Shown: piece after piece, positions 1-64,000 of the stretch
Layout: every line of letters begins with the position of its first letter
Numbering within the stretch: position 1 is the first letter of the stretch
Assembly: GCF_000348745.1 (NCBI RefSeq)
Contig: NC_020812.1
Coordinates: forward strand, 1,683,444-1,747,443
Length of the DNA stretch: 64,000 nt
From: Micavibrio aeruginosavorus EPB
GTDB taxonomy: Bacteria; Pseudomonadota; Alphaproteobacteria; Micavibrionales; Micavibrionaceae
Direction of reading: 5' to 3'
Notes under the pieces: generated by a model
Told to the model about the DNA's origin: nothing
The model's database searches: none
The model's input: the letters and a program-made list of their open reading frames with translations, nothing else
Made by a program: the position numbers and the translations under genes

Positions 1-652
1 GGAAGCTGACCGGGGCCAACGGGTCAAACGCGGTGGACAGATCGCTGAGCGTCACGCCCACCATACGTTCCACCAATTTGGTTTCAATGGTTGTGTAGGG
101 ACGCCCCTCGACACGAATGGCGGGTGTGCCCTTACGTCCGCCCAGCAGCACGTCCACGACCGAATAAATCAGCGCGGAATCCGTGACCAGAAGACCATTG
201 TTATCCCACTCCTCCGCCTTGAACACCGACAACATCGCGGGCAGCGGGATGGAGTTCATATAATCGCCAAAACGCACCGTGGACACCTGATCCAGCGACA
301 CTTCAACGTTATCGGATGTCAGATTGCGCAGGGATGTGGACATCAAACGCACCAGACGGTCGAACACAATGTCCAACATCGGCAGGCGTTCATAGTTCAC
401 CATGGCGGAATTGATCAGGGCCATCACGCCCGACATTTCCTCACCACCCGAAATTTCATCGTCAAAACCGAGCAGAGAGTCGATCTCATCCTGGTTCAGG
501 ATGCGGGTGCCGCCATCTTCTTCTTCGTCAAAACCACCGTCGAACGACGGCGTGGCGTCGGCCTGTGCCGCACCGGAATCAGTACCATCGCCCCATTCTT
601 CCATCATGGCGCGTTCGGCATCGGTCATTTGTTCCAGTTCGGTATCGCTCAT
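1..652 (-). CDS. fliM: Flagellar motor switch protein FliM (partial, C-terminus outside window)
   Basis: C-ring subunit that binds phospho-CheY and sets the direction of flagellar rotation. Translation from the ATG ending at 652 stays open to base 1, so about 217 N-terminal residues are present and the C-terminal SpoA-like domain is cut off. A Met/Glu/Asp-rich stretch of about 50 residues precedes the CheY-binding motif LNQDEIDSLLGF (residues 52-63); in enteric FliM that motif is at the very N-terminus. The FliM middle domain follows, with RLVRLMSTSLRNLTSDNVEV. It lies 89 bp downstream of fliL on the same strand and is probably cotranscribed with it. Family assignment is secure; the start is the first ATG and has only a weak Shine-Dalgarno. 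Confidence 0.95.
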   Translation of the reverse strand, partial: MSDTELEQMTDAERAMMEEWGDGTDSGAAQADATPSFDGGFDEEEDGGTRILNQDEIDSLLGFDDEISGGEEMSGVMALINSAMVNYERLPMLDIVFDRLVRLMSTSLRNLTSDNVEVSLDQVSTVRFGDYMNSIPLPAMLSVFKAEEWDNNGLLVTDSALIYSVVDVLLGGRKGTPAIRVEGRPYTTIETKLVERMVGVTLSDLSTAFDPLAPVSF

Positions 653-741
653 AATCTTTAAAATCTTGGCGCTGGCCGTTACTCTTTACTGTGTTACGCG
701 AAAGGCTTTGCAAGCTTCATGCCACAAAAGACCTTATCCCT

Positions 742-1338
742 TTATTGTATCAGGATTTCCTGAAACAGGACATCTTTGACCTCAACCGGATAGGCCGCCG
801 CGTTCACACGGGACAGCAATTCCATTTGCAGGCGGTAAATGCCCGCAGAGCCGCGCAAATCCTTGACGCGCAATTCACGCAAATAGGTCTGGAACTGGTC
901 CACCACGCGCGGCATCACGGCCTGAACCGCGGCCATATCGGTCTGGTTTGCCACTTCCAACTGGACCTTCAAACGCAGGTAACGCGGCTGTTCATCCGGG
1001 CCGGACAAATTGACCAGCATGTTCGGAATTTCAAGGAAAACCGGACCACCTGTCACGCCACCATGACCATCATCCTTGCCGTGGGCATCGGCTTTTTTAC
1101 CGTGACCATCATCGGCGGCGGCATGTTCTTCGGTGGCTTCACCCTTCTTCAACATTTTGTCGAGCGCGCCAGTGAAATACAAACCACCACCCGCGCCGAT
1201 CAAAAGAAACAGCGGCACAACGGCGAATAAAACAATCTTCTTCGCATTAAACTTCTTGCCACCACCTTCGGCGGCGGCCTCTTCGCCTGCGCCGTTTTCG
1301 GTTTCGGTGTCATCTGTCTGGTCGGCCATGGAACTCAT
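742..1338 (-). CDS. fliL: Flagellar basal body-associated protein FliL
   Basis: Single-pass inner-membrane protein that associates with stators at the flagellar motor. The 198 residues show an acidic cytoplasmic N-terminus (about 1-28), one transmembrane helix (about 33-54, KIVLFAVVPLFLLIGAGG), a His/Asp/Lys-rich low-complexity linker (about 68-95, with repeated DDGHGK/DAHGK units) and the periplasmic FliL domain with the typical C-terminal LFQEILIQ. The linker is longer and more histidine-rich than in most FliL proteins; whether it binds metal is not known. Gene order fliL-fliM is conserved in many bacteria. It is transcribed divergently from flgF. Confidence 0.92.
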   Translation of the reverse strand: MSSMADQTDDTETENGAGEEAAAEGGGKKFNAKKIVLFAVVPLFLLIGAGGGLYFTGALDKMLKKGEATEEHAAADDGHGKKADAHGKDDGHGGVTGGPVFLEIPNMLVNLSGPDEQPRYLRLKVQLEVANQTDMAAVQAVMPRVVDQFQTYLRELRVKDLRGSAGIYRLQMELLSRVNAAAYPVEVKDVLFQEILIQ

Positions 1339-1406
1339 CCTGTCTGGGTTGGGGCTGGGAACCTTTCAGGTAAAAAGGCCAGCCCCATGAAATATATAGC
1401 GAATCT

Positions 1407-1436
1407 ATTATCAGGCTATCATACCTTGGCGCGCAA
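1407..1436 (-). promoter_or_regulatory. Candidate sigma70-type promoter for fliL-fliM
   Basis: On the minus strand TTGCGC (1436-1431) and GATAAT (1412-1407) are separated by 18 bp and lie about 70 bp upstream of the fliL ATG. The hexamers match consensus moderately. Alphaproteobacterial promoters vary, so this is tentative. Confidence 0.35.
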
Positions 1437-1601
1437 GGCCCCCCTTTCATAAATCCGTTACCGAAATTCGTACCCGTCACATGGAAAAAATTGCCCCATG
1501 CCGGCGCATTTTTGCCCGATCCGGCAAATAGCCGCCCGCCAAGCGCCCGGTCAGGCCCGGGAAGAACAAGTCAACGTATTGATAAATAACAATATTTAAA
1601 A

Positions 1602-1618
1602 CTGGCACGCTGGGTGCA
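1602..1618 (+). promoter_or_regulatory. Sigma54 (RpoN) promoter of the flgF-flgG-flgA-flgH operon
   Basis: CTGGCACG followed by CTGGG and TGCA matches the -24/-12 consensus YTGGCACG-N4-TTGCW, with GG at 1604-1605 and GC at 1616-1617, the required 10-bp spacing between the two dinucleotides. It sits about 80 bp upstream of flgF. A near-identical element precedes flgI. Sigma54 control of rod, ring and hook genes through FlbD and FliX is established in Caulobacter, and fliX is present here. Confidence 0.85.
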
Positions 1619-1698
1619 TACCCTTTTGGGGAAGGCTCAGGCCCACAGGCTGAAAGTTTTTCGGAAAATAACTGGGTCAACAAGGGACCAGACAGACA

Positions 1699-2421
1699 AT
1701 GGAAAATTCGATCTATACCGGACTGTCACGTCAGATGGCGCTTCAAAGCGACATGAACACGATTGCGAACAACCTCGCCAACGTGAACACACCGGGTTAT
1801 CGCGGCCAGTACATGATGTTTACAGAATATGTGGAGAAACCGAAGGGGATCGAAGACCCCCTCTCCATGGTCATGGATTACGGCCAATTTATCAGCAACA
1901 AGCCCGGCCCGATGCAACACACAGGCAACCCGCTGGATGTGGCCATGCAGGGCCCCGGATTTATTGGCATCACCCGCAACGGGGAAACATTTTACACCCG
2001 CGCCGGCAATTTCATGCTGGGTGAAGATGGGGCCCTGGTCACACCGACGGGCGACCGCGTTGCCAGCGCCGGCGGATCGGCCATCATCATCCCCCAAGAC
2101 GCCAAGTCGGTCAGTATTGCCGAGGACGGCATGGTTTCGACGGAAAATGGTGCCGTCGGCCAGATCATGATGACCGAATTTGACAACATCGATTCACTGG
2201 ATGCCATCGGCGACAATTTATACAAAGCCAATGCACCGGGCACCGCCGCCACGGAAACCCGCATGATCAGCGGCATGGTCGAGGGTTCCAACGTCAATCC
2301 GATCATGGAAATGACCCGCATGATTGATACGCAGCGTGCGTACCAGTCCGCGGCACGAATGTTGCAGAGTGAACATGACCGCCAGCGCACGATGATACAG
2401 CGCCTGAGCCAGACACAGTAA
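1699..2421 (+). CDS. flgF: Flagellar proximal rod protein FlgF
   Basis: Rod component of the flagellar basal body, exported by the flagellar type III system. The 240-residue protein has the N-terminal rod/hook motif (ANNLANVNTPGYRGQ, about 23-37) and the C-terminal flagellar motif ending in RMIDTQRAYQSAARMLQ. It begins MENSIYTGLSRQMAL, typical of FlgF rather than FlgG. A purine-rich Shine-Dalgarno (AAGGGA) lies upstream of the ATG. First gene of a four-gene rightward operon, 36 bp before flgG. Confidence 0.95.
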   Translation: MENSIYTGLSRQMALQSDMNTIANNLANVNTPGYRGQYMMFTEYVEKPKGIEDPLSMVMDYGQFISNKPGPMQHTGNPLDVAMQGPGFIGITRNGETFYTRAGNFMLGEDGALVTPTGDRVASAGGSAIIIPQDAKSVSIAEDGMVSTENGAVGQIMMTEFDNIDSLDAIGDNLYKANAPGTAATETRMISGMVEGSNVNPIMEMTRMIDTQRAYQSAARMLQSEHDRQRTMIQRLSQTQ

Positions 2422-2457
2422 TTTAACGGGATACACGGGTAAAGGGAGCACACCATT

Positions 2458-3246
2458 ATGATGCGTTCATTAGATATCGGCGCCACAGGGATGCAGGCAC
2501 AACAGATGAATGTTGATGTCATCTCCCAGAACATCGCCAACATGACCACCACGGGTTATAAACGCCGCCGCGCCGATTTTAAGGACCTGATGTACCAGAA
2601 CATCACCCGCCCCGGCACGACATCGTCCGATGCTGGAACGATTGTTCCCGCGGGCCTGCAAATGGGTCTGGGCGTGCGCGCTGCCGGTGTGTACCGCATT
2701 CACGAACAAGGTACATTAAAGGTCACGGAAAACCCGCTGGATCTGGCCATCAATGGCGATGGGTTCTTCCAGGTTGAACTGCCCAGCGGTGAAACCGCCT
2801 ACACCCGCGATGGCGTGTTCCAGGTCAACCAGGACGGCGAATTGGTAACCGGCATGGGGTATCTGTTACAGCCGGGCATCGTTATTCCGGAAGATGCCAC
2901 CGACATTGAAATCAACGAAAGCGGCCAGGTTTTTGCGAAAATCCAGAACCAGGTCAACATGCAGGAAGTCGGCCAGATTGAGCTGAGCACCTTCGTCAAC
3001 CCGGCCGGTTTGGACGCGATTGGCGACAACCTGTTGCTGGAAACCGAAGCCTCTGGCGCGCCTGTGAACGGCAACCCGAACGAGGACAATTTCGGCAGCA
3101 TTCGCCAAGGCATTCTCGAAAGCTCTAACGTCAACGTGGTTGAAGAAATCACCAACCTGATCAGCGCCCAGCGTGCGTATGAAATGAACTCCAAAGTTAT
3201 TTCCGCAAGCGATGAGATGCTGAGCACCGTGGTTCAATTGCGCTAA
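2458..3246 (+). CDS. flgG: Flagellar distal rod protein FlgG
   Basis: Builds the distal rod that passes through the P and L rings. The 262 residues fit the family length of about 260. N-terminal SLDIGATGMQAQQMNVDVIS with ISQNIANMTTTGYKRRRADF and the C-terminal EITNLISAQRAYEMNSKVI are diagnostic. Two tandem ATGs (2458 and 2461) follow AAGGGAG, so either may be used. Between flgF and flgA in the operon. Confidence 0.96.
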   Translation: MMRSLDIGATGMQAQQMNVDVISQNIANMTTTGYKRRRADFKDLMYQNITRPGTTSSDAGTIVPAGLQMGLGVRAAGVYRIHEQGTLKVTENPLDLAINGDGFFQVELPSGETAYTRDGVFQVNQDGELVTGMGYLLQPGIVIPEDATDIEINESGQVFAKIQNQVNMQEVGQIELSTFVNPAGLDAIGDNLLLETEASGAPVNGNPNEDNFGSIRQGILESSNVNVVEEITNLISAQRAYEMNSKVISASDEMLSTVVQLR

Positions 3247-3264
3247 TTGATAAGGGATAGAACG

Positions 3265-4236
3265 ATGAAACAGATCATTCTGACATCATTGGATATGGCG
3301 GCCCGCATTTCGGTGCTGGTTCTGGCTCTTGTTCTGGCGGCCTTTATTGCCGTGGCCGGCGCCCGCACGGCACACGCCGCTTCGCTGAAACCGGATGTGG
3401 TTTTGGAACAGGGTGTCCTCACCGTCGGTCATATTTTTGACAATGCCGGGCGCAACGCGGCCTATATCCTCGGTCCCGGCCCGGATGCGGGGGAAACGCT
3501 GACACTGAACGCATCGTCCCTGCTCCGCATCGCCATGGCGCTGGACCTGGATTGGCGTCCGGCCAGCCCGACCGACAAAATCACGGTCACCCGTGCCGCC
3601 ACAATCATTCCGACCAGTGATATTGAATCCGCGCTGGAAGAAAAATTGGGCGAACAGGGCCTGACCGGCAATTTCTCTGCCTATATCAACGGGACAAGCC
3701 ACGACATCATCCTGCCCGTGGATCAGGCCGCGACGGTTGAAATTGACGAAATGCGTTATGACCCGCGCACATCCACCTTTACGGCCACCGTTTACGCCCC
3801 GTCCCGTGAAAAATCCACGGTGAAACTGCCCGTATCCGGTCAGGTGCGCCAGATGGTCTCCGTGCCTGTGCTGAAAACCGCTCTGCGCAACGGTGATTTG
3901 ATTGGCATGAACGATCTGGATTTCATTGAAATGTACGTGAAAGACATCGGCAGCGACGTCATCACCGATACTGAAAAGCTGATCAACATGACCCCGCGCC
4001 GCGTCGCCATTGCCGGTCAACCGGTCCGTGCGATGGACATCCAGCGCCCTGAACTGGTCAGCCGCGGCAAGAACGTCACCATCATTTTCAAAACCGGCCC
4101 GATGATGCTGACCGCGACCGGCCGCGCCCTGCAAAACGGTGCCAATGGCGATCTGGTGCGTGTCACCAATCTGGCCAGCAATATTCAGGTTGATGCCGTG
4201 GTCACCGGATCACAGGAAGTCACCGTTACAGAATAA
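3265..4236 (+). CDS. flgA: Flagellar P-ring assembly chaperone FlgA
   Basis: Periplasmic chaperone that assists FlgI in forming the P ring. The start was placed at 3265 (MKQIILTSLDM), 7 codons inside the longest frame, because AAGGGAT lies just upstream. The resulting 323-residue protein begins with a signal peptide (hydrophobic core VLVLALVLAAFIAVAG, cleavage probably after TAHAA). The C-terminal third has the SAF-type FlgA fold (VPVLKTALRNGDLI...RRVAIAGQPVRAMDIQRP). It is longer than enteric FlgA (about 220 residues) because of an extra N-terminal region, as in other alphaproteobacteria. Confidence 0.9.
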   Translation: MKQIILTSLDMAARISVLVLALVLAAFIAVAGARTAHAASLKPDVVLEQGVLTVGHIFDNAGRNAAYILGPGPDAGETLTLNASSLLRIAMALDLDWRPASPTDKITVTRAATIIPTSDIESALEEKLGEQGLTGNFSAYINGTSHDIILPVDQAATVEIDEMRYDPRTSTFTATVYAPSREKSTVKLPVSGQVRQMVSVPVLKTALRNGDLIGMNDLDFIEMYVKDIGSDVITDTEKLINMTPRRVAIAGQPVRAMDIQRPELVSRGKNVTIIFKTGPMMLTATGRALQNGANGDLVRVTNLASNIQVDAVVTGSQEVTVTE

Positions 4237-4283
4237 AAAACGACAATAAAAACATACGACAAGGGATAGTAAGGAGAGTTAAA

Positions 4284-5048
4284 ATGATTGCACAAACACA
4301 GAAAAATCGCGCAAGCCGCCTTGCCTTGGTCTTGCTGATGGGCGTGTCGTTGAGCGCTTGCGGTGCCAGCGAGCGCCTGTCCAATGTCGGCCAAGCCCCC
4401 GGCATGAGCCCGATCGTCAACCCGCAAACGCAGGCCGATTACAAACCGATCAGCATGCCGATGCCCGCCCCGGAAGTGGCGATGCAACAGCCGAATTCCC
4501 TGTGGCAATCCAACCGCAAGAGCTTCTTCAAGGATCAACGCGCCAGCAATATCGGCGACATCCTGACCGTGGTCATCGATATCAATGATGAAGCCGATTT
4601 GGAAAACAAAACAGACCGGACCCGCAGCTCCAGCGAAAATGCGGGGCTGGACAATTTGCTGGGTTACGAAGCATCGCTGGGCCAAATCCTGCCCGATGCG
4701 ATTGACAACGCCAACCTGGTCGGTGCGGACGCCGATTCTAGCCATGCTGGCAGCGGTAAAATCGAACGTGAAGAAGAAATCACGATGAAGGTTGCCGCCA
4801 TCATCACGCAAATTTTGCCCAACGGAAACATGGTGATCCAGGGCAATCAGGAAGTCCGCGTGAACTTTGAAAAACGTATTCTGAACGTCGCCGGCGTGAT
4901 CCGTCCGGAAGACATTGCGATCGACAACTCGATCTCATACGAAAAAATTGCCGAAGCCCGTATCATTTATGGCGGTGAAGGACAAATTACGGATGTCCAG
5001 CAACCGCGTTACGGACAACAGGTTTACGATATTCTGTTCCCCTTCTAA
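4284..5048 (+). CDS. flgH: Flagellar L-ring lipoprotein FlgH
   Basis: Outer-membrane lipoprotein that forms the L ring around the rod. The 254-residue protein has a signal peptide with a lipobox (VSLSAC, lipidated Cys at about residue 27), the conserved SLWQSNRKSFFKDQRASNIG and DILTVVIDINDEADLENKT blocks, and ends VYDILFPF, close to the family ending. AAGGAG precedes the ATG. Last gene of the flgF-flgG-flgA-flgH operon, followed by an intrinsic terminator about 175 bp on. Confidence 0.95.
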   Translation: MIAQTQKNRASRLALVLLMGVSLSACGASERLSNVGQAPGMSPIVNPQTQADYKPISMPMPAPEVAMQQPNSLWQSNRKSFFKDQRASNIGDILTVVIDINDEADLENKTDRTRSSSENAGLDNLLGYEASLGQILPDAIDNANLVGADADSSHAGSGKIEREEEITMKVAAIITQILPNGNMVIQGNQEVRVNFEKRILNVAGVIRPEDIAIDNSISYEKIAEARIIYGGEGQITDVQQPRYGQQVYDILFPF

Positions 5049-5130
5049 CCCCAGACCCGACCGTCGGCCTTTCTCGTACCCCCGAAAAGGCCATGGAAGG
5101 AGAACAGATAAGGCGCGTCCCCTTGCCACC

Positions 5131-5182
5131 CAACCCCTTCCCCCTTCCGCACTGGGGGTAAGGGGGCCGCCGCCCCCCTTTA
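5131..5182. repeat. GC-rich imperfect palindrome downstream of flgH
   Basis: Two overlapping hairpins: CCCCC/GGGGG around CTTCCGCACT, then AAGGGGGC-CGCC-GCCCCCCTT with one bulged base. The segment starts CCACCC and contains CCCCCTTCC, resembling on the opposite strand the palindrome at 62521-62560. Possibly a degenerate copy of a dispersed extragenic element. The 5049-5222 interval otherwise has no convincing gene. Confidence 0.35.
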
Positions 5183-5222
5183 GCTGTAGGGCCCCAACAG
5201 CGACCCAACCCTTGTCACCTTC

Positions 5223-5252
5223 AACCGGCTCTTCCCCAAGAGCCGGTTTTTC
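5223..5252 (+). terminator. Intrinsic terminator of the flgFGAH operon
   Basis: Perfect 11-bp stem AACCGGCTCTT / AAGAGCCGGTT with a CCCC loop, followed by a T-run on the plus strand. Confidence 0.9.
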
Positions 5253-5261
5253 TTTGGGAGC

Positions 5262-5657
5262 CTAGCTGACCATCAGGCCTTTGAAACTCATCCACGCCAG
5301 ACCGTTGCAATACATGAACGCATCATTCCTGTAATCAATGACCCCCGGTTGCCCGCACAGAAGCCCCGTCGGCAAGCCCAGCAATGTGCGCCATTTCGTG
5401 CCATCGCACAGATAATAAACATTCAGGACATTGTTATAGTCCAGGGCCCCGGGCCTCGAACATGATGGCAACAACAGGTAATCCAGCAAGGCCAGATCGA
5501 CCAAATTAAAACGGAACCAGTTGGCGCCATCAAAAAACTCCATATTATTGATCGTGGAATTATACCGCATCGTACCCGCTGTTTGCGCCTTTGCCGAATT
5601 GGCAAAGCAAAGGATGCAAATTGTCATGATGATTGCGAAAATCCACCGTACCCGCAT
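5262..5657 (-). CDS. Small exported protein with three Y-x(n)-G-x-x-W repeats
   Basis: Unrecognised 131-residue secreted protein. The start at 5657 (MRVRWIFAIIMTICILC) gives a clean signal peptide with cleavage after AKA, and GGGGAA precedes it. The mature part is three degenerate repeats: MRYNSTINNMEFFDGANWFR, LDYNNVLNVYYLCDGTKWRT and IDYRNDAFMYCNGLAWMSF, each built as [MLI]-x-Y-[NR] ... [FY]-x-x-[DN]-G-x-x-W. Comparable units occur in phage tail-fibre and bacterial surface proteins (general knowledge, not searched). Three Cys residues in repeats 2-3 and their linkers could form disulfides. It is alone between two terminators, so it is probably its own transcription unit or reads on from dksA. 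Confidence 0.7.
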   Translation of the reverse strand: MRVRWIFAIIMTICILCFANSAKAQTAGTMRYNSTINNMEFFDGANWFRFNLVDLALLDYLLLPSCSRPGALDYNNVLNVYYLCDGTKWRTLLGLPTGLLCGQPGVIDYRNDAFMYCNGLAWMSFKGLMVS

Positions 5658-5772
5658 AGTCACATTCCCCGAAATCCGCCGTTTCTTAAATCCCTCGGCA
5701 AAGAACGGGGCAACGCGTGTGCCAGCACACCTGTGCATTGGCACCGCACTGTTTTCGCAAAATGAAAACAAC

Positions 5773-5801
5773 AAAAACCCGGCCTTGCGGGCCGGGTTTT
5801 T
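5773..5801. terminator. Bidirectional terminator downstream of dksA
   Basis: AAAAACCCGGC and GCCGGGTTTTT flank a short loop. The A/T tracts on both sides allow function on either strand. It ends the leftward dksA transcript. Confidence 0.85.
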
Positions 5802-5823
5802 AAAAGAACTTTAAATCATGGAC

Positions 5824-6282
5824 CTATTCGTCGCGGTGCGTGCGTTCCATGCGCTCGTGACGTTCCTGCGCCTCGAGGCTCAGCGTCGCATTCGGGCGAG
5901 CTTCCAGACGGGCAACAGAAATCGGTTCACCCGTTTCTTCACAATAGCCATAGGAACCGTCTTCGATCCGCAACAACGCTTCGTTGATTTTTGAAATCAG
6001 CTTGCGTTCCCGGTCACGGGTGCGCAGTTCCAGCGCGTGGTCCGTTTCCGCCGAGGCGCGGTCCGCCATATCCGGCTTCTGCAATTCTGTGCTTTGCAGG
6101 GTGTTGTGAATGGTTTCGGACGATTCACGCAACAACTCTTCGCGCCAGGCGATCAGTTTGCGGCGAAAATATTCCAGCATCAGGGGATTCATGAAATCGC
6201 CCTTGTCCTTCTTCGGATCGTAATCCGGCGGCAGGATGGTGGATGTGCTGTCGGTACTCTTTGCTTTTGTTTTTGTGGCCAT
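5824..6282 (-). CDS. dksA: DksA/TraR-family transcriptional regulator
   Basis: RNA polymerase secondary-channel protein that works with ppGpp. Start placed at 6282 (MATKTKAKS), which has AGGAA upstream; the longest frame adds 11 codons without a ribosome site. The 152-residue product has a long coiled-coil region (about 35-105) and a C-terminal block YGYCEETGEPISVARLEARP. Only one of the four zinc-finger cysteines is kept (C-x2-T... in place of C-x2-C-x17-C-x2-C), the pattern usual in alphaproteobacterial DksA. It lies downstream of fliX on the same strand. Confidence 0.93.
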   Translation of the reverse strand: MATKTKAKSTDSTSTILPPDYDPKKDKGDFMNPLMLEYFRRKLIAWREELLRESSETIHNTLQSTELQKPDMADRASAETDHALELRTRDRERKLISKINEALLRIEDGSYGYCEETGEPISVARLEARPNATLSLEAQERHERMERTHRDE

Positions 6283-6405
6283 GGCCCCATTCCTATGCTG
6301 TGAGGGGGTGTACATTAAACAGATTCAAATATATGGATTTCCGCCCCCCTCAGGCAAGCGGTAAAAATCCTTTGAATTCAATGATGAACAGATCTTTGCC
6401 GCCTT

Positions 6406-6858
6406 TTACGCCTCGGGATGGGTGTCGGACCCGCCCAGCGCCATGCGCATTTTGGCAATTTCAATCTGCGCCCGCAGATCAATTTCATCCAGAATCGCGG
6501 TCAAACCGGGGTCCTGAATACGTTCCCGATGCTGTGCCACAACATCGGCAATGTTCAAAATATCCCCAACGGTCAGTGTCCCGGTCAGCAAGCCCAGACG
6601 GATGGCCTCCAGCTGGTCCAAAACGCTATCTGCCCGGCCCACCATACGGCGGCGTGCGGCACGGGCGGCGGGGTCTTCGACCTCCTGCGCGGCCAACAGC
6701 GCGTCCACCTGGGCAATCGCCCGGGCCGTTGCCGGGGCGGCGGTTTCCGCCGTTCCCCCGGTCATGAAATCGCCAAAAGACGCCCCCGTCGCGCCGGCCT
6801 TGTCTTTCGACCGGGTAGAGCTGGTTTGGGATGTTTTATTCGGGCCTTCAATCTTCAT
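6406..6858 (-). CDS. fliX: Flagellar assembly regulator FliX
   Basis: In Caulobacter FliX couples basal-body assembly to FlbD, the activator of sigma54 flagellar promoters (established). This 150-residue protein starts MKIEGPNKTS and has the Ala-rich helical body and DILNIADVVAQHRERIQDPG ... DEIDLRAQIEIAKMRM blocks typical of the family. It is divergent from flgI with a sigma54 promoter in between. Its presence beside two sigma54 promoters supports class II control by FlbD/FliX, though flbD itself is not in the window. Confidence 0.88.
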   Translation of the reverse strand: MKIEGPNKTSQTSSTRSKDKAGATGASFGDFMTGGTAETAAPATARAIAQVDALLAAQEVEDPAARAARRRMVGRADSVLDQLEAIRLGLLTGTLTVGDILNIADVVAQHRERIQDPGLTAILDEIDLRAQIEIAKMRMALGGSDTHPEA

Positions 6859-7069
6859 GGTGATACCAGTGACTTAAGGGAATCGTGAGGAAACGCGCGG
6901 GGGAAACACCCCCATTCCTTTCAGGATACCATTTTTATAAGCCCCGCGGCACAGGCAATTTTTGCCGCTCCGCACGCTCCAAGGGCAGGCTTTGCCCCAA
7001 AACGGCCCTTCCGAGAACCAAACAGCAATATAACCATTTGTTTTTAAATACAAAATTTAAAAACCCCAT

Positions 7070-7086
7070 CTGGCACGCCCCCTGCA
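7070..7086 (+). promoter_or_regulatory. Sigma54 (RpoN) promoter of the flgI operon
   Basis: CTGGCACG-CCCCC-TGCA matches the -24/-12 consensus with correct GG/GC spacing. An AT-rich tract lies immediately upstream, as at the flgF promoter. It sits about 35 bp before the flgI ATG. The two promoters share CTGGCACGC, a 4-base divergent spacer and TGCAT/TGCA. Confidence 0.88.
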
Positions 7087-7119
7087 TCTATAGACCCGGA
7101 ATAGTGGCTTTCTCGGCTT

Positions 7120-8280
7120 ATGGGAAGAATGATGCAAAAACCGACATATAATATGAAAGCAATCATGCGCGGCCTGACCCTGCTGGGTCTGACCGCCATT
7201 CTGGGCGGCGTCATGTCCACCCCCGCTTTCACCAAAACCACCCGGATCAAGGACATCATCAATATTGAAGGTGTCCGTGACAACCAATTGGTCGGTTATG
7301 GCCTGGTTGTTGGCCTGAACGGTACGGGTGATTCGTTGAACAACGCCCCGTTCACCCGCCAATCTCTGACCGCCATGCTGGAACGTCTGGGCGTCAACGT
7401 AAAAGACGAAAACCTCAACACTGGCAACGTGGCCGCCGTTATGGTCACCGCGACCCTGCCCCCCTTCACCAACCAAGGGGGCCGTATTGATGTCACCGTC
7501 TCCGCCATGGGCGATGCCGACAGCCTGCAAGGCGGGACATTGCTGGTCACGCCGTTGCTGGGTGCCGACAGCGAAGTCTATGCCGTGGCTCAGGGCCCGG
7601 TGAATATCGCTGGATTTGCCGCAACCGGTGCCGCCGAAACCGTCACACAAAACACCCCGACCGCCGGTCGTATTCCGGGCGGTGCCATTGTGGAACGCGA
7701 ACTGGATTTCCAACTGGCCGATTACACGCAAGTACGTCTGGCCCTGCGCAACCCCGATTTCACAACGGCCCGCCGTATCGCCAGCGCCATTAACGGCTTC
7801 ACCGCCACCAATGTGGCCACGGCCGAAAACGCCGCCAGCGTCGTCTTGAAAAAACCGTCTGGCTATAAAGGCTCGATCGTTGACCTGATCACCGATGTTG
7901 AACAATTGCCCGTACAGCCGGACCAGATCGCCCGCGTCGTCATTGATGAGCGCAGCGGTGTGATCGTCATGGGGTCCGAAGTCCGCATCAACACCGTTGC
8001 GATCGCACAAGGCAACCTGACCATCAAAATCACGGAAACGCCGCAAGTATCGCAACCAAACCCGTTCGCGGAACAAGGTGAAACCGTCGTGGTTCCGCGC
8101 ACTGATGTTGAGGTCAATAACGGCGCGGATGTTCGCCTGGGCGTTCTGGACAGCGGTGTAACGCTGCAGGATCTGGTCACCGGCCTGAACCGTCTGGGCG
8201 TTGCCCCCCGCGACATGATCACCATCTTGCAGGCGATCAAGGCCGCCGGTGCCCTGCAAGCTGAAATCGACACGCTGTAA
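7120..8280 (+). CDS. flgI: Flagellar P-ring protein FlgI
   Basis: Forms the P ring in the peptidoglycan layer. The 386-residue frame carries a signal peptide (LTLLGLTAILGGVMSTPAF, mature protein from about TKTTRIKDI) and the highly conserved family blocks DIINIEGVRDNQLVGYGLVV, TGDSLNNAPFTRQSL and VTVSAMGDADSLQGGTLLV. Several in-frame ATGs (7120, 7129, 7153, 7165) make the true start uncertain; only the distal ones shorten the long n-region. First gene of the seven-gene rightward flagellar operon driven by the sigma54 site about 35 bp upstream. Confidence 0.95.
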   Translation: MGRMMQKPTYNMKAIMRGLTLLGLTAILGGVMSTPAFTKTTRIKDIINIEGVRDNQLVGYGLVVGLNGTGDSLNNAPFTRQSLTAMLERLGVNVKDENLNTGNVAAVMVTATLPPFTNQGGRIDVTVSAMGDADSLQGGTLLVTPLLGADSEVYAVAQGPVNIAGFAATGAAETVTQNTPTAGRIPGGAIVERELDFQLADYTQVRLALRNPDFTTARRIASAINGFTATNVATAENAASVVLKKPSGYKGSIVDLITDVEQLPVQPDQIARVVIDERSGVIVMGSEVRINTVAIAQGNLTIKITETPQVSQPNPFAEQGETVVVPRTDVEVNNGADVRLGVLDSGVTLQDLVTGLNRLGVAPRDMITILQAIKAAGALQAEIDTL

Positions 8281-8293
8281 GGAGGGATAAACC

Positions 8294-8647
8294 ATGAACA
8301 GTTTGATGACATCCCTGACCACAACCGACGCCCAGATCGCCATGGTGCGCAGCCAGGCCGAACAGGCCAAGCAAATGGCCGAGGCTATGAAGGCCAAGGG
8401 CATCGACATGGAGAAGATCAACGCCGCCGCACAGGATTTCGAAGCCGTCTTCATCGCATCAATGATGAAGCCGATGTTCGAGGGGATCGAGCCCGACCCC
8501 CTGTTCGGCGGTGGCAATGGCGAAGCAATTTTTAACGACCTGATGATTGATGAATACGGCAAGAACATGGCCTCCAACGGGGGGCTGGGGATTGCCGACA
8601 TGGTTCGCGCGGAAATGATCCGCCAACAAGAAGGAGCTGTACAATGA
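8294..8647 (+). CDS. flgJ: Rod-binding protein FlgJ (single-domain form)
   Basis: Matches the N-terminal rod-capping domain of FlgJ (AAQDFEAVFIASMMKPMFEG, then DLMIDEYGKNMASNGGLGIA). At 117 residues it lacks the C-terminal muramidase domain of enteric FlgJ, the usual alphaproteobacterial arrangement in which a separate lytic enzyme opens the wall. It begins 13 bp after flgI with AAGGAGG upstream, and its stop overlaps the next start by 4 bp (ATGA), implying coupled translation. Confidence 0.9.
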   Translation: MNSLMTSLTTTDAQIAMVRSQAEQAKQMAEAMKAKGIDMEKINAAAQDFEAVFIASMMKPMFEGIEPDPLFGGGNGEAIFNDLMIDEYGKNMASNGGLGIADMVRAEMIRQQEGAVQ

Positions 8648-9120
8648 GCACACCACCAAAAAACTTTGAACCCGCCATCACCCTGCCCACCGATCCGGCC
8701 CGCGCCATGCAGGACATGATGGAAACCATCGATAGCCTGCGCGCCGTCTATGTCGAGGAAAACGAGGCCCTGAACGCCGCACGCACGCGCGATTTCATGG
8801 CATTGCAGCCGCGCAAGCTGGAAACCACCCGCGCCTATCACGACGGCATCAGCCAGATGATCGCGCGTAAAAACGATTTCTTGAACGTCCACCCGGATCT
8901 GAAAAGCCTGTTCCGCAAGAAGCAGGAAGAATTCACCGTCGTGGCCGAAGAAAACATGGAAGCGTTGGACCGTATGCGCCGCAGCGTTAACCGTTTGAAT
9001 GAACGCATCATGACGGCTGCCCGTAAATCGATGGAACGCGACGGCGTGAACTATGGCGCCCACGGCAAAATGAAGGGCTATCACAGCACAGCCCCGATGA
9101 CCCTGAACGAATCTGCGTAA
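8644..9120 (+). CDS. Probable FlgN-like flagellar export chaperone
   Basis: A 158-residue, highly charged, helix-rich protein without signal peptide or membrane segment. Size, predicted long helices and position directly behind flgI-flgJ suggest the FlgN family, which chaperones hook-associated proteins before export. Sequence similarity to enteric FlgN is not obvious by eye, so the call rests mainly on context. Its start overlaps the flgJ stop (ATGA). Confidence 0.55.
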   Translation: MSTPPKNFEPAITLPTDPARAMQDMMETIDSLRAVYVEENEALNAARTRDFMALQPRKLETTRAYHDGISQMIARKNDFLNVHPDLKSLFRKKQEEFTVVAEENMEALDRMRRSVNRLNERIMTAARKSMERDGVNYGAHGKMKGYHSTAPMTLNESA

Positions 9121-9170
9121 TCGTCACCTTAAAAAATCTTAACGGGCAGAAGGCCAGAGAAGGACAGATC

Positions 9171-10856
9171 ATGACGACAGAGATCAGCATGCAGATCACA
9201 CCGCAAGCCAGACAATCCGCCCTGACGGGTGCGGGACTGACTGGCTCTGGCCTGGCTGGCAACGGCATGGGGGGCGCACTGTCCTTTATTGACCTGATCT
9301 TTACACAGATCAGCCCGGACGGTGGCATGGCCTTGACGCCGGAAAGCCAGAATCAAAATGCGCAAGACGCCATGATCGATGCTGAAACCGCTTTGCTCGA
9401 CACATCCGCCACCACCATCATCAACACACGCCCGACGCAAATCAGCGCCGACACAACACTGAACACAGATCAGGGCGATGACGTGATCGGGATGCTGGTG
9501 AATGATGCCCCGCTCAGCGAGGAAGCCGCCGCGTTTTTGGAAACGCTGGCCCAGGCCCTGCGCCAGAGCAATGCGGAAGACAATTCAGATTCATTGTCAT
9601 CCACCGACATGCCGCACATTGCCGATTTAACACCGGAATCGCGTAAAACCCTGCTCGCGCGGCTGGAAACGCTTATTCAGGGATTGCCGCTGGATGATCA
9701 AACCATCACCCTGCCCAAATCATCAAACGACACATTAACGGTCGATGCCCAGACCATTGCGAACGCGCAACAGGCTTTGATTGCCACAGGGTTAACACCA
9801 GAAGACATCACCCAGATCGTGCAGGACATTCATGATGGCCGCGATCTGACCAATGACAGTGAAGGTCTGGCCTTGCTGTCTGTGATTATCAACATCCTGC
9901 CGCCGCAATCCGGCGCATCCGCGCGCAAGGCCCAGGACATTGTAATTATGCCCCGGTCCGGTAACCCGGTGACCACCACCGCTACACCGCCGAAAGCTAC
10001 GGGCACAAGTGAGCCAACCGTTCAATCTTCGCTCAACGACCTTCTGGTCAATCCCGAAGAAACCACCTTTGTTGAAGATGACGGCTTGAGCGCAGGCGGA
10101 AAAACCAAAGGGTTTGACGAAATTCTGCGCCTGATGGAGGCCGCGCAAAGCAACGGCAACACAAAAATGGCCACGGGCCTGGAAAAGGCACTGGCCGCCG
10201 TGCAATCCGGCACATCCCCATCCGCCGCACTCAGCGCCCAGGGCATGGATTTCATGAACGGCCTGGGCAGCCTGATCAATGATGGCTCTTTGGACGGTAT
10301 TTTCCCGGACGGTGCTGAATGGGCCCGCAACCTGAATGGCTTGAGCGGTCTCAGCATTACGGGAACGGCAAATTTGACCTCTCTGGTCACCAACTCGGCA
10401 AATCCTGCCGCCCCGCACCCGGCAACACAGGCCGTTGCCGCCGCGATTACGAAAACAGCCCAGAATAACGGCGATAGCACCCTGTCCATGCGCATGGACC
10501 CGCCAGACCTTGGAAAACTTGAGGTTCACGTGCGTTTTTCCAAAGACAAGACCATGAAAGCACACATGGTTATCGAAAAACCGGAAACTTTTTTGATGCT
10601 GCAGCGGGATTCCAGCGCTCTGGAACGATCCTTGCAAGAGGCAGGAATAGACACCGGGAATGGTGGGTTGAGCTTTGAACTGGCCGACCAATCCCATGAC
10701 TGGAGCCGAGACGGAAATGGCCGCGGATACGAAGGCGGCGCAGGACGGAACGGTAAAGGTGCCGAAGATGGCGAACAAGAGATCGTTATTGAAAGCACGA
10801 TGAATTGGTACACCGACGCCGCGACCGGCATGCAGCGTTACGACATTCTGGCTTAA
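9171..10856 (+). CDS. fliK: Flagellar hook-length control protein FliK
   Basis: Molecular ruler that sets hook length and switches export specificity. The 561 residues consist of a long, low-complexity Ala/Thr/Asp-rich N-terminal part (ruler) and a C-terminal FliK/Flg_hook domain starting near residue 438 with LSMRMDPPDLGKLEVHVRF and continuing ALERSLQEAGIDTGNGGLSF. After it comes a Gly/Arg-rich tail. Located between the chaperone-like gene and flgD. The N-terminal part is poorly conserved, as is normal for the family. Confidence 0.9.
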   Translation: MTTEISMQITPQARQSALTGAGLTGSGLAGNGMGGALSFIDLIFTQISPDGGMALTPESQNQNAQDAMIDAETALLDTSATTIINTRPTQISADTTLNTDQGDDVIGMLVNDAPLSEEAAAFLETLAQALRQSNAEDNSDSLSSTDMPHIADLTPESRKTLLARLETLIQGLPLDDQTITLPKSSNDTLTVDAQTIANAQQALIATGLTPEDITQIVQDIHDGRDLTNDSEGLALLSVIINILPPQSGASARKAQDIVIMPRSGNPVTTTATPPKATGTSEPTVQSSLNDLLVNPEETTFVEDDGLSAGGKTKGFDEILRLMEAAQSNGNTKMATGLEKALAAVQSGTSPSAALSAQGMDFMNGLGSLINDGSLDGIFPDGAEWARNLNGLSGLSITGTANLTSLVTNSANPAAPHPATQAVAAAITKTAQNNGDSTLSMRMDPPDLGKLEVHVRFSKDKTMKAHMVIEKPETFLMLQRDSSALERSLQEAGIDTGNGGLSFELADQSHDWSRDGNGRGYEGGAGRNGKGAEDGEQEIVIESTMNWYTDAATGMQRYDILA

Positions 10857-10869
10857 TGGAGAGCCGCAG

Positions 10870-11616
10870 ATGACAAGCGATGTAACATTAACAGGGACGG
10901 CACAGAGCGCTGCGAGCACGCAAACGCAGTCCATCAAACTGGCGGAAGATTTTTCCCAGTTCCTGACGCTGCTGACCACCCAGTTGCAGAACCAGGACCC
11001 GTTGAACCCGATGGACTCCACCGAGTTCACGAACCAATTGGTCCAGTTCAGCCAGGTGGAACAGGCCATCAACACCAACCAGAAACTGGACGACCTGCTC
11101 TCCCTGCAACTGGGCAGCATCTCCAGCGTGGCCTTGGGCTATGTCGGTATGGATGTCACCTATACCAGCGCCGAAATGAACTGGGATGGCGCGAAACCGG
11201 TCGACATTTTCTACAACATGGAATCCGACGCCTCGGTCGCAAAAATCAACATTTACGACGAAGAAGGCGAATTGGTCCGCAGCATGGAAGCCCCCCGCAC
11301 GTCCGGTTACCACGAAGTACAGTGGGACGGTAAGGACAACAGCGGTCAGGCTCTTCCCGTAGGCACCTACACCGTCAAGGTTGATGCCGCCGATCTGGAC
11401 GGCAAACCGATGGAAAAAATTACCACCGCCGTATCCGGCAATGTCCGCGGTATTGAATCACAAAACGGCGTCATCTTCCTGCTGGTTGGTGAACGCGCCG
11501 TCGCCCTGGGCAACGTCATTCAGGCAAAAACGGCCCCGGAAACAACCACCCCGGTCCCGGACACAGGAACCGACACCGGTGACACGGAAACTCCGGATGA
11601 GGAGGACACCGCATGA
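10870..11616 (+). CDS. flgD: Flagellar hook assembly scaffold FlgD
   Basis: Hook cap protein required for polymerisation of FlgE. The N-terminal motif FLTLLTTQLQNQDPLNPMDS with TEFTNQLVQFSQVEQAIN (about residues 37-75) identifies the family. The central FlgD Ig-like/tudor part (GEYTV-type: ALPVGTYTVKVDAADLDGKP) follows. The C-terminal 30 residues are a Thr/Pro/Asp/Glu-rich tail (TGTDTGDTETPDEEDTA), longer than usual. GGAGAG lies upstream of the ATG, 13 bp after fliK. Confidence 0.94.
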   Translation: MTSDVTLTGTAQSAASTQTQSIKLAEDFSQFLTLLTTQLQNQDPLNPMDSTEFTNQLVQFSQVEQAINTNQKLDDLLSLQLGSISSVALGYVGMDVTYTSAEMNWDGAKPVDIFYNMESDASVAKINIYDEEGELVRSMEAPRTSGYHEVQWDGKDNSGQALPVGTYTVKVDAADLDGKPMEKITTAVSGNVRGIESQNGVIFLLVGERAVALGNVIQAKTAPETTTPVPDTGTDTGDTETPDEEDTA

Positions 11617-11706
11617 CCCCCTTGATGGCTTAACGACGCAGAATACGAATAAACAAAAAACAAACAGACAGAACAGCAACAGTTAGAGAGTAAAAGGAGA
11701 CAGAAT

Positions 11707-13749
11707 ATGAGCTTGTTTGGATCCCTTTTCACCGGCGTATCTGGTCTTGGTGCACAATCGCAATCCACGGCCATGATCGCCAACAACATCGCCAACGTAA
11801 ACACGGTCGGTTTTAAACGCTCCGAAGCCGCGTTCTACAGCCTTGTAACATCCGAAGGCCGTTCATCCCGTTATTCACCGGGTACGGTTGCCGTGAACCG
11901 CGTTCAGCGCGTAAACCAACAAGGCCCGATCCAACAAACCGGTTCCACCACGGACGCCGCCATTTCCGGGAACGGGATGTTTGTTGTAAAACGTGACGCC
12001 TCCTCCACACAGGAATTCCTGTACACCCGTTCCGGGTCGTTCAGCGAAGACTCTCAAGGTCTGCTGCGCAACACCGCCGGCTTCGTCCTGTATGGCTGGC
12101 CGCTGGACGCCAACGGCGACCTGCCTGCCAACCAAGGGGATTTGACCTCGCTGGTTCCGGCCGACGTGGCCTTCCTGGGCGGTCTGACGCGCCCGACCAC
12201 AACGGGTGAAATTTCCCTGACCCTGGACCAGAACGAAGTGGACTCGACACTGGGTGCCGTATCCACCTCCCCGCCGGACTTCACACGCGGCCTGACCGTG
12301 TATGACAGCCTTGGCACGGCCCAGGTTCTGACCTTTGAATACACCAAAACCTATGGCCCGCAAGGGACCGCCGCCGGTACGGTTGCCGATCTGTCCGCGA
12401 CGGACAACTTGGTCACCGATCTGGGGATGACGGCTGGTAACAGCTTCTCCGTCTCCATCGACGGTGGCGCGGCTTCGACCTTTACCGTCACGCCGACCTC
12501 CACGGTGAATGACATTTTGAACTTCATCAACGGCACCACCGGGGCGCAAGCCTTCATCGGTAACGATGGTGAACTGGTGTTCCAACGCACCGAATTTGAA
12601 GGTGGTGCGGCCCAAACCATCACCGTGACCAACGTCGGCGGCACACCGCTGAACGCTCTGGGCATGACGGCGGGCACCTATGCTTCCAACGACATGACGA
12701 CGGCCACGGCCATCGCCACCGGCACGACCACGGGTCTGGCCGACGGCACGCCGGGCCCGGCCACCCTGCTGGCCGCCCTGGGTCTGGTTCCGGGTGATAC
12801 ACTGACCATCGACCTGGACGGTGCGGGTGCTCCCGCCACCTTCACGGTGGGTGCCGGTGATGACATCGACGACATCCTGACTTTTATTGACGGTGTGACC
12901 GGCGTTCCCGGCTCCGCGGTTATCAGCGGTACGGGCCAGTTGCAAGTCACCCACTCCAACGCTTCCCCGAACGATGCCATTATCGGCTTCGGCGGCACAA
13001 ACGTGGCCACGGCTTTGGGATTAAGCACGACCCAATCCTACTTCGCGGCTGGTTTCGCCAACGGCTCGCCGCTGGATACACCGCCGTACAGCTCCGGTGC
13101 CTACCCGACACCGCAATCCCTGCCGGGTGATGCCGGGTATAACAGCCGCGGCTGGTGGAATGTTCGTGTGGTTCACCCGAACGGAACGACCCTGTCCAAC
13201 GGCTTGTTGAACTTCGCCGGTGACGGTTCGCTGAACGCGCTGCCGGATGCCACGGGTAACATTGACATCAACCTGGACCAGATCGACTGGGGCAACGGTT
13301 CAAACGCCCAAAACATCAGCATCGACGTTGAAAAATTCAACAGCTTTGCTGGCCAGTACAACGTGATTTTCTCTGACCAGAACGGGGCCGAACTGGGCCT
13401 GCGGACCGGGGTTGAGATTACACGGGATGGTTTCGTGGTCGCCCGGTTCTCCAACGGCGCCTCGGCCAACCTGTACAAGGTTCCGCTGGCAACCTTCGCC
13501 AACATTAACGGTCTGGCCGAAGTATCCGGTACGGCCTACGCGGAAAGCGAATTGTCAGGTGAAGAAAACTTGCGTGAAGCCGGAACCGGCGGCGCAGGCT
13601 TCCTGGAACCGTCGACAATCGAATCCTCGAACGTCGACCTGGCCGATGAATTCGCGAAGCTGATCGTCAGCCAGCGTGCCTACTCGGCCAACACGAAAAT
13701 CATCACCACGGTGGATCAGATGACCGAAGAGCTTCTGAGACTCCGATAA
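11707..13749 (+). CDS. flgE: Flagellar hook protein FlgE with duplicated central modules
   Basis: Subunit of the flagellar hook. N-terminal SLFGSLFTGVSGLGAQSQST with IANNIANVNTVGFKRSEAAF and C-terminal EFAKLIVSQRAYSANTKIIT are diagnostic. At 680 residues it is about 1.5-1.7 times the 400-450 of typical FlgE. The extra length is two tandem modules of about 95-100 residues (about 230-325 and 345-443). Each has LG[ML]-x-x-G-[ND]-[ST] at the start, an [IL]DG[GA]-x-A-x-[TP] strand, [DN]DIL-x-FI-[ND]G, and ends in a [NT]ALG[ML] turn. They resemble flagellin-IN-type surface domains. Codon use is native throughout. Confidence 0.93.
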   Translation: MSLFGSLFTGVSGLGAQSQSTAMIANNIANVNTVGFKRSEAAFYSLVTSEGRSSRYSPGTVAVNRVQRVNQQGPIQQTGSTTDAAISGNGMFVVKRDASSTQEFLYTRSGSFSEDSQGLLRNTAGFVLYGWPLDANGDLPANQGDLTSLVPADVAFLGGLTRPTTTGEISLTLDQNEVDSTLGAVSTSPPDFTRGLTVYDSLGTAQVLTFEYTKTYGPQGTAAGTVADLSATDNLVTDLGMTAGNSFSVSIDGGAASTFTVTPTSTVNDILNFINGTTGAQAFIGNDGELVFQRTEFEGGAAQTITVTNVGGTPLNALGMTAGTYASNDMTTATAIATGTTTGLADGTPGPATLLAALGLVPGDTLTIDLDGAGAPATFTVGAGDDIDDILTFIDGVTGVPGSAVISGTGQLQVTHSNASPNDAIIGFGGTNVATALGLSTTQSYFAAGFANGSPLDTPPYSSGAYPTPQSLPGDAGYNSRGWWNVRVVHPNGTTLSNGLLNFAGDGSLNALPDATGNIDINLDQIDWGNGSNAQNISIDVEKFNSFAGQYNVIFSDQNGAELGLRTGVEITRDGFVVARFSNGASANLYKVPLATFANINGLAEVSGTAYAESELSGEENLREAGTGGAGFLEPSTIESSNVDLADEFAKLIVSQRAYSANTKIITTVDQMTEELLRLR

Positions 13750-13811
13750 TCCACCGTAACCAGACATAACCGTTTCAAGAGATAAAAAGTACGTAAGAAA
13801 GGACTAAAATC

Positions 13812-15524
13812 ATGACCAACGATGTCGTATTGACCGCAGCCTTGCGCACGAACCTGCTGTCGTTGCAGAACACGCAAAGCCTGATCGATATTACCCAGAA
13901 CCGTTTGGCCACGGGTAAAAAGATCAACTCCGCCCTGGACGGCCCGCAAGCGTTCTTCGCCTCTCAGGCGCTGAACAACCGCGCCAGCGACCTCGGCCGC
14001 CTGCTGGACTCCATTGGCCAGTCCATCCAGGTGATCAAAGCCGCCGACAACGGCGTCACCGCCCTGACCACCATGGTGGAACAAGCCGACGCCCTGGTCA
14101 CCAGCGCCCGCGAAGCGGTCGCAAATGCCCAGTCCGAAGCGAAAGTGACAGGCACAAAGGATCTGCGCGGTATCGACGATTTGCGCGGAATTGTCGGCTG
14201 GCCAGCAGATGCTCTGACACGAATCTCCTTCACCCTGACAACGAAGGAAGGCGTATCACGCCCAACAGGTGAATTCGCAACACCTTTGGTCACTGGCGCA
14301 ACGACAAACATTGATGTTGCCGTTGGCACATCAACAGAAGAGCTTTTAGCCCGACTTAACAGCATTGTTGACGCCGATGGAAATCACGTCATTCAAGCTG
14401 AGTTAGACGCAAAAGGCCAGTTGTCGATTAAGACAACAAACGGCGACAGCTTAAATATGAACTTCACCACCACAACAGATGACGATGTCACAAACTTAGG
14501 ATTGGCAAACGCTCTCGGTTTTGGTGACATTGTAAAAGTTACAGCAAACGGCGCAGCAAATGAAGTCGGCGTCACTGCTGTAGCGGACGTTGCGCTGCGT
14601 TCATCTGCACTCCACACCGGCACAACACCGCCAGTGACAGCGCTACGGAGCGATTTGCTGGCCAACATCACAGACTCAAGCGGTAACGCTTTGTTCGGAA
14701 ACCTGAACAACGCCGCCGACGTTTATACAATTGCCATCAATGGCGGTGCCGCAGTCAGCATTCCACTGAACGGACAAAGCATCCAAGGATTTATTGACGA
14801 GATCAACAATAACGGATCTCTAAATACAAAAATCAAAGCCGAGTTTGATGAAGAATTAGGACAACTGTCGATCCGTCCGATTGATGGCAGCGTCCGCAGC
14901 CTTACGATCGGCGTCACAGGTAACGATGCTGGCACGCGTGCTGACTTCGGGTTTGGAACCGTCGACTTGTCCACACCCGGCGCAAACTCGATTTCCGAAC
15001 ACATCACCTTCGGTGACTCCGTCGCGGAACTGGCGAAACTGGAATCCGACTATAACAAGTTGCGGGACCAGATTGATGCCTTGGTGTCCAACGGCGACAC
15101 GGGCTATCGCGGCACGAACCTGCTGTTCGGGGATGACCTGCTGACCGTCTTCAACGAAGACCGTACCAGCTCGATCACCACCGAAGGCGTGACCTTCACC
15201 GCCGATGGTCTGGGTCTGGACGTTGCCGACTTCTCCCGTATCGACACGGTGGAAACCAGCATCGAAAACGTTCGCGAAGCCCTGGAAACCGTGCGGAACT
15301 TTGGTTCCACGCTGGCCAACGATTTGTCGGTCATCCAGGCCCGCCAAACCTTCACCAGCTCGATGGTCACCACGTTGAAAGAGGGCTCCGCCCTGCTGGT
15401 CAACGCCGACCAAAACGAAGAAGGTGCGAAATTGCTGGCACTGCAAACCCGCCAACAGCTGGGCGTCACCGCCCTGTCGCTGGCCTCGCAGTCCCAACAG
15501 GCTATCCTGCGTCTGTTCGGTTAA
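13812..15524 (+). CDS. fliC: Flagellin
   Basis: Filament subunit. The N-terminal D0/D1 part (about 1-130; LLSLQNTQSLIDITQNRLAT, GKKINSALDGPQAFFASQAL) and C-terminal part (about 395-570; ending ALSLASQSQQAILRLFG) are flagellin-like and use the C/G-ending codons of the neighbours. The central segment (about 131-394, bases 14205-14995) contains two flagellin-IN-like modules but switches to A/T-ending codons (ACA, GCA, AAA, TTA), pointing to recombinational replacement. The 570 residues exceed a minimal flagellin (about 270-300). Position after flgE could suggest FlgL, but the C-terminal SLASQSQQAILRLF is the flagellin hallmark. Confidence 0.87.
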   Translation: MTNDVVLTAALRTNLLSLQNTQSLIDITQNRLATGKKINSALDGPQAFFASQALNNRASDLGRLLDSIGQSIQVIKAADNGVTALTTMVEQADALVTSAREAVANAQSEAKVTGTKDLRGIDDLRGIVGWPADALTRISFTLTTKEGVSRPTGEFATPLVTGATTNIDVAVGTSTEELLARLNSIVDADGNHVIQAELDAKGQLSIKTTNGDSLNMNFTTTTDDDVTNLGLANALGFGDIVKVTANGAANEVGVTAVADVALRSSALHTGTTPPVTALRSDLLANITDSSGNALFGNLNNAADVYTIAINGGAAVSIPLNGQSIQGFIDEINNNGSLNTKIKAEFDEELGQLSIRPIDGSVRSLTIGVTGNDAGTRADFGFGTVDLSTPGANSISEHITFGDSVAELAKLESDYNKLRDQIDALVSNGDTGYRGTNLLFGDDLLTVFNEDRTSSITTEGVTFTADGLGLDVADFSRIDTVETSIENVREALETVRNFGSTLANDLSVIQARQTFTSSMVTTLKEGSALLVNADQNEEGAKLLALQTRQQLGVTALSLASQSQQAILRLFG

Positions 15525-15640
15525 TCGCCGACGATACAGGGATAGGACTCTGGCCTTACGGCGGAGGATGGACACTAACCCCCCACCTCCGCGGGCAGAA
15601 CGCCCCAGTTCAGAACGGATAGTCGTAAGGACCCAGATCA

Positions 15641-15680
15641 TAAGGGTACACCGGGAAACCGGTGTACCCTTAATCTTTCA
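15641..15680 (+). terminator. Terminator hairpin ending the flgI-flagellin operon
   Basis: Perfect 14-bp stem (15641-15654 with 15659-15672) closed by a GAAA tetraloop, followed by a modest T/C-rich stretch. The T-run is weak, so it may act as mRNA 3-prime stabiliser as well as terminator. It lies between the convergent flagellin and GNAT genes. Confidence 0.8.
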
Positions 15681-15703
15681 CCGCTCTATCCTGAATTCGG
15701 CCC

Positions 15704-16216
15704 CTACAAATCCTTCACCATCATCACATTCAAATCATCATCGACACACACAAACGCCCCTTCGGCCACGCGGTCCATATCGTAGACGAGGCCGAAACCA
15801 TCGGGCATATACCCGCGCCGGACATACAGGCGTTGGGCCGATCCAAACCCGGCATGCAGGCCGACGGCCAAGCCGATCATGTCGCAATTCTCTGCCCGCG
15901 CCAGATCCTCGCACGCCTGCACCAATTGTTCGCCTACGCCGCCACGGCGGTGGTCGGGCAGGACGTAGAGATCCTGAATTTCATAAATTCCGGCACTGCG
16001 AAACGGTTGATAGCGCGACTGGCGGTTCAGCATGACATACCCGGCGATGGTCCCGCCGGTTTCGGCCACAAACATGGCCCGGCGTTCGGTGGCAATTTCA
16101 TCCATGCATTGGGCGAAATAACGATCATCCCGCACCCGATCCATGCGCGGGCGCAGGGCGTTTAAGGCGGCCATATCGGCCTCAACCGCCATGCGGATTG
16201 TGATTGTTTCGGTCAT
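15704..16216 (-). CDS. GNAT-family N-acetyltransferase
   Basis: Predicted acetyl-CoA-dependent acetyltransferase of 170 residues. The GNAT core is visible: strand-rich YEIQDLYVLPDHRRGGVGEQ gives motif A with the R-x-x-G-x-G/A pyrophosphate loop (HRRGGVG), followed by the helix LVQACEDLARAENC and the C-terminal YVRRGY motif B. Substrate cannot be predicted. Divergent from glyS; convergent with flagellin. Confidence 0.85.
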   Translation of the reverse strand: MTETITIRMAVEADMAALNALRPRMDRVRDDRYFAQCMDEIATERRAMFVAETGGTIAGYVMLNRQSRYQPFRSAGIYEIQDLYVLPDHRRGGVGEQLVQACEDLARAENCDMIGLAVGLHAGFGSAQRLYVRRGYMPDGFGLVYDMDRVAEGAFVCVDDDLNVMMVKDL

Positions 16217-16332
16217 CGCCTTGTTTCCCTTATCTTTTTACCCGTTGTGCAGGGCGCAAACCCGCTTTACAGCGTTTTCCCGAAACGGTAATGTACCCGT
16301 TCCCAATTTATTGCAAAAACCGCAGGAAAACC

Positions 16333-17895
16333 ATGTCTGTTGCTCAAGAAAAAACATCCGCAGAAATCGCCAACTCCGTGAAGGACATGAAGGACATCGT
16401 CGCCCTGTGCAAACGCCGCGGCTTCGTTTTTCCGGCATCCGACATTTATGGCGGCCTGAACGGGTTTTGGGATTACGGCCCGCTGGGTGTTGAGCTGAAA
16501 AACAACCTGCGCGATTTGTGGTGGAAATGGATGGTCACTTGCCCGCCCGTTGGCCCGGATGGCCAGCCGGTGGATATTGTCGGCATCGATTCATCCATCA
16601 TCCAGAACCCGAAAACATGGGAAGCATCGGGCCACGTCGGCGGATTCTCCGACCCGATGGTGGATTGCCGCGAAACGAAATTGCGGTATCGCGCCGACCA
16701 TCTCAGCATCATTTATTGGATTGGTGAAACATTCGCAGTAGCCATTTTTGATGACTGGGATGAAGATACGATTGCAAAGCGCCTCAAAAAACTTGGCGTC
16801 AGCAAAAAAATTGGAGATGCAGGCTACACAAGAATTCAAGGGATTCAAGTTGCAGGCGCTGGTCAACCTGGCCTTGATAGGACTTACGGACCTGACGCAA
16901 AAGAAATCGGCACCCTGACCGAACCGAAACAATTCAACCTGATGTTCCACACCTTCGTCGGCGCCACGGGCGGCGATGATAACAAGGCGTATCTGCGTCC
17001 GGAAACGGCGCAGGGAATCTTCCTGAACTTTAAAAACGTGCTGGATTCATCCCGCGTGCGCGTACCGTTCGGGATTGCGCAAGTGGGCAAAGCCTTCCGT
17101 AACGAGGTCAACCCGCGCAACTTCATCTTCCGGTCCCGTGAATTTGAACAGATGGAAATGGAATGGTTCTGCCACCCGAGCGAAGCCAAAATGTGGCGCG
17201 ACTTCTGGTTCGCGGAGCGTCAAAAATTCTGGACCGCGATCGGTTTGGTCAGCGAGAACGTGCGTATGCGCGACCATGACAAGGACGAATTGTCCCACTA
17301 CGCCAAGGAAGGGCTGGGCACCGCCGACATCGAATATCGCTTCCCGTTCACCGCGCCGGGCTTTGGCGAGTTGGAGGGCATTGCCCACCGCTGCAATTTC
17401 GATTTGACCCAGCACCAGAAGCATTCCGGCGTCAAAATGGAATACACCGACCCGATGGACCCGAAAAACAAATTCATTCCGGACGTCATCGAACCGGCCG
17501 CCGGTTTGACGCGCGGCGTTCTGGCCCTGCTGTGCGAAGCCTACACCCCGGATCCGAACCGTCCGTCGGGCGTTTACCTGAACCTGCACCCGGCATTGGC
17601 CCCGAAGAAGGCCGCCATCCTGCCGCTGACGGCGAAGGATCAGCACCCGGTGATCGCCACGAAACTGTACATGGATATCCGCAACGAATTCGCGGTCGAT
17701 CTGGACATCAAACAAAACATCGGCAAACGCTACGCCCGTCAGGACGAAATCGGCACGCCGTATTGCTTCACCATCGACGACCAGACCGTGTCCGACCAGA
17801 CCGTCACGGTGCGCGAACGCAACACGATGTCGCAGGAACGCATCGGCCTGGACCACGTGGCAGAATACTTACGCAAACATATCCGCAGCGTTTAA
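16333..17895 (+). CDS. glyS: Glycyl-tRNA synthetase, single-chain eukaryote/archaea-type, with an atypical insertion segment
   Basis: Class II synthetase charging tRNA-Gly. Start set at 16333 (MSVAQEKTSAEI; AGGAAAACC upstream), giving 520 residues. Family blocks: DIVALCKRRGFVFPASDIYG, DYGPLGVELKNNL, motif 2 FRNEVNPRNFIFRSREF, motif 3 EPAAGLTRGVLALL and a C-terminal anticodon-binding domain (IGKRYARQDEIGTPYCFTI). Residues about 124-192 (bases 16700-16905), between CRETKLRYRADH and GTLTEPKQFNLMF, occupy the variable insertion of the family. They use AT-rich, rare codons (AGA, AGG, GGA, TTA-type) unlike the rest of the gene. Reading frame is intact, so the enzyme is probably functional. Confidence 0.93.
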   Translation: MSVAQEKTSAEIANSVKDMKDIVALCKRRGFVFPASDIYGGLNGFWDYGPLGVELKNNLRDLWWKWMVTCPPVGPDGQPVDIVGIDSSIIQNPKTWEASGHVGGFSDPMVDCRETKLRYRADHLSIIYWIGETFAVAIFDDWDEDTIAKRLKKLGVSKKIGDAGYTRIQGIQVAGAGQPGLDRTYGPDAKEIGTLTEPKQFNLMFHTFVGATGGDDNKAYLRPETAQGIFLNFKNVLDSSRVRVPFGIAQVGKAFRNEVNPRNFIFRSREFEQMEMEWFCHPSEAKMWRDFWFAERQKFWTAIGLVSENVRMRDHDKDELSHYAKEGLGTADIEYRFPFTAPGFGELEGIAHRCNFDLTQHQKHSGVKMEYTDPMDPKNKFIPDVIEPAAGLTRGVLALLCEAYTPDPNRPSGVYLNLHPALAPKKAAILPLTAKDQHPVIATKLYMDIRNEFAVDLDIKQNIGKRYARQDEIGTPYCFTIDDQTVSDQTVTVRERNTMSQERIGLDHVAEYLRKHIRSV

Positions 17896-17909
17896 TCGCT
17901 CCCACTTTC

Positions 17910-17941
17910 AAAAAGCCCCCGCCTTGGCCGGGGGCTTTTTT
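17910..17941 (+). terminator. Intrinsic terminator of glyS
   Basis: AAAAAGCCCCCG...CGGGGGCTTTTTT hairpin immediately after the glyS stop with a long T-run. Confidence 0.92.
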
Positions 17942-18067
17942 CATGTCCTATCCCTTGGAACAGGCGGGTTTTCGCGGTTTATTAACCATAATTTCACCCC
18001 CACACCCCCATAATAGGGCCAGTTCTATACACCAAAACCCAGAATCAGGGGTTTGAAGGGGGCCGTT

Positions 18068-18478
18068 ATGGCAGAGAGTTTTGAAGAGTATCAGGCCAAA
18101 ATCGAAAAGGCCGAAGCCTGCGAAGCCACCGATAACGAAAGCCGCGCCCTGGCCATGGGTGAGGTCGACGAAAACGGTTACAGCGAGATAGATAAAAAGA
18201 TCAACGATCAATACAACACCGATAAATACCAGACCGTGCGCACCGAAGTTGCCAATTGCTATGTCGGCATTGAACGTACACCGGGTTTTCTGGACGAAAT
18301 GGTCGGGTTTGCAAAAGATTCATTCGACAAGGCAGCCAACGCCGTGAAGTCGATCGACGTTACACCGCAACTGGTCAAAGATGTTGATAGCGCTCTGGAT
18401 CGCGCCAACACATCGGACAGCGAACAAAACCGTCGCTGGGACCGCCAGATTGCGGAATCCACTGGGCCGAGTATGTAA
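18068..18478 (+). CDS. Uncharacterised acidic cytoplasmic protein
   Basis: Unrecognised 136-residue protein. Start taken at the ATG at 18068 with GAAGGGGG upstream; an upstream TTG is less likely. No signal peptide or membrane segment. It is rich in Glu, Asp and Lys and predicted mostly helical (EEYQAKIEKAEACEAT; FAKDSFDKAANAVKSID). Flanked by the glyS terminator and its own terminator, so probably monocistronic. Nothing points to a function. Confidence 0.7.
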   Translation: MAESFEEYQAKIEKAEACEATDNESRALAMGEVDENGYSEIDKKINDQYNTDKYQTVRTEVANCYVGIERTPGFLDEMVGFAKDSFDKAANAVKSIDVTPQLVKDVDSALDRANTSDSEQNRRWDRQIAESTGPSM

Positions 18479-18503
18479 GATTTCGGAATCGGAGATACGA
18501 TCA

Positions 18504-18536
18504 GAGGGCGATACAGATATGTATCGCCCTCTTTCT
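18504..18536 (+). terminator. Intrinsic terminator
   Basis: Perfect 11-bp stem GAGGGCGATAC / GTATCGCCCTC, 6-base loop, then TTTCT. Ends the transcript of the acidic protein at 18068. Confidence 0.85.
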
Positions 18537-18538
18537 AT

Positions 18539-19048
18539 TTAAACCACCGGGGACAAACCGCACGGCGTATGTTCCAACCGATAGCGGCTGCGCCCCGTCA
18601 CGGGTTTCGTTTGCCCGTCATACAAAATGGGCAAAGATGGATAATGGGCCACATGCAAATCTGGCAAAGCGGGAACGGCGGCGGCGGCGCCCTCCGGCTC
18701 AAACTGAGTCAACGCCAGAACGCGGCCAACCCCGGCGGCATGGCCGAACATCAGATGGATCATCATGCTGCCATGGCCGGTGCGTTTGTGGCCCAGACGG
18801 GTGCTGACCTGTTGCAGCTTTAAAATATTCTGGGCCGGATTATCATGGAACGTTGCCGCCGCAACAATCACCCCGTCATCATTGACGCGCAGGGCATAGC
18901 GCGCCGTTGGGTCAACATGCAACAACGGCATCGGGTCCACCGCGCCGCGTTTGGATGCGGAACAAGTAATAAATTGATTATCCGGGTGTTTCGCAACCAC
19001 CGCCATCAACCCATTCGCATCCGTAAAGATATTCGTGAAAAAGGTCAT
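18539..19048 (-). CDS. Hypothetical protein, possibly GNAT-like
   Basis: Unrecognised 169-residue protein without signal peptide. The stretch LKLQQVSTRLGHKRTGHGSM resembles a GNAT strand 4 plus acetyl-CoA loop (R-x-x-G-x-G), followed by a helix (MIHLMFGHAAGVGRVL), which makes a diverged acetyltransferase plausible. This is a fold guess from pattern only. It lies 15 bp downstream of the S49 peptidase gene on the same strand and is probably cotranscribed with it. Confidence 0.6.
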   Translation of the reverse strand: MTFFTNIFTDANGLMAVVAKHPDNQFITCSASKRGAVDPMPLLHVDPTARYALRVNDDGVIVAAATFHDNPAQNILKLQQVSTRLGHKRTGHGSMMIHLMFGHAAGVGRVLALTQFEPEGAAAAVPALPDLHVAHYPSLPILYDGQTKPVTGRSRYRLEHTPCGLSPVV

Positions 19049-19063
19049 GGCGGCGTCCCGTTC

Positions 19064-20032
19064 TTATAACCCGTAACGGGACCAGAGGGCGCGGTCTTCA
19101 ACCGCGGCGATCGCCCCGTCGACCAGAGCGGATTCATCAAACGCAATCCCCCCGCCGCGCGCGGCCAGAAACGCCGGAATGAACGGCGGCTTCGCGCTGG
19201 TTTCCACCAGCCGCACATCGGGGCCGAATTTTTCGCGCATCACGCCGCGCACATCGCCGATGCCGTCGATCAGGCCCAGATCCATGGCCGGACGGCCGAT
19301 CCAGAAGCGGCCTTCGAACAATTCCGGCCCGGCCCCGCGAATGGCATCGCCACGGCGCGAGCGGACCCAGTCGATAAATTGTTCATGAATTCCGGCCTGA
19401 AGATCTTTCAGACGCTCAACATCCTCCGGCTTTTCCGGGATGAACGGGTCGAGCATGGATTTATCGCGCCCCGCCGTGTACAGGCGGCGCGTAATACCGA
19501 ATTTAGAGATGAAACGGTCCATGCCGAACCCGGCGGAAATCACGCCGATGGACCCGACGATGGAACAATCCTGCGCAAAAATCTTGTCCCCGGCGCAGGC
19601 GAGCCAATACCCGCCCGATGCGGCCACGTCCTCGACAAAGGCGAAAACGGGGATGTCTTTTTCATCCGCCAATTGACGAACCAGCCCGGCGATCAGGGAG
19701 GCTTGCGCGGGCGCACCGCCCGGCGAATTGATCACCAAAGCCACGGCGCGGACGCCCCGCACGGCAAAGGCCTTCTCCACCGCTTTGGACACGCGGGCAT
19801 AGGACAGGGTGTTTTTCCGCATCCCGCCCATATCGGTCAGGACACCAGACAGGCGGACCACAGCCACGCGCGGCCCCTTATCGAAAATCTTCGCCAGAAG
19901 CGGCCCGATAACGGGCAAGCCCTCGGCCTTCTTCACATTGATCATTGGGGGATCATCGCGGCCATTGTCGCGTGCAAAATCCCCATGGTCATCCCGGTCA
20001 AAATCATCATGTGCGTTCATGGTTCGATTCAT
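19064..20032 (-). CDS. sppA: S49-family signal peptide peptidase SppA/SohB
   Basis: Serine protease that degrades cleaved signal peptides or membrane fragments. 322 residues with the ClpP-like S49 fold: VAVVRLSGVL, INSPGGAPAQ, nucleophile S139 in VAASGGYWLAC and general-base K191 in TAGRDKSMLDPF. This is the short, single-domain SohB/SppA36 type. The N-terminus is unusually hydrophilic (about 30 residues rich in Asp, His and Arg) with no clear transmembrane anchor, so the enzyme may be cytosolic or peripheral. Confidence 0.9.
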   Translation of the reverse strand: MNRTMNAHDDFDRDDHGDFARDNGRDDPPMINVKKAEGLPVIGPLLAKIFDKGPRVAVVRLSGVLTDMGGMRKNTLSYARVSKAVEKAFAVRGVRAVALVINSPGGAPAQASLIAGLVRQLADEKDIPVFAFVEDVAASGGYWLACAGDKIFAQDCSIVGSIGVISAGFGMDRFISKFGITRRLYTAGRDKSMLDPFIPEKPEDVERLKDLQAGIHEQFIDWVRSRRGDAIRGAGPELFEGRFWIGRPAMDLGLIDGIGDVRGVMREKFGPDVRLVETSAKPPFIPAFLAARGGGIAFDESALVDGAIAAVEDRALWSRYGL

Positions 20033-20062
20033 ACCAGATTCGCCCTCCCCCCTAAACAGGCA

Positions 20063-20839
20063 TCAGAATAACCGTTCACCGTTTCGTAACACGGCGTCCG
20101 CTTTTTCCGTATAATCACCATTGGCTTCGTGCAGGACCAACCCGGCATGGATGGTCGCCGGGGTCTTTCGATCCTTCACCGCACGGATCACAACCCGCTT
20201 CGCCGCCTGCCCCATCCGGGGCCAGAGGGGGAAAATTTCCACCGCACCAAAACGGCGATTGCCGGTCCGCCCACACATCGCCTGAATAATTTCATCGGTG
20301 CGATCGGCCCGGTGGATGATGGTCATCGACCCGCCGGATTTCAAATTCCGAAACGCGCAATCCACCCAGACCCCGATATCCAGGTCCACATCCGCATGCC
20401 CCAGCGCCGTGGCGCGGCCCGTATCGGGCGATGGGGTCCATGTTCCGGCCTCCATAAAAGGCGGATTGAAGATAACATGATCAAATCGTTGTTTTAGATC
20501 AGAAATTTCGAATTGAGAAATATCACCATGAGCAAATTCGCACCGATCCGTATTGTTATTTAGGGCGGCATTTTGTCCTGCCAATTCAATATATTCATCC
20601 TGAATCTCAATCCCGCAGCCAAACACACCGCCCAAGCGCTTGAGAACACAGAAAATCGCCCCGCCAACCCCGCAGCCAAGGTCCAGCACCCGGTCCCCGG
20701 CTTTCGCCGGACACGCGGCGGCCAGCATCACAGAATCCAGCGACGTGCGAAACCCACCCCCACCCGGTTGCAACAGGCGGACGGATTGGTTGAGGACATA
20801 AATTTCTTCGGGCTCCGGCCTTGTTTGCATATTCATCAT
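20063..20839 (-). CDS. TrmN6-like class I SAM methyltransferase
   Basis: Predicted tRNA1(Val) adenine-37 N6-methyltransferase family (YfiC/TrmN6). 258 residues with the SAM-binding motif VLDLGCGVGGAIFCVL (about 48-63), acidic strand-2 end (GIEIQDEY) and the N6-adenine catalytic motif NPPF (about 124). The N-terminal QPGGGGFRTSLDSVMLAAA matches the family's substrate-pocket region. Start is one of several close Met codons (20839, 20836, 20830). Divergent from the next membrane protein; the promoter of that gene overlaps this start. Confidence 0.85.
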   Translation of the reverse strand: MMNMQTRPEPEEIYVLNQSVRLLQPGGGGFRTSLDSVMLAAACPAKAGDRVLDLGCGVGGAIFCVLKRLGGVFGCGIEIQDEYIELAGQNAALNNNTDRCEFAHGDISQFEISDLKQRFDHVIFNPPFMEAGTWTPSPDTGRATALGHADVDLDIGVWVDCAFRNLKSGGSMTIIHRADRTDEIIQAMCGRTGNRRFGAVEIFPLWPRMGQAAKRVVIRAVKDRKTPATIHAGLVLHEANGDYTEKADAVLRNGERLF

Positions 20840-20848
20840 CCCTATAAT
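20821..20848 (+). promoter_or_regulatory. Candidate sigma70-type promoter of the membrane-protein gene at 20878
   Basis: TTGTTT (20821-20826), 16-bp spacer and a consensus TATAAT (20843-20848), 29 bp upstream of the ATG. It overlaps the 5-prime end of the divergent methyltransferase gene, so the two transcription units may interfere. Confidence 0.5.
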
Positions 20849-20877
20849 GCCGGACAGATTATAGAAGGTTGCAGATC

Positions 20878-21444
20878 ATGAGCACACTGAAAACTCTCTT
20901 CACCGGAAAATCCCTGCGGGCCTGGATCATCATGGCCGGGGTTATTTTTGTTCCCTTTATCCTGTGCTTCGTCTTTCAGGCCCCCCAGGTTGCCAAAGCC
21001 GCTGCGGCGGACGCCGGAACCGTTAAGGTCTTCATGCTGGATGGCACCAAGATGGCCCTGCTGACCAGTCTGGGCATTCTGGCCCTGCTCTGTTGCGGCC
21101 CGGCAGGGTATTTACATAGGAAGAACAGAGCCACACTGGACAACCATGTCGGCACCACCACCCTCTGGACAGCGCTCTTCAGCACCCTCCTCGGCATCGC
21201 CGCGGCCGCTTACGATATGACGACCGGGAACGGTGCCTGGCTGATGGGATTTTTGGCGACAACAGCGGTGACCTTTATCACCGTGATTATCCCGGCCCTG
21301 ATGGCCATGATCGGTTACTGGTTTCTGGCGGTCCGCACCAAGGATGGCCAGGCCGCCGCCCCGGCCTTCTCCATCCTGCTGGTTTTATGGAACATTGAAT
21401 GTTTCCTGATCGCCACCGGGCAAGCCGTACAGGCCAGCACCTGA
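20878..21444 (+). CDS. Uncharacterised integral membrane protein
   Basis: 188 residues starting at 20878 (GAAGG upstream). About four to five hydrophobic segments: WIIMAGVIFVPFILCFVF, ALLTSLGILALLCCGP, LWTALFSTLLGIAAAAY, FLATTAVTFITVIIPALMAM and FSILLVLWNIECFLIATG. The region between the first two segments may be a short periplasmic loop. No family recognised. It is followed closely by the polyprenyl synthase gene, which has its own promoter. Confidence 0.75.
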   Translation: MSTLKTLFTGKSLRAWIIMAGVIFVPFILCFVFQAPQVAKAAAADAGTVKVFMLDGTKMALLTSLGILALLCCGPAGYLHRKNRATLDNHVGTTTLWTALFSTLLGIAAAAYDMTTGNGAWLMGFLATTAVTFITVIIPALMAMIGYWFLAVRTKDGQAAAPAFSILLVLWNIECFLIATGQAVQAST

Positions 21445-21466
21445 TAAATAATCAGGCTGGCCCAGC

Positions 21467-21495
21467 TTGATTAAACGCACCCCATCCATTAACAC
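21467..21495 (+). promoter_or_regulatory. Promoter of the polyprenyl diphosphate synthase gene, probably leaderless
   Basis: TTGATT (21467-21472), exactly 17 bp, then TAACAC (21490-21495). The hexamer ends 7 nt before the ATG at 21503, so the expected +1 falls on or next to the start codon. No Shine-Dalgarno is present. Confidence 0.5.
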
Positions 21496-21502
21496 TTTGG
21501 GC

Positions 21503-22525
21503 ATGATGATGACACCGCAAGCCGCCGCCAAACCAAGCACCGAAACGATCCATCCGCTGGATCGTTTGTCGTCGTTGCTGGGGGATGATCTGGCCAAGGT
21601 GAATGATCTGATCATCACGCGCATGGATTCCCATGTGGCCCTGATCCCGCAATTGGCGGCGTGGTTGATCGCCGCGGGCGGCAAGCGCATTCGCCCCCTG
21701 CTGACACTGGGTTGCACCCGCCTTTATGGGTACGCCGGGGACCGTCCGTTTGGATTGTCGGCCGCCGTTGAATTTATTCACACCGCCACCCTGCTGCATG
21801 ATGATGTCGTGGATGAAAGCGTCGAACGCCGGGGCAAGCCATCGGCCAATATGGTGTTTGGCAACCAGGCCAGCGTTCTGGTCGGTGATTTCCTGTTCTG
21901 CCGCTCGTTCCAATTGATGGTCGCGGATGGATCGATTGATGTGTTGCGCATCCTATCCGACGCATCGGCCACCATTGCCGAGGGCGAGGTTCTGCAACTC
22001 TCCGCCGCCAATGACCTATCCACGGGCATGGAAAAATATACGGCGATTATCGAAGCCAAAACCGCCGCTCTGTTCGCCGCCGCGTGCGAAGTCGGGCCGA
22101 TCATCGCGGGCGCGGATGCAACGGCGCAAAAAGCCATGCGTGATTTTGGATATTATCTGGGCATGGCGTTCCAGATTGCCGATGACGTTCTGGATTACAG
22201 CGCCAACCGCGAAAAACTGGGCAAGACCGTCGGCGATGATTTCCGTGAAGGCAAATTGACCGCACCCGTGTTGATGGCGCTGGAACGCGCCGATGCGGCC
22301 GAACGCGAATTCTGGGCCCGCACCATGGAACGCCGCGAACAAACGGATGCCGATCTGGCCACCGCGCAAAGCCTGCTGGTCAAACATGATGCCTTAAATC
22401 GTGGCCTGGCGCTGGCCCGCGAATACGAAGACAAAGCCCGCGCCGCCCTGCACACCGCACCGAAAAACGCCATCCGCGATGCGCTGGATGACGTTTTGTC
22501 GTTCGCCGTTGGGCGTGATCATTAA
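21503..22525 (+). CDS. ispB: Octaprenyl/decaprenyl diphosphate synthase
   Basis: Makes the long isoprenoid side chain of ubiquinone from farnesyl diphosphate and IPP. The trans-prenyltransferase motifs are intact: first Asp-rich motif LLHDDVVDES (DDxxD), second IADDVLDYS, plus GGKRIRPLL and GKTVGDDFREGKLTAPVL. The ATG at 21503 gives 340 residues, close to the usual 320-340; an in-frame TTG at 21467 coincides with the proposed -35 and is therefore disfavoured. Chain length (C40 or C50) cannot be told by eye; alphaproteobacteria commonly make C50. Confidence 0.93.
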   Translation: MMMTPQAAAKPSTETIHPLDRLSSLLGDDLAKVNDLIITRMDSHVALIPQLAAWLIAAGGKRIRPLLTLGCTRLYGYAGDRPFGLSAAVEFIHTATLLHDDVVDESVERRGKPSANMVFGNQASVLVGDFLFCRSFQLMVADGSIDVLRILSDASATIAEGEVLQLSAANDLSTGMEKYTAIIEAKTAALFAAACEVGPIIAGADATAQKAMRDFGYYLGMAFQIADDVLDYSANREKLGKTVGDDFREGKLTAPVLMALERADAAEREFWARTMERREQTDADLATAQSLLVKHDALNRGLALAREYEDKARAALHTAPKNAIRDALDDVLSFAVGRDH

Positions 22526-22704
22526 TGACCGGATGGCGGCAGGAACGCGCGCCCTATCTCACCCCATCCCAAAGGTCAGAATCGGCGGATTTCCGGATTT
22601 TTTGACATTTTTCTGGCCCAAAACCTGCCAACCCCATAAAAACGCTTGCGGCGCGGAAAAATATGGATTATGTTAAACAAAATTTCCAATCGAGGGTGCG
22701 TATT

Positions 22705-22980
22705 ATGAGCGTAAACAAAAAATTGATCGGGGCCACATCTGCCTTTGCTTTGGCCTGCGGCCTGGTGGCCTGTGGCGACAGCGAAATCTCTGCGGATACA
22801 GCGTTCTGCCAGATTGATGAAAGCGCCAAATACCCGGTGCAGATTATCAGCGCATTTGATGGCGCATTGATGCGCGAAGGCACGGAAAAAGCCTTCCCCG
22901 TCGACCGTGAGGCGGGCACCTGCTCTGTCCCGCAGGACAATAAAAGCGGGTCCTATTTCATCTATCAGCTGAAACACTAA
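22705..22980 (+). CDS. Small lipoprotein
   Basis: 91-residue predicted lipoprotein: Lys-containing n-region, hydrophobic core (GATSAFALACG) and lipobox LVAC with GDS after the Cys; Asp at +3 rather than +2 suggests outer-membrane sorting. Start at 22705 chosen because GAGGGTG precedes it and it yields the signal peptide. The mature part has two further Cys residues (FCQI and GTCSVP) that may pair. No family recognised. Followed by a terminator. Confidence 0.75.
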   Translation: MSVNKKLIGATSAFALACGLVACGDSEISADTAFCQIDESAKYPVQIISAFDGALMREGTEKAFPVDREAGTCSVPQDNKSGSYFIYQLKH

Positions 22981-23016
22981 GCCCAAAGGGCGCAACAACC
23001 CGCCCCAAAACCGACA

Positions 23017-23041
23017 AAGCCCCCGGATCTGGGGGTTTTTT
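23017..23041 (+). terminator. Intrinsic terminator
   Basis: CCCCC-GGATCT-GGGGG hairpin with flanking A and T tracts, after the small lipoprotein gene. Confidence 0.8.
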
Positions 23042-23075
23042 CATGGTCTTTTTCACCCGTTTTTCAACAAGCCAA

Positions 23076-23105
23076 TTGACAGCCCGCCCCGATTTACGCT
23101 ACCTC
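23076..23105 (+). promoter_or_regulatory. Candidate promoter of tRNA-Pro
   Basis: Consensus TTGACA at 23076-23081, 47 bp before the tRNA. The best -10 with acceptable spacing is TACCTC (18 bp), which is weak; the -35 is the stronger evidence. Confidence 0.45.
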
Positions 23106-23122
23106 TCTGGCCTTGCTTGGAT

Positions 23123-23199
<77 letters not shown>

Positions 23200-23204
23200 T
23201 TCAT

Positions 23205-23232
23205 AAAAAAGCTCCCGCCCGGGGGCTTTTTT
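23205..23232 (+). terminator. Intrinsic terminator of tRNA-Pro
   Basis: AAAAAAGCTCCCG...CGGGGGCTTTTTT hairpin starting 6 nt after the tRNA, with one wobble position in the stem. Confidence 0.85.
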
Positions 23233-23446
23233 ATTGTGCCTGTTCAAACAAGAAGGCTTTGCCCGTCCGCCTACACCCAAAGCACGCATAATAATTACGT
23301 CCTCTCTCATTCCACCCTATATTAATCAGTGACACTGGTGCCCGATACATGCACGGCCATATTGGCCGCGAAGGGGGCGTTGTTGCTTGTTCACTGTATC
23401 GCGCACCAGAAGATCTCCCAGAAACGCAAAACCAGAGGAGGCTATT

Positions 23447-23686
23447 ATGTTACGTCTCATCATATGTTCCGGACTTGTTATCCTGCTTTCTGCTTGCGGG
23501 ACATCGTCATCAGATCGGGCTTTGAGCGGTGGCGCTATTGGCGCGGGTGTGGGGGCCGTCGGTAGTTCTCTCACAGGCGGTAGCCCCTATACCGGGGCCA
23601 TTATTGGGGGTGCCGTTGGTGCCGCGGCTGGTGGCTTGACGGATGAAGATGACGTCAATCTTGGCAAACCGATCTGGAGAAAATAA
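23447..23686 (+). CDS. Glycine-zipper lipoprotein
   Basis: 79-residue outer-membrane-type lipoprotein. Start at 23447 has a strong GAGGAGG. Signal peptide LRLIICSGLVILLSAC with lipobox LSAC; mature protein begins with Ser-rich CGTSSSD and then a glycine-zipper segment (GGAIGAGVGAVGSSL and GAIIGGAVGAAAGGL) typical of small 17-kDa-antigen/osmotically inducible lipoproteins. The C-terminus is short and charged. It is followed by an OmpA-domain gene 268 bp on. Confidence 0.8.
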   Translation: MLRLIICSGLVILLSACGTSSSDRALSGGAIGAGVGAVGSSLTGGSPYTGAIIGGAVGAAAGGLTDEDDVNLGKPIWRK

Positions 23687-23713
23687 CCCACGCGGACACG
23701 CCTGGCCGTTATG

Positions 23714-23739
23714 TTTGTGGGCGCAGATGCGCCCACAAA
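23714..23739. repeat. Perfect 11-bp inverted repeat
   Basis: TTTGTGGGCGC-AGAT-GCGCCCACAAA downstream of the glycine-zipper lipoprotein. No T-run follows, so it may be an mRNA-stabilising hairpin or weak terminator. A second small palindrome, CCGCAG-ATTC-CTGCGG, lies at 23794-23809. Confidence 0.55.
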
Positions 23740-23954
23740 TGCATTCGCAAACATTTGAAACAAATTTAAAACATCAAAACACAACCGTGACATCCGCAGA
23801 TTCCTGCGGCCTCTGCTTTGTCGTTTGAAAAATGCAACAGCTCCGCCGCCATCCTATCCCCCGAAATATTATCCTTAAGGTTTCCCTATAGACTGAACGG
23901 ACTACCCTTAATGATCGATATCAGGTGTACACCGATGATCGAAAGGATAAAAAA

Positions 23955-24590
23955 ATGTTTAGACCATCATATATTTTGCCCGGTGTGGCCGCGGTGATGT
24001 TGTTGGCATCGACGGCAGCCAATGCGGCCGGGTATGAATGGAAGCGCGTTGATTACCAATATTTGCAGAGCGTTTCCGAAAAAGATCGCGGCATGTTGCG
24101 CATTTATAAAGATTACGAAGAACGCGAACCATGCCAGAATTACCGCGAGCTTCCGCCCGAGGTGAAATACGTGGATTGTAAATTGTATCACCGCGTCGCC
24201 ATTCCCGATCCACCACCGCCGCCTGCTCCACCACCTGCACCGGAGCCACCAAAAGTCGTTTCCAGCTATGAAATTTTCTTCCCGCTGGACAGCACGGCCC
24301 TGGATCTGCAGGCCAATGCCATGGTTGATAAAGCCGCATCCGACATTGCGCTGTATCAACCCAGCGCCGTGATTGTCGCCGGTTACACCGACACATCCGG
24401 CGCGGCGGATTATAACGACCAACTCTCCGCCAACCGGGCCATGGCGGTGTCCGCCGCGTTAACCCAGCGCGGTATTCCGAACACGGCCATGAATCTGGAG
24501 GCCCACGGTCAGAATGACCTGAAAGTGCCAACAGAGGATGAGGTTCACGAACCGCAGAACCGCCGCACGGTCATCCATTTTATGAAATAG
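23955..24590 (+). CDS. OmpA-domain outer-membrane/periplasmic protein
   Basis: 211 residues from the ATG at 23955 (AAAGGAT upstream). Signal peptide (SYILPGVAAVMLLASTAANA), a short N-terminal region with a Cys pair (PCQN...VDC), a Pro-rich hinge (IPDPPPPPAPPPAPEPP, about 88-104) and a C-terminal OmpA peptidoglycan-binding domain (IFFPLDSTALD ... VAGYTDTSGAADYNDQLSANR ends QNRRTVIHF). The N-terminal part is too short for a beta barrel, so this is probably a soluble or lattice-anchored envelope protein. An intrinsic terminator follows. Confidence 0.88.
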   Translation: MFRPSYILPGVAAVMLLASTAANAAGYEWKRVDYQYLQSVSEKDRGMLRIYKDYEEREPCQNYRELPPEVKYVDCKLYHRVAIPDPPPPPAPPPAPEPPKVVSSYEIFFPLDSTALDLQANAMVDKAASDIALYQPSAVIVAGYTDTSGAADYNDQLSANRAMAVSAALTQRGIPNTAMNLEAHGQNDLKVPTEDEVHEPQNRRTVIHFMK

Positions 24591-24612
24591 ATGATCGCGA
24601 CAGGCATGCCCA

Positions 24613-24642
24613 AAAGCCCCCGGTAAAAATCGGGGGCTTTTC
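24613..24642 (+). terminator. Intrinsic terminator of the OmpA-domain gene
   Basis: Perfect 10-bp stem AAAGCCCCCG / CGGGGGCTTT with an 8-base loop and a following T-run. It lies just upstream of the CsoR operator region and insulates it. Confidence 0.92.
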
Positions 24643-24649
24643 TTACGCC

Positions 24650-24706
24650 TATACCCCGCGGGGGTACTTGACGCCGATACCCCCGCAGGGTATATAATGG
24701 GGTATA
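24650..24706 (+). promoter_or_regulatory. CsoR-type operator/promoter
   Basis: Two palindromes of the CsoR/RcnR class: TACCCC-GCG-GGGGTA (24652-24666) and ATACCC-CCGCA-GGGTAT (24677-24693). A third half-site GGGGTATAC ends at 24706. They straddle TTGACG (24668-24673) and TATATA/TATAAT (24691-24698), with a 17- or 19-bp spacer. Repressor binding would cover both promoter hexamers, so autoregulation by the adjacent csoR-like gene with metal-induced release is expected. Confidence 0.85.
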
Positions 24707-24718
24707 CGGAGAAAAACC

Positions 24719-25018
24719 ATGAGTGATACCGCGCACCCCCACGAGCACGCCGCCCACACGGACCAGATTCCGCGCCTGAACCGCATTGCCGGACAGGTTG
24801 AAGGCGTCAAAAAGATGATCGTCGAAGAACGCTATTGCCCCGACATCATCACACAATTGCGCGCCATTCGCGCCGCCATTAAAACCATCGAAGCCAATAT
24901 TCTAGAGCGCCACTTACATTCCTGTGTTGCCGGAACAATTGCCAGCGGTGATAAAGACGAAGCCGCGACGATGATCGAAGAGATCAAAGATCTGTTTAAG
25001 CGTTTTGAACTGGACTAG
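24719..25018 (+). CDS. CsoR/RcnR/FrmR-family metal-sensing repressor
   Basis: 99-residue all-helical repressor (DUF156). The core RLNRIAGQVEGVKKMI is diagnostic. Ligand positions are C40 (ERYCPD), H65 and C69 (ERHLHSC), matching the Cys-His-Cys Cu(I) triad of CsoR; FrmR lacks the second Cys and RcnR replaces it with His. In addition there is a His-rich N-terminus (H6, H8, H10, H13) reminiscent of RcnR. Sequence therefore predicts copper or a similar soft metal, but the His tail leaves Ni/Co possible. Cotranscribed with the permease 5 bp downstream, behind two operator palindromes. Confidence 0.92.
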   Translation: MSDTAHPHEHAAHTDQIPRLNRIAGQVEGVKKMIVEERYCPDIITQLRAIRAAIKTIEANILERHLHSCVAGTIASGDKDEAATMIEEIKDLFKRFELD

Positions 25019-25023
25019 AAAAA

Positions 25024-26136
25024 ATGAAAAGTTGCTGCTCTGGTAAAGATGTATTTGAAACCGCCCCCCCGGCCCCGATTGAAACCGCGGGATGTTGCGC
25101 GATGCCATCGGAAAAACAGCGGCCGGATTACCTGCTCTGGGGATCGGGCACCATTATTATTGCGGGCGTATCCGCACATCTGATCTGCAATAGCCTAAAT
25201 ATCACAGCACCACTGGTTCACCATTTCGGTCATGCCGTCCTCGATTTGGTCAGCATGATGTGGTGGGGCGTTATTCTTGGGCTTATCGTTGTTGGCTTGA
25301 TGAGCCGCGTGCCCCGTGAATATTTCACGGCCATGCTGGGTCGCGGTGACAGTGTGGGTGGCATTTTCCGCGCGGCGGCGGCAGGATTGCTGCTCGACCT
25401 TTGCTCGCACGGCATTTTGATGGTGGGCGCAAAGCTTTATGAACGTGGGGCCAGCCTGGCCCAGGTCATGACGTTTCTGATCGCCAGCCCCTGGAACTCG
25501 TTCTCCCTTACCCTGATCCTGATTGCTATGGTCGGGCTGAAATGGACGTTGGTCTTCATCGTGGCATCGGCGGCCATTGCGATTGCCACGGGATTTATGT
25601 ATCTGGGCCTGACGCGCGCCGGCATTTTACCGGACAACCCAAACAAAACCGATCTGCCGGATGGGTTTAATATGATGGCGGATGCCAAAGCGCGTTTGAA
25701 ACATTTCAAATTCACCCGATCCTTTGCCGTTGATGTATTCCGCCATGGCTGGATGGATGGAAAAATGGTCTTGCGCTGGTTGGCGTTCGGGATCGTGCTG
25801 GCCGCGCTGATCCGTACATTCGTCCCCGAGGATACGTTTGCCACATGGTTTGGCCCGACGATTGCCGGATTGTTCCTGACCCTGATCGCAACAACGCTGA
25901 TTGAGGTGTGTTCCGAAGGGTCCACGCCGATCGGGGCCGATCTGGTCACACGCGCCGCCGCGCCGGGCAATGGCTTTGCCTTCCTGATGGCCGGGGTATC
26001 GACGGATTATACGGAGATGATGGTCCTGCGCGATATGACGAAATCGTGGAAGATTGCGCTGTCCCTGCCCCTGCTGACCGTGCCGCAGATTCTGGTTCTG
26101 GGGTGGATTATGAACCAGTTCGGGGCGGGTGGTTAA
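25024..26136 (+). CDS. YraQ/DUF318-family permease with Cys-rich N-terminus
   Basis: 370-residue integral membrane protein. Segments: GTIIIAGVSAHLICNSL, VSMMWWGVILGLIVVGLM, IFRAAAAGLLLDLCSHGILM, QVMTFLIASPWNSFSLTLIL, FIVASAAIAIATGFMYLGL, and a second half with FGPTIAGLFLTLIATTLIEV, two-fold related in layout, as in DUF318 permeases. The cytoplasmic N-terminus has two CC motifs (KSCCSGKD and AGCCAMPS), suited to soft-metal or arsenic binding. Substrate unknown; its CsoR-type regulator suggests a metal or metal-thiol complex. Its stop overlaps the stop of the convergent gene by 4 bp. Confidence 0.85.
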   Translation: MKSCCSGKDVFETAPPAPIETAGCCAMPSEKQRPDYLLWGSGTIIIAGVSAHLICNSLNITAPLVHHFGHAVLDLVSMMWWGVILGLIVVGLMSRVPREYFTAMLGRGDSVGGIFRAAAAGLLLDLCSHGILMVGAKLYERGASLAQVMTFLIASPWNSFSLTLILIAMVGLKWTLVFIVASAAIAIATGFMYLGLTRAGILPDNPNKTDLPDGFNMMADAKARLKHFKFTRSFAVDVFRHGWMDGKMVLRWLAFGIVLAALIRTFVPEDTFATWFGPTIAGLFLTLIATTLIEVCSEGSTPIGADLVTRAAAPGNGFAFLMAGVSTDYTEMMVLRDMTKSWKIALSLPLLTVPQILVLGWIMNQFGAGG

Positions 26137-26672
26137 ACAATCACCAAGCCGTAAATCAGCAATACGCTGGCGATAATCGTCAGCGGCCAGGCCACCGTGC
26201 CCGGCAAACCGCCGCGGACAAAGAACCAGTATTGCACAAAGAACATCGGGATGGATGCGACCATAAACATGCGCAGGCGCAACCCCGTCACCATGTTCCA
26301 TTCAGGGAACAGCACCAGGCTGATAATCAATGTCAGGCATAACAGCCCGGCCATGCCCTTGTACCAGACATCGGCATAATCGGAAAACCGCACCGACACA
26401 CGAATAAAAATCCAGAAGATCGCCGGGATGGATACAAACACCGCCATCCACAGCGCCGTGTTATAGGCGAAGGAATCTTCGAACAAATAATGGAGAAATC
26501 CACCCCACCCATCGACCCGCCAGGCGATACCGATGATAGAGGCGATATAGGTCAGACTGACCACCGGGAGATAACGGCGGACGATAATGTCGTAAAAATC
26601 GCGCGGTACAAACCGCGCGTTTTCATCAGGCTGTATATCAAATGATTGTTTTTGCGGACGACGCGAGAACAT
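26133..26672 (-). CDS. Uncharacterised four-helix membrane protein
   Basis: 179 residues with a hydrophilic N-terminus (about 1-28) and about four hydrophobic segments (LPVVSLTYIASIIGIAW, LWMAVFVSIPAIFWIFI, GLLCLTLIISLVLF, MFMVASIPMFFVQYWFFV) plus a C-terminal one (LTIIASVLLIYGLVIV). No family recognised. Its ATG overlaps the stop of the Rap1a-like gene (TAATG), so it is the last gene of the helicase operon and translationally coupled to it. Confidence 0.75.
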   Translation of the reverse strand: MFSRRPQKQSFDIQPDENARFVPRDFYDIIVRRYLPVVSLTYIASIIGIAWRVDGWGGFLHYLFEDSFAYNTALWMAVFVSIPAIFWIFIRVSVRFSDYADVWYKGMAGLLCLTLIISLVLFPEWNMVTGLRLRMFMVASIPMFFVQYWFFVRGGLPGTVAWPLTIIASVLLIYGLVIV

Positions 26673-27076
26673 TATCTTTTCTTCTTCCCACCGCAGGGGA
26701 ATGTTTCATACAAAGCCATAACAACGGCCGGGGCCGCCACGAACGTATCGTGCTGCGGATTTTTATTGAGATAGGCCAGAACCACGGCATGCAGACGGTT
26801 CATCGACGTATTCACGGGCAGGCAGAACCGTACCTCGGGTGCCATTTTCATGGACAGCATCAGATTGTGGTAGTCGACCACGCCGGAAATATAGGCCTGA
26901 CACGCCGCGTGGCCGCCACGCACCGCTTCCTTGCCTTCATTATCCACGCCACAGACATAGCGCAGATAGGCCCCGGAAAAACGCGCCCCCTCGGCCCGGG
27001 CATCGGATGCACCGACGCCCAGAATTGCAACCATCATGGTCGCCCATAAAAGGGTTTTGATGGTTGTGGCGACCAT
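26672..27076 (-). CDS. Exported Rap1a/Tai-like domain protein
   Basis: 134 residues: signal peptide (LLWATMMVAILGVGASDARA) followed by a small Cys-containing domain with C-x(n)-YISGVVDYHN, FCLPVNTSMNRLHAVVLAYL and ALYETFPCG, the pattern of the Rap1a/Tai family (immunity proteins against type VI amidase effectors, but widespread as orphan periplasmic proteins). No effector or T6SS gene is visible here, so an immunity role is not implied. Start and stop both overlap neighbours as TAATG, between the helicase and a membrane protein. Confidence 0.75.
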   Translation of the reverse strand: MVATTIKTLLWATMMVAILGVGASDARAEGARFSGAYLRYVCGVDNEGKEAVRGGHAACQAYISGVVDYHNLMLSMKMAPEVRFCLPVNTSMNRLHAVVLAYLNKNPQHDTFVAAPAVVMALYETFPCGGKKKR

Positions 27077-29931
27077 TATTTGCCGTCGCTGGATTTCAGT
27101 TGCTGCAAAATGGCGAACGGTGAATCGGCCTTGGTTTTGGCTTCGGCAGAAATCACATATTCCTTGCGCTCGCGTGGTTCCGGCTTGCCGCCCTTGCCTT
27201 TGTTAAAGGGCTTGCGGTCGCCGTGTTTCTTGTCGCCGAATTTCTTTTCACCACCGGGTTTACGGTCGCCATGCGGGCGTTTTTCATGATGGTCGCGGCG
27301 CGGCGGACGGGATTCATTGGCCTTGCCGCGTTTCAGGCGGAACGTTGCCAAAACCGGTTTTGCGACGGCGGCTTCGGCTGTTGCGTCTTCTGTTTTGGCT
27401 TCGGCAGGCTCATCCGCCTTCACCTCGGCAATCAAGGATTCCGCGGTGACTTCAGCCACAGGCGTTTCAGCCGGGGTTTCAACAACACTCGCCTCGACAG
27501 GGGCCGGTTTGTCTTCGACCTTTTTGTGGCCCATTGATTCCAGAACCTTGTACAGATCCGGAATGGAACAGCCCAGCCATTCGGCCATTTCGTGCTTGGC
27601 CTGAAACTCACCTTTGACCGCGTTGTCGTAAATCGCGCTGATCAAACGATCCAGCATATCGACGCGGATCACACGACCGCCATAAACCGGATAACCGATG
27701 GAGCGGAAATACACCGGGTCAATCGCGGCTTCGTCCACGATTTTCGAAACCATGCCATCATTCGGCACATCGGCGGGCAAGGTTTTGTCGTGCCACAGGG
27801 ACCACAGCAACGCGCGCAAGCGCACCGCCGCCGGTTTGTTGAGCGCAGGCAGGAACACCAAAACGGGCCCCAGACGAATTTTGCGCGCACGCAAAGCCGC
27901 ACGATCTTCCGGCGTCAATGTACCGATCAATTCTTCGACCTGCGCACGCGGAACGATACCCAACCCTTCATACACCTGCCACGCAATACCGCGCACAGCC
28001 GGGGTGATTTTGTCGTCTTCGGCTTCCAGCGCCTTCAACGGTTCCAAAACGGTGGCGATGTGGTGCGTGTGCAGCCATTCGCGAATATGATCCGTCACGG
28101 CGGCCTTGTCCTGCCCCTGCAGCAAATCGCTGTCGATCACATCGACATCCGGCTTCATCAGGGATGCGCCCTTGCGCACGCGTGCGACCGCTTCGCCCGG
28201 CAACGGATTGGTTGCATCCTTTTGCCAGAAAATTTGACCATCATCGGTCAGGCGAAATTGTTTCGGTACGGAATTCAGCATAATCTTTAATCTTCTCTCT
28301 ATTTCCGGTTTCAGGGCGCTGCGCGCCGCTGTCATCACCGCCTTGCGATCTGCACCGCCGGCGGATTCATCTGGAATAAAACGGAAGGCCTGAAGATGTC
28401 CGACCTCGTGCCCTTCGACCACGACGGAGCCATCGCCCCGCACACCGGCCAAAAGGGGACCACCCGATTCCAGCGAGCGCATCAACACCGCCGAACGGCG
28501 ATCGACAAAACGCTGGGTCAGACAATCATGCAGGGCATCGGACAGGCGATCCTCGATCGCCAGTGTTCGTGCCTGCCACGGGGCAGCTTTCTGCAGCCAT
28601 TCCGATTTATGCGTAATATACGTCCAGGTGCGAATATGTGCAATGCGGGCCATCAGAGAATCGACCTCGCCATCCACACGATCGAGGCGGGAAATCTGGG
28701 CCTCGACCCAGTCCTCGGGCAGGCTCCCCCGGGTTTTCAGGTGTAAAAACACCTGTTCAACAAAGGCTTGGTGGGATTCGGACAGGGTTTTGCGAAAATC
28801 CGGGATCTGGCACACCTCCCAGAGCAGTTGGATCATCTCCGGCCCCTGAACGGCCTGTAAAATGCCCTCCCGCTGGGCCAGATGGGCCAAAGCGGCGTAA
28901 TCATCGGCCGGGCGGCCCCGCTGCAGCAGGCTGGACCCCGACCCCACCTCCAGCGACCGGAGCAGGTTGGGAATGGTCGAAAAATCCAGCGCCGCGTTCC
29001 GCCAGTAGATAAAGGGCAGCGGGTCAAAGATATGATGTTCAATCGCCTCGACCATATCCGGGTCCAGCCCCGGTACGGGGCCCGTGACCCCGAATGTACC
29101 GTCCCGCACATGGCGTCCGGCGCGACCCGCGATCTGCGCGATCTCGGCCTTGTCCAGCGACCGGATATGCGCGCCGTCAAATTTCCGTGTGGCGGCCAGC
29201 GCAACATGGTGAATGTCCATGTTCAACCCCATGCCGATGGCGTCGGTGGCGACCAGAAAATCGACCTCGCCGGATTGATACATTTCCACCTGTTTGTTCC
29301 GCGTGCGCGGGGACAGTGCACCCAACACCACCGCCGTGCCGCCGCGATGCCGCCGGATCAGATCGGCGTTGGCATAAACATCATCCACCGAAAACGCCAC
29401 CACCGCCGTGCGTTTGGGCAGGCGCGTGAGTTTTTTGTACCCGCGATAGGTCAGTTGCGACAGGCGCGCACGGCTTTCAAATTCGATATTGGGGATTAGG
29501 GCCTGCATCAACGGGCGGATGGTTTCCGCACCCATAAACATGGTTTCAACGATGCCGCGGGACCGCAGCAAGCGATCGGTAAAAATAAAACCGCGTTCCG
29601 GATCACCACAGAGTTGGATTTCATCAACAGCCAGAAAATCGAACTTTTGATCCGTCGGCATGGATTCGACGGTGCAGACGTAATAGCGCGCATGCGGCGG
29701 GATGATTTTTTCCTCCCCCGTCACCAGGGCCACGGCCTGCACGCCCTTGCGTTCAACGATGCGGTCATAATTTTCGCGGGCCAGCAGACGCAACGGAAAC
29801 CCGATCACACCGTTATGGTGCGTCAGCATCCGTTCAATCGCCGTATAGGTCTTGCCCGTGTTGGTCGGCCCCAAAACGGCCAGAACCCGTCCGGGTGTGC
29901 GTATGGCGGTATTTGTGCGCATCCCTGTCAT
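27076..29931 (-). CDS. SUV3-like ATP-dependent RNA helicase
   Basis: Superfamily 2 helicase related to the mitochondrial degradosome helicase SUV3, found widely in alphaproteobacteria. Start taken at 29931 (MTGMRTNTAIRTPG), giving 951 residues; the frame is open further upstream but runs into the divergent promoter and gene. Walker A GPTNTGKT (about 21-28), motif II DEIQ, motif V ATDAIGMGLNMDI, motif VI QIAGRAGRH. The C-terminal 200 residues are Glu/Ala-rich and then a Lys/Arg/Gly-rich disordered tail (RRDHHEKRPHGDRKPGGEKK), typical of RNA-binding tails. First gene of a TAATG-coupled operon with the Rap1a-like and membrane-protein genes. Confidence 0.9.
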   Translation of the reverse strand: MTGMRTNTAIRTPGRVLAVLGPTNTGKTYTAIERMLTHHNGVIGFPLRLLARENYDRIVERKGVQAVALVTGEEKIIPPHARYYVCTVESMPTDQKFDFLAVDEIQLCGDPERGFIFTDRLLRSRGIVETMFMGAETIRPLMQALIPNIEFESRARLSQLTYRGYKKLTRLPKRTAVVAFSVDDVYANADLIRRHRGGTAVVLGALSPRTRNKQVEMYQSGEVDFLVATDAIGMGLNMDIHHVALAATRKFDGAHIRSLDKAEIAQIAGRAGRHVRDGTFGVTGPVPGLDPDMVEAIEHHIFDPLPFIYWRNAALDFSTIPNLLRSLEVGSGSSLLQRGRPADDYAALAHLAQREGILQAVQGPEMIQLLWEVCQIPDFRKTLSESHQAFVEQVFLHLKTRGSLPEDWVEAQISRLDRVDGEVDSLMARIAHIRTWTYITHKSEWLQKAAPWQARTLAIEDRLSDALHDCLTQRFVDRRSAVLMRSLESGGPLLAGVRGDGSVVVEGHEVGHLQAFRFIPDESAGGADRKAVMTAARSALKPEIERRLKIMLNSVPKQFRLTDDGQIFWQKDATNPLPGEAVARVRKGASLMKPDVDVIDSDLLQGQDKAAVTDHIREWLHTHHIATVLEPLKALEAEDDKITPAVRGIAWQVYEGLGIVPRAQVEELIGTLTPEDRAALRARKIRLGPVLVFLPALNKPAAVRLRALLWSLWHDKTLPADVPNDGMVSKIVDEAAIDPVYFRSIGYPVYGGRVIRVDMLDRLISAIYDNAVKGEFQAKHEMAEWLGCSIPDLYKVLESMGHKKVEDKPAPVEASVVETPAETPVAEVTAESLIAEVKADEPAEAKTEDATAEAAVAKPVLATFRLKRGKANESRPPRRDHHEKRPHGDRKPGGEKKFGDKKHGDRKPFNKGKGGKPEPRERKEYVISAEAKTKADSPFAILQQLKSSDGK

Positions 29932-30060
29932 AATCTCTATTGATATATGATATTTCCCGTGATTATCAGCCGAAAAATCCCTTTCGCGGGGTATATGCAC
30001 GGTTTCCTTTCTGCTAACGTAGGCCCCGGTTTTTCCCTGTTTTTCACCGGAGCCCGCACC

Positions 30061-31626
30061 ATGATGACCACCCGCCTGTTGTCCCTGTCCCTGCTCAGCC
30101 TTTTGATGATCTCGACGGCTCCGGCCCACGCCGCCGTTGACCCCGCTGGCGCAGATGCGGTGCGGATGCTGGTCGCCAATTATCTGGACAACCAGAAAAA
30201 TGCAATCAACGCCGATGGCGACATGACCATGGTGACCAAGGGCGATATTACCGTCAAAGCCGCGGGCGATTACTACGCCACCACCCTGCCGCATATCAGC
30301 ATTCAATATGATGATGGCAGCGTGTTCGAAATCGGCACCATCACCGCCAATATTGCGCCGGGGGATGCCCCCAATTTGTGGAAAATGACGTGGGCCCTGC
30401 CCCAACCGATGACGATGATCGGCGCCAACAAAAAACCCGAAGCACGCGTCACATTCGATGACCAGAGCTTAAGCGGTGTCTGGCATTCAGATATCAACAC
30501 GTTTGTACAGTTGAACGCCCAGTATAAAAATATCGTCGCAACCGTTTATGACGAAAAAAATGCACCCGATGTCACCGTAGCCCTGCCAGAGGCACGTTTC
30601 GGCATCAATCTGAAACAGGGGGCCAACGGCAACTGGTCCGGCCCCAGCCATTACACAGCCCACAACATCACCGTGGAAAGCCCGCAGGAACCGGGCTTTG
30701 TCAAAATCGGAAAAATTGATGCGATTGGCGAAATCACAGATTTTTCCCCCGCAATGGCAAAGGATTTTGAAGACAAAATCAGCGCCATGAGCGAGAGCAT
30801 GGCCGACGGTGCCGTCCCCAGCGCGGGGCATGTGCAAGGCATGTATGATCTGGTGCTGAGCTATGTCGGCAATATTTGCGATTCCATGGCCACCAAATTT
30901 TCCATTCACGATTTTCAGGTGAATGCACCAGCCAAGGGCGAAAAACCGGCGCAAAAATTTGGGATCCAGACCATCAGCGCCGGGTTTGGCATGAAAGGAT
31001 TCCGCAGCAATGATGTCAGCCTGAACATGGAACTGGATTATGACGGGTTCACGGCAGAACCCAAACTGGACCAATCCGAAACCGTTCCGACGGAAAGCCG
31101 AATTGATATCACCATCAAAAAGATTCCGTATAACGAGCTGGTTGAACTGGGTCGCTCCACATTGAAAAGCAGCATGGACAGCGGCGCTGGCGCACAATTG
31201 GCCGGGTTACAAGCCATGATGCTGATCCCGCAACTTCTGACCAATGCGGGAACGACCGTCAATATCAAGGACACCAATTTTGGCAACGACCTGTATGGCC
31301 TGACCATGAACGGTGACGTTGTCGCCAACATGCAAAGCGTTTTGAGCGCCACGGGCAAGGCCCGGATTGAAGTCGCCGGGATGGACAAGCTGATCGCGGA
31401 AGTCAAAAAGCAATCCGAAACCGCGGCTGACCCCGCTGTTAAACAGCAGATGGCCGAAGTTCTGGCCGGCCTGACCATGTTGCAAATGGTCGGGCAACAG
31501 CAACCGGGCACCGATGCCCAGGGGCGCGCTGTACGCACCTATGACATTGAGCTGACCAAGGAAGGTCAGATGCTGATGAACGGCACGGATATGACCACCC
31601 TGCCCGGATTGATGAAACAGCCGTAA
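30061..31626 (+). CDS. Large exported protein of unknown function
   Basis: 521 residues from the ATG at 30061 (CGGAG upstream). Signal peptide LLSLSLLSLLMISTAPAHA, then a beta-rich soluble periplasmic body: repeated strand patterns (KGDITVKAAGDYYATTL; DGSVFEIGTITANIAPGD) and a long helix-rich middle. The layout resembles alphaproteobacterial DUF945/DUF2125-type periplasmic proteins, but I could not confirm a family by eye. Divergent from the helicase, convergent with hemW with no intergenic base. Confidence 0.75.
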   Translation: MMTTRLLSLSLLSLLMISTAPAHAAVDPAGADAVRMLVANYLDNQKNAINADGDMTMVTKGDITVKAAGDYYATTLPHISIQYDDGSVFEIGTITANIAPGDAPNLWKMTWALPQPMTMIGANKKPEARVTFDDQSLSGVWHSDINTFVQLNAQYKNIVATVYDEKNAPDVTVALPEARFGINLKQGANGNWSGPSHYTAHNITVESPQEPGFVKIGKIDAIGEITDFSPAMAKDFEDKISAMSESMADGAVPSAGHVQGMYDLVLSYVGNICDSMATKFSIHDFQVNAPAKGEKPAQKFGIQTISAGFGMKGFRSNDVSLNMELDYDGFTAEPKLDQSETVPTESRIDITIKKIPYNELVELGRSTLKSSMDSGAGAQLAGLQAMMLIPQLLTNAGTTVNIKDTNFGNDLYGLTMNGDVVANMQSVLSATGKARIEVAGMDKLIAEVKKQSETAADPAVKQQMAEVLAGLTMLQMVGQQQPGTDAQGRAVRTYDIELTKEGQMLMNGTDMTTLPGLMKQP

Positions 31627-32796
31627 TCAGGCCAGAAGATACCCCAGCAACGCATTCAACCGTTGCCGCCCGCTGGGCGTGGCAATGATATGGGTGTTGG
31701 TTTTGACCAGATACCCCTCGCCCACCATGGCCGCAATTTTGGCGGGGTCGATGGCGGATGAAAAATCCATGCCGCTTTCGCGTTCAATCCGCGCCATCGG
31801 CACACCTTCATCCAGACGCAAGCCCATCATCACGCATTCATTCAAGCGCGATTCCGCCAGTACGGGTTCAAAATCATGCGACCCGTGCCCGGAATCATGC
31901 ACACGGTCCAGCCAGATTTCCGGCGCGCGGTGCGCGCGTGTGGCCGTTTTCACGCCGTCCAATGTCAAACGCCCATGCGCCCCCGGCCCCACGCCGACAT
32001 AATCGCCATAGCGCCAATAGGTCAGGTTATGGAACGATTCCTGCCCCGGCACGGCGTGGTTGGACACTTCATAGGCGGGCAGTCCGGCATCCGCCATCAT
32101 GGTTTGCGTTAATTCATATAAATCTGCGGCAGTGTCTTCGTCCGGGATCTGAAATTCACCGCGCTGGTGGCGCGTGAAAAACGGTGTGCCCGGTTCGATG
32201 GTCAGTTGATAGAGCGAGAGATGCCCACCATTCATGGCCAGCGCCTCACCCAACTCCGCCCGCCACGCATCCACGGTCATGCCCGGACGCGCATAGATCA
32301 AATCGAACGTGTAACGGTCAAACACCTTCGCCGCGATATCCAATGCCCCACGCGCATTTTCAACCGAGTGGAACCGCCCAAGAAATTTCAGATCATCATC
32401 GCGCAATGATTGCACGCCAACCGATACACGGTTGACACCAGCGGATCGAAAACCCCGGAATTTTTCAATTTCGATGGATGTTGGATTGGCTTCCAACGTG
32501 ATTTCCAAATCATTGGCGACGTGCCAGTTTTTGACAACGGCATCAATCGCCGCCTGCACCGTTTCCGGCTCCATCAATGATGGCGTCCCGCCGCCAAAAA
32601 AGATGGACGTCACGCGCCGCCCCTGCGTCAGGCCCGCATAATATTCAATTTCCCGCACCAACGCATTGCGCCAATCGGCGTGGTCGATACGTTCACGAAC
32701 ATGGGAATTAAAATCACAATACGGGCATTTGGACGCACAGAACGGCCAATGGATATAAACACCAAACAGATCCGATGAATCCGGGACGATCATCAT
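31627..32796 (-). CDS. hemW: Radical SAM heme chaperone HemW
   Basis: Radical SAM protein (formerly annotated as oxygen-independent coproporphyrinogen oxidase) that binds and delivers heme. 389 residues. The [4Fe-4S]-SAM motif C20-x3-C24-x2-C27 is in [17 protein letters not shown], followed by [10 protein letters not shown] and the HemW-specific LTIEPGTPF and YEVSNHA blocks. It lacks the N-terminal extension of true HemN. Start overlaps the rdgB stop by 4 bp (ATGA), in the order rph-rdgB-hemW. Confidence 0.94.
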
Positions 32797-33380
32797 AGCG
32801 CATCAACCAGCGCGGCAAAGGCGTTGGCGCGATGGCTATAGCCCTTTTTCTCTGCCGGGGTCATTTCACCGAAGGTCCGGGTTTCCCCATCGGGCACGAA
32901 CATCGGATCATACCCAAACCCGCCCGTCCCGCGCGCGGGCCAGACCAGCGTGCCATTGACCCGCCCTTCAAACACATGTTCGGAGCCATCCGGGTAAACC
33001 AGCGCCAAAACGCAGATAAAATAGGCAGAGCGATCATCACCCGCACCCAATTTGTCATGCACGGTTTGCATGGCCATGGCAAAATCCTTGCCCGGCCCGG
33101 CCCAGCGCGCGGAATACACGCCGGGATCACCATTCAACGCATTTACGCACAGGCCGCTATCATCCGCCAGACATGGCAGGTTGGTGGCCTTGGCTGCCGC
33201 GTGGGCCTTCAGCAAAGCATTACCGACAAACGTGGTTTCGGTTTCGTCCGGCTCGGGCAAATTCAATTCGCCCGCCGATACGACATGAATGCCCATCGGG
33301 GCCAACATCGCCCCGATCTCGGCAACCTTGCCCGCATTATGCGTGGCCAGAACCAGTTTTTCGATGGTCGGCAAAGCCAT
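32793..33380 (-). CDS. rdgB: XTP/dITP pyrophosphatase RdgB
   Basis: House-cleaning nucleotidase that hydrolyses ITP, dITP and XTP to monophosphates. Start at 33380 ([15 protein letters not shown]) gives 195 residues, the family length. Substrate motif [11 protein letters not shown] (S/THNxGK), [11 protein letters not shown] and the C-terminal GYDPMFVP...SHRANAF are all present. Five bases separate it from rph upstream. Confidence 0.95.
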
Positions 33381-33385
33381 GGCGT

Positions 33386-34117
33386 TTACGCCGCCTTCAA
33401 TGCTTGTTTCGTCGCCAATTGCAGCGCCTTCAGATCGTTGCATCCCTGCTTGGCCAGCGACAGCAACGCCATAAATTGATCTTCGGTAAACGGATCTTTT
33501 TCCGCCGTACCCTGAATTTCAACAATGCCACCATTGCCGGTGATCACGAAATTTGCATCCGTATCGGCGGATGAATCTTCGATATAATCCAGATCCAGAA
33601 CCGGAACGCCGTTATAAAGGCCGCATGAAATGGCCGCGACAGAATCTGTAATGGGCGATTGTTTCAACGCGCCAATGCGGATCAAATGTTCACACGCCAT
33701 CCACAACGCAACATAACCACCCGTAATGGATGCCGTGCGCGTGCCGCCATCGGCCTGGATTACGTCGCAATCAATACGCACTTGGCGTTCGCCCAGCGCC
33801 TTCATGTCCACAACGGCACGCAAGGCACGACCGATCAGGCGTTGAATTTCCTGCGTCCGGCCCGATTGTTTGCCCTTGGCCGCTTCGCGGTCCATACGGC
33901 TGGATGTCGATCGCGGCAACATGCCGTATTCGGCGGTTACCCATCCGGCACCGGAATTTTTCATCCAGCCGGGGACCTTTTCCTCGACCGTCGCAGTGCA
34001 CAGAACATGCGTATCACCGAATTTGACCATGCATGACCCTTCGGCATGCTTGGATACGTTCGGGATGATTTCAACAACGCGCAATGAATCGGGGGTCCGG
34101 CCGGAAGGTCTGGTCAT
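33386..34117 (-). CDS. rph: Ribonuclease PH
   Basis: Phosphorolytic 3-prime exoribonuclease trimming tRNA precursors. Start at 34117 ([13 protein letters not shown]) with AAAGGACC upstream; 243 residues. Family blocks: [52 protein letters not shown] and [18 protein letters not shown]. First gene of the leftward rph-rdgB-hemW operon, divergent from hrcA. Confidence 0.96.
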
Positions 34118-34170
34118 TCTTTTGGTCCTTTTATAGTGAAACGGAGGGCACTTTACAGATTCGCCCTTTA

Positions 34171-34200
34171 TTGTCAAACACCCCTTGGGCGTACTATATT
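34171..34200 (+). promoter_or_regulatory. Promoter of hrcA, probably leaderless
   Basis: TTGTCA (34171-34176), 18-bp spacer, TATATT (34195-34200). The -10 ends 7 nt before the hrcA ATG and no Shine-Dalgarno is present. The -10 context GTACTATATTTC resembles GTGCTATATTCC before dnaK, a possible shared heat-shock sigma factor element. No CIRCE palindrome is visible. Confidence 0.5.
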
Positions 34201-34207
34201 TCATCCC

Positions 34208-35248
34208 ATGATCCCGGAACTGAACCAACGATCGCGCGATATCTTCCGCTATATAGTGGATTCCTACCTGGCTGGCGGCGACCCGGTGGGGTCAAAAACC
34301 ATTTCCCAATATATGGATATGAATCTGGGGCTTAGCATCTCCCCCGCGACCATCCGCAATGTCATGGCGGATTTGGAAGAAGCGGGTCTGCTCTATGCCC
34401 CCCACACCTCTGCCGGGCGGATGCCGACGCAACAGGGATTGCGCTTTTACGTCGACGGGTTGATGCAGGTCGGGCATCTGAGCGCGGATGAACGCCAGTA
34501 TATTGAAACCTCGTGCACGCCGTCGGGCCGATCCGTCAACCAGATCTTGGAACAGGCCAGCACCATGATCTCGGGCCTGTCGGGCAGTGCGGGGATCGTC
34601 ATTGCCCCCAAAACCGACAAACCCATCCGCCAGATCCAATTCGTGCGATTGAAAGATACGCAAGCTTTGGTCGTTTTGGTGATGCAGGACGGGTTGGTTG
34701 AAAACCGCGTCATGGATATTGACCGCGATATCACATCATCGGCACTTGTTATGGCCGCTAACTATTTGAATGACCGTTTGGCCGGACGCACATTGAACGA
34801 AGCGCGGTTGTTGATTGAACGCGAAATTGCGGAAAACCGCGCCCAACTGGACAGCATTACCACACGGCTGGTCCGCGATGGCATTGCCCTGCCCACGGAT
34901 AAAAACAACGGTGTCATCATCGTGCGTGGCCAATCCAAATTGCTGGACGATGTGCGCGCGGTGGAAGATTTGGAAAACGCACGCACCCTGCTCTCCGCGC
35001 TGGAGGAACAGGAAACGATGATGCGGCTTCTGTCTGCGACGCACGGCGCACAGGGCATTCAAATTTACATCGGCACCGAAAACCAGATGTTCAGCCATTC
35101 GGGTTGGTCCATGGTTATTTCCCCGTATCGGTCCGAAGACCGGATTGTCGGTGCCATTGGCGTCATCGGCCCCACCCGGCTGAATTATGGCCGGGTCATC
35201 CCGATTGTGGATTATACGTCCCGCGTGGTGGAGCGGCTGCTGGGATAA
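34208..35248 (+). CDS. hrcA: Heat-inducible transcription repressor HrcA
   Basis: Represses chaperone genes by binding CIRCE elements; kept active by GroEL. 346 residues from the ATG at 34208 ([17 protein letters not shown]). Winged-helix N-terminus with [12 protein letters not shown] and [20 protein letters not shown], then the GAF-like dimer domain, ending [20 protein letters not shown]. It heads the chromosomal group leading to grpE, dnaK and dnaJ. CIRCE (TTAGCACTC-N9-GAGTGCTAA) was not found in this window, so its targets probably lie elsewhere (for example groESL). Confidence 0.95.
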
Positions 35249-35357
35249 CAATCCACAACACATTGAAAACAAAGGCCGCCTTAAGGCTGGACACCGATTC
35301 GCCCCTGCGATAGCTTCGTGTGGTTTACAACCACGATTCGTGACCAGCGGGATAACC

Positions 35358-36185
35358 ATGTTTTTCAACCGTTTTCATCGCGTATTTTTGACCACCGCCC
35401 TGCTGCTTGGCATGGCGGGCGGAGCCGTGGCCGCAACCGACAAAGAAAACTTTGACGAAAATGTCAAAACCATCACTCCCCGCACGATCAGCATCAGCCT
35501 GTTGCGTCCCGACGACGGCAGTGGCGAGGCCGTCTTGCGCATGATGGCACCCAACGCGATCAGCGGATGCCCGATCATCGGCCCCATTGAAACCGAAATG
35601 AATGTGAATTCCACGTATCTGGATATTACAGTCGATGGCTACACCATCGACCAGAATAATCTGGAGACGCATCGCGGGGCCTGTGACACCGCGCGCCAAT
35701 ATGCGTACGCCGATATTCCGCTAGATCGTGCGTTGCTGCACGGAAACAACGTGACCGAAATCCGTTTCACCGTGAACAATGAAATGGATTATTACACGGT
35801 CGATCTGAACGAAGAGCGTTTGGAATTGTTGCCGCGCCGCCAAATGCGCGTAAAGCCTGCGGGCGGTGCCGATGCCGCGACCGGCGGCCTGACCTTCTGG
35901 TACTATCCCAAGGGCACGGTCATTTTGTCGGTCCCCGCCGCCCCCGCCGGATCGGACACAACCAGCACGCTGGACCAGTTCGCATCCCAGCACGGATTAA
36001 AGCGACTGGACAGCGTGATGCATGGTTTTAGCGCCATCGCTGGAAAAGCCGGGCAAGCCTACTATATCGATGGGACTGGCGCTTTGGGGGCGATGGCCGG
36101 AAAAACCCCGGTCACCGTCGGAACAGCCATCATTGATGGCCGCACCGTCGATGTCTATGGCCACCAGCCCGGCATGAATGAATAA
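35358..36185 (+). CDS. Exported protein of unknown function between hrcA and grpE
   Basis: 275 residues. The start at 35358 gives a standard signal peptide (NRFHRVFLTTALLLGMAGGAVAA). The mature protein is soluble and beta-rich with a Cys pair (ISGCPII and RGACDTA) and a GLKRLDSVMHGFSAIAGKAG C-terminal region. No family recognised. It lies between hrcA and grpE on the same strand, 110 bp after hrcA and 43 bp before grpE; whether it belongs to a heat-shock transcript is unknown. Confidence 0.75.
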   Translation: MFFNRFHRVFLTTALLLGMAGGAVAATDKENFDENVKTITPRTISISLLRPDDGSGEAVLRMMAPNAISGCPIIGPIETEMNVNSTYLDITVDGYTIDQNNLETHRGACDTARQYAYADIPLDRALLHGNNVTEIRFTVNNEMDYYTVDLNEERLELLPRRQMRVKPAGGADAATGGLTFWYYPKGTVILSVPAAPAGSDTTSTLDQFASQHGLKRLDSVMHGFSAIAGKAGQAYYIDGTGALGAMAGKTPVTVGTAIIDGRTVDVYGHQPGMNE

Positions 36186-36228
36186 GAAAAACAAACAACC
36201 ACAACAATAAAGTAAGCAGTACAGACCA

Positions 36229-36861
36229 ATGACCGATCAAAATAACAACAACCCGAACGATCCCGCCAACATTGACCCGCTGGCCCCGACCGCGACAGGC
36301 GAAGATACCGGCGCAACGAATGGCGAACCCACCCCGGTGGATGAACGCGCCGCGTTGGAAGATGAAATCGCCCGGTTGAAGGACCATGTCCTGCGCGCAC
36401 TGGCCGATGCGGAAAACACCCGCAAACGCGCCGCCAAGGAGCGTGAAGACGCGACAAAATACGCCGTCACCGGATTTGCGCGCGACTTGCTGTCCGTGGC
36501 CGACAATTTGCGCCGCGCGCTGGAAGCCATTCCGGACGAGGCCAAAAACGGCAATGACGAATTGTTTAAAAACCTGCTGGTTGGGGTTGAAGCCACCGAA
36601 CGCGAAATGCTGCGCGCCTTTGAAAAACACGGCATTAAAAAGATCGAGCCGATCAACGTCCCGTTCGACCCGCACCAGCACGAAGTGATGTTTGAAGCCC
36701 CCATGCCCGGCAAACCGGCGGGCACGATTATTCAGCTGATTGAAGCCGGATATGTCCTGAATGACCGCCTGCTGCGCCCCGCCCGCGTGGGCGTGTCCCG
36801 CGCCGCTGATGGCGGTGAAGGCCCGGATTCAGGCCCGGGACACATTGATAAAACTGCGTAA
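36229..36861 (+). CDS. grpE: Nucleotide exchange factor GrpE
   Basis: Co-chaperone that drives ADP release from DnaK. 210 residues: acidic disordered N-terminus, long dimerising helix (EDEIARLKDHVLRALADAEN, TRKRAAKEREDATKYAV), and C-terminal beta domain with HQHEVMFEAPMPGKPAGTII and RLLRPARVGVSRA. The only Shine-Dalgarno candidate is weak. Located upstream of dnaK with two unknown genes between. Confidence 0.95.
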   Translation: MTDQNNNNPNDPANIDPLAPTATGEDTGATNGEPTPVDERAALEDEIARLKDHVLRALADAENTRKRAAKEREDATKYAVTGFARDLLSVADNLRRALEAIPDEAKNGNDELFKNLLVGVEATEREMLRAFEKHGIKKIEPINVPFDPHQHEVMFEAPMPGKPAGTIIQLIEAGYVLNDRLLRPARVGVSRAADGGEGPDSGPGHIDKTA

Positions 36862-36923
36862 TTTTTAAATACTTGCATTTGGGGCCGATTTTACGTAAAT
36901 TCCGACCCGAGGAATATATTATT

Positions 36924-37436
36924 ATGGCATCTAAATCCGGCAAAAAGGGTGGGCCACGGTCCTCCCGCAGCGCGACGCGCCCGGCCAGCGAGCAAGAGAA
37001 AATTTTCAAAATGCTCGATGAACTGGCCGACAATGACCCCGATCTGGTTGATCGGGCAACGGATGCCGCGCGCGACCCGGATACGGGACGCACCTATCTG
37101 CGTGATGTGACCGACAATATCCTGAAGGAATCCAATCCGGCCCTGAGCGCGACACTCAGCGCGGCGTCCGCTTTTATCGACGCCACCCGCGTACCGGTGC
37201 GCGAGCCACAGGACCTGCCCCACTTTCATATCATTCTGGCCCACGCCACCGACGACCATCGCGCCGCCAGCCGTATTTTCAATTCGGCCTCCAGCCGCCT
37301 GAACGCCATGGTCCAGTTGGCCAAGACACGCGAAAATGCCGATATTGGCCCGGTTTTACAGGCCCTGATCCCGATGGCCGAATACGCCATTAACAAGGCC
37401 ATACAGAATTACAAAGCACCCCCAGCACTGCATTAA
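36924..37436 (+). CDS. Uncharacterised protein between grpE and dnaK (1)
   Basis: 170 residues from 36924 (GAGGAA upstream; the longest frame adds 17 codons). No signal peptide. Basic Ser/Lys/Arg-rich N-terminus (MASKSGKKGGPRSSRSATRP), then an acidic helical middle (EQEKIFKMLDELADNDPDLV) and an Ala-rich helical C-terminus (IPMAEYAINKAIQNYKAPP). No family recognised. Followed 18 bp later by another unknown gene, likely the same transcript. Confidence 0.7.
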   Translation: MASKSGKKGGPRSSRSATRPASEQEKIFKMLDELADNDPDLVDRATDAARDPDTGRTYLRDVTDNILKESNPALSATLSAASAFIDATRVPVREPQDLPHFHIILAHATDDHRAASRIFNSASSRLNAMVQLAKTRENADIGPVLQALIPMAEYAINKAIQNYKAPPALH

Positions 37437-37454
37437 ATTAAACGGAGAGTGGAT

Positions 37455-37970
37455 ATGCCGACGCACAGCGCTTCAACCGATGATCTTTTTGACAGCCTGC
37501 CCAACGCATCCATCCTGCAAAAACTGGACGCCAAATGCCCGGGGGCGAAACTGGCCGTTCTGGACCGCGCCGAAAAAATTCAAAAAGCCCGCCACGCCGC
37601 CGAGAGTGACGCGCTGACATCGCCGAAGCTGCCGCTGAAAAAACGTATCACCGATATTTTCAAATCCATCGCCCGCGGCTTTTCCGAAGGCATGTTGATG
37701 TATCCTGGTCCGCATTACGGCCCGGAATATTCCGGCCGCGCGACGCAAGACCGGATGGAAGCCTATGAAAGGCTGCGCACCCGCAATGTCATTGAGGCCA
37801 TTCGTGGCGATATCGCCAACGTGGCCGACGACCTGCGCGCGGCCATTCGGGCCGAAATGGTGAGCCGCAAGGTCACCGTGAAGGATCTGGGCCTGACCCG
37901 GGCGGAAGTCGTCGATTTGCACCTGGTTGTGGCCAAACCGGCCCCCAAAAACGGCCCGGAACTGCGTTAA
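37455..37970 (+). CDS. Uncharacterised protein between grpE and dnaK (2)
   Basis: 171 residues from the ATG at 37455 (GGAGAG upstream). Cytoplasmic, helix-rich and basic in the middle (KLPLKKRITDIFKSIARGFS), with a C-terminal part EVVDLHLVVAKPAPKNGPEL. Not recognised. It ends at a strong terminator, so the grpE-side transcript stops before dnaK. Confidence 0.7.
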   Translation: MPTHSASTDDLFDSLPNASILQKLDAKCPGAKLAVLDRAEKIQKARHAAESDALTSPKLPLKKRITDIFKSIARGFSEGMLMYPGPHYGPEYSGRATQDRMEAYERLRTRNVIEAIRGDIANVADDLRAAIRAEMVSRKVTVKDLGLTRAEVVDLHLVVAKPAPKNGPELR

Positions 37971-37993
37971 ACAACCAATCCACAGCGATCTTT

Positions 37994-38022
37994 AAAAAAG
38001 GCGGGGAAAACCCGCCTTTTTT
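37994..38022 (+). terminator. Intrinsic terminator before dnaK
   Basis: Perfect 12-bp stem AAAAAAGGCGGG / CCCGCCTTTTTT with a GAAAA loop and T-run. It separates the grpE-side genes from dnaK. Confidence 0.95.
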
Positions 38023-38080
38023 ACACAAAAAATCAAGGAATTCCGGGGGGATCGGGTCTGGTCAGCCCCCCTCTTTGTGC

Positions 38081-38184
38081 TATATTCCCTTTCTGTAAAG
38101 CCTGACATTCAGGTCTTAAGGGAATGAGGGCGGCGCTGCCTGGCGGGCTGCCCTTTGCATTTGCCAACATAAAGTGAGGAAAGA
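38081..38184 (+). promoter_or_regulatory. dnaK promoter -10 and structured 5-prime leader
   Basis: TATATT at 38081-38086 within GTGCTATATTCC matches the hrcA -10 context. The following leader of about 95 nt holds two hairpins: CCTGA-CAT-TCAGG (38101-38113) and GGGCGGC...GCTGCCC (about 38128-38153, one G-U pair), then GTGAGGAAAG as Shine-Dalgarno. A long structured leader is unlike most genes here. A clear -35 was not found. Confidence 0.4.
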
Positions 38185-40131
38185 ATGAGCAAAATTATCG
38201 GTATCGACTTGGGCACCACCAACTCCTGCGTGGCCATTATGGATGGCAAGGACCCCCGGGTTCTGGAGAACGCAGAGGGCACCCGCACCACCCCGTCCAT
38301 GATCGCCTTCACCAAAGATGGTGAACGTCTGGTCGGCCAGCCGGCGAAACGCCAGGCGGTCACAAACCCGGAAAAAACATTGTACGCGGTCAAGCGCCTG
38401 ATCGGTCGCCGCTTCGACGATCCGCAAGTACAGAAAATGGCCAAAACCGCCCCGTTCAAAATTGTGAAGGGCGATAACGGCGACGCATGGGTCGAAATTG
38501 ACGGCGAAACATTCGCCCCGGCCCAGATTTCCGCCATGGTCCTGCAGAAGATGAAGGAAACGGCAGAAAGCTATCTGGGTCACGAAGTGACGCAGGCGGT
38601 GATTACCGTTCCGGCCTACTTCAACGACTCGCAACGTCAGGCCACCAAAGACGCCGGTAAAATTGCCGGTCTGGATGTGCTGCGTATTATCAACGAACCG
38701 ACGGCGGCCGCGCTGGCCTATGGTCTGGACAAGAAAAATTCCGGCGTGATCGCCGTGTATGACCTTGGTGGCGGGACGTTCGATATTTCCATCCTGGAAA
38801 TCGGTGACGGCGTATTCGAAGTGAAATCCACCAACGGGGATACGTTCCTGGGCGGTGAAGATTTTGATGATCGCATCATCCATTATCTGGCTGATGAATT
38901 CAAAAAAGAACAAGGCATCGACCTGCGCAGTGACAAGCTGGCCCTGCAACGTTTGAAAGAAGCGGCAGAGAAGGCAAAGATCGAACTGTCATCCACCACG
39001 CAGACGGAAGTGAACTTGCCGTTCATTACCGCCGATGCGTCGGGCCCGAAACACTTGAACGTGAAGATGACCCGCGCCAAGCTGGAAAGCCTGGTCGAAG
39101 ATCTGGTCAAACGCACGATCGATCCGCTGAAAGCCGCATTGAAAGATGCTGGCCTGAAGGCCTCTGACATCGACGATGTTGTTCTGGTCGGCGGTATGAC
39201 CCGTATGCCGAAAATCATCGAAACGGTGAAGGACTTCTTCGGCAAGGAACCGCACAAGGGCGTCAACCCGGATGAAGTTGTTGCCGATGGCGCGGCGATT
39301 CAGGGCGGTGTTCTGCAGGGCGACGTGAAAGACGTTCTGCTGCTCGACGTGACCCCGCTGTCGCTGGGTATTGAAACGCTGGGCGGCGTGTTCACCCGTT
39401 TGATCGACCGGAACACCACCATCCCGACGAAAAAATCCCAGGTCTTCTCCACTGCGGAAGACAACCAAAGCGCCGTGACCATCCGCGTGTTCCAAGGGGA
39501 ACGCGAAATGGCCGCGGACAACAAATTCCTGGGCCAATTCGATCTGGTTGGGATTCCGTCCGCACCGCGCGGCATCCCGCAAATCGAAGTCACATTTGAC
39601 ATCGACGCCAACGGTATCGTGCACGTAACGGCAAAAGACAAAGCCACAGGCAAGGAACAGAATATCCGTATCCAGGCCAGCGGCGGTTTGTCCGACGCGG
39701 ACATCGACCAAATGGTGAAAGACGCCGAGGCCAACGCGGAATCCGACAAAAAACGCCGTGGCGTTGTCGAAGCCCGCAACCAGGCCGAAGCCGCTATTCA
39801 CCAGACGGAAAAAACAATGTCCGAATTGGGCAATGACATTCCGGCGGACGATAAATCCAACGTCGAATCCGCCTTGGCCGACCTCAAAGCCGTGCTGGAC
39901 ACCGAAGACCAATCCCTGCTGGAAGAAAAAACGCAGAGCTTGATCCAGGCCAGCATGAAGCTGGGCGAACTGGCATACCGCCGTGCGCAGGAACAATCAG
40001 CCGGCACGCCGGACAATGATGGTGCAGACACCGCCGCGAAAGCGGACGCACCGCAATCGTCCGATGACGACATCGTTGATGCCGACTTCCTGGAGCTGGA
40101 CGACGAAGACGACAAGAAAGCCAGCAAGTAA
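38185..40131 (+). CDS. dnaK: Chaperone DnaK (Hsp70)
   Basis: ATP-dependent folding chaperone. 648 residues. Nucleotide-binding domain: [64 protein letters not shown]; substrate domain [18 protein letters not shown]; Asp/Glu/Lys-rich C-terminal tail ([17 protein letters not shown]). Preceded by a strong terminator and its own promoter; dnaJ follows after a hairpin. Confidence 0.98.
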
Positions 40132-40143
40132 CACACAATAAGA

Positions 40144-40192
40144 AACAGCGCAGCGGACTACGGATTATATCCATCCTCTGCGCTGTTCTTTT
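40144..40192 (+). terminator. Hairpin between dnaK and dnaJ
   Basis: 10-bp stem AACAGCGCAG / CTGCGCTGTT enclosing 24 nt that can pair further, followed by TTCTTTT. It may partly terminate dnaK transcripts and so lower dnaJ expression relative to dnaK. Confidence 0.75.
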
Positions 40193-40228
40193 CTGAACGT
40201 CCGAAAAACCTTGTGGTTAGAAAAATAA

Positions 40229-41398
40229 ATGGCCGACAAAGATTTTTACAAAACACTCGGGATCGAACGTGGCGCCAGCGACGATGACATCAAAAAAGCA
40301 TTCCGCAAACTGGCAATGCAATACCACCCCGACCGGAACAAAGATGATCCGACCGCGGAAGCAAAATTCAAAGAAATCAACGAAGCCTATGACGTTTTAA
40401 AAGACCCGCAGAAAAAAGCGGCGTATGACCGCTTTGGTTCGGCCGCATTTGAACAAGGCGGCGGGTTCCGTCCCGGCGCCGGTGCAGGCGGTTTTGACGC
40501 CAGTGGCTTTGGCGGCGCGTTCTCCGACATTTTCGAAGATATGTTCGGGGATTTCATGGGCAATGGCGGCGGCGGGCGTGGCCGCGCCGGTGGACCGCAA
40601 CGCGGGTCCGACGTGCAATACACCATGGAAATTTCCATGGAGGAAGCCTTCGCCGGCAAGGAAGCCACGATCAAGGTTCCGCTGGCCGAAACATGCGATA
40701 AATGCAACGGCTCCGGCGCGAAGACGGGCACGGGCACCGAAAATTGCCCCACCTGTTCCGGCCAGGGCCGCGTGCGCATGCAACAGGGTTTCTTCACCAT
40801 CGAACGCACCTGCCCCACCTGTAACGGCGAAGGCGCGATTATTCGCGACCCATGCGACAAGTGCAGCGGGTCGGGCCGCATGCGCAAGGAAAAAACCCTG
40901 CGCATCAAAATTCCGCCCGGAGTCGAAAATGGCCGCCGCATCCGTTTGGGTGGCGAAGGCGAAGCCGGTTTCCGCGGCGGTGTCGCGGGCGATCTTTACG
41001 TCCTGCTGGCCATCAAACCGCACCGTTTCTTCAAACGCGAAGGGGCCGATTTGTTTGGCCGCGTGCCAATCCCGATGACCACAGCCGCCCTGGGCGGTGA
41101 TGTCGAAGTGCCCACGATTGAGGGCAGCCGCACCAAAGTCAAAATCCCCGCCGGAACCCAATCGGGCCAGCAATTGCGCCTGAAAGGCAAAGGCATGTCG
41201 ATTTTGAAATCGTCATCGCGCGGTGACATGTACATTGATGTCTTTGTGGAAACGCCGGTCAACTTGTCGCGCAAGCAAATGGATTTGCTGAAGGAACTGG
41301 ATAAATCCATCGGCGGGTCCGAGGCCAGCAAGCACAGCCCCGAAGCTTCCGGGTTCTTTGGCAAGATGAAAGATATCTGGAGCGATCTGACGGAATGA
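40229..41398 (+). CDS. dnaJ: Chaperone DnaJ (Hsp40)
   Basis: Co-chaperone stimulating DnaK ATPase. 389 residues in the order J domain (HPD at 33-35), Gly/Phe-rich linker (about 75-125), zinc domain with four C-x2-C-x-G-x-G repeats ([32 protein letters not shown]) and C-terminal substrate domain. Type I DnaJ. Its stop overlaps the next start (ATGA). Confidence 0.98.
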
Positions 41399-41757
41399 CG
41401 GATAGTACGCTTGTGCCGCTGGACCGCTATTGCGATTGTTACGGCGCACACGTTATCCGTGGTTTGTTGGAAACCAATGATATTCCATGCTTTGTCTTCG
41501 ATGGCCTGCACGCCCAAAACGTGTGGTACATGCAGCACATTATGGGCGTGCGGATCATGGTGCGCCAAAGCGATCTGGAAGCGGCAAGAGCCGTGATTGA
41601 ACACGCGCAACTGACACCACTGGACCTGCCGGAAGGTGAACAGCCGCCGCAAACTGTCGCAGAATCAATGTCTGTATCTGATAAAATTATCGCCGTTATC
41701 GGAACCATTGCGGCAGGCGCGCCCTTTATCCCGCGACCGAAAAAGAACAAAAAATAA
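41395..41757 (+). CDS. DUF2007-like small protein coupled to dnaJ
   Basis: 120 residues. The N-terminal part ([20 protein letters not shown] ... [20 protein letters not shown]) has the two-strand/helix pattern of DUF2007, a putative signal-transducing domain. It is followed by a hydrophobic C-terminal helix ([16 protein letters not shown]) and a basic tail, so a tail-anchored protein is plausible. ATGA overlap with dnaJ indicates coupled translation; function unknown. A terminator follows. Confidence 0.75.
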
Positions 41758-41780
41758 AGGGGCCCAAACGGCCCCTTTTT
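41756..41780 (+). terminator. Intrinsic terminator of the dnaJ transcript
   Basis: AAAGGGGCC-CAAAC-GGCCCCTTT with T-run, located between the convergent DUF2007-like gene and the leftward gene at 41786. Confidence 0.92.
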
Positions 41781-41785
41781 CTTTT

Positions 41786-42193
41786 CTATGGCTTCGGCTT
41801 CTTCGCGAAGGTCGAACTGTCCAGCCAGACCACGTTGCCCGTTGGGCGGTCCGCCGGATCGGGCGCGCGTTCGCCCGCCGAAATATTTTCGAATTTTAAA
41901 ACCGCCATCACCATGCGATGGCCCAGATCCAGCGGCTCAACCGCATGATTCAAATATCCTTGAACGGAATCACCTTGTAGCGGGATTTCATGTTTGGCCA
42001 TCGCATCAAATGGGACACCGCACGACACGATGATGCCGCCATTATGGGCATCGAATACGATCAGGCCTTTGTCTGCATGGATTTCAATATCCTCGACAAT
42101 CCCCATAAAGCGTTGGCCGACAGCCATGCCTTCGGCGCTCTTCTTATATGTTTCTTTCAGCTCGCGGATAAAGCGCCATTGATCGTAGCTCAT
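41786..42193 (-). CDS. Uncharacterised cytoplasmic protein
   Basis: 135 residues from the ATG at 42193, which has AGGGTG in place; a GTG three codons earlier is less likely. No signal peptide. Central beta-rich core (FMGIVEDIEIHADKGLIVFD, GGIIVSCGVPFDAMAKHEIP) after an N-terminal helix. Not recognised. Convergent with the dnaJ operon and divergent from dapB. Confidence 0.7.
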   Translation of the reverse strand: MSYDQWRFIRELKETYKKSAEGMAVGQRFMGIVEDIEIHADKGLIVFDAHNGGIIVSCGVPFDAMAKHEIPLQGDSVQGYLNHAVEPLDLGHRMVMAVLKFENISAGERAPDPADRPTGNVVWLDSSTFAKKPKP

Positions 42194-42334
42194 GCCCAAC
42201 ACCCTGTTTTTTATGACTTTGTTCCCTTATGAAACAGGATTTTCGCTGCACCCGTCAAACAAAATCCCCTGTTGCGCCGGAAAACCATTCAATTACAATA
42301 GGTTGAACTTTTACCGCACAGGGGCAAAATCACC

Positions 42335-43042
42335 ATGATCAAGGTCGGAATTGCAGGATATCGGGGCCGCATGGGCCAAATGCTGGTCCATGAATTGCAG
42401 TCCGGCCAGTGGCCGGGATTGGCCTTTGGTTCGGGCAGTGAATCATCCGACAACCCGAACAGCCTGTTCGCGGAAAACGATCTGGTGATTGATTTCACCA
42501 CACCGGATGCGACACGCGCCCATATTGAAATTGCAGTGACCCATAAAAAACCGATCATCATCGGCACGACCGGATTGAACGACAATGATATGGCGGTTTT
42601 GATATCAGCCGCCACCACCTGCCCGATTTTATATTCCGCGAATATGAGCGTGGGCGTGAATTTGCTGGCCGCCTTGGTGGAACAAGTCGCAACACGGCTG
42701 GGCGATACATTCGATATTGAAATCATGGAAACGCATCACCGCAACAAGATGGATTCACCATCCGGTACCGCCCTGATGCTGGGCCGCGCCACGGGCCGCC
42801 CGAACGCCCCGATGGATCGCAGCGGGAAACGCAACACCGGCACCGTCGGTTATGCCGTGCAACGCGGTGGTGATGTTGTGGGGGAACATAATGTCAGTTT
42901 CTTCGGCCCCGGCGAACGCATTGAACTGGGCCACCGCGCCCATGACCGCAGCCTGTTCGCCAAGGGCGCATTGCGGGCCGCAACGTGGATGAAGGGCCGC
43001 CCGGCGGGGTTGTATTCCATGCGGGATGTTTTGGACCTTTAA
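42335..43042 (+). CDS. dapB: 4-hydroxy-tetrahydrodipicolinate reductase DapB
   Basis: NAD(P)H-dependent step of lysine and diaminopimelate synthesis. Nucleotide-binding N-terminus VGIAGYRGRMGQML (GxxGxxG), DFTTPDATRAHIE, IIGTTG, SANMSVGVNLL and the active-site block EIMETHHRNKMDSPSGTALM are present. At 235 residues it is about 30-35 shorter than E. coli DapB, mainly through a shortened segment after the first helix. All catalytic elements remain, so it should be active. AGGGG upstream. Its last 4 bp overlap the convergent gene. Confidence 0.94.
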   Translation: MIKVGIAGYRGRMGQMLVHELQSGQWPGLAFGSGSESSDNPNSLFAENDLVIDFTTPDATRAHIEIAVTHKKPIIIGTTGLNDNDMAVLISAATTCPILYSANMSVGVNLLAALVEQVATRLGDTFDIEIMETHHRNKMDSPSGTALMLGRATGRPNAPMDRSGKRNTGTVGYAVQRGGDVVGEHNVSFFGPGERIELGHRAHDRSLFAKGALRAATWMKGRPAGLYSMRDVLDL

Positions 43043-43866
43043 GCGCCCGTTTCCAGGCCCAAAATCAACTTCTTGCGCGGCGTGCCCCAGCCGTAATTTT
43101 CAACGATCCCGGATGACTGGATCACCCGGTGGCACGGAATCAACAATGATACCGGGTTCGCCCCGACCGCAGAGCCCACAGCCCGTGACGCCTTTGGCTT
43201 GCCAATCGCATCGGCCACCGCCTTGTAACTGACGCTCGCGCCACAGGGGATTTTCAGCAGCGCCTGCCAGACCTGAAGCTGGAAATTCGTGCCATACAGA
43301 TGAAGCGTCAAATGCGTATCCGTCCCGCGCCAGATTTCCAAAATTTTACGGGCGGTATCGGACGTTCCACCCTGGTCTTCGACAAGGTCGGCATATTCCC
43401 AATCACGGCGCAGGCGCGCCATGGGGATCGCGCGGTCCTCATCCACCACAAACCCCAGCCAGCACAAACCGCGATCCGTCTGCGCGATCAACATATCGCC
43501 CATCGGCGTTGGGTGGTAGCCGTAGCGAATAACGAGCCCCTGCCCCTTGCGCTTCACTTCACCCGGCGTGGCCGCAACAATATTGATCATCGCATCGTGC
43601 AGGCGGGCATTGCCACTCATCCCGCTGTCATACGCGGCGTCCAATGTTGAATATTGGCGCAACAACAAATCGCGTGCATTATGCGCCGCCATGTATTGCA
43701 CCATTTTGTGCGGGCTGACCCCGGTCATACGGGTGAATAATTTTTGAAAATGTGTGGCCTCATACCCCGCCCGCGCGGCCAGCGTTTCAAGGTCGGGCTG
43801 GTCGCGCCAATGGGCGGCGATGTAATCAATCGATTGCGAAATAATGGCGTATTGATCATTGTTCAT
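43039..43866 (-). CDS. Ada-like O6-methylguanine-DNA methyltransferase with AraC-type domain
   Basis: DNA alkylation repair protein of 275 residues. N-terminal AraC-type helix-turn-helix (LETLAARAGYEATHFQKLFT, TGVSPHKMVQYM) and C-terminal suicide methyltransferase with IPCGASVSYKAVADAIGKP and the acceptor C245 in LLIPCHRVIQ. The Ada N-terminal zinc/phosphotriester domain with its four Cys is absent, so it cannot sense methylphosphotriesters as E. coli Ada does. Divergent from nth, another repair gene. Confidence 0.93.
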   Translation of the reverse strand: MNNDQYAIISQSIDYIAAHWRDQPDLETLAARAGYEATHFQKLFTRMTGVSPHKMVQYMAAHNARDLLLRQYSTLDAAYDSGMSGNARLHDAMINIVAATPGEVKRKGQGLVIRYGYHPTPMGDMLIAQTDRGLCWLGFVVDEDRAIPMARLRRDWEYADLVEDQGGTSDTARKILEIWRGTDTHLTLHLYGTNFQLQVWQALLKIPCGASVSYKAVADAIGKPKASRAVGSAVGANPVSLLIPCHRVIQSSGIVENYGWGTPRKKLILGLETGA

Positions 43867-43910
43867 GCCATAAAACTAGCTGGAAATCCCCTCGCCTCCA
43901 ATCCGTTTTT

Positions 43911-43919
43911 TGGTATAGT
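43911..43919 (+). promoter_or_regulatory. Extended -10 promoter of nth, probably leaderless
   Basis: TGG-TATAGT (TGn extended -10). The hexamer ends 7 nt before the nth ATG at 43927; no Shine-Dalgarno lies between. No good -35 is visible, as expected for an extended -10. Confidence 0.5.
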
Positions 43920-43926
43920 GGTCCGC

Positions 43927-44562
43927 ATGAAAAAGGCTGATATTCAACGTTTTTTTGAAATTTTGCACGCCGAAAACCCGGAACCGCAGGGAGAGTTGAA
44001 TTACACCAACCCCTATACCCTGCTGGTCGCGGTCGCGTTGTCGGCGCAGGCCACAGATATTGGCGTCAACCGCGCGACCGAAAAATTGTTCAAAATCGTC
44101 AAAACGCCACAGGACATGTTGAAACTGGGCGAAGATGGGTTGAAGGACCACATCAAAACCATCGGCCTGTTTAACACCAAAGCCAAAAACGTCATCGCCG
44201 CCGCCGAAATGCTGGTCCGCGATTATGGCGGGCAGGTTCCCGAAGACCGCGATGAATTGGTGAAATTGCCGGGTGTGGGCCGCAAGACCGCAAACGTCGT
44301 CCTCAACATCGCGTTTGGCCACGAAACCATTGCGGTGGATACGCACTTATTCCGCGTGTCCAACCGCACTGGGCTGGCCCCCGGCACCACCCCCGAAGCA
44401 GTCGAGAACAAATTAGAAAAAGTGATCCCGCCGGAATTCCGCCGCCATGCGCATCATTGGTTGATCCTGCATGGGCGTTATATTTGCAAGGCGCGCAAGC
44501 CATCATGCCCGGTATGCCCCGTGCGTGATGTGTGCGGTTTCAAAGATAAAACGGAATATTGA
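43927..44562 (+). CDS. nth: Endonuclease III
   Basis: DNA glycosylase/AP lyase for oxidised pyrimidines. 211 residues, E. coli size. Helix-hairpin-helix LPGVGRKTANVV with catalytic K120 and D138 (AVDTHLFRVSNR), at the same positions as in E. coli. The [4Fe-4S] cluster is C187-x6-C194-x2-C197-x5-C203. The frame is open far upstream, but homology and the adjacent -10 fix the start at 43927. Confidence 0.97.
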   Translation: MKKADIQRFFEILHAENPEPQGELNYTNPYTLLVAVALSAQATDIGVNRATEKLFKIVKTPQDMLKLGEDGLKDHIKTIGLFNTKAKNVIAAAEMLVRDYGGQVPEDRDELVKLPGVGRKTANVVLNIAFGHETIAVDTHLFRVSNRTGLAPGTTPEAVENKLEKVIPPEFRRHAHHWLILHGRYICKARKPSCPVCPVRDVCGFKDKTEY

Positions 44563-44565
44563 GCG

Positions 44566-45147
44566 TTAGATACGGCGCGATTTCAGGATGTCGACCACAC
44601 AATCATCGGCCTGTACATCACGACGATCGGCAAATGCACCGTCATACAAAGCCGTTTGGCGCGGATTGAATTCATAGTGCGACACCGACGCCGCATCCAT
44701 ATCGACAATCACATGCAACACGCATTCATTGCCGCGGAATTGCAAAACCTGCACCGAACCTTCTTCGCGTTCCAGATCGGCGTATGAAAACGCCGCAACG
44801 ACCTGCGCCGCATTCATGGTCGATAACAAGGCGGGATCTTTGCGCAACTGCGCCTGAACACCGCGGGCATCCCGCTTGGACACAACCACATCCGACGGCG
44901 ATACAATGGCGGCCTGGGCCGCCTGTCCCGGGGTGAAATCCGGCATAACCGTGTTGCCGAAAACCACCAGGGCCACGACCAACAACGTTTCCGGCAACAC
45001 CATAAACCGGCGCCAGCGACGCAACGTCAAACGACGATTCCAACGCAAAGCCACCCGGAAACGGGAATTGAAACAGAACGGGGCGAATGCCCGGCCCATA
45101 ATGCCGTTCAAACGCCCCGTCCCGAATGTTTCAAAATTGGTAATCAT
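44566..45147 (-). CDS. Uncharacterised membrane-anchored protein
   Basis: 193 residues from the ATG at 45147 (AAAGGGCG 13 nt upstream). Basic Arg-rich N-terminal region (RFRVALRWNRRLTLRRWRRF), one transmembrane helix (LPETLLVVALVVFGNTVM) and a soluble C-terminal domain, probably periplasmic, with Cys near the end (GNECVLHV and DDCVVDIL). Not recognised. It lies 60 bp downstream of bactofilin on the same strand, so a shared transcript is likely. Confidence 0.72.
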   Translation of the reverse strand: MITNFETFGTGRLNGIMGRAFAPFCFNSRFRVALRWNRRLTLRRWRRFMVLPETLLVVALVVFGNTVMPDFTPGQAAQAAIVSPSDVVVSKRDARGVQAQLRKDPALLSTMNAAQVVAAFSYADLEREEGSVQVLQFRGNECVLHVIVDMDAASVSHYEFNPRQTALYDGAFADRRDVQADDCVVDILKSRRI

Positions 45148-45208
45148 GGTGATCGACGCCCTTTCATTCCATTTTTCATGTTTATGAACGGGCACCGGCC
45201 CTCAAAAA

Positions 45209-45931
45209 TTACGCCGAAGCAGCGGTTTTGTCAGCGAACGGCAGTTCTGCGCCGCTGTCACGTTGACCGCCTTGCTTGTTGCTGGAGCGCGCCTGACCCG
45301 GCTTGCCTTCGCGTTTTTCGCCTTTGGCGGACAACGGCGTGACTTTACCGTCCAGCGTTGCGCCAGCTTCAACAGCCAGTTCCTTGTATGCGATTGCGCC
45401 GGTGATGGAACCGGAAGCACGGATCGTCAGGCGGCCGTTTACGGTCAGGTCGCCTTCGAAGCGGCCAGCAATGGTGGCTTCTTCGATTTCAACAGCACCG
45501 TAGAATACGCCGCTCTCAGCGATTTCCAGTACGCGTGCACCTTTCAGCGCCGCTTCGATCGTGCCTTCAACGATCAGAACGTCGCATGCTTCGATTTCAC
45601 CGGAGATGGTGATGCCTTCGCCGATAACCAGACGACGACCATCAGCAACCACGCCAGCTTTTGCGCCAGGAGCGGCAGCAGCATACGGGTTGGAGGACGC
45701 GGCCGGTTGACCGTACGGGGAAGAACCATAGGAGGACTGACCACCCGGGAAACCACCACCCGGAACGCGCGGCGGCTGCATGGCCGGGCGCTGCATACCA
45801 GCGGCTTGGCCACCCGGAATATCAATCGGGCGGGCCTGGCCACCGGCCTGGTTGGAAGATGCGCCTTGGTTGTTTTCTGTTTCGTTGCTCATGGTCTGTG
45901 CCTGGTCCTTTTGGTTCTGGTGGAAATTCAT
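45209..45931 (-). CDS. Bactofilin-type cytoskeletal protein
   Basis: Polymer-forming beta-helical cytoskeletal protein. 240 residues: disordered Gly/Pro/Gln-rich N-terminus (about 1-95), bactofilin core (about 98-200: VIGEGITISGEIEACDVLIV, ESGVFYGAVEIEEATIAGRF, GRLTIRASGSITGAIAYKEL) and a basic disordered C-terminus. The ATG at 45931 has GAGGG upstream; a Met at residue 14 is an alternative. Bactofilins act in cell shape, stalk or flagellar-pole organisation in relatives; the role here is not known. Confidence 0.92.
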   Translation of the reverse strand: MNFHQNQKDQAQTMSNETENNQGASSNQAGGQARPIDIPGGQAAGMQRPAMQPPRVPGGGFPGGQSSYGSSPYGQPAASSNPYAAAAPGAKAGVVADGRRLVIGEGITISGEIEACDVLIVEGTIEAALKGARVLEIAESGVFYGAVEIEEATIAGRFEGDLTVNGRLTIRASGSITGAIAYKELAVEAGATLDGKVTPLSAKGEKREGKPGQARSSNKQGGQRDSGAELPFADKTAASA

Positions 45932-46183
45932 TTTCGGTTACCCTCTTAAAGTTTCCGACGGTTAAATTCTGTCTTGCCCATTTAAAAACGCGGAAAAGAC
46001 AATACGGCTTTCACGCAAGAAAGCGCGCTGTTTGTTTTTCACCTGTTTTATTTCGAGAACATAAGGACACTAGCACCCGGTCAATAGGGCGACAAGCCGG
46101 AATCAGGGGGTTTCCCCCCGCTTTATTTCGCGTGCTTTTTCAGTGCGTTATAGGGCGTTTCATGGGGAATCAGGCCGTTATTT

Positions 46184-48097
46184 TCAAGAATCCGTCTCAT
46201 GGAAATACGCATATATGCGTTCGGCCACGGCGTGGCTGATTCCTTCGACTTTTTCTAAATCAGCGATTCCCGCGCGCGCCACGTCCTGCGCCGAACCAAA
46301 ATGAAGCAATAAGGCCTTCTTTCGCTTCGCGCCAATACCCGGCACATCATCCAACGGTGATGCACCGATATGTTTTGCACGCCGTGTCCTGTGCGCACCA
46401 ATCGCAAAGCGGTGCGCCTCGTCTCGCAAACGTTGTAAGTAATGTAGGGTGGCATTGTTCACTGGCAACTGGAACATTTCACGCCCGGGCATAAAGAATT
46501 TTTCGCGTCCCGCGTTGCGGTCCGGCCCTTTTGCAATGGATACAACATTTAATTCTTCGGCAAGACCCATATCGGCCAATGTTTCCATCACCGCATTCAA
46601 TTGCCCCAACCCACCATCGATCAGCAGAAGATCCGGCCAGTCTTCCGACCCCGGGCCGTTGCCCTCTTCCTGCGCCTTGCGGAAACGGCGGCTCATCACT
46701 TCCTGCATCATGCCGTAATCATCCGATGCGCTGGCATCGCGAATGTTGAATTTACGGTAAGCGGATTTCATGAACCCGTCCGGCCCCGCCACCACCATCG
46801 CGCCGACCATGTCGGTGCCGCTGATATGGCTATTATCATAAATTTCGATGCGGGCCGGGCGTTCGTCCAGACCGAACAATTCCGCCACACCGTCCAGCAA
46901 TTGCGCATCGCCAGCGCGTTCCAGCAAATGGCGATCCAGCGCATCGCGCGCATTATTGGCAACGAAATCGATCAGGCGGCGGCGTTCGCCGCGCTGTGGT
47001 CGTGTAATGGATGTTTTTCGTTCCACATTCGGGCGGGAATTCAGCGCATCCTCAATCACGCCCGCATCGGCGATTTCATGGCTGATGAGAATATGCGGCG
47101 GGATTGGTTTGCTTTCATAAAATTGCGCGATAAAGGCGGCCAGAATGGTTTCCGGCTCTTCATCCCGCTCATGCCGCGGGAAATAGGCCCGGTTGCCGAA
47201 ATTCTGCCCGCCACGGAAGAAAAACACTTGTACGCAACTGCGTCCTTCACGCATGGCCAGGGCAATGGCATCCGCATCGCCGATGCCGTCGAAATTGATA
47301 TCCTGGCGTGTTTGCAGGCTGGTCAACGCGCGCAGGCGGTCGCGGAATTTTGCCGCTTCCTCATAATCCATCCGGTCGCTGGCGGCTTGCATGGCGCCGG
47401 CCATCTGCTCCTGGATCTCCCGGCTTTTTCCGGTTAGATAGGCGCGCGCCTGCTCCACCTGCTTGGCGTAATCTTCGCGCGACACCATGTTTACGCACGG
47501 CGCGGTGCAACGCTTGATATGAAATTGCAGGCAAGGCCGCGTGCGTTGCGCAAATACGGAATCCGAACAATTGCGGAGCATAAACGCCCGTTGCAACACC
47601 GCAATGGTGCGGTTCACCGCCCCGGCGGAGGCAAAGGGTCCAAAATAATGCCCTTTGCGTGACCGGCTGCCGCGGTGTTTGATCACCTGCGGAAATTCGT
47701 GGTCATCCGTAATTAAAATATACGGGAACGATTTATCATCGCGGAGAAGAACGTTGTAACGGGGCTTCAGTTTTTTAATCAGGTTGGATTCCAGCAACAG
47801 GGCCTCGGCCTCTGTATGCGTGCGCACCACCATCATTTCCGATGTTTCGGCCACCATGCGTTGGATCCGATGCGACAGACGGGTGACTTGCGTATAATTC
47901 GTAACCCGTTTCTTCAGCGATTTGGCCTTGCCGACATACAGCACATCGCCCTTCGCATTCAGCATCCGGTAAACCCCCGGCGCATCCGGCAACGTCTTCA
48001 CAAACGCCCGAATAACCCCAACCCCGCGCGCAAGGGCGGCGGGGATTGCGGCATCATCAAACTGTTCGGGATCTTCACCGTCTTGGTCCATAGACAT
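46184..48097 (-). CDS. uvrC: Excinuclease ABC subunit C
   Basis: Dual-incision nuclease of nucleotide excision repair. Start taken at the ATG at 48097 (637 residues); an upstream TTG at 48127 adds ten codons. GIY-YIG domain PGVYRMLNAKGDVLYVGKAK, UVR motif (ESREIQEQ-like, residues about 215-250), RNase H-like domain with IEIYDNSHISGTDMVGAMVV and LLIDGGLGQLNAV, and a C-terminal double HhH (LDDVPGIGAKRKKALLLHFG). Its frame covers the whole region without gaps. Confidence 0.96.
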   Translation of the reverse strand: MSMDQDGEDPEQFDDAAIPAALARGVGVIRAFVKTLPDAPGVYRMLNAKGDVLYVGKAKSLKKRVTNYTQVTRLSHRIQRMVAETSEMMVVRTHTEAEALLLESNLIKKLKPRYNVLLRDDKSFPYILITDDHEFPQVIKHRGSRSRKGHYFGPFASAGAVNRTIAVLQRAFMLRNCSDSVFAQRTRPCLQFHIKRCTAPCVNMVSREDYAKQVEQARAYLTGKSREIQEQMAGAMQAASDRMDYEEAAKFRDRLRALTSLQTRQDINFDGIGDADAIALAMREGRSCVQVFFFRGGQNFGNRAYFPRHERDEEPETILAAFIAQFYESKPIPPHILISHEIADAGVIEDALNSRPNVERKTSITRPQRGERRRLIDFVANNARDALDRHLLERAGDAQLLDGVAELFGLDERPARIEIYDNSHISGTDMVGAMVVAGPDGFMKSAYRKFNIRDASASDDYGMMQEVMSRRFRKAQEEGNGPGSEDWPDLLLIDGGLGQLNAVMETLADMGLAEELNVVSIAKGPDRNAGREKFFMPGREMFQLPVNNATLHYLQRLRDEAHRFAIGAHRTRRAKHIGASPLDDVPGIGAKRKKALLLHFGSAQDVARAGIADLEKVEGISHAVAERIYAYFHETDS

Positions 48098-48307
48098 AGA
48101 GATAAGCCATTGTCGGAACCGGGGCAATCACCTGTAAAACCCCCGGAAAACAGCCAAAAATAATATACGCAACACAAACACAACCCATAGTTGATTATTT
48201 TACTTGCATTCTTGCAACTGTTTTTGTAACGCTGTGGCCCTCGCCCGGCTATGGGGGCTGGGCGGGGATAAAGTTCGATACTGAAACAAACAATGGGGGA
48301 CCACATT

Positions 48308-48991
48308 ATGGGGACAATTATTCTACGCACGGCATCGGGGCACGTGATTTACAAAAGCAACCGCACACACCACCGCGCCGCGATTGAGGATGCCGTGATG
48401 GATGGCGTGTCATTGCATCACGCCGACCTGTCCGGTCTTGATTTAAGCCACGGTGATTTTGATGGCGGTGATTTCCGGCACGTCAATTTTGATGGCAGCA
48501 ACATGACCGGCACCAATTTATCCGAATGCCGCATGACCGGTTCATCGTTCAAAAACGTCGCATTGCATGGGGCCTGTATCATACAATCACACTTGATTGA
48601 TTGCGATTTCAGTGGTGTTTTATTTGGCGGAACCGACATTTACGGCACCGTTATTCGGGGATGCCGGTTTGACACGCAATCGGCCCTTGAGCTGCATTTT
48701 TACGACTGCGACATTTTTGAAAAAAATATCTTTGTGGGAATTGATGGAACATCCTGCCCCATCAACCGCCCACCCGTTACCATTTTGGGTGGCCCGTCCA
48801 TCATGGCCATCACCACCACACATGTCATCATGGGCAACAAGGCCATGACGATTGCGGATTGGATGCGCACCCACAGCATGATTGAAAAATCACCCAGCCA
48901 CGGCCTGGCACTGGCGCATTTGCGGCTCATGCGTGGGGCGGACAACGACGCGCTCCCCGCACAAAACACGCCCAGCCAAGCCCCCGGATAA
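48308..48991 (+). CDS. Pentapeptide-repeat protein
   Basis: 227 residues. From about residue 35 to 130 it has A(D/N)LSG-type pentapeptide repeats (HHADLSGLDLSHGDFDGGDF, RHVNFDGSNMTGTNLSECRM), forming a right-handed quadrilateral beta helix. The C-terminal part is a different domain (GGPSIMAITTTHVIMGNKAM). Start at 48308 chosen over an ATG 15 nt earlier because only it has GGGGGA at a workable distance. Such proteins can mimic DNA and inhibit gyrase, but most have unknown roles; there is no direct evidence here. Confidence 0.85.
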   Translation: MGTIILRTASGHVIYKSNRTHHRAAIEDAVMDGVSLHHADLSGLDLSHGDFDGGDFRHVNFDGSNMTGTNLSECRMTGSSFKNVALHGACIIQSHLIDCDFSGVLFGGTDIYGTVIRGCRFDTQSALELHFYDCDIFEKNIFVGIDGTSCPINRPPVTILGGPSIMAITTTHVIMGNKAMTIADWMRTHSMIEKSPSHGLALAHLRLMRGADNDALPAQNTPSQAPG

Positions 48992-49311
48992 TTTTCCTTG
49001 ACGACCACCCTTATGACAACCTATGAATGGCTTGTGTGTGCATACCATTGCAACCCGATTGCGCAATGGGACCGGTGTGTGGCCGGTTAAAAGGGAGAGA
49101 ATTTCAATGATTTACCTGCGTTTCGGGCGGTTGTACGCCCTCAGCCTGGATCTGGACCGCCGGTTCGGATTCATGCCTTTGTTCGCAAAAAATACTTGCA
49201 ATAACGAAACTATTATCGATATACCTTTTGGTCAGGTCGTTTTAACACCGGGCCGGGTTTTATCGCGACCATGGACGCCCTCACCCATCGAAAAGGGAAC
49301 CGGATCACATC
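48992..49311. other. 320-bp stretch before the MarR-like gene
   Basis: No convincing conserved gene. It contains one small open frame with a good ribosome site (listed separately) and an imperfect palindrome near CCATTGCAACCCGATTGCGCAATGG (49050-49074; outer CCATTG/CAATGG arms), which could be a MarR-type operator. No terminator seen after the pentapeptide gene. Confidence 0.4.
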
Positions 49312-49382
49312 ATGGTCAAACAACAGACATTGGAAACGCTCACACGCTGCCGCGCCCTGCTTCAGGTGTGGCAACGGATTGA
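49107..49382 (+). CDS. Possible small protein overlapping the MarR-like gene
   Basis: A 91-residue frame starting MIYLRFGRLYALSLDLDRRF with AAGGGAGAG 9 nt upstream. The first 45 residues look protein-like, the rest (SPIEKGTGSHHGQTTDIGN) less so, and the last 71 bp overlap the MarR-like gene in another frame. It may be a real leader/small protein or chance. Confidence 0.25.
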   Translation: MIYLRFGRLYALSLDLDRRFGFMPLFAKNTCNNETIIDIPFGQVVLTPGRVLSRPWTPSPIEKGTGSHHGQTTDIGNAHTLPRPASGVATD

Positions 49383-49662
49383 TGCCGAATTTCCACTGCA
49401 ATACATGCTGTGCCTGATCGAGATTGCCGCGGATGAAGGCCTCTCCCTCTCCGACCTGGCCACCCGCACGCAGATGCCGTTATCAACAGTATCCCGCATC
49501 GTCGGTGCTTTATCCGACCACCGCCCAAAAGGAAAATCCTACGGCCTGATCCGCGTGGATATCTCGGCAACGGAACGGCGGAGGAAGGAATTGTCGCTAA
49601 GCCCTAAGGGGCGGGCGTTGGTGGGGGAGTTGGGAGAGATCGCCCCCACAATATCTGGATAA
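49312..49662 (+). CDS. MarR-like winged-helix regulator
   Basis: 116 residues with a MarR/winged-HTH layout: LIEIAADEGLSLSDLATRTQ, MPLSTVSRIVGALSDH as recognition helix, and the wing RVDISATERRRKELSLSPKG with the typical L-T/S-x-x-G end. It is short, lacking part of the dimerisation helices of classical MarR (about 140-150). Ligand and target unknown; the upstream palindrome near 49050 is a candidate site. The downstream gene is AT-rich and may be acquired. Confidence 0.75.
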   Translation: MVKQQTLETLTRCRALLQVWQRIDAEFPLQYMLCLIEIAADEGLSLSDLATRTQMPLSTVSRIVGALSDHRPKGKSYGLIRVDISATERRRKELSLSPKGRALVGELGEIAPTISG

Positions 49663-49699
49663 AGACCATATCTATCCCACGTTTTTACACGAGACCAAT

Positions 49700-50155
49700 A
49701 TGACGATTACAAATAACAAAATTAAAATATTGTCCGTTTTCACATTTGCATTGATTACATTCAGCGTAGAAAACTATGCGTATGCTGGCATCTATAAAAT
49801 TGGGATACACCAACCAGACAATCACAATTTTATTGTTACTTTTGAATGCCCCGATGATGGAACCATCTGTCAATCCAGCGCCTTACTCAAAGACAAACCC
49901 ATCAATATAGAAACGACGTTTTCAAAACACGAGGCTGAATTTGTCTTTCGAATGGCGGACACGCTCTTATTCTCTCAACAAAACAAGCCAAGCTACACAA
50001 CTATTATATATCCTGACAGCGCAACGCCTAAGACTGAAACAATCTACCTCTACATCCCCCACCCTGCGGCAGAAGAAACACCTGCGGAAAAGTCCGTTTT
50101 CCGCAAACCACAGCGCCATGTGGCCACATTGAACATTTTCATTGAAAAAGAATAG
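49700..50155 (+). CDS. AT-rich orphan exported protein
   Basis: 151 residues: signal peptide (IKILSVFTFALITFSVENYAYA) and a beta-rich mature domain with one Cys pair (ECPDDGTICQS) and a basic C-terminus. No family recognised. Base composition and codons (AAT, ATA, TTA, ACA) are clearly more AT-rich than all neighbours, and the gene abuts a tRNA-Leu gene, a common insertion neighbourhood. No integrase or repeat is visible, so transfer is only suggested by composition. Confidence 0.65.
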   Translation: MTITNNKIKILSVFTFALITFSVENYAYAGIYKIGIHQPDNHNFIVTFECPDDGTICQSSALLKDKPINIETTFSKHEAEFVFRMADTLLFSQQNKPSYTTIIYPDSATPKTETIYLYIPHPAAEETPAEKSVFRKPQRHVATLNIFIEKE

Positions 50156-50202
50156 CTGTCGCCGCATGCAAGGGACGCGCTAAACAGAAAATCACCTCAA
50201 AT

Positions 50203-50289
50203 TGGTGGCCCCGGCCGGAATCGAACCGGCACGCCCTTACGAGCGAGCGATTTTAAGTCGCTTGCGTCTACCAGTTCCGCCACGGGGCC
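50203..50289 (-). tRNA. tRNA-Leu (anticodon UAA)
   Basis: 87-nt class II tRNA: acceptor GGCCCCG/CGGGGCC, D arm GCG...CGC, anticodon stem GCGA/TCGC with loop CTTAAAA (anticodon UAA, reads UUA), long variable arm (CGCTCGTAAGGGCGTG), T arm CCGG-TTCGATT-CCGG, then A and an encoded CCA. It lies 47 bp downstream of the AT-rich orphan gene in opposite orientation. Confidence 0.95.
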
Positions 50290-50416
50290 AGCCGGGTGAT
50301 ATGGGCGGTAGAAAGCCGGGGCAGATTAGCGGGAAATCGGGACGGTGGAAAGACTGAATTCCGGTATTTCCCGGCTTTATGGGGGTTCATTTTCCCCTTT
50401 TCCCACAGTGGCACCG

Positions 50417-50425
50417 TGTTAAAAT
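50417..50425 (+). promoter_or_regulatory. Extended -10 promoter of the FAD monooxygenase gene, probably leaderless
   Basis: TGT-TAAAAT, ending 7 nt before the ATG at 50433, with no Shine-Dalgarno. Same geometry as nth, hrcA and the polyprenyl synthase gene. Confidence 0.45.
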
Positions 50426-50432
50426 CGCCCCC

Positions 50433-51659
50433 ATGGACACGCACCCATCCCCAATTAAGACCATCAAAACCACCTGTTGTATCGCTGGCGGCGGTCCGGC
50501 TGGCATGATGGCGGGGTTGTTGCTGGCCCGGGACGGGGTCGATGTTGTGGTGTTGGAAAAACACGCTGATTTCCTCCGCGATTTTCGGGGGGACACTATT
50601 CATCCGTCCACCATGGAACTGATGGCCGAACTTGGCGTGCTAAACCGGTTTTTGTCCCGCCCGCATCAAAAAATCCACCGCCTGAATGGCTTTTTTGGCA
50701 CACAGGAAATCACCATCGCGGATTTTTCGCGCCTGCCCGTGCATTGCCCATACATTGCCATGATGCCGCAATGGGATTTTCTGGATTTCCTGGTGGATGA
50801 AGGAGCGCAATACCCACATTTCCGCATCATGATGAAGACCAAAGCCGCGGGCTTGATCGAAAGCGATCATCGCATCAGTGGCGTTTATGCGGAAACCGAA
50901 GACGGTATAATCGCCATTGAATCCGACCTGGTGATCGGGGCCGATGGACGTCGTTCGACATTGCGGACACAGGCCAGTTTTCAGGCCGTTGATCAGGGCG
51001 CACCCATTGATGTGTTATGGATGAAAATTTCGCGCAAACCCACCGACCCCGACCAGGCATCGGGCCGGTTTGATCGTGGGCGCGGATTTATCATGCTGTA
51101 CCGCGAAGAATATTGGCAATGCGCCTGGATCATCCCCAAGGGTGCTTATGAATCCATTCGCGCCCAAGGGATGGAGGCGTTTCATCAATCCCTTTTGAGT
51201 GTGGCCCCGTTCCTACACGACCGGATGGATGAATTGCGCGACTGGGGCGATATCAGCCTGTTGACCATCACGGTGGACCGGCTGGAACAATGGTTTAAAC
51301 CGGGATTGTTATTTATTGGCGACGCCGCGCATGCCATGTCACCCATTGGCGGCGTTGGTATCAACCTGGCCATTCAGGATGCCGTGGCCGCCGCGCGTAT
51401 TTTGGCGACACCTTTGAAAAACGGCACCTGCACAATTGCGGATTTACAAAAGGTGCAAGACCGCCGCATGTGGCCGACACGGATGACGCAGAATGTTCAG
51501 TTATTTATGCAGAACCGCATCTTTGGCCCGTTGGTAACGCGGAAGGACAATTCCGATTTTCCGGTCGCCATGCGCATGATTCTCCGCCTGCCGTTCCTGC
51601 GTCTTGTCACCGCGCGGATTATCGGCATGGGGTTCCGCCCCGAACATATTCAGGATTAA
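50433..51659 (+). CDS. FAD-dependent aromatic-ring-type monooxygenase
   Basis: 408-residue flavoprotein hydroxylase of the PHBH/UbiH-related class. Rossmann FAD motif CCIAGGGPAGMMAGLLLAR with acidic VLEKH, second motif DLVIGADGRRSTLR (the DG motif), and third FAD/ribityl motif GDAAHAMSPIGGVG. The C-terminus is short and lacks extra domains. Substrate unknown; close relatives oxidise aromatic or polyketide-like compounds. No pathway genes adjoin it. Convergent with the CinA-like gene 4 bp on. Confidence 0.88.
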   Translation: MDTHPSPIKTIKTTCCIAGGGPAGMMAGLLLARDGVDVVVLEKHADFLRDFRGDTIHPSTMELMAELGVLNRFLSRPHQKIHRLNGFFGTQEITIADFSRLPVHCPYIAMMPQWDFLDFLVDEGAQYPHFRIMMKTKAAGLIESDHRISGVYAETEDGIIAIESDLVIGADGRRSTLRTQASFQAVDQGAPIDVLWMKISRKPTDPDQASGRFDRGRGFIMLYREEYWQCAWIIPKGAYESIRAQGMEAFHQSLLSVAPFLHDRMDELRDWGDISLLTITVDRLEQWFKPGLLFIGDAAHAMSPIGGVGINLAIQDAVAAARILATPLKNGTCTIADLQKVQDRRMWPTRMTQNVQLFMQNRIFGPLVTRKDNSDFPVAMRMILRLPFLRLVTARIIGMGFRPEHIQD

Positions 51660-51662
51660 AAA

Positions 51663-52457
51663 TCAGACAACGTCCAAATTCCGCCCATGCGACCCGACGC
51701 TGAGGGCGCGGGGTTCGTCGCCGTGGGCGCGGATCATGGCGATGATGTCCTGGGTCACGGTGTCCAGACTATCGCTGTTGGTGGCGCGCATGACGAGGGA
51801 CAGGCCCAGAACGCCGCCGCGATAATGCGGGTATGACCCGATATCAACATCCGGGTATTTGTTTTGCAGGGCGGTGAGTTCCTCGGCCACTTTGCTTTCG
51901 GGCAGGGAACACGTAACCGTGTTGGAGAGCAGCGGTTTGCCCGCCTGAATTTGATCTAAAACGTGGTCCATCATCGCCTGCATGATGCGGGGAACGCCCG
52001 CCATCACATGCACGTTTTTGGTGATGAAGCCCGGCGCGCCGGACACGGGGTTGGGGATCAGGGTGGATCCCTTTGGCACCATGCTCATCTTCGCGCGCGG
52101 CGGGGTGAGGTTTTCGAGGCCGTAATATTCCTCCAACACCGCGAACGCTTCGTCATCGCGTTCCAGCGGCAGGCCGAACGCCTTGGCCACGCTTTCGGCG
52201 GTGATGTCGTCATGCGTCGGGCCAATGCCGCCGGTGGTGAAGACGTAATCGTAATCCGCGCTCAGTTGCTGGACCGTGTTGATGATTTTAGCCTCAATAT
52301 CCGGGATGACCCGCACCTCGGCCAACAGGATGCCGCGCTCGGTCAGCCGTTCGGCAATCCAGGGGGTATTGGCGTCCGTTGTCCGCCCGGACAGGATTTC
52401 ATTGCCGATAATCACCAGAGCGGCTTTGTACAAATCGGGGTTTTCGTATTGCGGCAT
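51663..52457 (-). CDS. CinA-type molybdopterin-binding domain protein
   Basis: 264 residues matching the N-terminal (MoaB/MogA-like, COG1058) domain of competence/damage-inducible protein CinA: IIGNEILSGRTTDANTPW, VFTTGGIGPTHDDITAES and NVHVMAGVPRIMQAM. The C-terminal nicotinamide-nucleotide deamidase domain of full CinA is absent, as in many alphaproteobacterial stand-alone forms. COG1058 domains have been linked to ADP-ribose/NAD-adduct pyrophosphatase activity; the role here is inferred only. Confidence 0.88.
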   Translation of the reverse strand: MPQYENPDLYKAALVIIGNEILSGRTTDANTPWIAERLTERGILLAEVRVIPDIEAKIINTVQQLSADYDYVFTTGGIGPTHDDITAESVAKAFGLPLERDDEAFAVLEEYYGLENLTPPRAKMSMVPKGSTLIPNPVSGAPGFITKNVHVMAGVPRIMQAMMDHVLDQIQAGKPLLSNTVTCSLPESKVAEELTALQNKYPDVDIGSYPHYRGGVLGLSLVMRATNSDSLDTVTQDIIAMIRAHGDEPRALSVGSHGRNLDVV

Positions 52458-52602
52458 GGGTCAAAACTCGTAAAAAAGGCCGGAAAACGGCGGATTTCCC
52501 TTTGAAAGATTGTACTTGAAAGCCAATTATAGCATATTGGCCCCGGTTGCGGGCCAAAACACAACCCGCACGCGTAAACAGACAATAATTTATGGATGAA
52601 TA

Positions 52603-53415
52603 ATGGGCAAGAGCGCCGCACAATATTCCCCCGACGGGATCGAACTGCATGGACCGGATGCCTTTGAGGGCATGCGCAAGGCCGGGAAACTGGCCGCCGA
52701 CGTGCTGGACATGATTACCCCCCATTGCGTTCCGGGCGTGACGACCGAGGAACTGGACCGGCTGTGCCATGAATACATCATCGCCCACGGTGCCATCCCT
52801 GCCCCGTTGAATTACAAGGGCTTCCCCAAATCCATCTGCACATCCATCAACCATGTTGTGTGCCATGGTATTCCGGGGCCGAAAAAATTGATGGAAGGCG
52901 ATATCGTCAATATCGACACCACCGTCATTCTGGACGGGTGGTATGGTGACACCAGCCGCATGTACATGATCGGCAAAAAATTGTCGGTGAAGGCCAAGCG
53001 TCTGGTCGATGTGACATACGACGCCATGATGGCCGGGATCGAAGCGGTGAAGCCGGGTGCGACGCTGGGCGATATTGGCTACGCCATCCAGACCGTAGCC
53101 GAAAACGCACGCTTTTCCGTGGTGCAGGATTTCTGCGGTCACGGGCTGGGCCGCGTGTTCCACACCGCGCCATCCGTTTTGCATTATGGCCGCCCGAAAA
53201 CCGGCGCTATTTTGGAACCCGGCATGATTTTCACCATCGAGCCGATGATCAACGCCGGCGGGTGGGAAACATTGGTGATGAATGACGGTTGGACCGCCAT
53301 TACCAAGGACCGGTCATTGTCGGCCCAATTCGAACATTCATTGGCCGTGACCGAAACCGGGTTTGAAATTTTCACCCTGTCATCCAAGGGATACACAAAG
53401 CCCCCCTATGTCTGA
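52603..53415 (+). CDS. map: Type I methionine aminopeptidase
   Basis: Removes N-terminal Met from new proteins. 270 residues. Metal ligands D105 and D116 (NIDTTVILDGWYGDTSRM), H180 (FCGHGLGRVFHTAP), E213 (FTIEPMI) and E244 (AQFEHSLAVT), with substrate H88, are all present. The N-terminus is slightly extended compared with E. coli. radC starts inside its last codons (8-bp overlap), followed by purB; the three genes form a tight operon. Confidence 0.96.
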   Translation: MGKSAAQYSPDGIELHGPDAFEGMRKAGKLAADVLDMITPHCVPGVTTEELDRLCHEYIIAHGAIPAPLNYKGFPKSICTSINHVVCHGIPGPKKLMEGDIVNIDTTVILDGWYGDTSRMYMIGKKLSVKAKRLVDVTYDAMMAGIEAVKPGATLGDIGYAIQTVAENARFSVVQDFCGHGLGRVFHTAPSVLHYGRPKTGAILEPGMIFTIEPMINAGGWETLVMNDGWTAITKDRSLSAQFEHSLAVTETGFEIFTLSSKGYTKPPYV

Positions 53416-54124
53416 GCCCGCAGCCAAAGACGCGCCGGAAAAAGACACGCCCCATTACCACGGGCATCGCGACCGTTTACGCGAACGGTTTGTGAATGGC
53501 GGGGCGGATTCGCTGGCTGATTATGAGTTGATGGAATTGCTGTTGTTCATGGCCATTCCGCGCCGGGACGTTAAACCGCTGGCCAAGGATTTGATCAAGC
53601 AATTTGGCGGCCTGTCCGGCGTATTGAACGCCCCGTTGCATGAATTGCAGGCCGTGGACGGTTTGTCGGAAACATCCGCCATCATGATCAAATCCATCGC
53701 CGCCGCCGGGCATCGCATGTTGAAACAGGACATGATGAACAAGCCGGTTTTAAATTCATGGTCCCGCCTGATGGATTATCTGGCCGCCAGCATGGCGCAT
53801 GAACGGAAAGAGCATTTCCGCATTCTGTTCCTGAACCGGAAAAACGAATTGATCGCGGATGAAATTCAGCAAAGCGGCACGGTGGATCACACCCCCGCCT
53901 ACCCCCGCGAAATCATGAAACGCGCGTTGGAAGTTGGGGCGACGGCCATCATTCTGGTCCACAACCACCCGAGCGGCGATTCCCGCCCATCCGCCGCCGA
54001 CATTGAAATGACCGATACCATCGTGGCCGCCGGAAAACCGTTTAACATTGTTATTCACGACCACATTATCGTCGCCAAAGGCGGCCATACCAGCTTTAAA
54101 AATTTGGGACTGCTTGAATCATGA
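53408..54124 (+). CDS. radC: RadC-family JAMM protein
   Basis: 238 residues: N-terminal UPF0758 helical region (HRDRLRERFVNGGADSLADY, ELMELLLFMAIPRRDVKPLA) and C-terminal JAMM metalloprotease-like domain with HNHPSGDSRPSAADIEMT (H-x-H...D). Despite the name, a direct DNA-repair function is not established. Start MSEPAAKD at 53408 overlaps map by 8 bp; stop overlaps the purB ATG by 4 bp. Confidence 0.94.
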   Translation: MSEPAAKDAPEKDTPHYHGHRDRLRERFVNGGADSLADYELMELLLFMAIPRRDVKPLAKDLIKQFGGLSGVLNAPLHELQAVDGLSETSAIMIKSIAAAGHRMLKQDMMNKPVLNSWSRLMDYLAASMAHERKEHFRILFLNRKNELIADEIQQSGTVDHTPAYPREIMKRALEVGATAIILVHNHPSGDSRPSAADIEMTDTIVAAGKPFNIVIHDHIIVAKGGHTSFKNLGLLES

Positions 54125-55425
54125 TACCACGCTACACCCGCCCCGCCATGGCCGCCATTTGGGACCAGGACAATCGGTTCCGCATCATGATGGAAATTGA
54201 AATTCTGGCCGCGGAAAAGATGGCCAATCTGGGTACCATTCCGGCTGATGTTCCGGCCGCCTTGCGCGAACGGGCAAAGTTCGACGTGGCGCGTATTGCC
54301 GAAATTGAAAAAGAAACCAAACACGACGTTATCGCGTTCCTGACCAACATCGCCGAACATGTTGGTGATGAAGCCCGGTTCATGCACCAGGGCATGACAT
54401 CATCCGATGTTCTGGACACGGCCTTGTCGGTGCAGATGACACAATCGGCGGACCTGCTGATTGCCGGGTTGGATGCCGTGCTGGCGGCCCTGAAAAAACG
54501 CAGCATCGAACACAAAGACACGCTGTGCGTCGGGCGCAGCCACGGCATTCATGCCGAACCGACCACGTTCGGCATTCGTCTGGCCGGGCATTACACCGCC
54601 TTTGCCCGCGCAAAGGACCGATTGATCGCGGCCCGCAATGATGTTGCCACCTGTGCCATTTCCGGCGCGGTCGGCACGTTTGCCACTGTGGATCCGGCGG
54701 TGGAGGAATACGTCGCCGACAAGCTGGGCCTGCGCCCCGAACCGGTATCGACGCAAATCATTCCGCGCGACCGCCATGCCATGTTCCTGGCCACGCTGGG
54801 CGTGATTGCATCATCCATCGAAAATATCGCCACGGAAATTCGCCACCTGCAACGCACCGAAGTGCGCGAGGTTGAGGAATTTTTCTCCACCGGGCAAAAA
54901 GGCTCCTCCGCCATGCCGCACAAACGCAACCCGGTTTTGTCCGAAAACCTGACCGGGCTGGCCCGCGTCGTGCGGGCATCCGTTGTGCCCGCGATGGAAA
55001 ATGTCACGTTGTGGCATGAACGCGACATCTCGCACTCATCTGTCGAACGGATCGTATTGCCCGATGCGTGCATGGCATTGGATTTCGCCCTGCACCGCTT
55101 GGGCGGGCTGGTTGAAAACCTGCTGATCTATCCGGACCGGATGATGGACAATTTGAACCGCTTGGGCGGTCTTGTCTTCTCGCAACGCGTGTTGCTGGCG
55201 ATGACACAAAAAGGGATCAGCCGCGAAGATTCCTACCGTGATGTACAATCCTGCGCCATGAAGGTCTGGGCCAGCAACGGCACGCTGACCTTGCGCGCCG
55301 CCCTGGAAGAAACGCCAGACGTAGCCCTGCATTTCACCGCCGAGGAACTGGACGCCTTGTTCGACTTCGCGCCCTATATCGCGCGGCGGGATGCCATCTT
55401 CGCCCGCGTTTTCCCAAAGGCCTGA
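54121..55425 (+). CDS. purB: Adenylosuccinate lyase
   Basis: Catalyses two steps of purine synthesis (SAICAR to AICAR; adenylosuccinate to AMP). 434 residues, the short bacterial type. Start IPRYTRPAMAAIWDQDNRF, THDVIAFL-type KHDVIAFLTN, MTSSDVLDTALSVQ and the fumarase-superfamily signature GSSAMPHKRNP are all present. Last gene of map-radC-purB; ATGA overlap with radC. Confidence 0.97.
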   Translation: MIPRYTRPAMAAIWDQDNRFRIMMEIEILAAEKMANLGTIPADVPAALRERAKFDVARIAEIEKETKHDVIAFLTNIAEHVGDEARFMHQGMTSSDVLDTALSVQMTQSADLLIAGLDAVLAALKKRSIEHKDTLCVGRSHGIHAEPTTFGIRLAGHYTAFARAKDRLIAARNDVATCAISGAVGTFATVDPAVEEYVADKLGLRPEPVSTQIIPRDRHAMFLATLGVIASSIENIATEIRHLQRTEVREVEEFFSTGQKGSSAMPHKRNPVLSENLTGLARVVRASVVPAMENVTLWHERDISHSSVERIVLPDACMALDFALHRLGGLVENLLIYPDRMMDNLNRLGGLVFSQRVLLAMTQKGISREDSYRDVQSCAMKVWASNGTLTLRAALEETPDVALHFTAEELDALFDFAPYIARRDAIFARVFPKA

Positions 55426-55476
55426 GACGACCTAATTCATTAACATTATGAAAAACAACACCTTTTCAGGGTCTTG

Positions 55477-55505
55477 TTGAGAATGTTTTGCATTTAGCCT
55501 ATGAT
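55477..55505 (+). promoter_or_regulatory. Promoter with Fur-type box upstream of the Bfd-like gene
   Basis: TTGAGA (55477-55482), exactly 17 bp, TATGAT (55500-55505). Inside the spacer lies AATG-N5-CATT (55482-55494), the same half-site arrangement as the Fur consensus core AATGATAATCATT. Fur-Fe occupancy would block the promoter, giving induction under iron limitation. Confidence 0.65.
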
Positions 55506-55559
55506 CACCATCAGATTCGGACTAAACCGAACAGCTTTATTCAGGGATGGGTTTCAATC

Positions 55560-55889
55560 ATGTGGGTTTGCCTGTGCAATTCATTTAATGACAAGGCCGT
55601 CAAAGACGCCATTCAATCCTATGCGCCGGATCGCATGATTGAACGTAAAGATATCAAAGCGTTGTACGAGATTTGTTCCAACGGCGAAAAGCCGAATTGC
55701 GGCAAATGTCTGCGCACCCAGTTTATGGACATCGTCAACGACCACAACAAGGCCATTGCGCAAAAACTGGGCGTTGGCGTTCAGATTATAACCCCCGCCG
55801 CCAATGACAGCACCGCGCCAAAACCCGGTGCAGGCGGATGCGGCAACTGCCAGTGCAATAAGGGCGGCCCCCGCTGCATTCCGGGCTAG
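55560..55889 (+). CDS. bfd: Bfd-like [2Fe-2S] ferredoxin with Cys-rich C-terminal tail
   Basis: Bacterioferritin-associated ferredoxin family; in Pseudomonas and E. coli Bfd helps release iron from bacterioferritin. 109 residues from the ATG at 55560 (AGGGATGGG). Cluster ligands C4-x-C6 (MWVCLCN) and C47-x2-C50 (NCGKCL) match the BFD C-x-C...C-x2-C fold; spacing between the pairs is about 9 residues longer than in E. coli. A tail of about 40 residues absent from typical Bfd ends with C94-x2-C97-x-C99 and C106 (GGCGNCQCNKGGPRC). No bacterioferritin gene is adjacent. A Fur-type box overlaps its promoter. Confidence 0.88.
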   Translation: MWVCLCNSFNDKAVKDAIQSYAPDRMIERKDIKALYEICSNGEKPNCGKCLRTQFMDIVNDHNKAIAQKLGVGVQIITPAANDSTAPKPGAGGCGNCQCNKGGPRCIPG

Positions 55890-56038
55890 TATCTAAGCAA
55901 AGCCTAATAAATACGGCGCTTTATTTTCCTGTGGTTTATTTTGCTCCTGCGCAATCCGGTCTTGATCCGGCATACGCGCCTGTGGCATTTCTGACCCCCT
56001 TGCACATTTCATCCTTTGTATGGAGAGGACTGAAGAGA

Positions 56039-56620
56039 ATGTTGAAACGTTTCACCCAGCTGATCGGGAGTATCGCGATTATGACCGTAGCATCCACCGC
56101 CGGCGCCATGGCGCAGGACGCAGAAAACACGCTGTATCTCGACCTGAAAGATGGCCGCGTGACCATTAAAATGTTCCCCACTGACGCGCCGAAACATGTT
56201 GAGCGCATCAAGAAACTGACCCGCGAAGGGTTTTATGACGGGATCGTCTTCCACCGCGTGATCGACGGTTTCATGGCCCAGACGGGCGACCCGACCGGTA
56301 CCGGCACGGGTGGTTCGGATGAACCGGATCTGCCGGCCGAATTCAACAGCCGCAGCTTCAACCGTGGTGCGATCGGCATGGCCCGCACCAACGACCCGAA
56401 CAGCGCAAACTCCCAATTCTTCATCTGCTTTGATGATTGCACGTTCCTGAACGGTCAATACACCGTTTGGGGCCAGGTCACCAGCGGCATGGAATTCGTG
56501 GACAAAATTAAACGCGGCGAACCGCCGTCAAACCCGGACAAAATTGTAAAGATGCAGGTCGCGGCGGATGTGGACGCCTCTGCCGATAAACCTGCTGCCT
56601 CTGGTACCGCGGCTGAATAA
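56039..56620 (+). CDS. Periplasmic cyclophilin-type peptidyl-prolyl isomerase
   Basis: 193 residues. Start at 56039 (GGAGAGG upstream) gives a signal peptide (QLIGSIAIMTVASTAGAMAQ). Cyclophilin core: FYDGIVFHRVIDGFMAQTGD, GTGGSDEPDLPAEF, GAIGMARTNDPNSANSQFFI, LNGQYTVWGQV, with the catalytic Arg in FHRVI and the QxG and W-type binding residues conserved. The C-terminus is Ala/Asp-rich. It assists folding in the periplasm. A terminator follows. Confidence 0.94.
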   Translation: MLKRFTQLIGSIAIMTVASTAGAMAQDAENTLYLDLKDGRVTIKMFPTDAPKHVERIKKLTREGFYDGIVFHRVIDGFMAQTGDPTGTGTGGSDEPDLPAEFNSRSFNRGAIGMARTNDPNSANSQFFICFDDCTFLNGQYTVWGQVTSGMEFVDKIKRGEPPSNPDKIVKMQVAADVDASADKPAASGTAAE

Positions 56621-56697
56621 GCCACGGACGACCAGGCTGCCGAACAATGTCTCGCCGGCAGTGAACACGGATAAGTGTTAAGGCTCTCCTGCGTACC

Positions 56698-56729
56698 AGA
56701 CCCCGCCCTTTCCCGGCGGGGTCTTTTTT
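56698..56729 (+). terminator. Intrinsic terminator of the cyclophilin gene
   Basis: Perfect 10-bp stem AGACCCCGCC / GGCGGGGTCT followed by a 6-T run. Confidence 0.93.
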
Positions 56730-56793
56730 ATTATCATGCCTCGACAATAACCCTTCAGCCGAGCCCCGAATCGGGTTCAGAAAGTATCCAACC

Positions 56794-58398
56794 ATGGCGG
56801 CACAAAATAACTGGTGGCGCGGTGCGGTGATTTATCAAATTTACCCACGTTCTTATAAAGACAGCAACGGCGATGGGATTGGCGATCTGCCCGGCATTAT
56901 TGAGAAGCTGGATTACGTTGCGTCACTGGGCGTTGATGCCATCTGGCTATCCCCCTTCTTTAAATCCCCGATGAAGGATTACGGATACGACGTATCCGAT
57001 TACTGCGATGTTGATCCGATGTTCGGTACGCTGGATGATTGCGACCGATTGATCAAACGTGCCCACGAACTGGGCATAAAAATTATTCTGGACCTGGTGG
57101 CCAGTCACACATCCAACCAGCACCCCTGGTTTTTGGAAAGCCGCGAAGATCGCACCAATGACAAATCCGACTGGTATGTCTGGGCCGACCCGAAGCCGGA
57201 TGGGTCGCCACCAAACAATTGGCAAGCGTTCTTCGGTGGCCCGTCATGGTCGTACAATGTGCGCCGCGGCCAATATTACATGCACAATTTCCTGCACGAA
57301 CAACCGGATTTAAATATGCACAATCCGGCCGTTCAGGACGCGATTTTGGCGCAGTTTAAATTCTGGCTGGATAGCGGCGTGGATGGGTTCCGTCTGGATG
57401 TCGCCAATTGTTATATGCATGATCCGGAATTGCGCGATAACCCGCCCGTTGCCGACCCAAAACCGCAATTCTTCAACGTCGATTTCCCGACACCGTTTAC
57501 GATGCAGGATCATATTTATGATTTTTCGCGCCCGGAAAACATCGCCTTTGTTAAACGCATCCGCGCTTTGCTCGACCAATACGACAACCGCATGAGCGTC
57601 GCCGAAATTGCGTTCAACAAAGATGGTTTGGGTGCCGGGGCCGATTACACGCGCGGCAATGACCGTTTCCATACAGCGTATAATTTCTCGCTGATCAGTG
57701 GCGATCGCGCCAGCGCATCCTATATCCGCAACGCACTCGAGGCGTATGAAGCCAGCGATGGCGGATGGCCATCATGGGCGTTTTCAAATCACGACGTGGT
57801 GCGTGTTGCCACACGTTGGGGAAATGAAAAAAATTCTGGCAATCCGGCCTTCATCAAAATGCTGATCGCCCTGCTCACCAGCTTGCGCGGCACTGTATTT
57901 TTGTATCAAGGCGAAGAATTGGGCTTGCCGGAAGCGACGGTGCCTTTTGAAAAATTGAAAGATCCGTGGGGTATTTATTTGTACCCGAAATGGCAGGGCC
58001 GCGACGGGTGCCGCACCCCCATCCCCTGGACGGATGACGCACAGGCCGGGTTTACCGCGGCGGCCGACACATGGTTACCCATCGCCGATGAACAAAAACC
58101 GTTAAACGTCGCGGCGCAGGAGAAAGACCCGGCATCCCCCCTGCACTTCACGCGCACATTCCTGCGCTGGCGGAAAAATCATCCGGCGCTGGTGACCGGA
58201 ACAATTGCGTTTCACGATACCCATCGTGATGATGTTCTGGCCTTTACGCGGACGGATGGTGACCGCAGCGTCCTCTGCCTGTTCAACATGGGTGGGGACA
58301 CCGTTGACCTGAAGATCAGCGGACAGGACATCACATTGCGCGCATTTGAAGCTCAGTTTTCCGTCGACGGATCGGTCGCATTTTCATCCAAGCCCTGA
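56794..58398 (+). CDS. GH13 alpha-glucosidase
   Basis: Hydrolyses alpha-glucosidic bonds (maltose, sucrose or isomaltose type). 534 residues, cytoplasmic (no signal peptide). GH13 conserved regions: IYQIYPRSYKDSNGDGIGDL, DLVASHTS, GFRLDVAN with nucleophile D202, SVAEI with acid/base E271 and FSNHDVVR with D334. The YPRSF/YKDSNGDGIGDL signature places it with alpha-1,4- or alpha-1,6-glucosidases (GH13 subfamily 17/23/31 type). No sugar transporter or regulator adjoins. Its last 46 bp overlap the convergent gene. Confidence 0.94.
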   Translation: MAAQNNWWRGAVIYQIYPRSYKDSNGDGIGDLPGIIEKLDYVASLGVDAIWLSPFFKSPMKDYGYDVSDYCDVDPMFGTLDDCDRLIKRAHELGIKIILDLVASHTSNQHPWFLESREDRTNDKSDWYVWADPKPDGSPPNNWQAFFGGPSWSYNVRRGQYYMHNFLHEQPDLNMHNPAVQDAILAQFKFWLDSGVDGFRLDVANCYMHDPELRDNPPVADPKPQFFNVDFPTPFTMQDHIYDFSRPENIAFVKRIRALLDQYDNRMSVAEIAFNKDGLGAGADYTRGNDRFHTAYNFSLISGDRASASYIRNALEAYEASDGGWPSWAFSNHDVVRVATRWGNEKNSGNPAFIKMLIALLTSLRGTVFLYQGEELGLPEATVPFEKLKDPWGIYLYPKWQGRDGCRTPIPWTDDAQAGFTAAADTWLPIADEQKPLNVAAQEKDPASPLHFTRTFLRWRKNHPALVTGTIAFHDTHRDDVLAFTRTDGDRSVLCLFNMGGDTVDLKISGQDITLRAFEAQFSVDGSVAFSSKP

Positions 58399-59138
58399 GG
58401 CGCGTAATAACGCTGATCCTCCTGCGGGCTTGATGGTTGTTGCGGCTCCTCGGTTTGAGCCTGTGCAACAGGGGCTTGTTGCGGTTGCGCTTGCGGTGCG
58501 GCGGGCATGGCGGAGCGTTCTTCCGCCGTCAACGCCATGGATTTGACCATCGGGATAAAGCCGCGAATGATCTTTTCCATCTTGTCGACATTGTTCAGCG
58601 GGTCGGCTGTTTCGATCCGCAACACGCATTCCCGCTGATCAAAAATATAAAGGGCCGCCAGCACTTTCATACGGAAGATTTTTTTCAAAATATCACAGCG
58701 CAAGGGCGTTAAAAAACGCTGCATCAGATCAACATTATCGCTGCGCACACGCCACCCGGCATCCCACTCGGCAATCCCCTCGGGCACGACCACATCATCC
58801 AGACGCAACGCACCGATCATGTCCGCCATGGACGCGGTGCAAATTGCGCCGGACATGGGCATGGCACTGGACATCACCAATTCAATCGCGGTCACAAAAC
58901 GCTCACCACGGGCATCGTTCGACGCGCGCCGTTCGGTAAACATGTTGAGACGCAAACCATCCACCGTCCCCGTCACATCGGGCGAGGCCAGCAGGCGTCC
59001 GCCGTTGCTATATTGCAACCCCAGTTTTGTGGCAAAAGCCTTCCACGCCCGTTTCTGCCCCATCAAAATCCGTGTGGACCAGAAAAACGCGCCCAAAACA
59101 AAGGCAGACAGCAAAAGCCAGAGCATAAACCAGATCAT
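58353..59138 (-). CDS. Uncharacterised membrane-anchored protein
   Basis: 261 residues: N-terminal transmembrane anchor (LWLLLSAFVLGAFFWSTRIL), a folded middle domain with charged residues and two Cys (AICTASM; LRCDILKKIF), and a C-terminal Gln/Pro/Ala-rich disordered tail (APQAQPQQAPVAQAQTEEPQ). No family recognised. It overlaps the 3-prime end of the alpha-glucosidase by 46 bp in convergent orientation. Confidence 0.7.
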   Translation of the reverse strand: MIWFMLWLLLSAFVLGAFFWSTRILMGQKRAWKAFATKLGLQYSNGGRLLASPDVTGTVDGLRLNMFTERRASNDARGERFVTAIELVMSSAMPMSGAICTASMADMIGALRLDDVVVPEGIAEWDAGWRVRSDNVDLMQRFLTPLRCDILKKIFRMKVLAALYIFDQRECVLRIETADPLNNVDKMEKIIRGFIPMVKSMALTAEERSAMPAAPQAQPQQAPVAQAQTEEPQQPSSPQEDQRYYAPQGLDENATDPSTEN

Positions 59139-59215
59139 TCGGGGGCAACCTTCATTCGGCTTGGAAACATTATGGCCAGTTTACCGCGTCCCCCTGACGG
59201 GGCCAAGCCCTCAAT

Positions 59216-59245
59216 GAAAAAGCTCCGGTTTCCCGGAGCTTTTTC
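59216..59245. terminator. Bidirectional terminator
   Basis: Perfect 13-bp stem GAAAAAGCTCCGG / CCGGAGCTTTTTC with a 4-base loop. Serves the leftward dehydrogenase gene that ends at 59269. Confidence 0.92.
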
Positions 59246-59268
59246 GACAATTCGTAAAATCGGGCGGT

Positions 59269-60459
59269 TTAGGCCGCCGCGGCCATCACCTCAACCTTGC
59301 CGGCCTTGCCAACCGAGAAACGCTCGCGGGCGATTTCGTCGGCCACTTGTGCCGTGGTTTTGCCCTCGGTTTCGGCGCGGGCAAAGATTTCCAGCAGGGT
59401 TTTATAGATATTGCCAACCCGCATCATGGTTTTGTCATGGGTCGGGAATGTAGCGGCGTTCGGGACGTCGCTCCAGACATGTTGCATGCCCACGGCAATC
59501 ACGCCGCCGGCATTCGCCACATAATCCGGGGCGTACAGGATACCCTTGCCCGTCAGCAATTTGGAGTCGCGATCAATCACGGCCAATTGGTTGTTGGCGC
59601 AACCAGCCACAATTTTCACGCCAGCGGACACCAGCACATCGATGCTGTCCGGGGTGATGTCACCACCCAGCGCGCACGGGGCATAGATGTCAGCCTTGTG
59701 CGCCATGATGTCCACGCCCTTGTCCAGAACGGCGAAGCCGTCTTCTTTCGCCTGGGCAATACGGCCATCGTCGATTTCGGATACGGTTACAACCGCACCG
59801 GCATCGGCCAGATATTTACACAGCGTGCGGGCCACGTTGCCATAGCCCTTCACCGACACGGTCAGGCCGGTCAGATCATCGCGGCCCATTTTGTGTTTCA
59901 CGGCGGCGCGGACGCTTTGGAACGTGCCATAGGCCGTGTACGGGGACGGATCGGCATGCGGGTAATCGGCCGGGTTCAACCCGTCCGGCATGGCGTGTCC
60001 GCCGGCAATTTCAATCGGCAGACCCGCAACGTGACGGGTCACACCGCGTGCGATCAGCATGTGATCAACGCTCATGCCCACATCTTCGGCGGTGACGTAT
60101 TGGCCGTAAATGGCGTTCACGGCTTTGGCAACCGCCTGCATCATTTCTGCGGTCGGATGGCGTGTACCGGGGGTGCCGATAATCACGCTTTTACCACCGC
60201 CCAGCGGCAGATCGGCCACAGCGTTCTTATAGGTCATGCCGCGGGACAGGCGCAGCACATCGGTGATCGCTTCGTCGTCATTGCGGTAGCGGGACCAGTA
60301 ACGGCAACCGCCCAGCGCTTGACCGCGCGATGTATTGTGAACGGCGATAAACGCCTTGAACCCGATATCGGTATCCTCGGCCATGATCACGGTTTCGTGG
60401 CCGTCAAAGGCCGGGTGATCTTTCAGCGTGTCGGTCATCGTATTGATGGTCAGAGTCAT
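59269..60459 (-). CDS. Leucine-dehydrogenase-type amino acid dehydrogenase
   Basis: NAD-dependent oxidative deaminase of the Glu/Leu/Phe/Val dehydrogenase family; size and motifs match leucine dehydrogenase. 396 residues from the ATG at 60459 (AAGGAG 7 nt upstream). Substrate/catalytic lysines K78 (MTYKNAVADL) and K90 (PLGGGKSVIIG); Rossmann motif GYGNVARTLCKYL. Reversible with 2-oxo acids such as 2-oxoisocaproate. It lies on the same strand as the nicotianamine-synthase-like gene, 323 bp downstream, probably with its own promoter. Natural substrate is unverified. Confidence 0.92.
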   Translation of the reverse strand: MTLTINTMTDTLKDHPAFDGHETVIMAEDTDIGFKAFIAVHNTSRGQALGGCRYWSRYRNDDEAITDVLRLSRGMTYKNAVADLPLGGGKSVIIGTPGTRHPTAEMMQAVAKAVNAIYGQYVTAEDVGMSVDHMLIARGVTRHVAGLPIEIAGGHAMPDGLNPADYPHADPSPYTAYGTFQSVRAAVKHKMGRDDLTGLTVSVKGYGNVARTLCKYLADAGAVVTVSEIDDGRIAQAKEDGFAVLDKGVDIMAHKADIYAPCALGGDITPDSIDVLVSAGVKIVAGCANNQLAVIDRDSKLLTGKGILYAPDYVANAGGVIAVGMQHVWSDVPNAATFPTHDKTMMRVGNIYKTLLEIFARAETEGKTTAQVADEIARERFSVGKAGKVEVMAAAA

Positions 60460-60782
60460 CAATATCTCCTTTTAGATGTGAGAAATCCTTACTAAGCGCG
60501 CCCAGATCACCACAACCCCACAATCCCGTCACGATTATTCTGTTTTGCGGCGCGATAGCGTTGCACGGACAGGCGACGGGCTTTTCTTACGAAAAAACAC
60601 CTGTTTCAGACGATTTTTGCACCCGCCGCGCAATGATATGTACCAAAAAAGACCCGCCACGAAATTATCTTACCCCGCGATGCGGTATATGCAACGCAAC
60701 AACCCGCATCCCGATGCACCCAGCGGGGCCCGGTTTCACATCCATAATATAGTGGTTTTTGAACGCGCGATTCGTGCGCCGA
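60460..60782. other. 323-bp gap between dehydrogenase and nicotianamine-synthase-like gene
   Basis: No convincing gene on either strand. It must contain the promoter of the leftward dehydrogenase gene, but no clear -35/-10 pair was identified. A weak hairpin (CGCGCG-ATT-CGTGCG, about 60761-60775) lies just beyond the end of the synthase-like gene without a T-run. Confidence 0.5.
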
Positions 60783-61625
60783 TCACACGGGGCGCGGTTG
60801 GAAAAACAATGTCGTGTTGATGATCGTATCGGTGATGCGGCTTTTCCCGGCGTAATCATATCCGGCCCGGTCCAGCGCACGTTCATCGGCCTGTTCATAC
60901 AACAAGGTGCGCACACCCTCTGCCGAACGCACGGCCAGACCAACGCCCGGTGCCGTATCACGCACGCGGGCCAGAACGTTATCCTTCGCGCTGACCAATG
61001 CCGCAACCATCACCAAACCAGCACCGCTGTAATCAAAATCCTCGCCGGAGGACTGCACAATTTCAATCGCATCTTGCAGGCCCAGCGCGGCGATCATCTT
61101 GCGTGAAAGCGCGACAGCATCCGCATCGGAATCGATACAGATCATTTTCAAACCGGTTTGTTTGTGCATATCAATCGCGCTGAACGGCAACGGTCCCGCG
61201 CCGACGAAAACAACCGGGCGATCATGCGGCAGAACATTGGCCGCACGCGCGGCGTCAATTTCTTCGGCAACCAGTTCAACGTAATTGTCGCGATAGATAA
61301 AATGATCCAGATCCGTGTCGGTCAGAACATCCTGCGCGGCGAAATCCAGCGCGAAGAATTTTTCCATCTCATATTCCGCCTGCGCCAGTTTCGGCAGAAG
61401 TGTATCGCGTTTCGCCATCACTTCCGGCATGGCCAGCAGGTCACAAATATCGTGGCAATGACAATCCAGAACCGCCGCGACAAAAGCCGACAGGCAGGAA
61501 TTGATTTTCGGGTTGCGGGGGGACAGGTCTTGTTCGTTCAACAACACATCATGCGCCGCACGGAAATGCGACAGCAACAGATCGTGATGCGAAACCGGAA
61601 GAGAAAGCGCCGTATTCTGTGCCAT
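60783..61625 (-). CDS. Nicotianamine-synthase-like enzyme
   Basis: SAM-dependent aminobutyrate transferase family. Plant and archaeal members make nicotianamine or thermonicotianamine; bacterial CntL-type members make opine metallophores. 280 residues, CntL-like in size. Visible: conserved acidic/helix region EYEMEKFF (E84, E88), Y111/Y115 in FIYRDNYVEL, SAM motif VFVGAGPLPFSAI (140-151), acidic CIDSDADAVALSRKMI, VMVAALVSAK and GVRTLLYE. A CHCH-x2-C cluster (C55-C61) is extra and suggests metal binding. A Fur-type palindrome lies 58-70 bp upstream. No opine dehydrogenase or CntK-type racemase is nearby, so the product cannot be predicted. Confidence 0.87.
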   Translation of the reverse strand: MAQNTALSLPVSHHDLLLSHFRAAHDVLLNEQDLSPRNPKINSCLSAFVAAVLDCHCHDICDLLAMPEVMAKRDTLLPKLAQAEYEMEKFFALDFAAQDVLTDTDLDHFIYRDNYVELVAEEIDAARAANVLPHDRPVVFVGAGPLPFSAIDMHKQTGLKMICIDSDADAVALSRKMIAALGLQDAIEIVQSSGEDFDYSGAGLVMVAALVSAKDNVLARVRDTAPGVGLAVRSAEGVRTLLYEQADERALDRAGYDYAGKSRITDTIINTTLFFQPRPV

Positions 61626-61679
61626 GGTTGGCCCGTACCTTCAAAGAAACACCCACCGCCTTCCCACACCCCAGGAAAT

Positions 61680-61698
61680 GCGAATGATTTTCATTTAC
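61680..61698 (-). promoter_or_regulatory. Fur-type box upstream of the nicotianamine-synthase-like gene
   Basis: On the minus strand GTAAATGAAAATCATTCGC matches 14 of 19 positions of the Fur consensus GATAATGATAATCATTATC. Its core is the perfect palindrome AATGA-AAA-TCATT (61683-61695). It lies 55 bp before the ATG, between the Cys-tail gene and the synthase gene. A companion promoter is unclear (best TTGCAG-N16-GAAAAT). Zur or another Fur-family regulator could also bind such a site. Confidence 0.65.
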
Positions 61699-61750
61699 AG
61701 GATTGGGCCTGCAAATGCAAACAGATAAAATTGTTTTCTAAATCAGCGTA

Positions 61751-62452
61751 CTAGCCGCAGCCGCAACCGCCGCCACAGCAGCCACCCTGGGACGATTCGT
61801 CATCGGATGCGGCCTTGGCCCCACCCCCACAGCAACCACCAACGGATGGCGAGGAATCGTAATCATCGGAGAGTTCAACCGGGTCCGCTTCCTGTCCGAC
61901 GCTTTCCAGCAGGGATTGCACGCCGCTGACCAATTTGTCCGGCAAACCGGCACCCGGGTTTTCGGCATAGGCCGCCAACAGACGCTCCAGCGATTCAACG
62001 AATGCGACGCCGTCTTCACCCTTGCCGCCCTTCTCCATATAGCCCAGCCACGCGATACCGTATTCAACAACGCGGGACAGAACATCCAGATTGCCCATGA
62101 CATCATGATCGCGCGCCAGTTCGGCGGCGGCCTTCATCGCGGCCAGTTCATGCGTCGGCAAATTCACTTTGCCCGCAATAAAGCGCGCCAGAATAACATC
62201 AACCATGACACAGAATGCCAATTGGCGACGGGTCAGGCCCACAACACCATCATCAAACCCGGCCGCGGCCAACACATTGTTCATCACGGCCTTGCACACG
62301 GCGGAGGTCATGACATAGCGATCCCAGTCCGGCGCGGCCTGCGGCTCTGGCGCAATCTCAATCGCAAAGTTCTGGGCCAATTGGTCCAGATAGGGGCCCA
62401 GATTACTGGACGATTGATCATTGGCGATGGTTGCGGCGGTGTTGACAGTCAT
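61751..62452 (-). CDS. Unknown protein with Cys/Gly-rich C-terminal tail
   Basis: 233 residues, not recognised. No signal peptide. A helical body (about 30-190; RYVMTSAVCKAVMNNVLAAA, LAFCVMVDVILARFIAGKV) is followed by an acidic linker and the tail GGCCGGG (205-211) and GGCCGGGCGCG (223-233), six Cys in 27 residues apart from the CC pairs being spaced by Gly. Such a tail could bind metal or be a modification substrate. AAGAGGAG directly precedes the ATG. It lies 125 bp upstream of the nicotianamine-synthase-like gene on the same strand. Confidence 0.75.
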   Translation of the reverse strand: MTVNTAATIANDQSSSNLGPYLDQLAQNFAIEIAPEPQAAPDWDRYVMTSAVCKAVMNNVLAAAGFDDGVVGLTRRQLAFCVMVDVILARFIAGKVNLPTHELAAMKAAAELARDHDVMGNLDVLSRVVEYGIAWLGYMEKGGKGEDGVAFVESLERLLAAYAENPGAGLPDKLVSGVQSLLESVGQEADPVELSDDYDSSPSVGGCCGGGAKAASDDESSQGGCCGGGCGCG

Positions 62453-62520
62453 GGCTTAACTCCTCTTATCTGGCCCGTTTATAGCCCGCCCCAGCCCCAA
62501 AAACCACAAAAAACCCCTTT

Positions 62521-62560
62521 ATCTCCTCCCCCCTTCCAAGGGGGGAGGGTCAGGGTGGGG
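62521..62560. repeat. Extragenic palindrome CCTCCCCCCTT-CC-AAGGGGGGAGG
   Basis: Perfect 11-bp inverted repeat (62525-62535 and 62538-62548) followed by GTCAGGGTGGGG, upstream of the Cys-tail gene. This composition is typical of small dispersed intergenic elements; a degenerate relative may lie at 5131-5182. The 62453-62700 interval has no other gene. Confidence 0.5.
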
Positions 62561-62643
62561 GGATGTCCACATAGAGGCGGAAAAGCGGGTATTAAAAGGG
62601 GGTATTAAACGACGCGACCGCCCCGCCCCCGGCAAGAAAAGAC

Positions 62644-62681
62644 ACAAAAAAAACAGGGGCGACCCGTTTGGATCGCCCCTG
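62644..62681 (-). terminator. Intrinsic terminator of the leftward gene at 62725
   Basis: CAGGGGCGA / TCGCCCCTG stem (9 bp) with an 8-residue T-run on the minus strand, about 45 bp after the stop codon. Confidence 0.88.
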
Positions 62682-62724
62682 CCCTGGTTCCAGATAATCT
62701 TATGCCAATCCCCGGATCGCGGTT

Positions 62725-63084
62725 TTAGTGTAACCGCATCCCCGTCCGGAAATCGCCCTCCAGCAACATCGCCTCAGCCTTTGAGGCGACCAACACACCC
62801 GGAGAGTCCTTGGGCGCATGGATATGGTTGTCCAGCGTATCGGTCTTGTCCGTTGTTGTCGGACGTAACGGCTGACCGTCATTCCGCTCCAGCGTGTCCA
62901 CACGCTGGTCCAACTGATAAATCTGATCGCTGAAAAAGCCCGTCTGCTTGCGGATTGTTTCGAACCCGTGGCGCAGGCGTTCATAGCCGATACCCAGCAC
63001 CACGCTGGACCCGACCGTCATAACGGCAGCAAACACGGCAAAAGCCAATGCGACCACCAAACAGGTTTCGACAGTGATTGTCAT
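62725..63084 (-). CDS. Small membrane protein with coiled coil
   Basis: 119 residues from the ATG at 63084 (GAAAGGTGGG). N-terminal transmembrane helix (TCLVVALAFAVFAAVMTVGS), then a charged amphipathic helix likely to form a coiled coil (ERLRHGFETIRKQTGFFSDQ, IYQLDQRVDTLERN) and a short polar tail. No family recognised. Monocistronic, ending at the terminator at 62644. Confidence 0.7.
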   Translation of the reverse strand: MTITVETCLVVALAFAVFAAVMTVGSSVVLGIGYERLRHGFETIRKQTGFFSDQIYQLDQRVDTLERNDGQPLRPTTTDKTDTLDNHIHAPKDSPGVLVASKAEAMLLEGDFRTGMRLH

Positions 63085-63408
63085 GACACCCACCTTTCCC
63101 CTTTCATCCTGGAGGAGTATTTGGCGACAGGTTTACAACGTGAATAAAAGGCAGTTCGCAAAACCCGAATTGAAAGCAACTCAACTCAACCTGTCTGGAT
63201 TTTTGCGATCCGCAAACCCCGTGGATCAACGACCCTACAAAAATTATGTTAAATGATGTTCGCTTAAAGCGACGTAACTTTTCAATCACACACGCGACAA
63301 ATCAGAATCAAAACCATTTCAAAAATGGATCAATTTTGATGCAATTTTTTTCGATGCAAAAAACATGCGGTTTTATTGGGCTTTTTTAAAATTTTTCTTT
63401 GGATTGGT

Positions 63409-63475
63409 GTTCCCGCCAACGCGGGAATCCATGCCCCGCACCCCTCTGAATCCCCGTTTTCACGGGAATTCCGTG
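63409..63475. repeat. Two copies of a short palindromic extragenic unit
   Basis: TTCCCGCCAACGCGGGAATCC and ATCCCCGTTTTCACGGGAATTCC, each an imperfect hairpin (CCCG.../...CGGG) followed by GAATCC/GAATTCC and a GCC. They look like REP-type units; related sequences with CCCGC-x(3-5)-GCGGGAAT are common in proteobacteria (general knowledge, not searched). Confidence 0.5.
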
Positions 63476-63521
63476 CCAGGGTTGAGAAAAATAAATCGCA
63501 ATCCGCACATGCAAATTAAAA

Positions 63522-63551
63522 AAATCCCCACCAAAAGTGCGGTGGGGATTT
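63522..63551 (-). terminator. Intrinsic terminator of the lipoprotein gene at 63613
   Basis: Perfect 11-bp stem AAATCCCCACC / GGTGGGGATTT; on the minus strand it is followed by a run of seven T. Confidence 0.9.
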
Positions 63552-63612
63552 GCAAAGTTGAAGAGGGTTGGCCCGTCGAAGGGAGACGGGCCATAGATAC
63601 ACAACGGAAAAA

Positions 63613-63903
63613 CTATTTGCCCATCTTGGTGGTGAACACCTTGTCCGCTTCCTGCGGCGGGGTCTGAACAACCGGTTCCGGCTCAGGTGCAGGCTCCGGC
63701 GCTGGCGGCGCGACAGGCGCCGTCACCGGGCCCTTGGCCGGCATCATCGCGGCGCGCACATACATCACGCCCTTGCCCGCCGTGCGTTCCATCGTATACG
63801 GAACCATGTTGGTCATCTCAACAGCTTCATACCCATCGCACGCAGCCAGAAACAACATCGGCGCAGCGGCAGAAACCAGAATCAGAGTCTTGATAGACGG
63901 CAT
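63613..63903 (-). CDS. Small lipoprotein with Pro/Ala/Glu-rich tail
   Basis: 96 residues from the ATG at 63903. Signal peptide with lipobox (MLFLAAC), short N-terminal domain (DGYEAVEMTNMVPYTMERTA) and a Pro/Ala/Glu-rich flexible region (APVAPPAPEPAPEPEPVVQ) that could span the periplasm, with a basic end (KVFTTKMGK). GGGGG lies upstream. No family recognised. The remaining 97 bases to the window edge hold its upstream region. Confidence 0.75.
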   Translation of the reverse strand: MPSIKTLILVSAAAPMLFLAACDGYEAVEMTNMVPYTMERTAGKGVMYVRAAMMPAKGPVTAPVAPPAPEPAPEPEPVVQTPPQEADKVFTTKMGK

Positions 63904-64000
63904 GGGCAAACCCCCAAAGGTGAAAAATTCGTCAGGCGGAAAAATCAAAAGATCGTGCGAACGCACAAGCACAGTGTACACGCTGTGAATCTGAATGCAA

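Follow-up and report, generated by a model that had tools for sequence, protein, structure and literature searches.

Aminoacyl-tRNA synthetases are usually regarded as inherited vertically or transferred whole. Mosaic genes arise by intragenic recombination, in which variable domains, such as the centre of flagellin, are exchanged. The closest described system is a pair of mycobacterial glycyl-tRNA synthetases (GlyRS) that are 79.8% identical and come from groups with 'different insertion domains', one of which carries a zinc motif (PMC12208437). In the available text of that report, the mycobacterial insertion domain follows the first core strand and becomes increasingly ordered by ligand, the zinc-type domain 'likely' has its helical part at the tRNA acceptor arm, and human GlyRS has three insertions in the catalytic domain (PMC12208437). 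The mycobacterial case takes up one sentence of that text, which mentions neither a process of exchange nor recurrence nor evidence from codons, and it is the nearest published remark that we found (PMC12208437). Judged by titles and the openings of abstracts, none of the papers listed in our literature searches describes recurrent exchange of the GlyRS insertion domain.

The window analysed here is a stretch of 64,000 nucleotides from a genome (G000) that consists of a single contig of 2,458,610 bases; positions are those of the window. It carries glyS, the features of which are collected in Table 1. The encoded protein passes the alpha2-type family model NF003211 (570.1 bits; cut-off 312), scores above the cut-off of TIGR00389 (459.3 bits; cut-off 243.3) and matches the GlyRS structures 8u2q, 8sld and 1ati. 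Its fold aligns with 8slf (Z 40.5, rmsd 2.9, 384 aligned) and 1ati (Z 34.5, rmsd 3.5, 400 aligned), indicating that it shares the fold of solved GlyRS. The tRNA complexes of human GlyRS, 4kr2 and 5e6m, have a homologous core (Z 30.4 and 31.2) in whole-chain alignments, which do not address the correspondence of inserts.

Table 1 Features of the glyS locus (positions in the window)
Feature	Position	Strand	Basis
glyS, homodimeric-type (alpha2) glycine--tRNA ligase, 520 aa	16333..17895	+	NCBIfam and PDB GlyRS matches
Conserved edge on the left, KLRYRADH (residues 116-123); crossover probable here	16678..16701	+	Identity to G002 collapses right after
Insertion domain, probably replaced, GlyRS residues 124-193	16702..16911	+	GC3 z -7.8; 46% DNA, 30% protein identity to G002; structure model
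Conserved edge on the right, TLTEPKQFNLMFH (residues 194-206); crossover probable here	16912..16950	+	Identity to G002 back at about 16918

We compare the gene with other GlyRS loci (L numbers), including those of a sister species (G002) and of further congeners (G001 and G003). In a tree of the sequences flanking the insert, G002 is the sister of G000 with support 100 and branch lengths of 0.0075 and 0. The two proteins are 99.3% identical in the flanks and 30% identical in the insert; the DNA is 93% identical in the N-flank, 46% in the insert and 93% in the C-flank. The identity falls at about 16701 and recovers at about 16917-16918, and it is 100% over 16922-16981. Like mosaic genes, glyS has a sharp-edged divergent block, here between close relatives, in an otherwise vertical gene, and the composition of the block departs from that of the rest of glyS. 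The sisters also resemble the mycobacterial pair, as otherwise similar enzymes with different insertion domains (PMC12208437).

The first-pass annotation had claimed that a block at the variable insertion, with the reading frame intact, uses codons (AGA, AGG, GGA, CTT, GCA and AAA) unlike those of the flanks, and that recombination with lower-GC DNA appeared to have replaced a domain of an essential enzyme. The block corresponds to residues 124-193, is in frame and is flanked by KLRYRADH and TLTEPKQF. All six codons are present (GCA 5, AAA 5, GGA 2, CTT 2, AGA 1 and AGG 1), although the most frequent codon is ATT (7) and the native-looking GGC occurs 5 times. The shift persists when it is calculated along the gene. 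In particular, GC is 0.450 at 16700-16899, as compared with 0.585 at 16500-16699 and 0.560 at 16900-17099, and the block has a GC3 of 0.36 as against 0.76 for the remaining glyS, where no other 70-codon window falls below 0.67. With amino-acid make-up controlled, the codon use of the block has a z of -7.8. Scored against the window's own usage, the block (-0.208) lies under all 1201 windows of 39 ORFs of the window, hand-chosen by length rather than annotation, the minimum among them being -0.204 in the flagellin gene; by GC3 alone, 1 of the 1201 is as low as the block. The persisting GC3 shift and the different block of G002 both support the proposed replacement.

Comparison of the 64 kb with G002 reveals eight low-identity islands, the deepest of which is the GlyRS block, with a minimum of 0.51 between sides of 0.93 and 0.92. 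The flagellin gene (0.53) and the island at 5251-5581 (0.54; sides 0.97 and 0.86) come next. The flagellin gene, at 13812-15524, also accounts for most of the next-lowest codon scores in the window; its centre (14471-15011) is diverged from G002 (minimum 0.53), its codon use is nearly as odd as that of the GlyRS block, and it is the usual variable flagellin centre. An ORF at the island at 5251-5581 (5262-5774, minus strand) has no match in Pfam. Unlike flagellin-type surface proteins, the product of glyS is cytosolic and essential, and the unit that appears to be exchanged is a whole structural subdomain.

The codon use of the G002 insert is near that of its own gene (GC3 0.65, z -1.0), which makes it more likely that a recent replacement took place in the G000 lineage. 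However, the G002 insert is itself only 0.29-0.34 identical to the inserts of other congeners (L003, L004 and L005), so that replacement in the G002 lineage is also conceivable.

A variable stretch of 61-121 residues is found at the position of the block in all 127 distinct relatives, and the stretch is absent from the alignments of other alphaproteobacterial GlyRS, which have some 454-470 residues. In AlphaFold models of both sisters, the block is predicted to form strand-strand-helix-strand-helix, as judged by the order of the elements without superposition. The predicted strands are at residues 124-128, 135-139 and 164-167 and the helices at 144-153 and 168-172 in G000; the corresponding strands are at 107-112, 119-123 and 147-151 and the helices at 128-138 and 157-162 in G002 (own numbering). 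Ten-residue means of pLDDT in the G000 model are 84-92 over 121-170 and 62 over 171-180. In both models the catalytic core is low-confidence in parts, and the alignments behind them include each other's sequences. Because relatives carry a variable stretch at this position and both sisters share the predicted order of elements, the block of G000 is an alternative version of an existing domain, not an extra insertion.

The sequence of the domain is poorly conserved. P187 is the sole invariant residue within 124-193 in 59 aligned sequences, and the mean identity in a sample of pairs is 0.31 for the insert as compared with 0.58-0.80 for six flank windows. The G000 insert, with 70 residues and no cysteine, lacks the zinc-type CPxCG pair and in this respect differs from the zinc-type mycobacterial domain; the CPxCG class does occur among the relatives of G000, the motif being found in the inserts of L089, L092, L188, L083, L296, L297 and L299.

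The replacement is not confined to one species. We reduce 193 GlyRS loci to 127 distinct genes and use 126 of them, excluding the truncated L132; L052, L124, L138 and L190 contain N. The set is a sample: one search contributed the best 80 of 183, and the insert query matched 82 of 104 family genomes, few of the others being included. The 126 are counts of genes and include near-identical sets (e.g. L009/L035/L036 and L108-L110). Codon use has z<-4 in 29 of the 126 inserts and z<-3 in 37, and z>3 in none. By comparison, z<-4 occurs in 0 of 756 flank windows (z<-3 in 7) and in 3 of 802 windows of neighbouring ORFs picked by length, not annotation, these being in 3 of 156 ORFs. Among the strongest low-GC3 inserts are those of L083 (z -17.8), L106 (-16.7), L087 (-13.2) and L070 (-11.4). 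At least 23 changes of the low-GC3 state, an estimate of the number of events, are placed on the flank tree, a quick tree without a mixture model. GC3 is below that of the flanks in 113 of the 126 inserts; repeated import could account for this, as could a general property of the domain. Inserts with no codon shift may in some cases be older replacements, and the count of 29 is therefore no upper bound on replaced inserts.

Close pairs of genes point in the same direction. Among the 45 pairs whose flank identity reaches 0.90 or more (the pairs overlap and are not independent), the insert identity is 0.20-0.40 in 16 and at least 0.62 in 29, with a gap between. To judge by these sequences, the two modes look like discrete replacement rather than a continuum. 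The most striking pair is G014/G118 (L018/L055), with a flank identity of 0.99 and an insert identity of 0.20; G056/G053 (L078/L087; 0.95 and 0.21) and G071/G072 (L163/L168; 0.94 and 0.23) are similar, and L011/L042, also with flanks at 0.99, still has an insert identity of 0.95. The insert differs in length between L018 (86) and L055 (64) and between L078 (66) and L087 (87). The first-pass annotation had asked whether the block is unique: G002, the nearest relative compared, does have another block, but the same domain is exchanged recurrently elsewhere.

The ends of the divergent tracts lie at similar places. In the G000/G002 sisters and in L018/L055, L078/L087 and L163/L168, the tracts stop on the right at the G-TLTEP junction; L188 differs, with low identity continuing about 90 nt past the right edge. 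To the left, low identity spreads past the insert by about 30 nt in L078/L087 and by about 60 nt in L163/L168, crossing the left edge. The replaced DNA of L168 and L087 contains the conserved RETK...RADH edge in a wording other than that of the sister, indicating that the donors of these two were glyS genes. In the 29 genes with shifted inserts, the GC3 residual amounts to -0.34 for the inserts, shrinks to -0.10 and -0.08 over the next ten codons on either side and lies at -0.06 to 0.10 in further bins; the codon signal is confined to the insert and its edges.

A close donor is not found in the genomes searched. Among 142 genomes of the order, the best match to the G000 insert is at 40-41%, and a search of 289 genomes of the class with the whole protein as query yields no donor. 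When 398 genomes sampled from the phylum are searched with the L168 insert and its edges, just G000 and one member of the class match. The searches of class and phylum supplied five further loci (two of them one and the same gene), whose inserts are 0.15-0.31 identical to the G000 insert. Mobile sources were considered and rejected: viral contigs have no match to exact 8-residue patterns of the whole GlyRS, four phage matches at 43-48% identity come from records of 2-17 kb that lack annotation, 16 plasmid records carry GlyRS at 30-45%, and none of these is a donor. A further copy of the gene or a silent cassette elsewhere in the G000 genome was also rejected, there being a single match at E up to 1. 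The insert also matched, repeatedly but weakly, ORFs some 450 residues long; these matches were dismissed as chance after inspection of two, which we take from their motifs to be EPSP synthase.

The first-pass annotation had suggested a comparison of the phylogeny of the block with that of the rest; with the 66 alignment columns of the insert, the AU test does not reject a clade of the G000 and G002 inserts (p = 0.37), and on this short alignment the clades of three other sister pairs are not rejected either (p = 0.24, 0.40 and 0.17). A foreign origin is instead suggested by the divergence of the DNA together with the codon use and the two-mode distribution of insert identities.

Outside the Alphaproteobacteria, z<-4 is found in 11 of 50 inserts of Phycisphaerae as compared with 3 of 300 windows, and in 10 of 45 inserts after removal of the 5 loci already among the 126; the fraction is biased upward, as the set comprises the 30 best-scoring loci and 20 picked for a non-aligning insert. 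The CPxCG-type inserts of the Phycisphaerae gene L296 and the alphaproteobacterial gene L089, the latter from a metagenome bin, are 0.69 identical, with flanks at 0.66. In 750 background cross pairs, the insert identity has a mean of 0.24 and a maximum of 0.42. This shared class is the best evidence in our analysis for exchange between phyla.

We consider it likely that glyS of G000 is a mosaic gene, whose insertion domain was swapped for a divergent homologue by recombination, and that this was one of many such exchanges. The body of GlyRS would have been inherited vertically, residues 124-193 would have been exchanged, and recombination, presumably homologous, would have ended in or beside the conserved edges RETKxRYRADH and TLTEPKQFNLMF. 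The donor would most likely have been another, more AT-rich glyS gene, and the donors of the other inserts, too, were probably glyS genes of AT-rich bacteria. By analogy with the published mycobacterial domain, the insert may lie flexibly next to the acceptor arm of the tRNA and depend on its fold more than on its sequence, so that the fold would be kept and the sequence left free. Such a pattern could also be produced in place, with the domain diverging by runaway substitution, free or positively selected, under an AT-biased drift and with no foreign DNA. This fits the insert being the least conserved part of the protein, the AT-rich lean in 113 of the 126 inserts and the AU tests, which do not exclude the sister inserts as a clade. 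However, runaway substitution does not predict the empty gap of 0.40-0.62 among the 45 close pairs, nor that inserts have 0.95 identity in L011/L042 and 0.20 in L018/L055 when both pairs have flanks at 0.99; the differing lengths in close pairs, the insert class common to two phyla and the 97 of 126 inserts that are not below z -4 also speak against it, and we regard it as quite improbable. A chimera of assembly or binning can be dismissed almost entirely: metagenome bins are frequent among the other genomes and include the L089 record, but G000 and G002 are both single-contig genomes, the block stays inside its gene without breaking the reading frame, and many assemblies show the pattern again.

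If the insertion domain is exchanged, the simplest driver is tolerance without selection for novelty, in which new inserts are tolerated and damaging foreign flanks are removed. This driver is a serious possibility, to which we give somewhat less than an even chance. Conserved edges border the domain, the ends lie in or near them, and the predicted order of elements is retained in both sisters. In addition, the identity of flank windows between species is only 0.58-0.80; a foreign tract in a flank would alter many residues and might be purged, and the absence of such tracts (0 of 756) is then expected. For the same reason, as such tracts would not be silent, we dropped the lack of AT-rich flank tracts as a sign of selection. 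On the other hand, most neighbouring genes presumably have tolerant stretches, yet few such blocks occur in them (3 of 156 ORFs), and divergent DNA is normally poor at recombination. The first-pass annotation had raised a possible effect of the block on the recognition of tRNA or of an inhibitor. Adaptation to tRNA, in which the insert is exchanged to suit changed acceptor arms of tRNA-Gly or changed charging rates, would agree with the 'likely' placement of the zinc-type mycobacterial helical part at the acceptor arm site (PMC12208437). Nevertheless, the GCC and CCC tRNA-Gly of G000 and G002 are letter-for-letter identical despite the differing inserts, so that these tRNAs do not account for the swap, and we hold this explanation to be improbable. 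The acceptor-stem letters of tRNA-Gly are equal in G001 and G004 as well; the pattern search found two tRNA-Gly genes, GCC and CCC, and did not recover a UCC isoacceptor. More boldly, and with considerable doubt on our part, the insertion domain may be a contested surface in a so far unrecognised conflict, in which a protein or compound made by phage, competitor or prey attacks GlyRS through this domain, and bacteria of several phyla would escape by importing complete substitute domains. This would be like the exchange of variable surface proteins, but in an essential cytosolic enzyme.

Recurrent replacement of a subdomain is unexpected for an essential aminoacyl-tRNA synthetase. In GlyRS, one subdomain appears to turn over discretely and repeatedly, while the remainder stays put. 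The two sister species, with one domain exchanged and identical GCC and CCC tRNA-Gly, offer a directly testable system for the function of the insertion domain and for a possible attack on it. In addition, the insertion segment is better kept out of GlyRS phylogenies.

A GNAT acetyltransferase gene (PF00583; 15704-16216, minus strand) adjoins glyS. Its homologues occur inside the examined flanks of glyS at 15 of 80 loci searched, 13 of the 15 with 40-45% identity, making it a conserved neighbour of glyS, possibly with a functional tie to glycyl-tRNA or an inhibitor. Elsewhere in the window, 50355-51666, beside tRNA-Leu (50203-50289), is unmatched in the syntenic stretch of G002, which carries about 10 kb of other DNA at this site; the ORF at 50379-51659 encodes an FAD-binding-domain protein. 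The 588 bases at 23236-23823, beside tRNA-Pro (23123-23199), are likewise unmatched in the syntenic stretch of G002 and are a second tRNA-side variable site.
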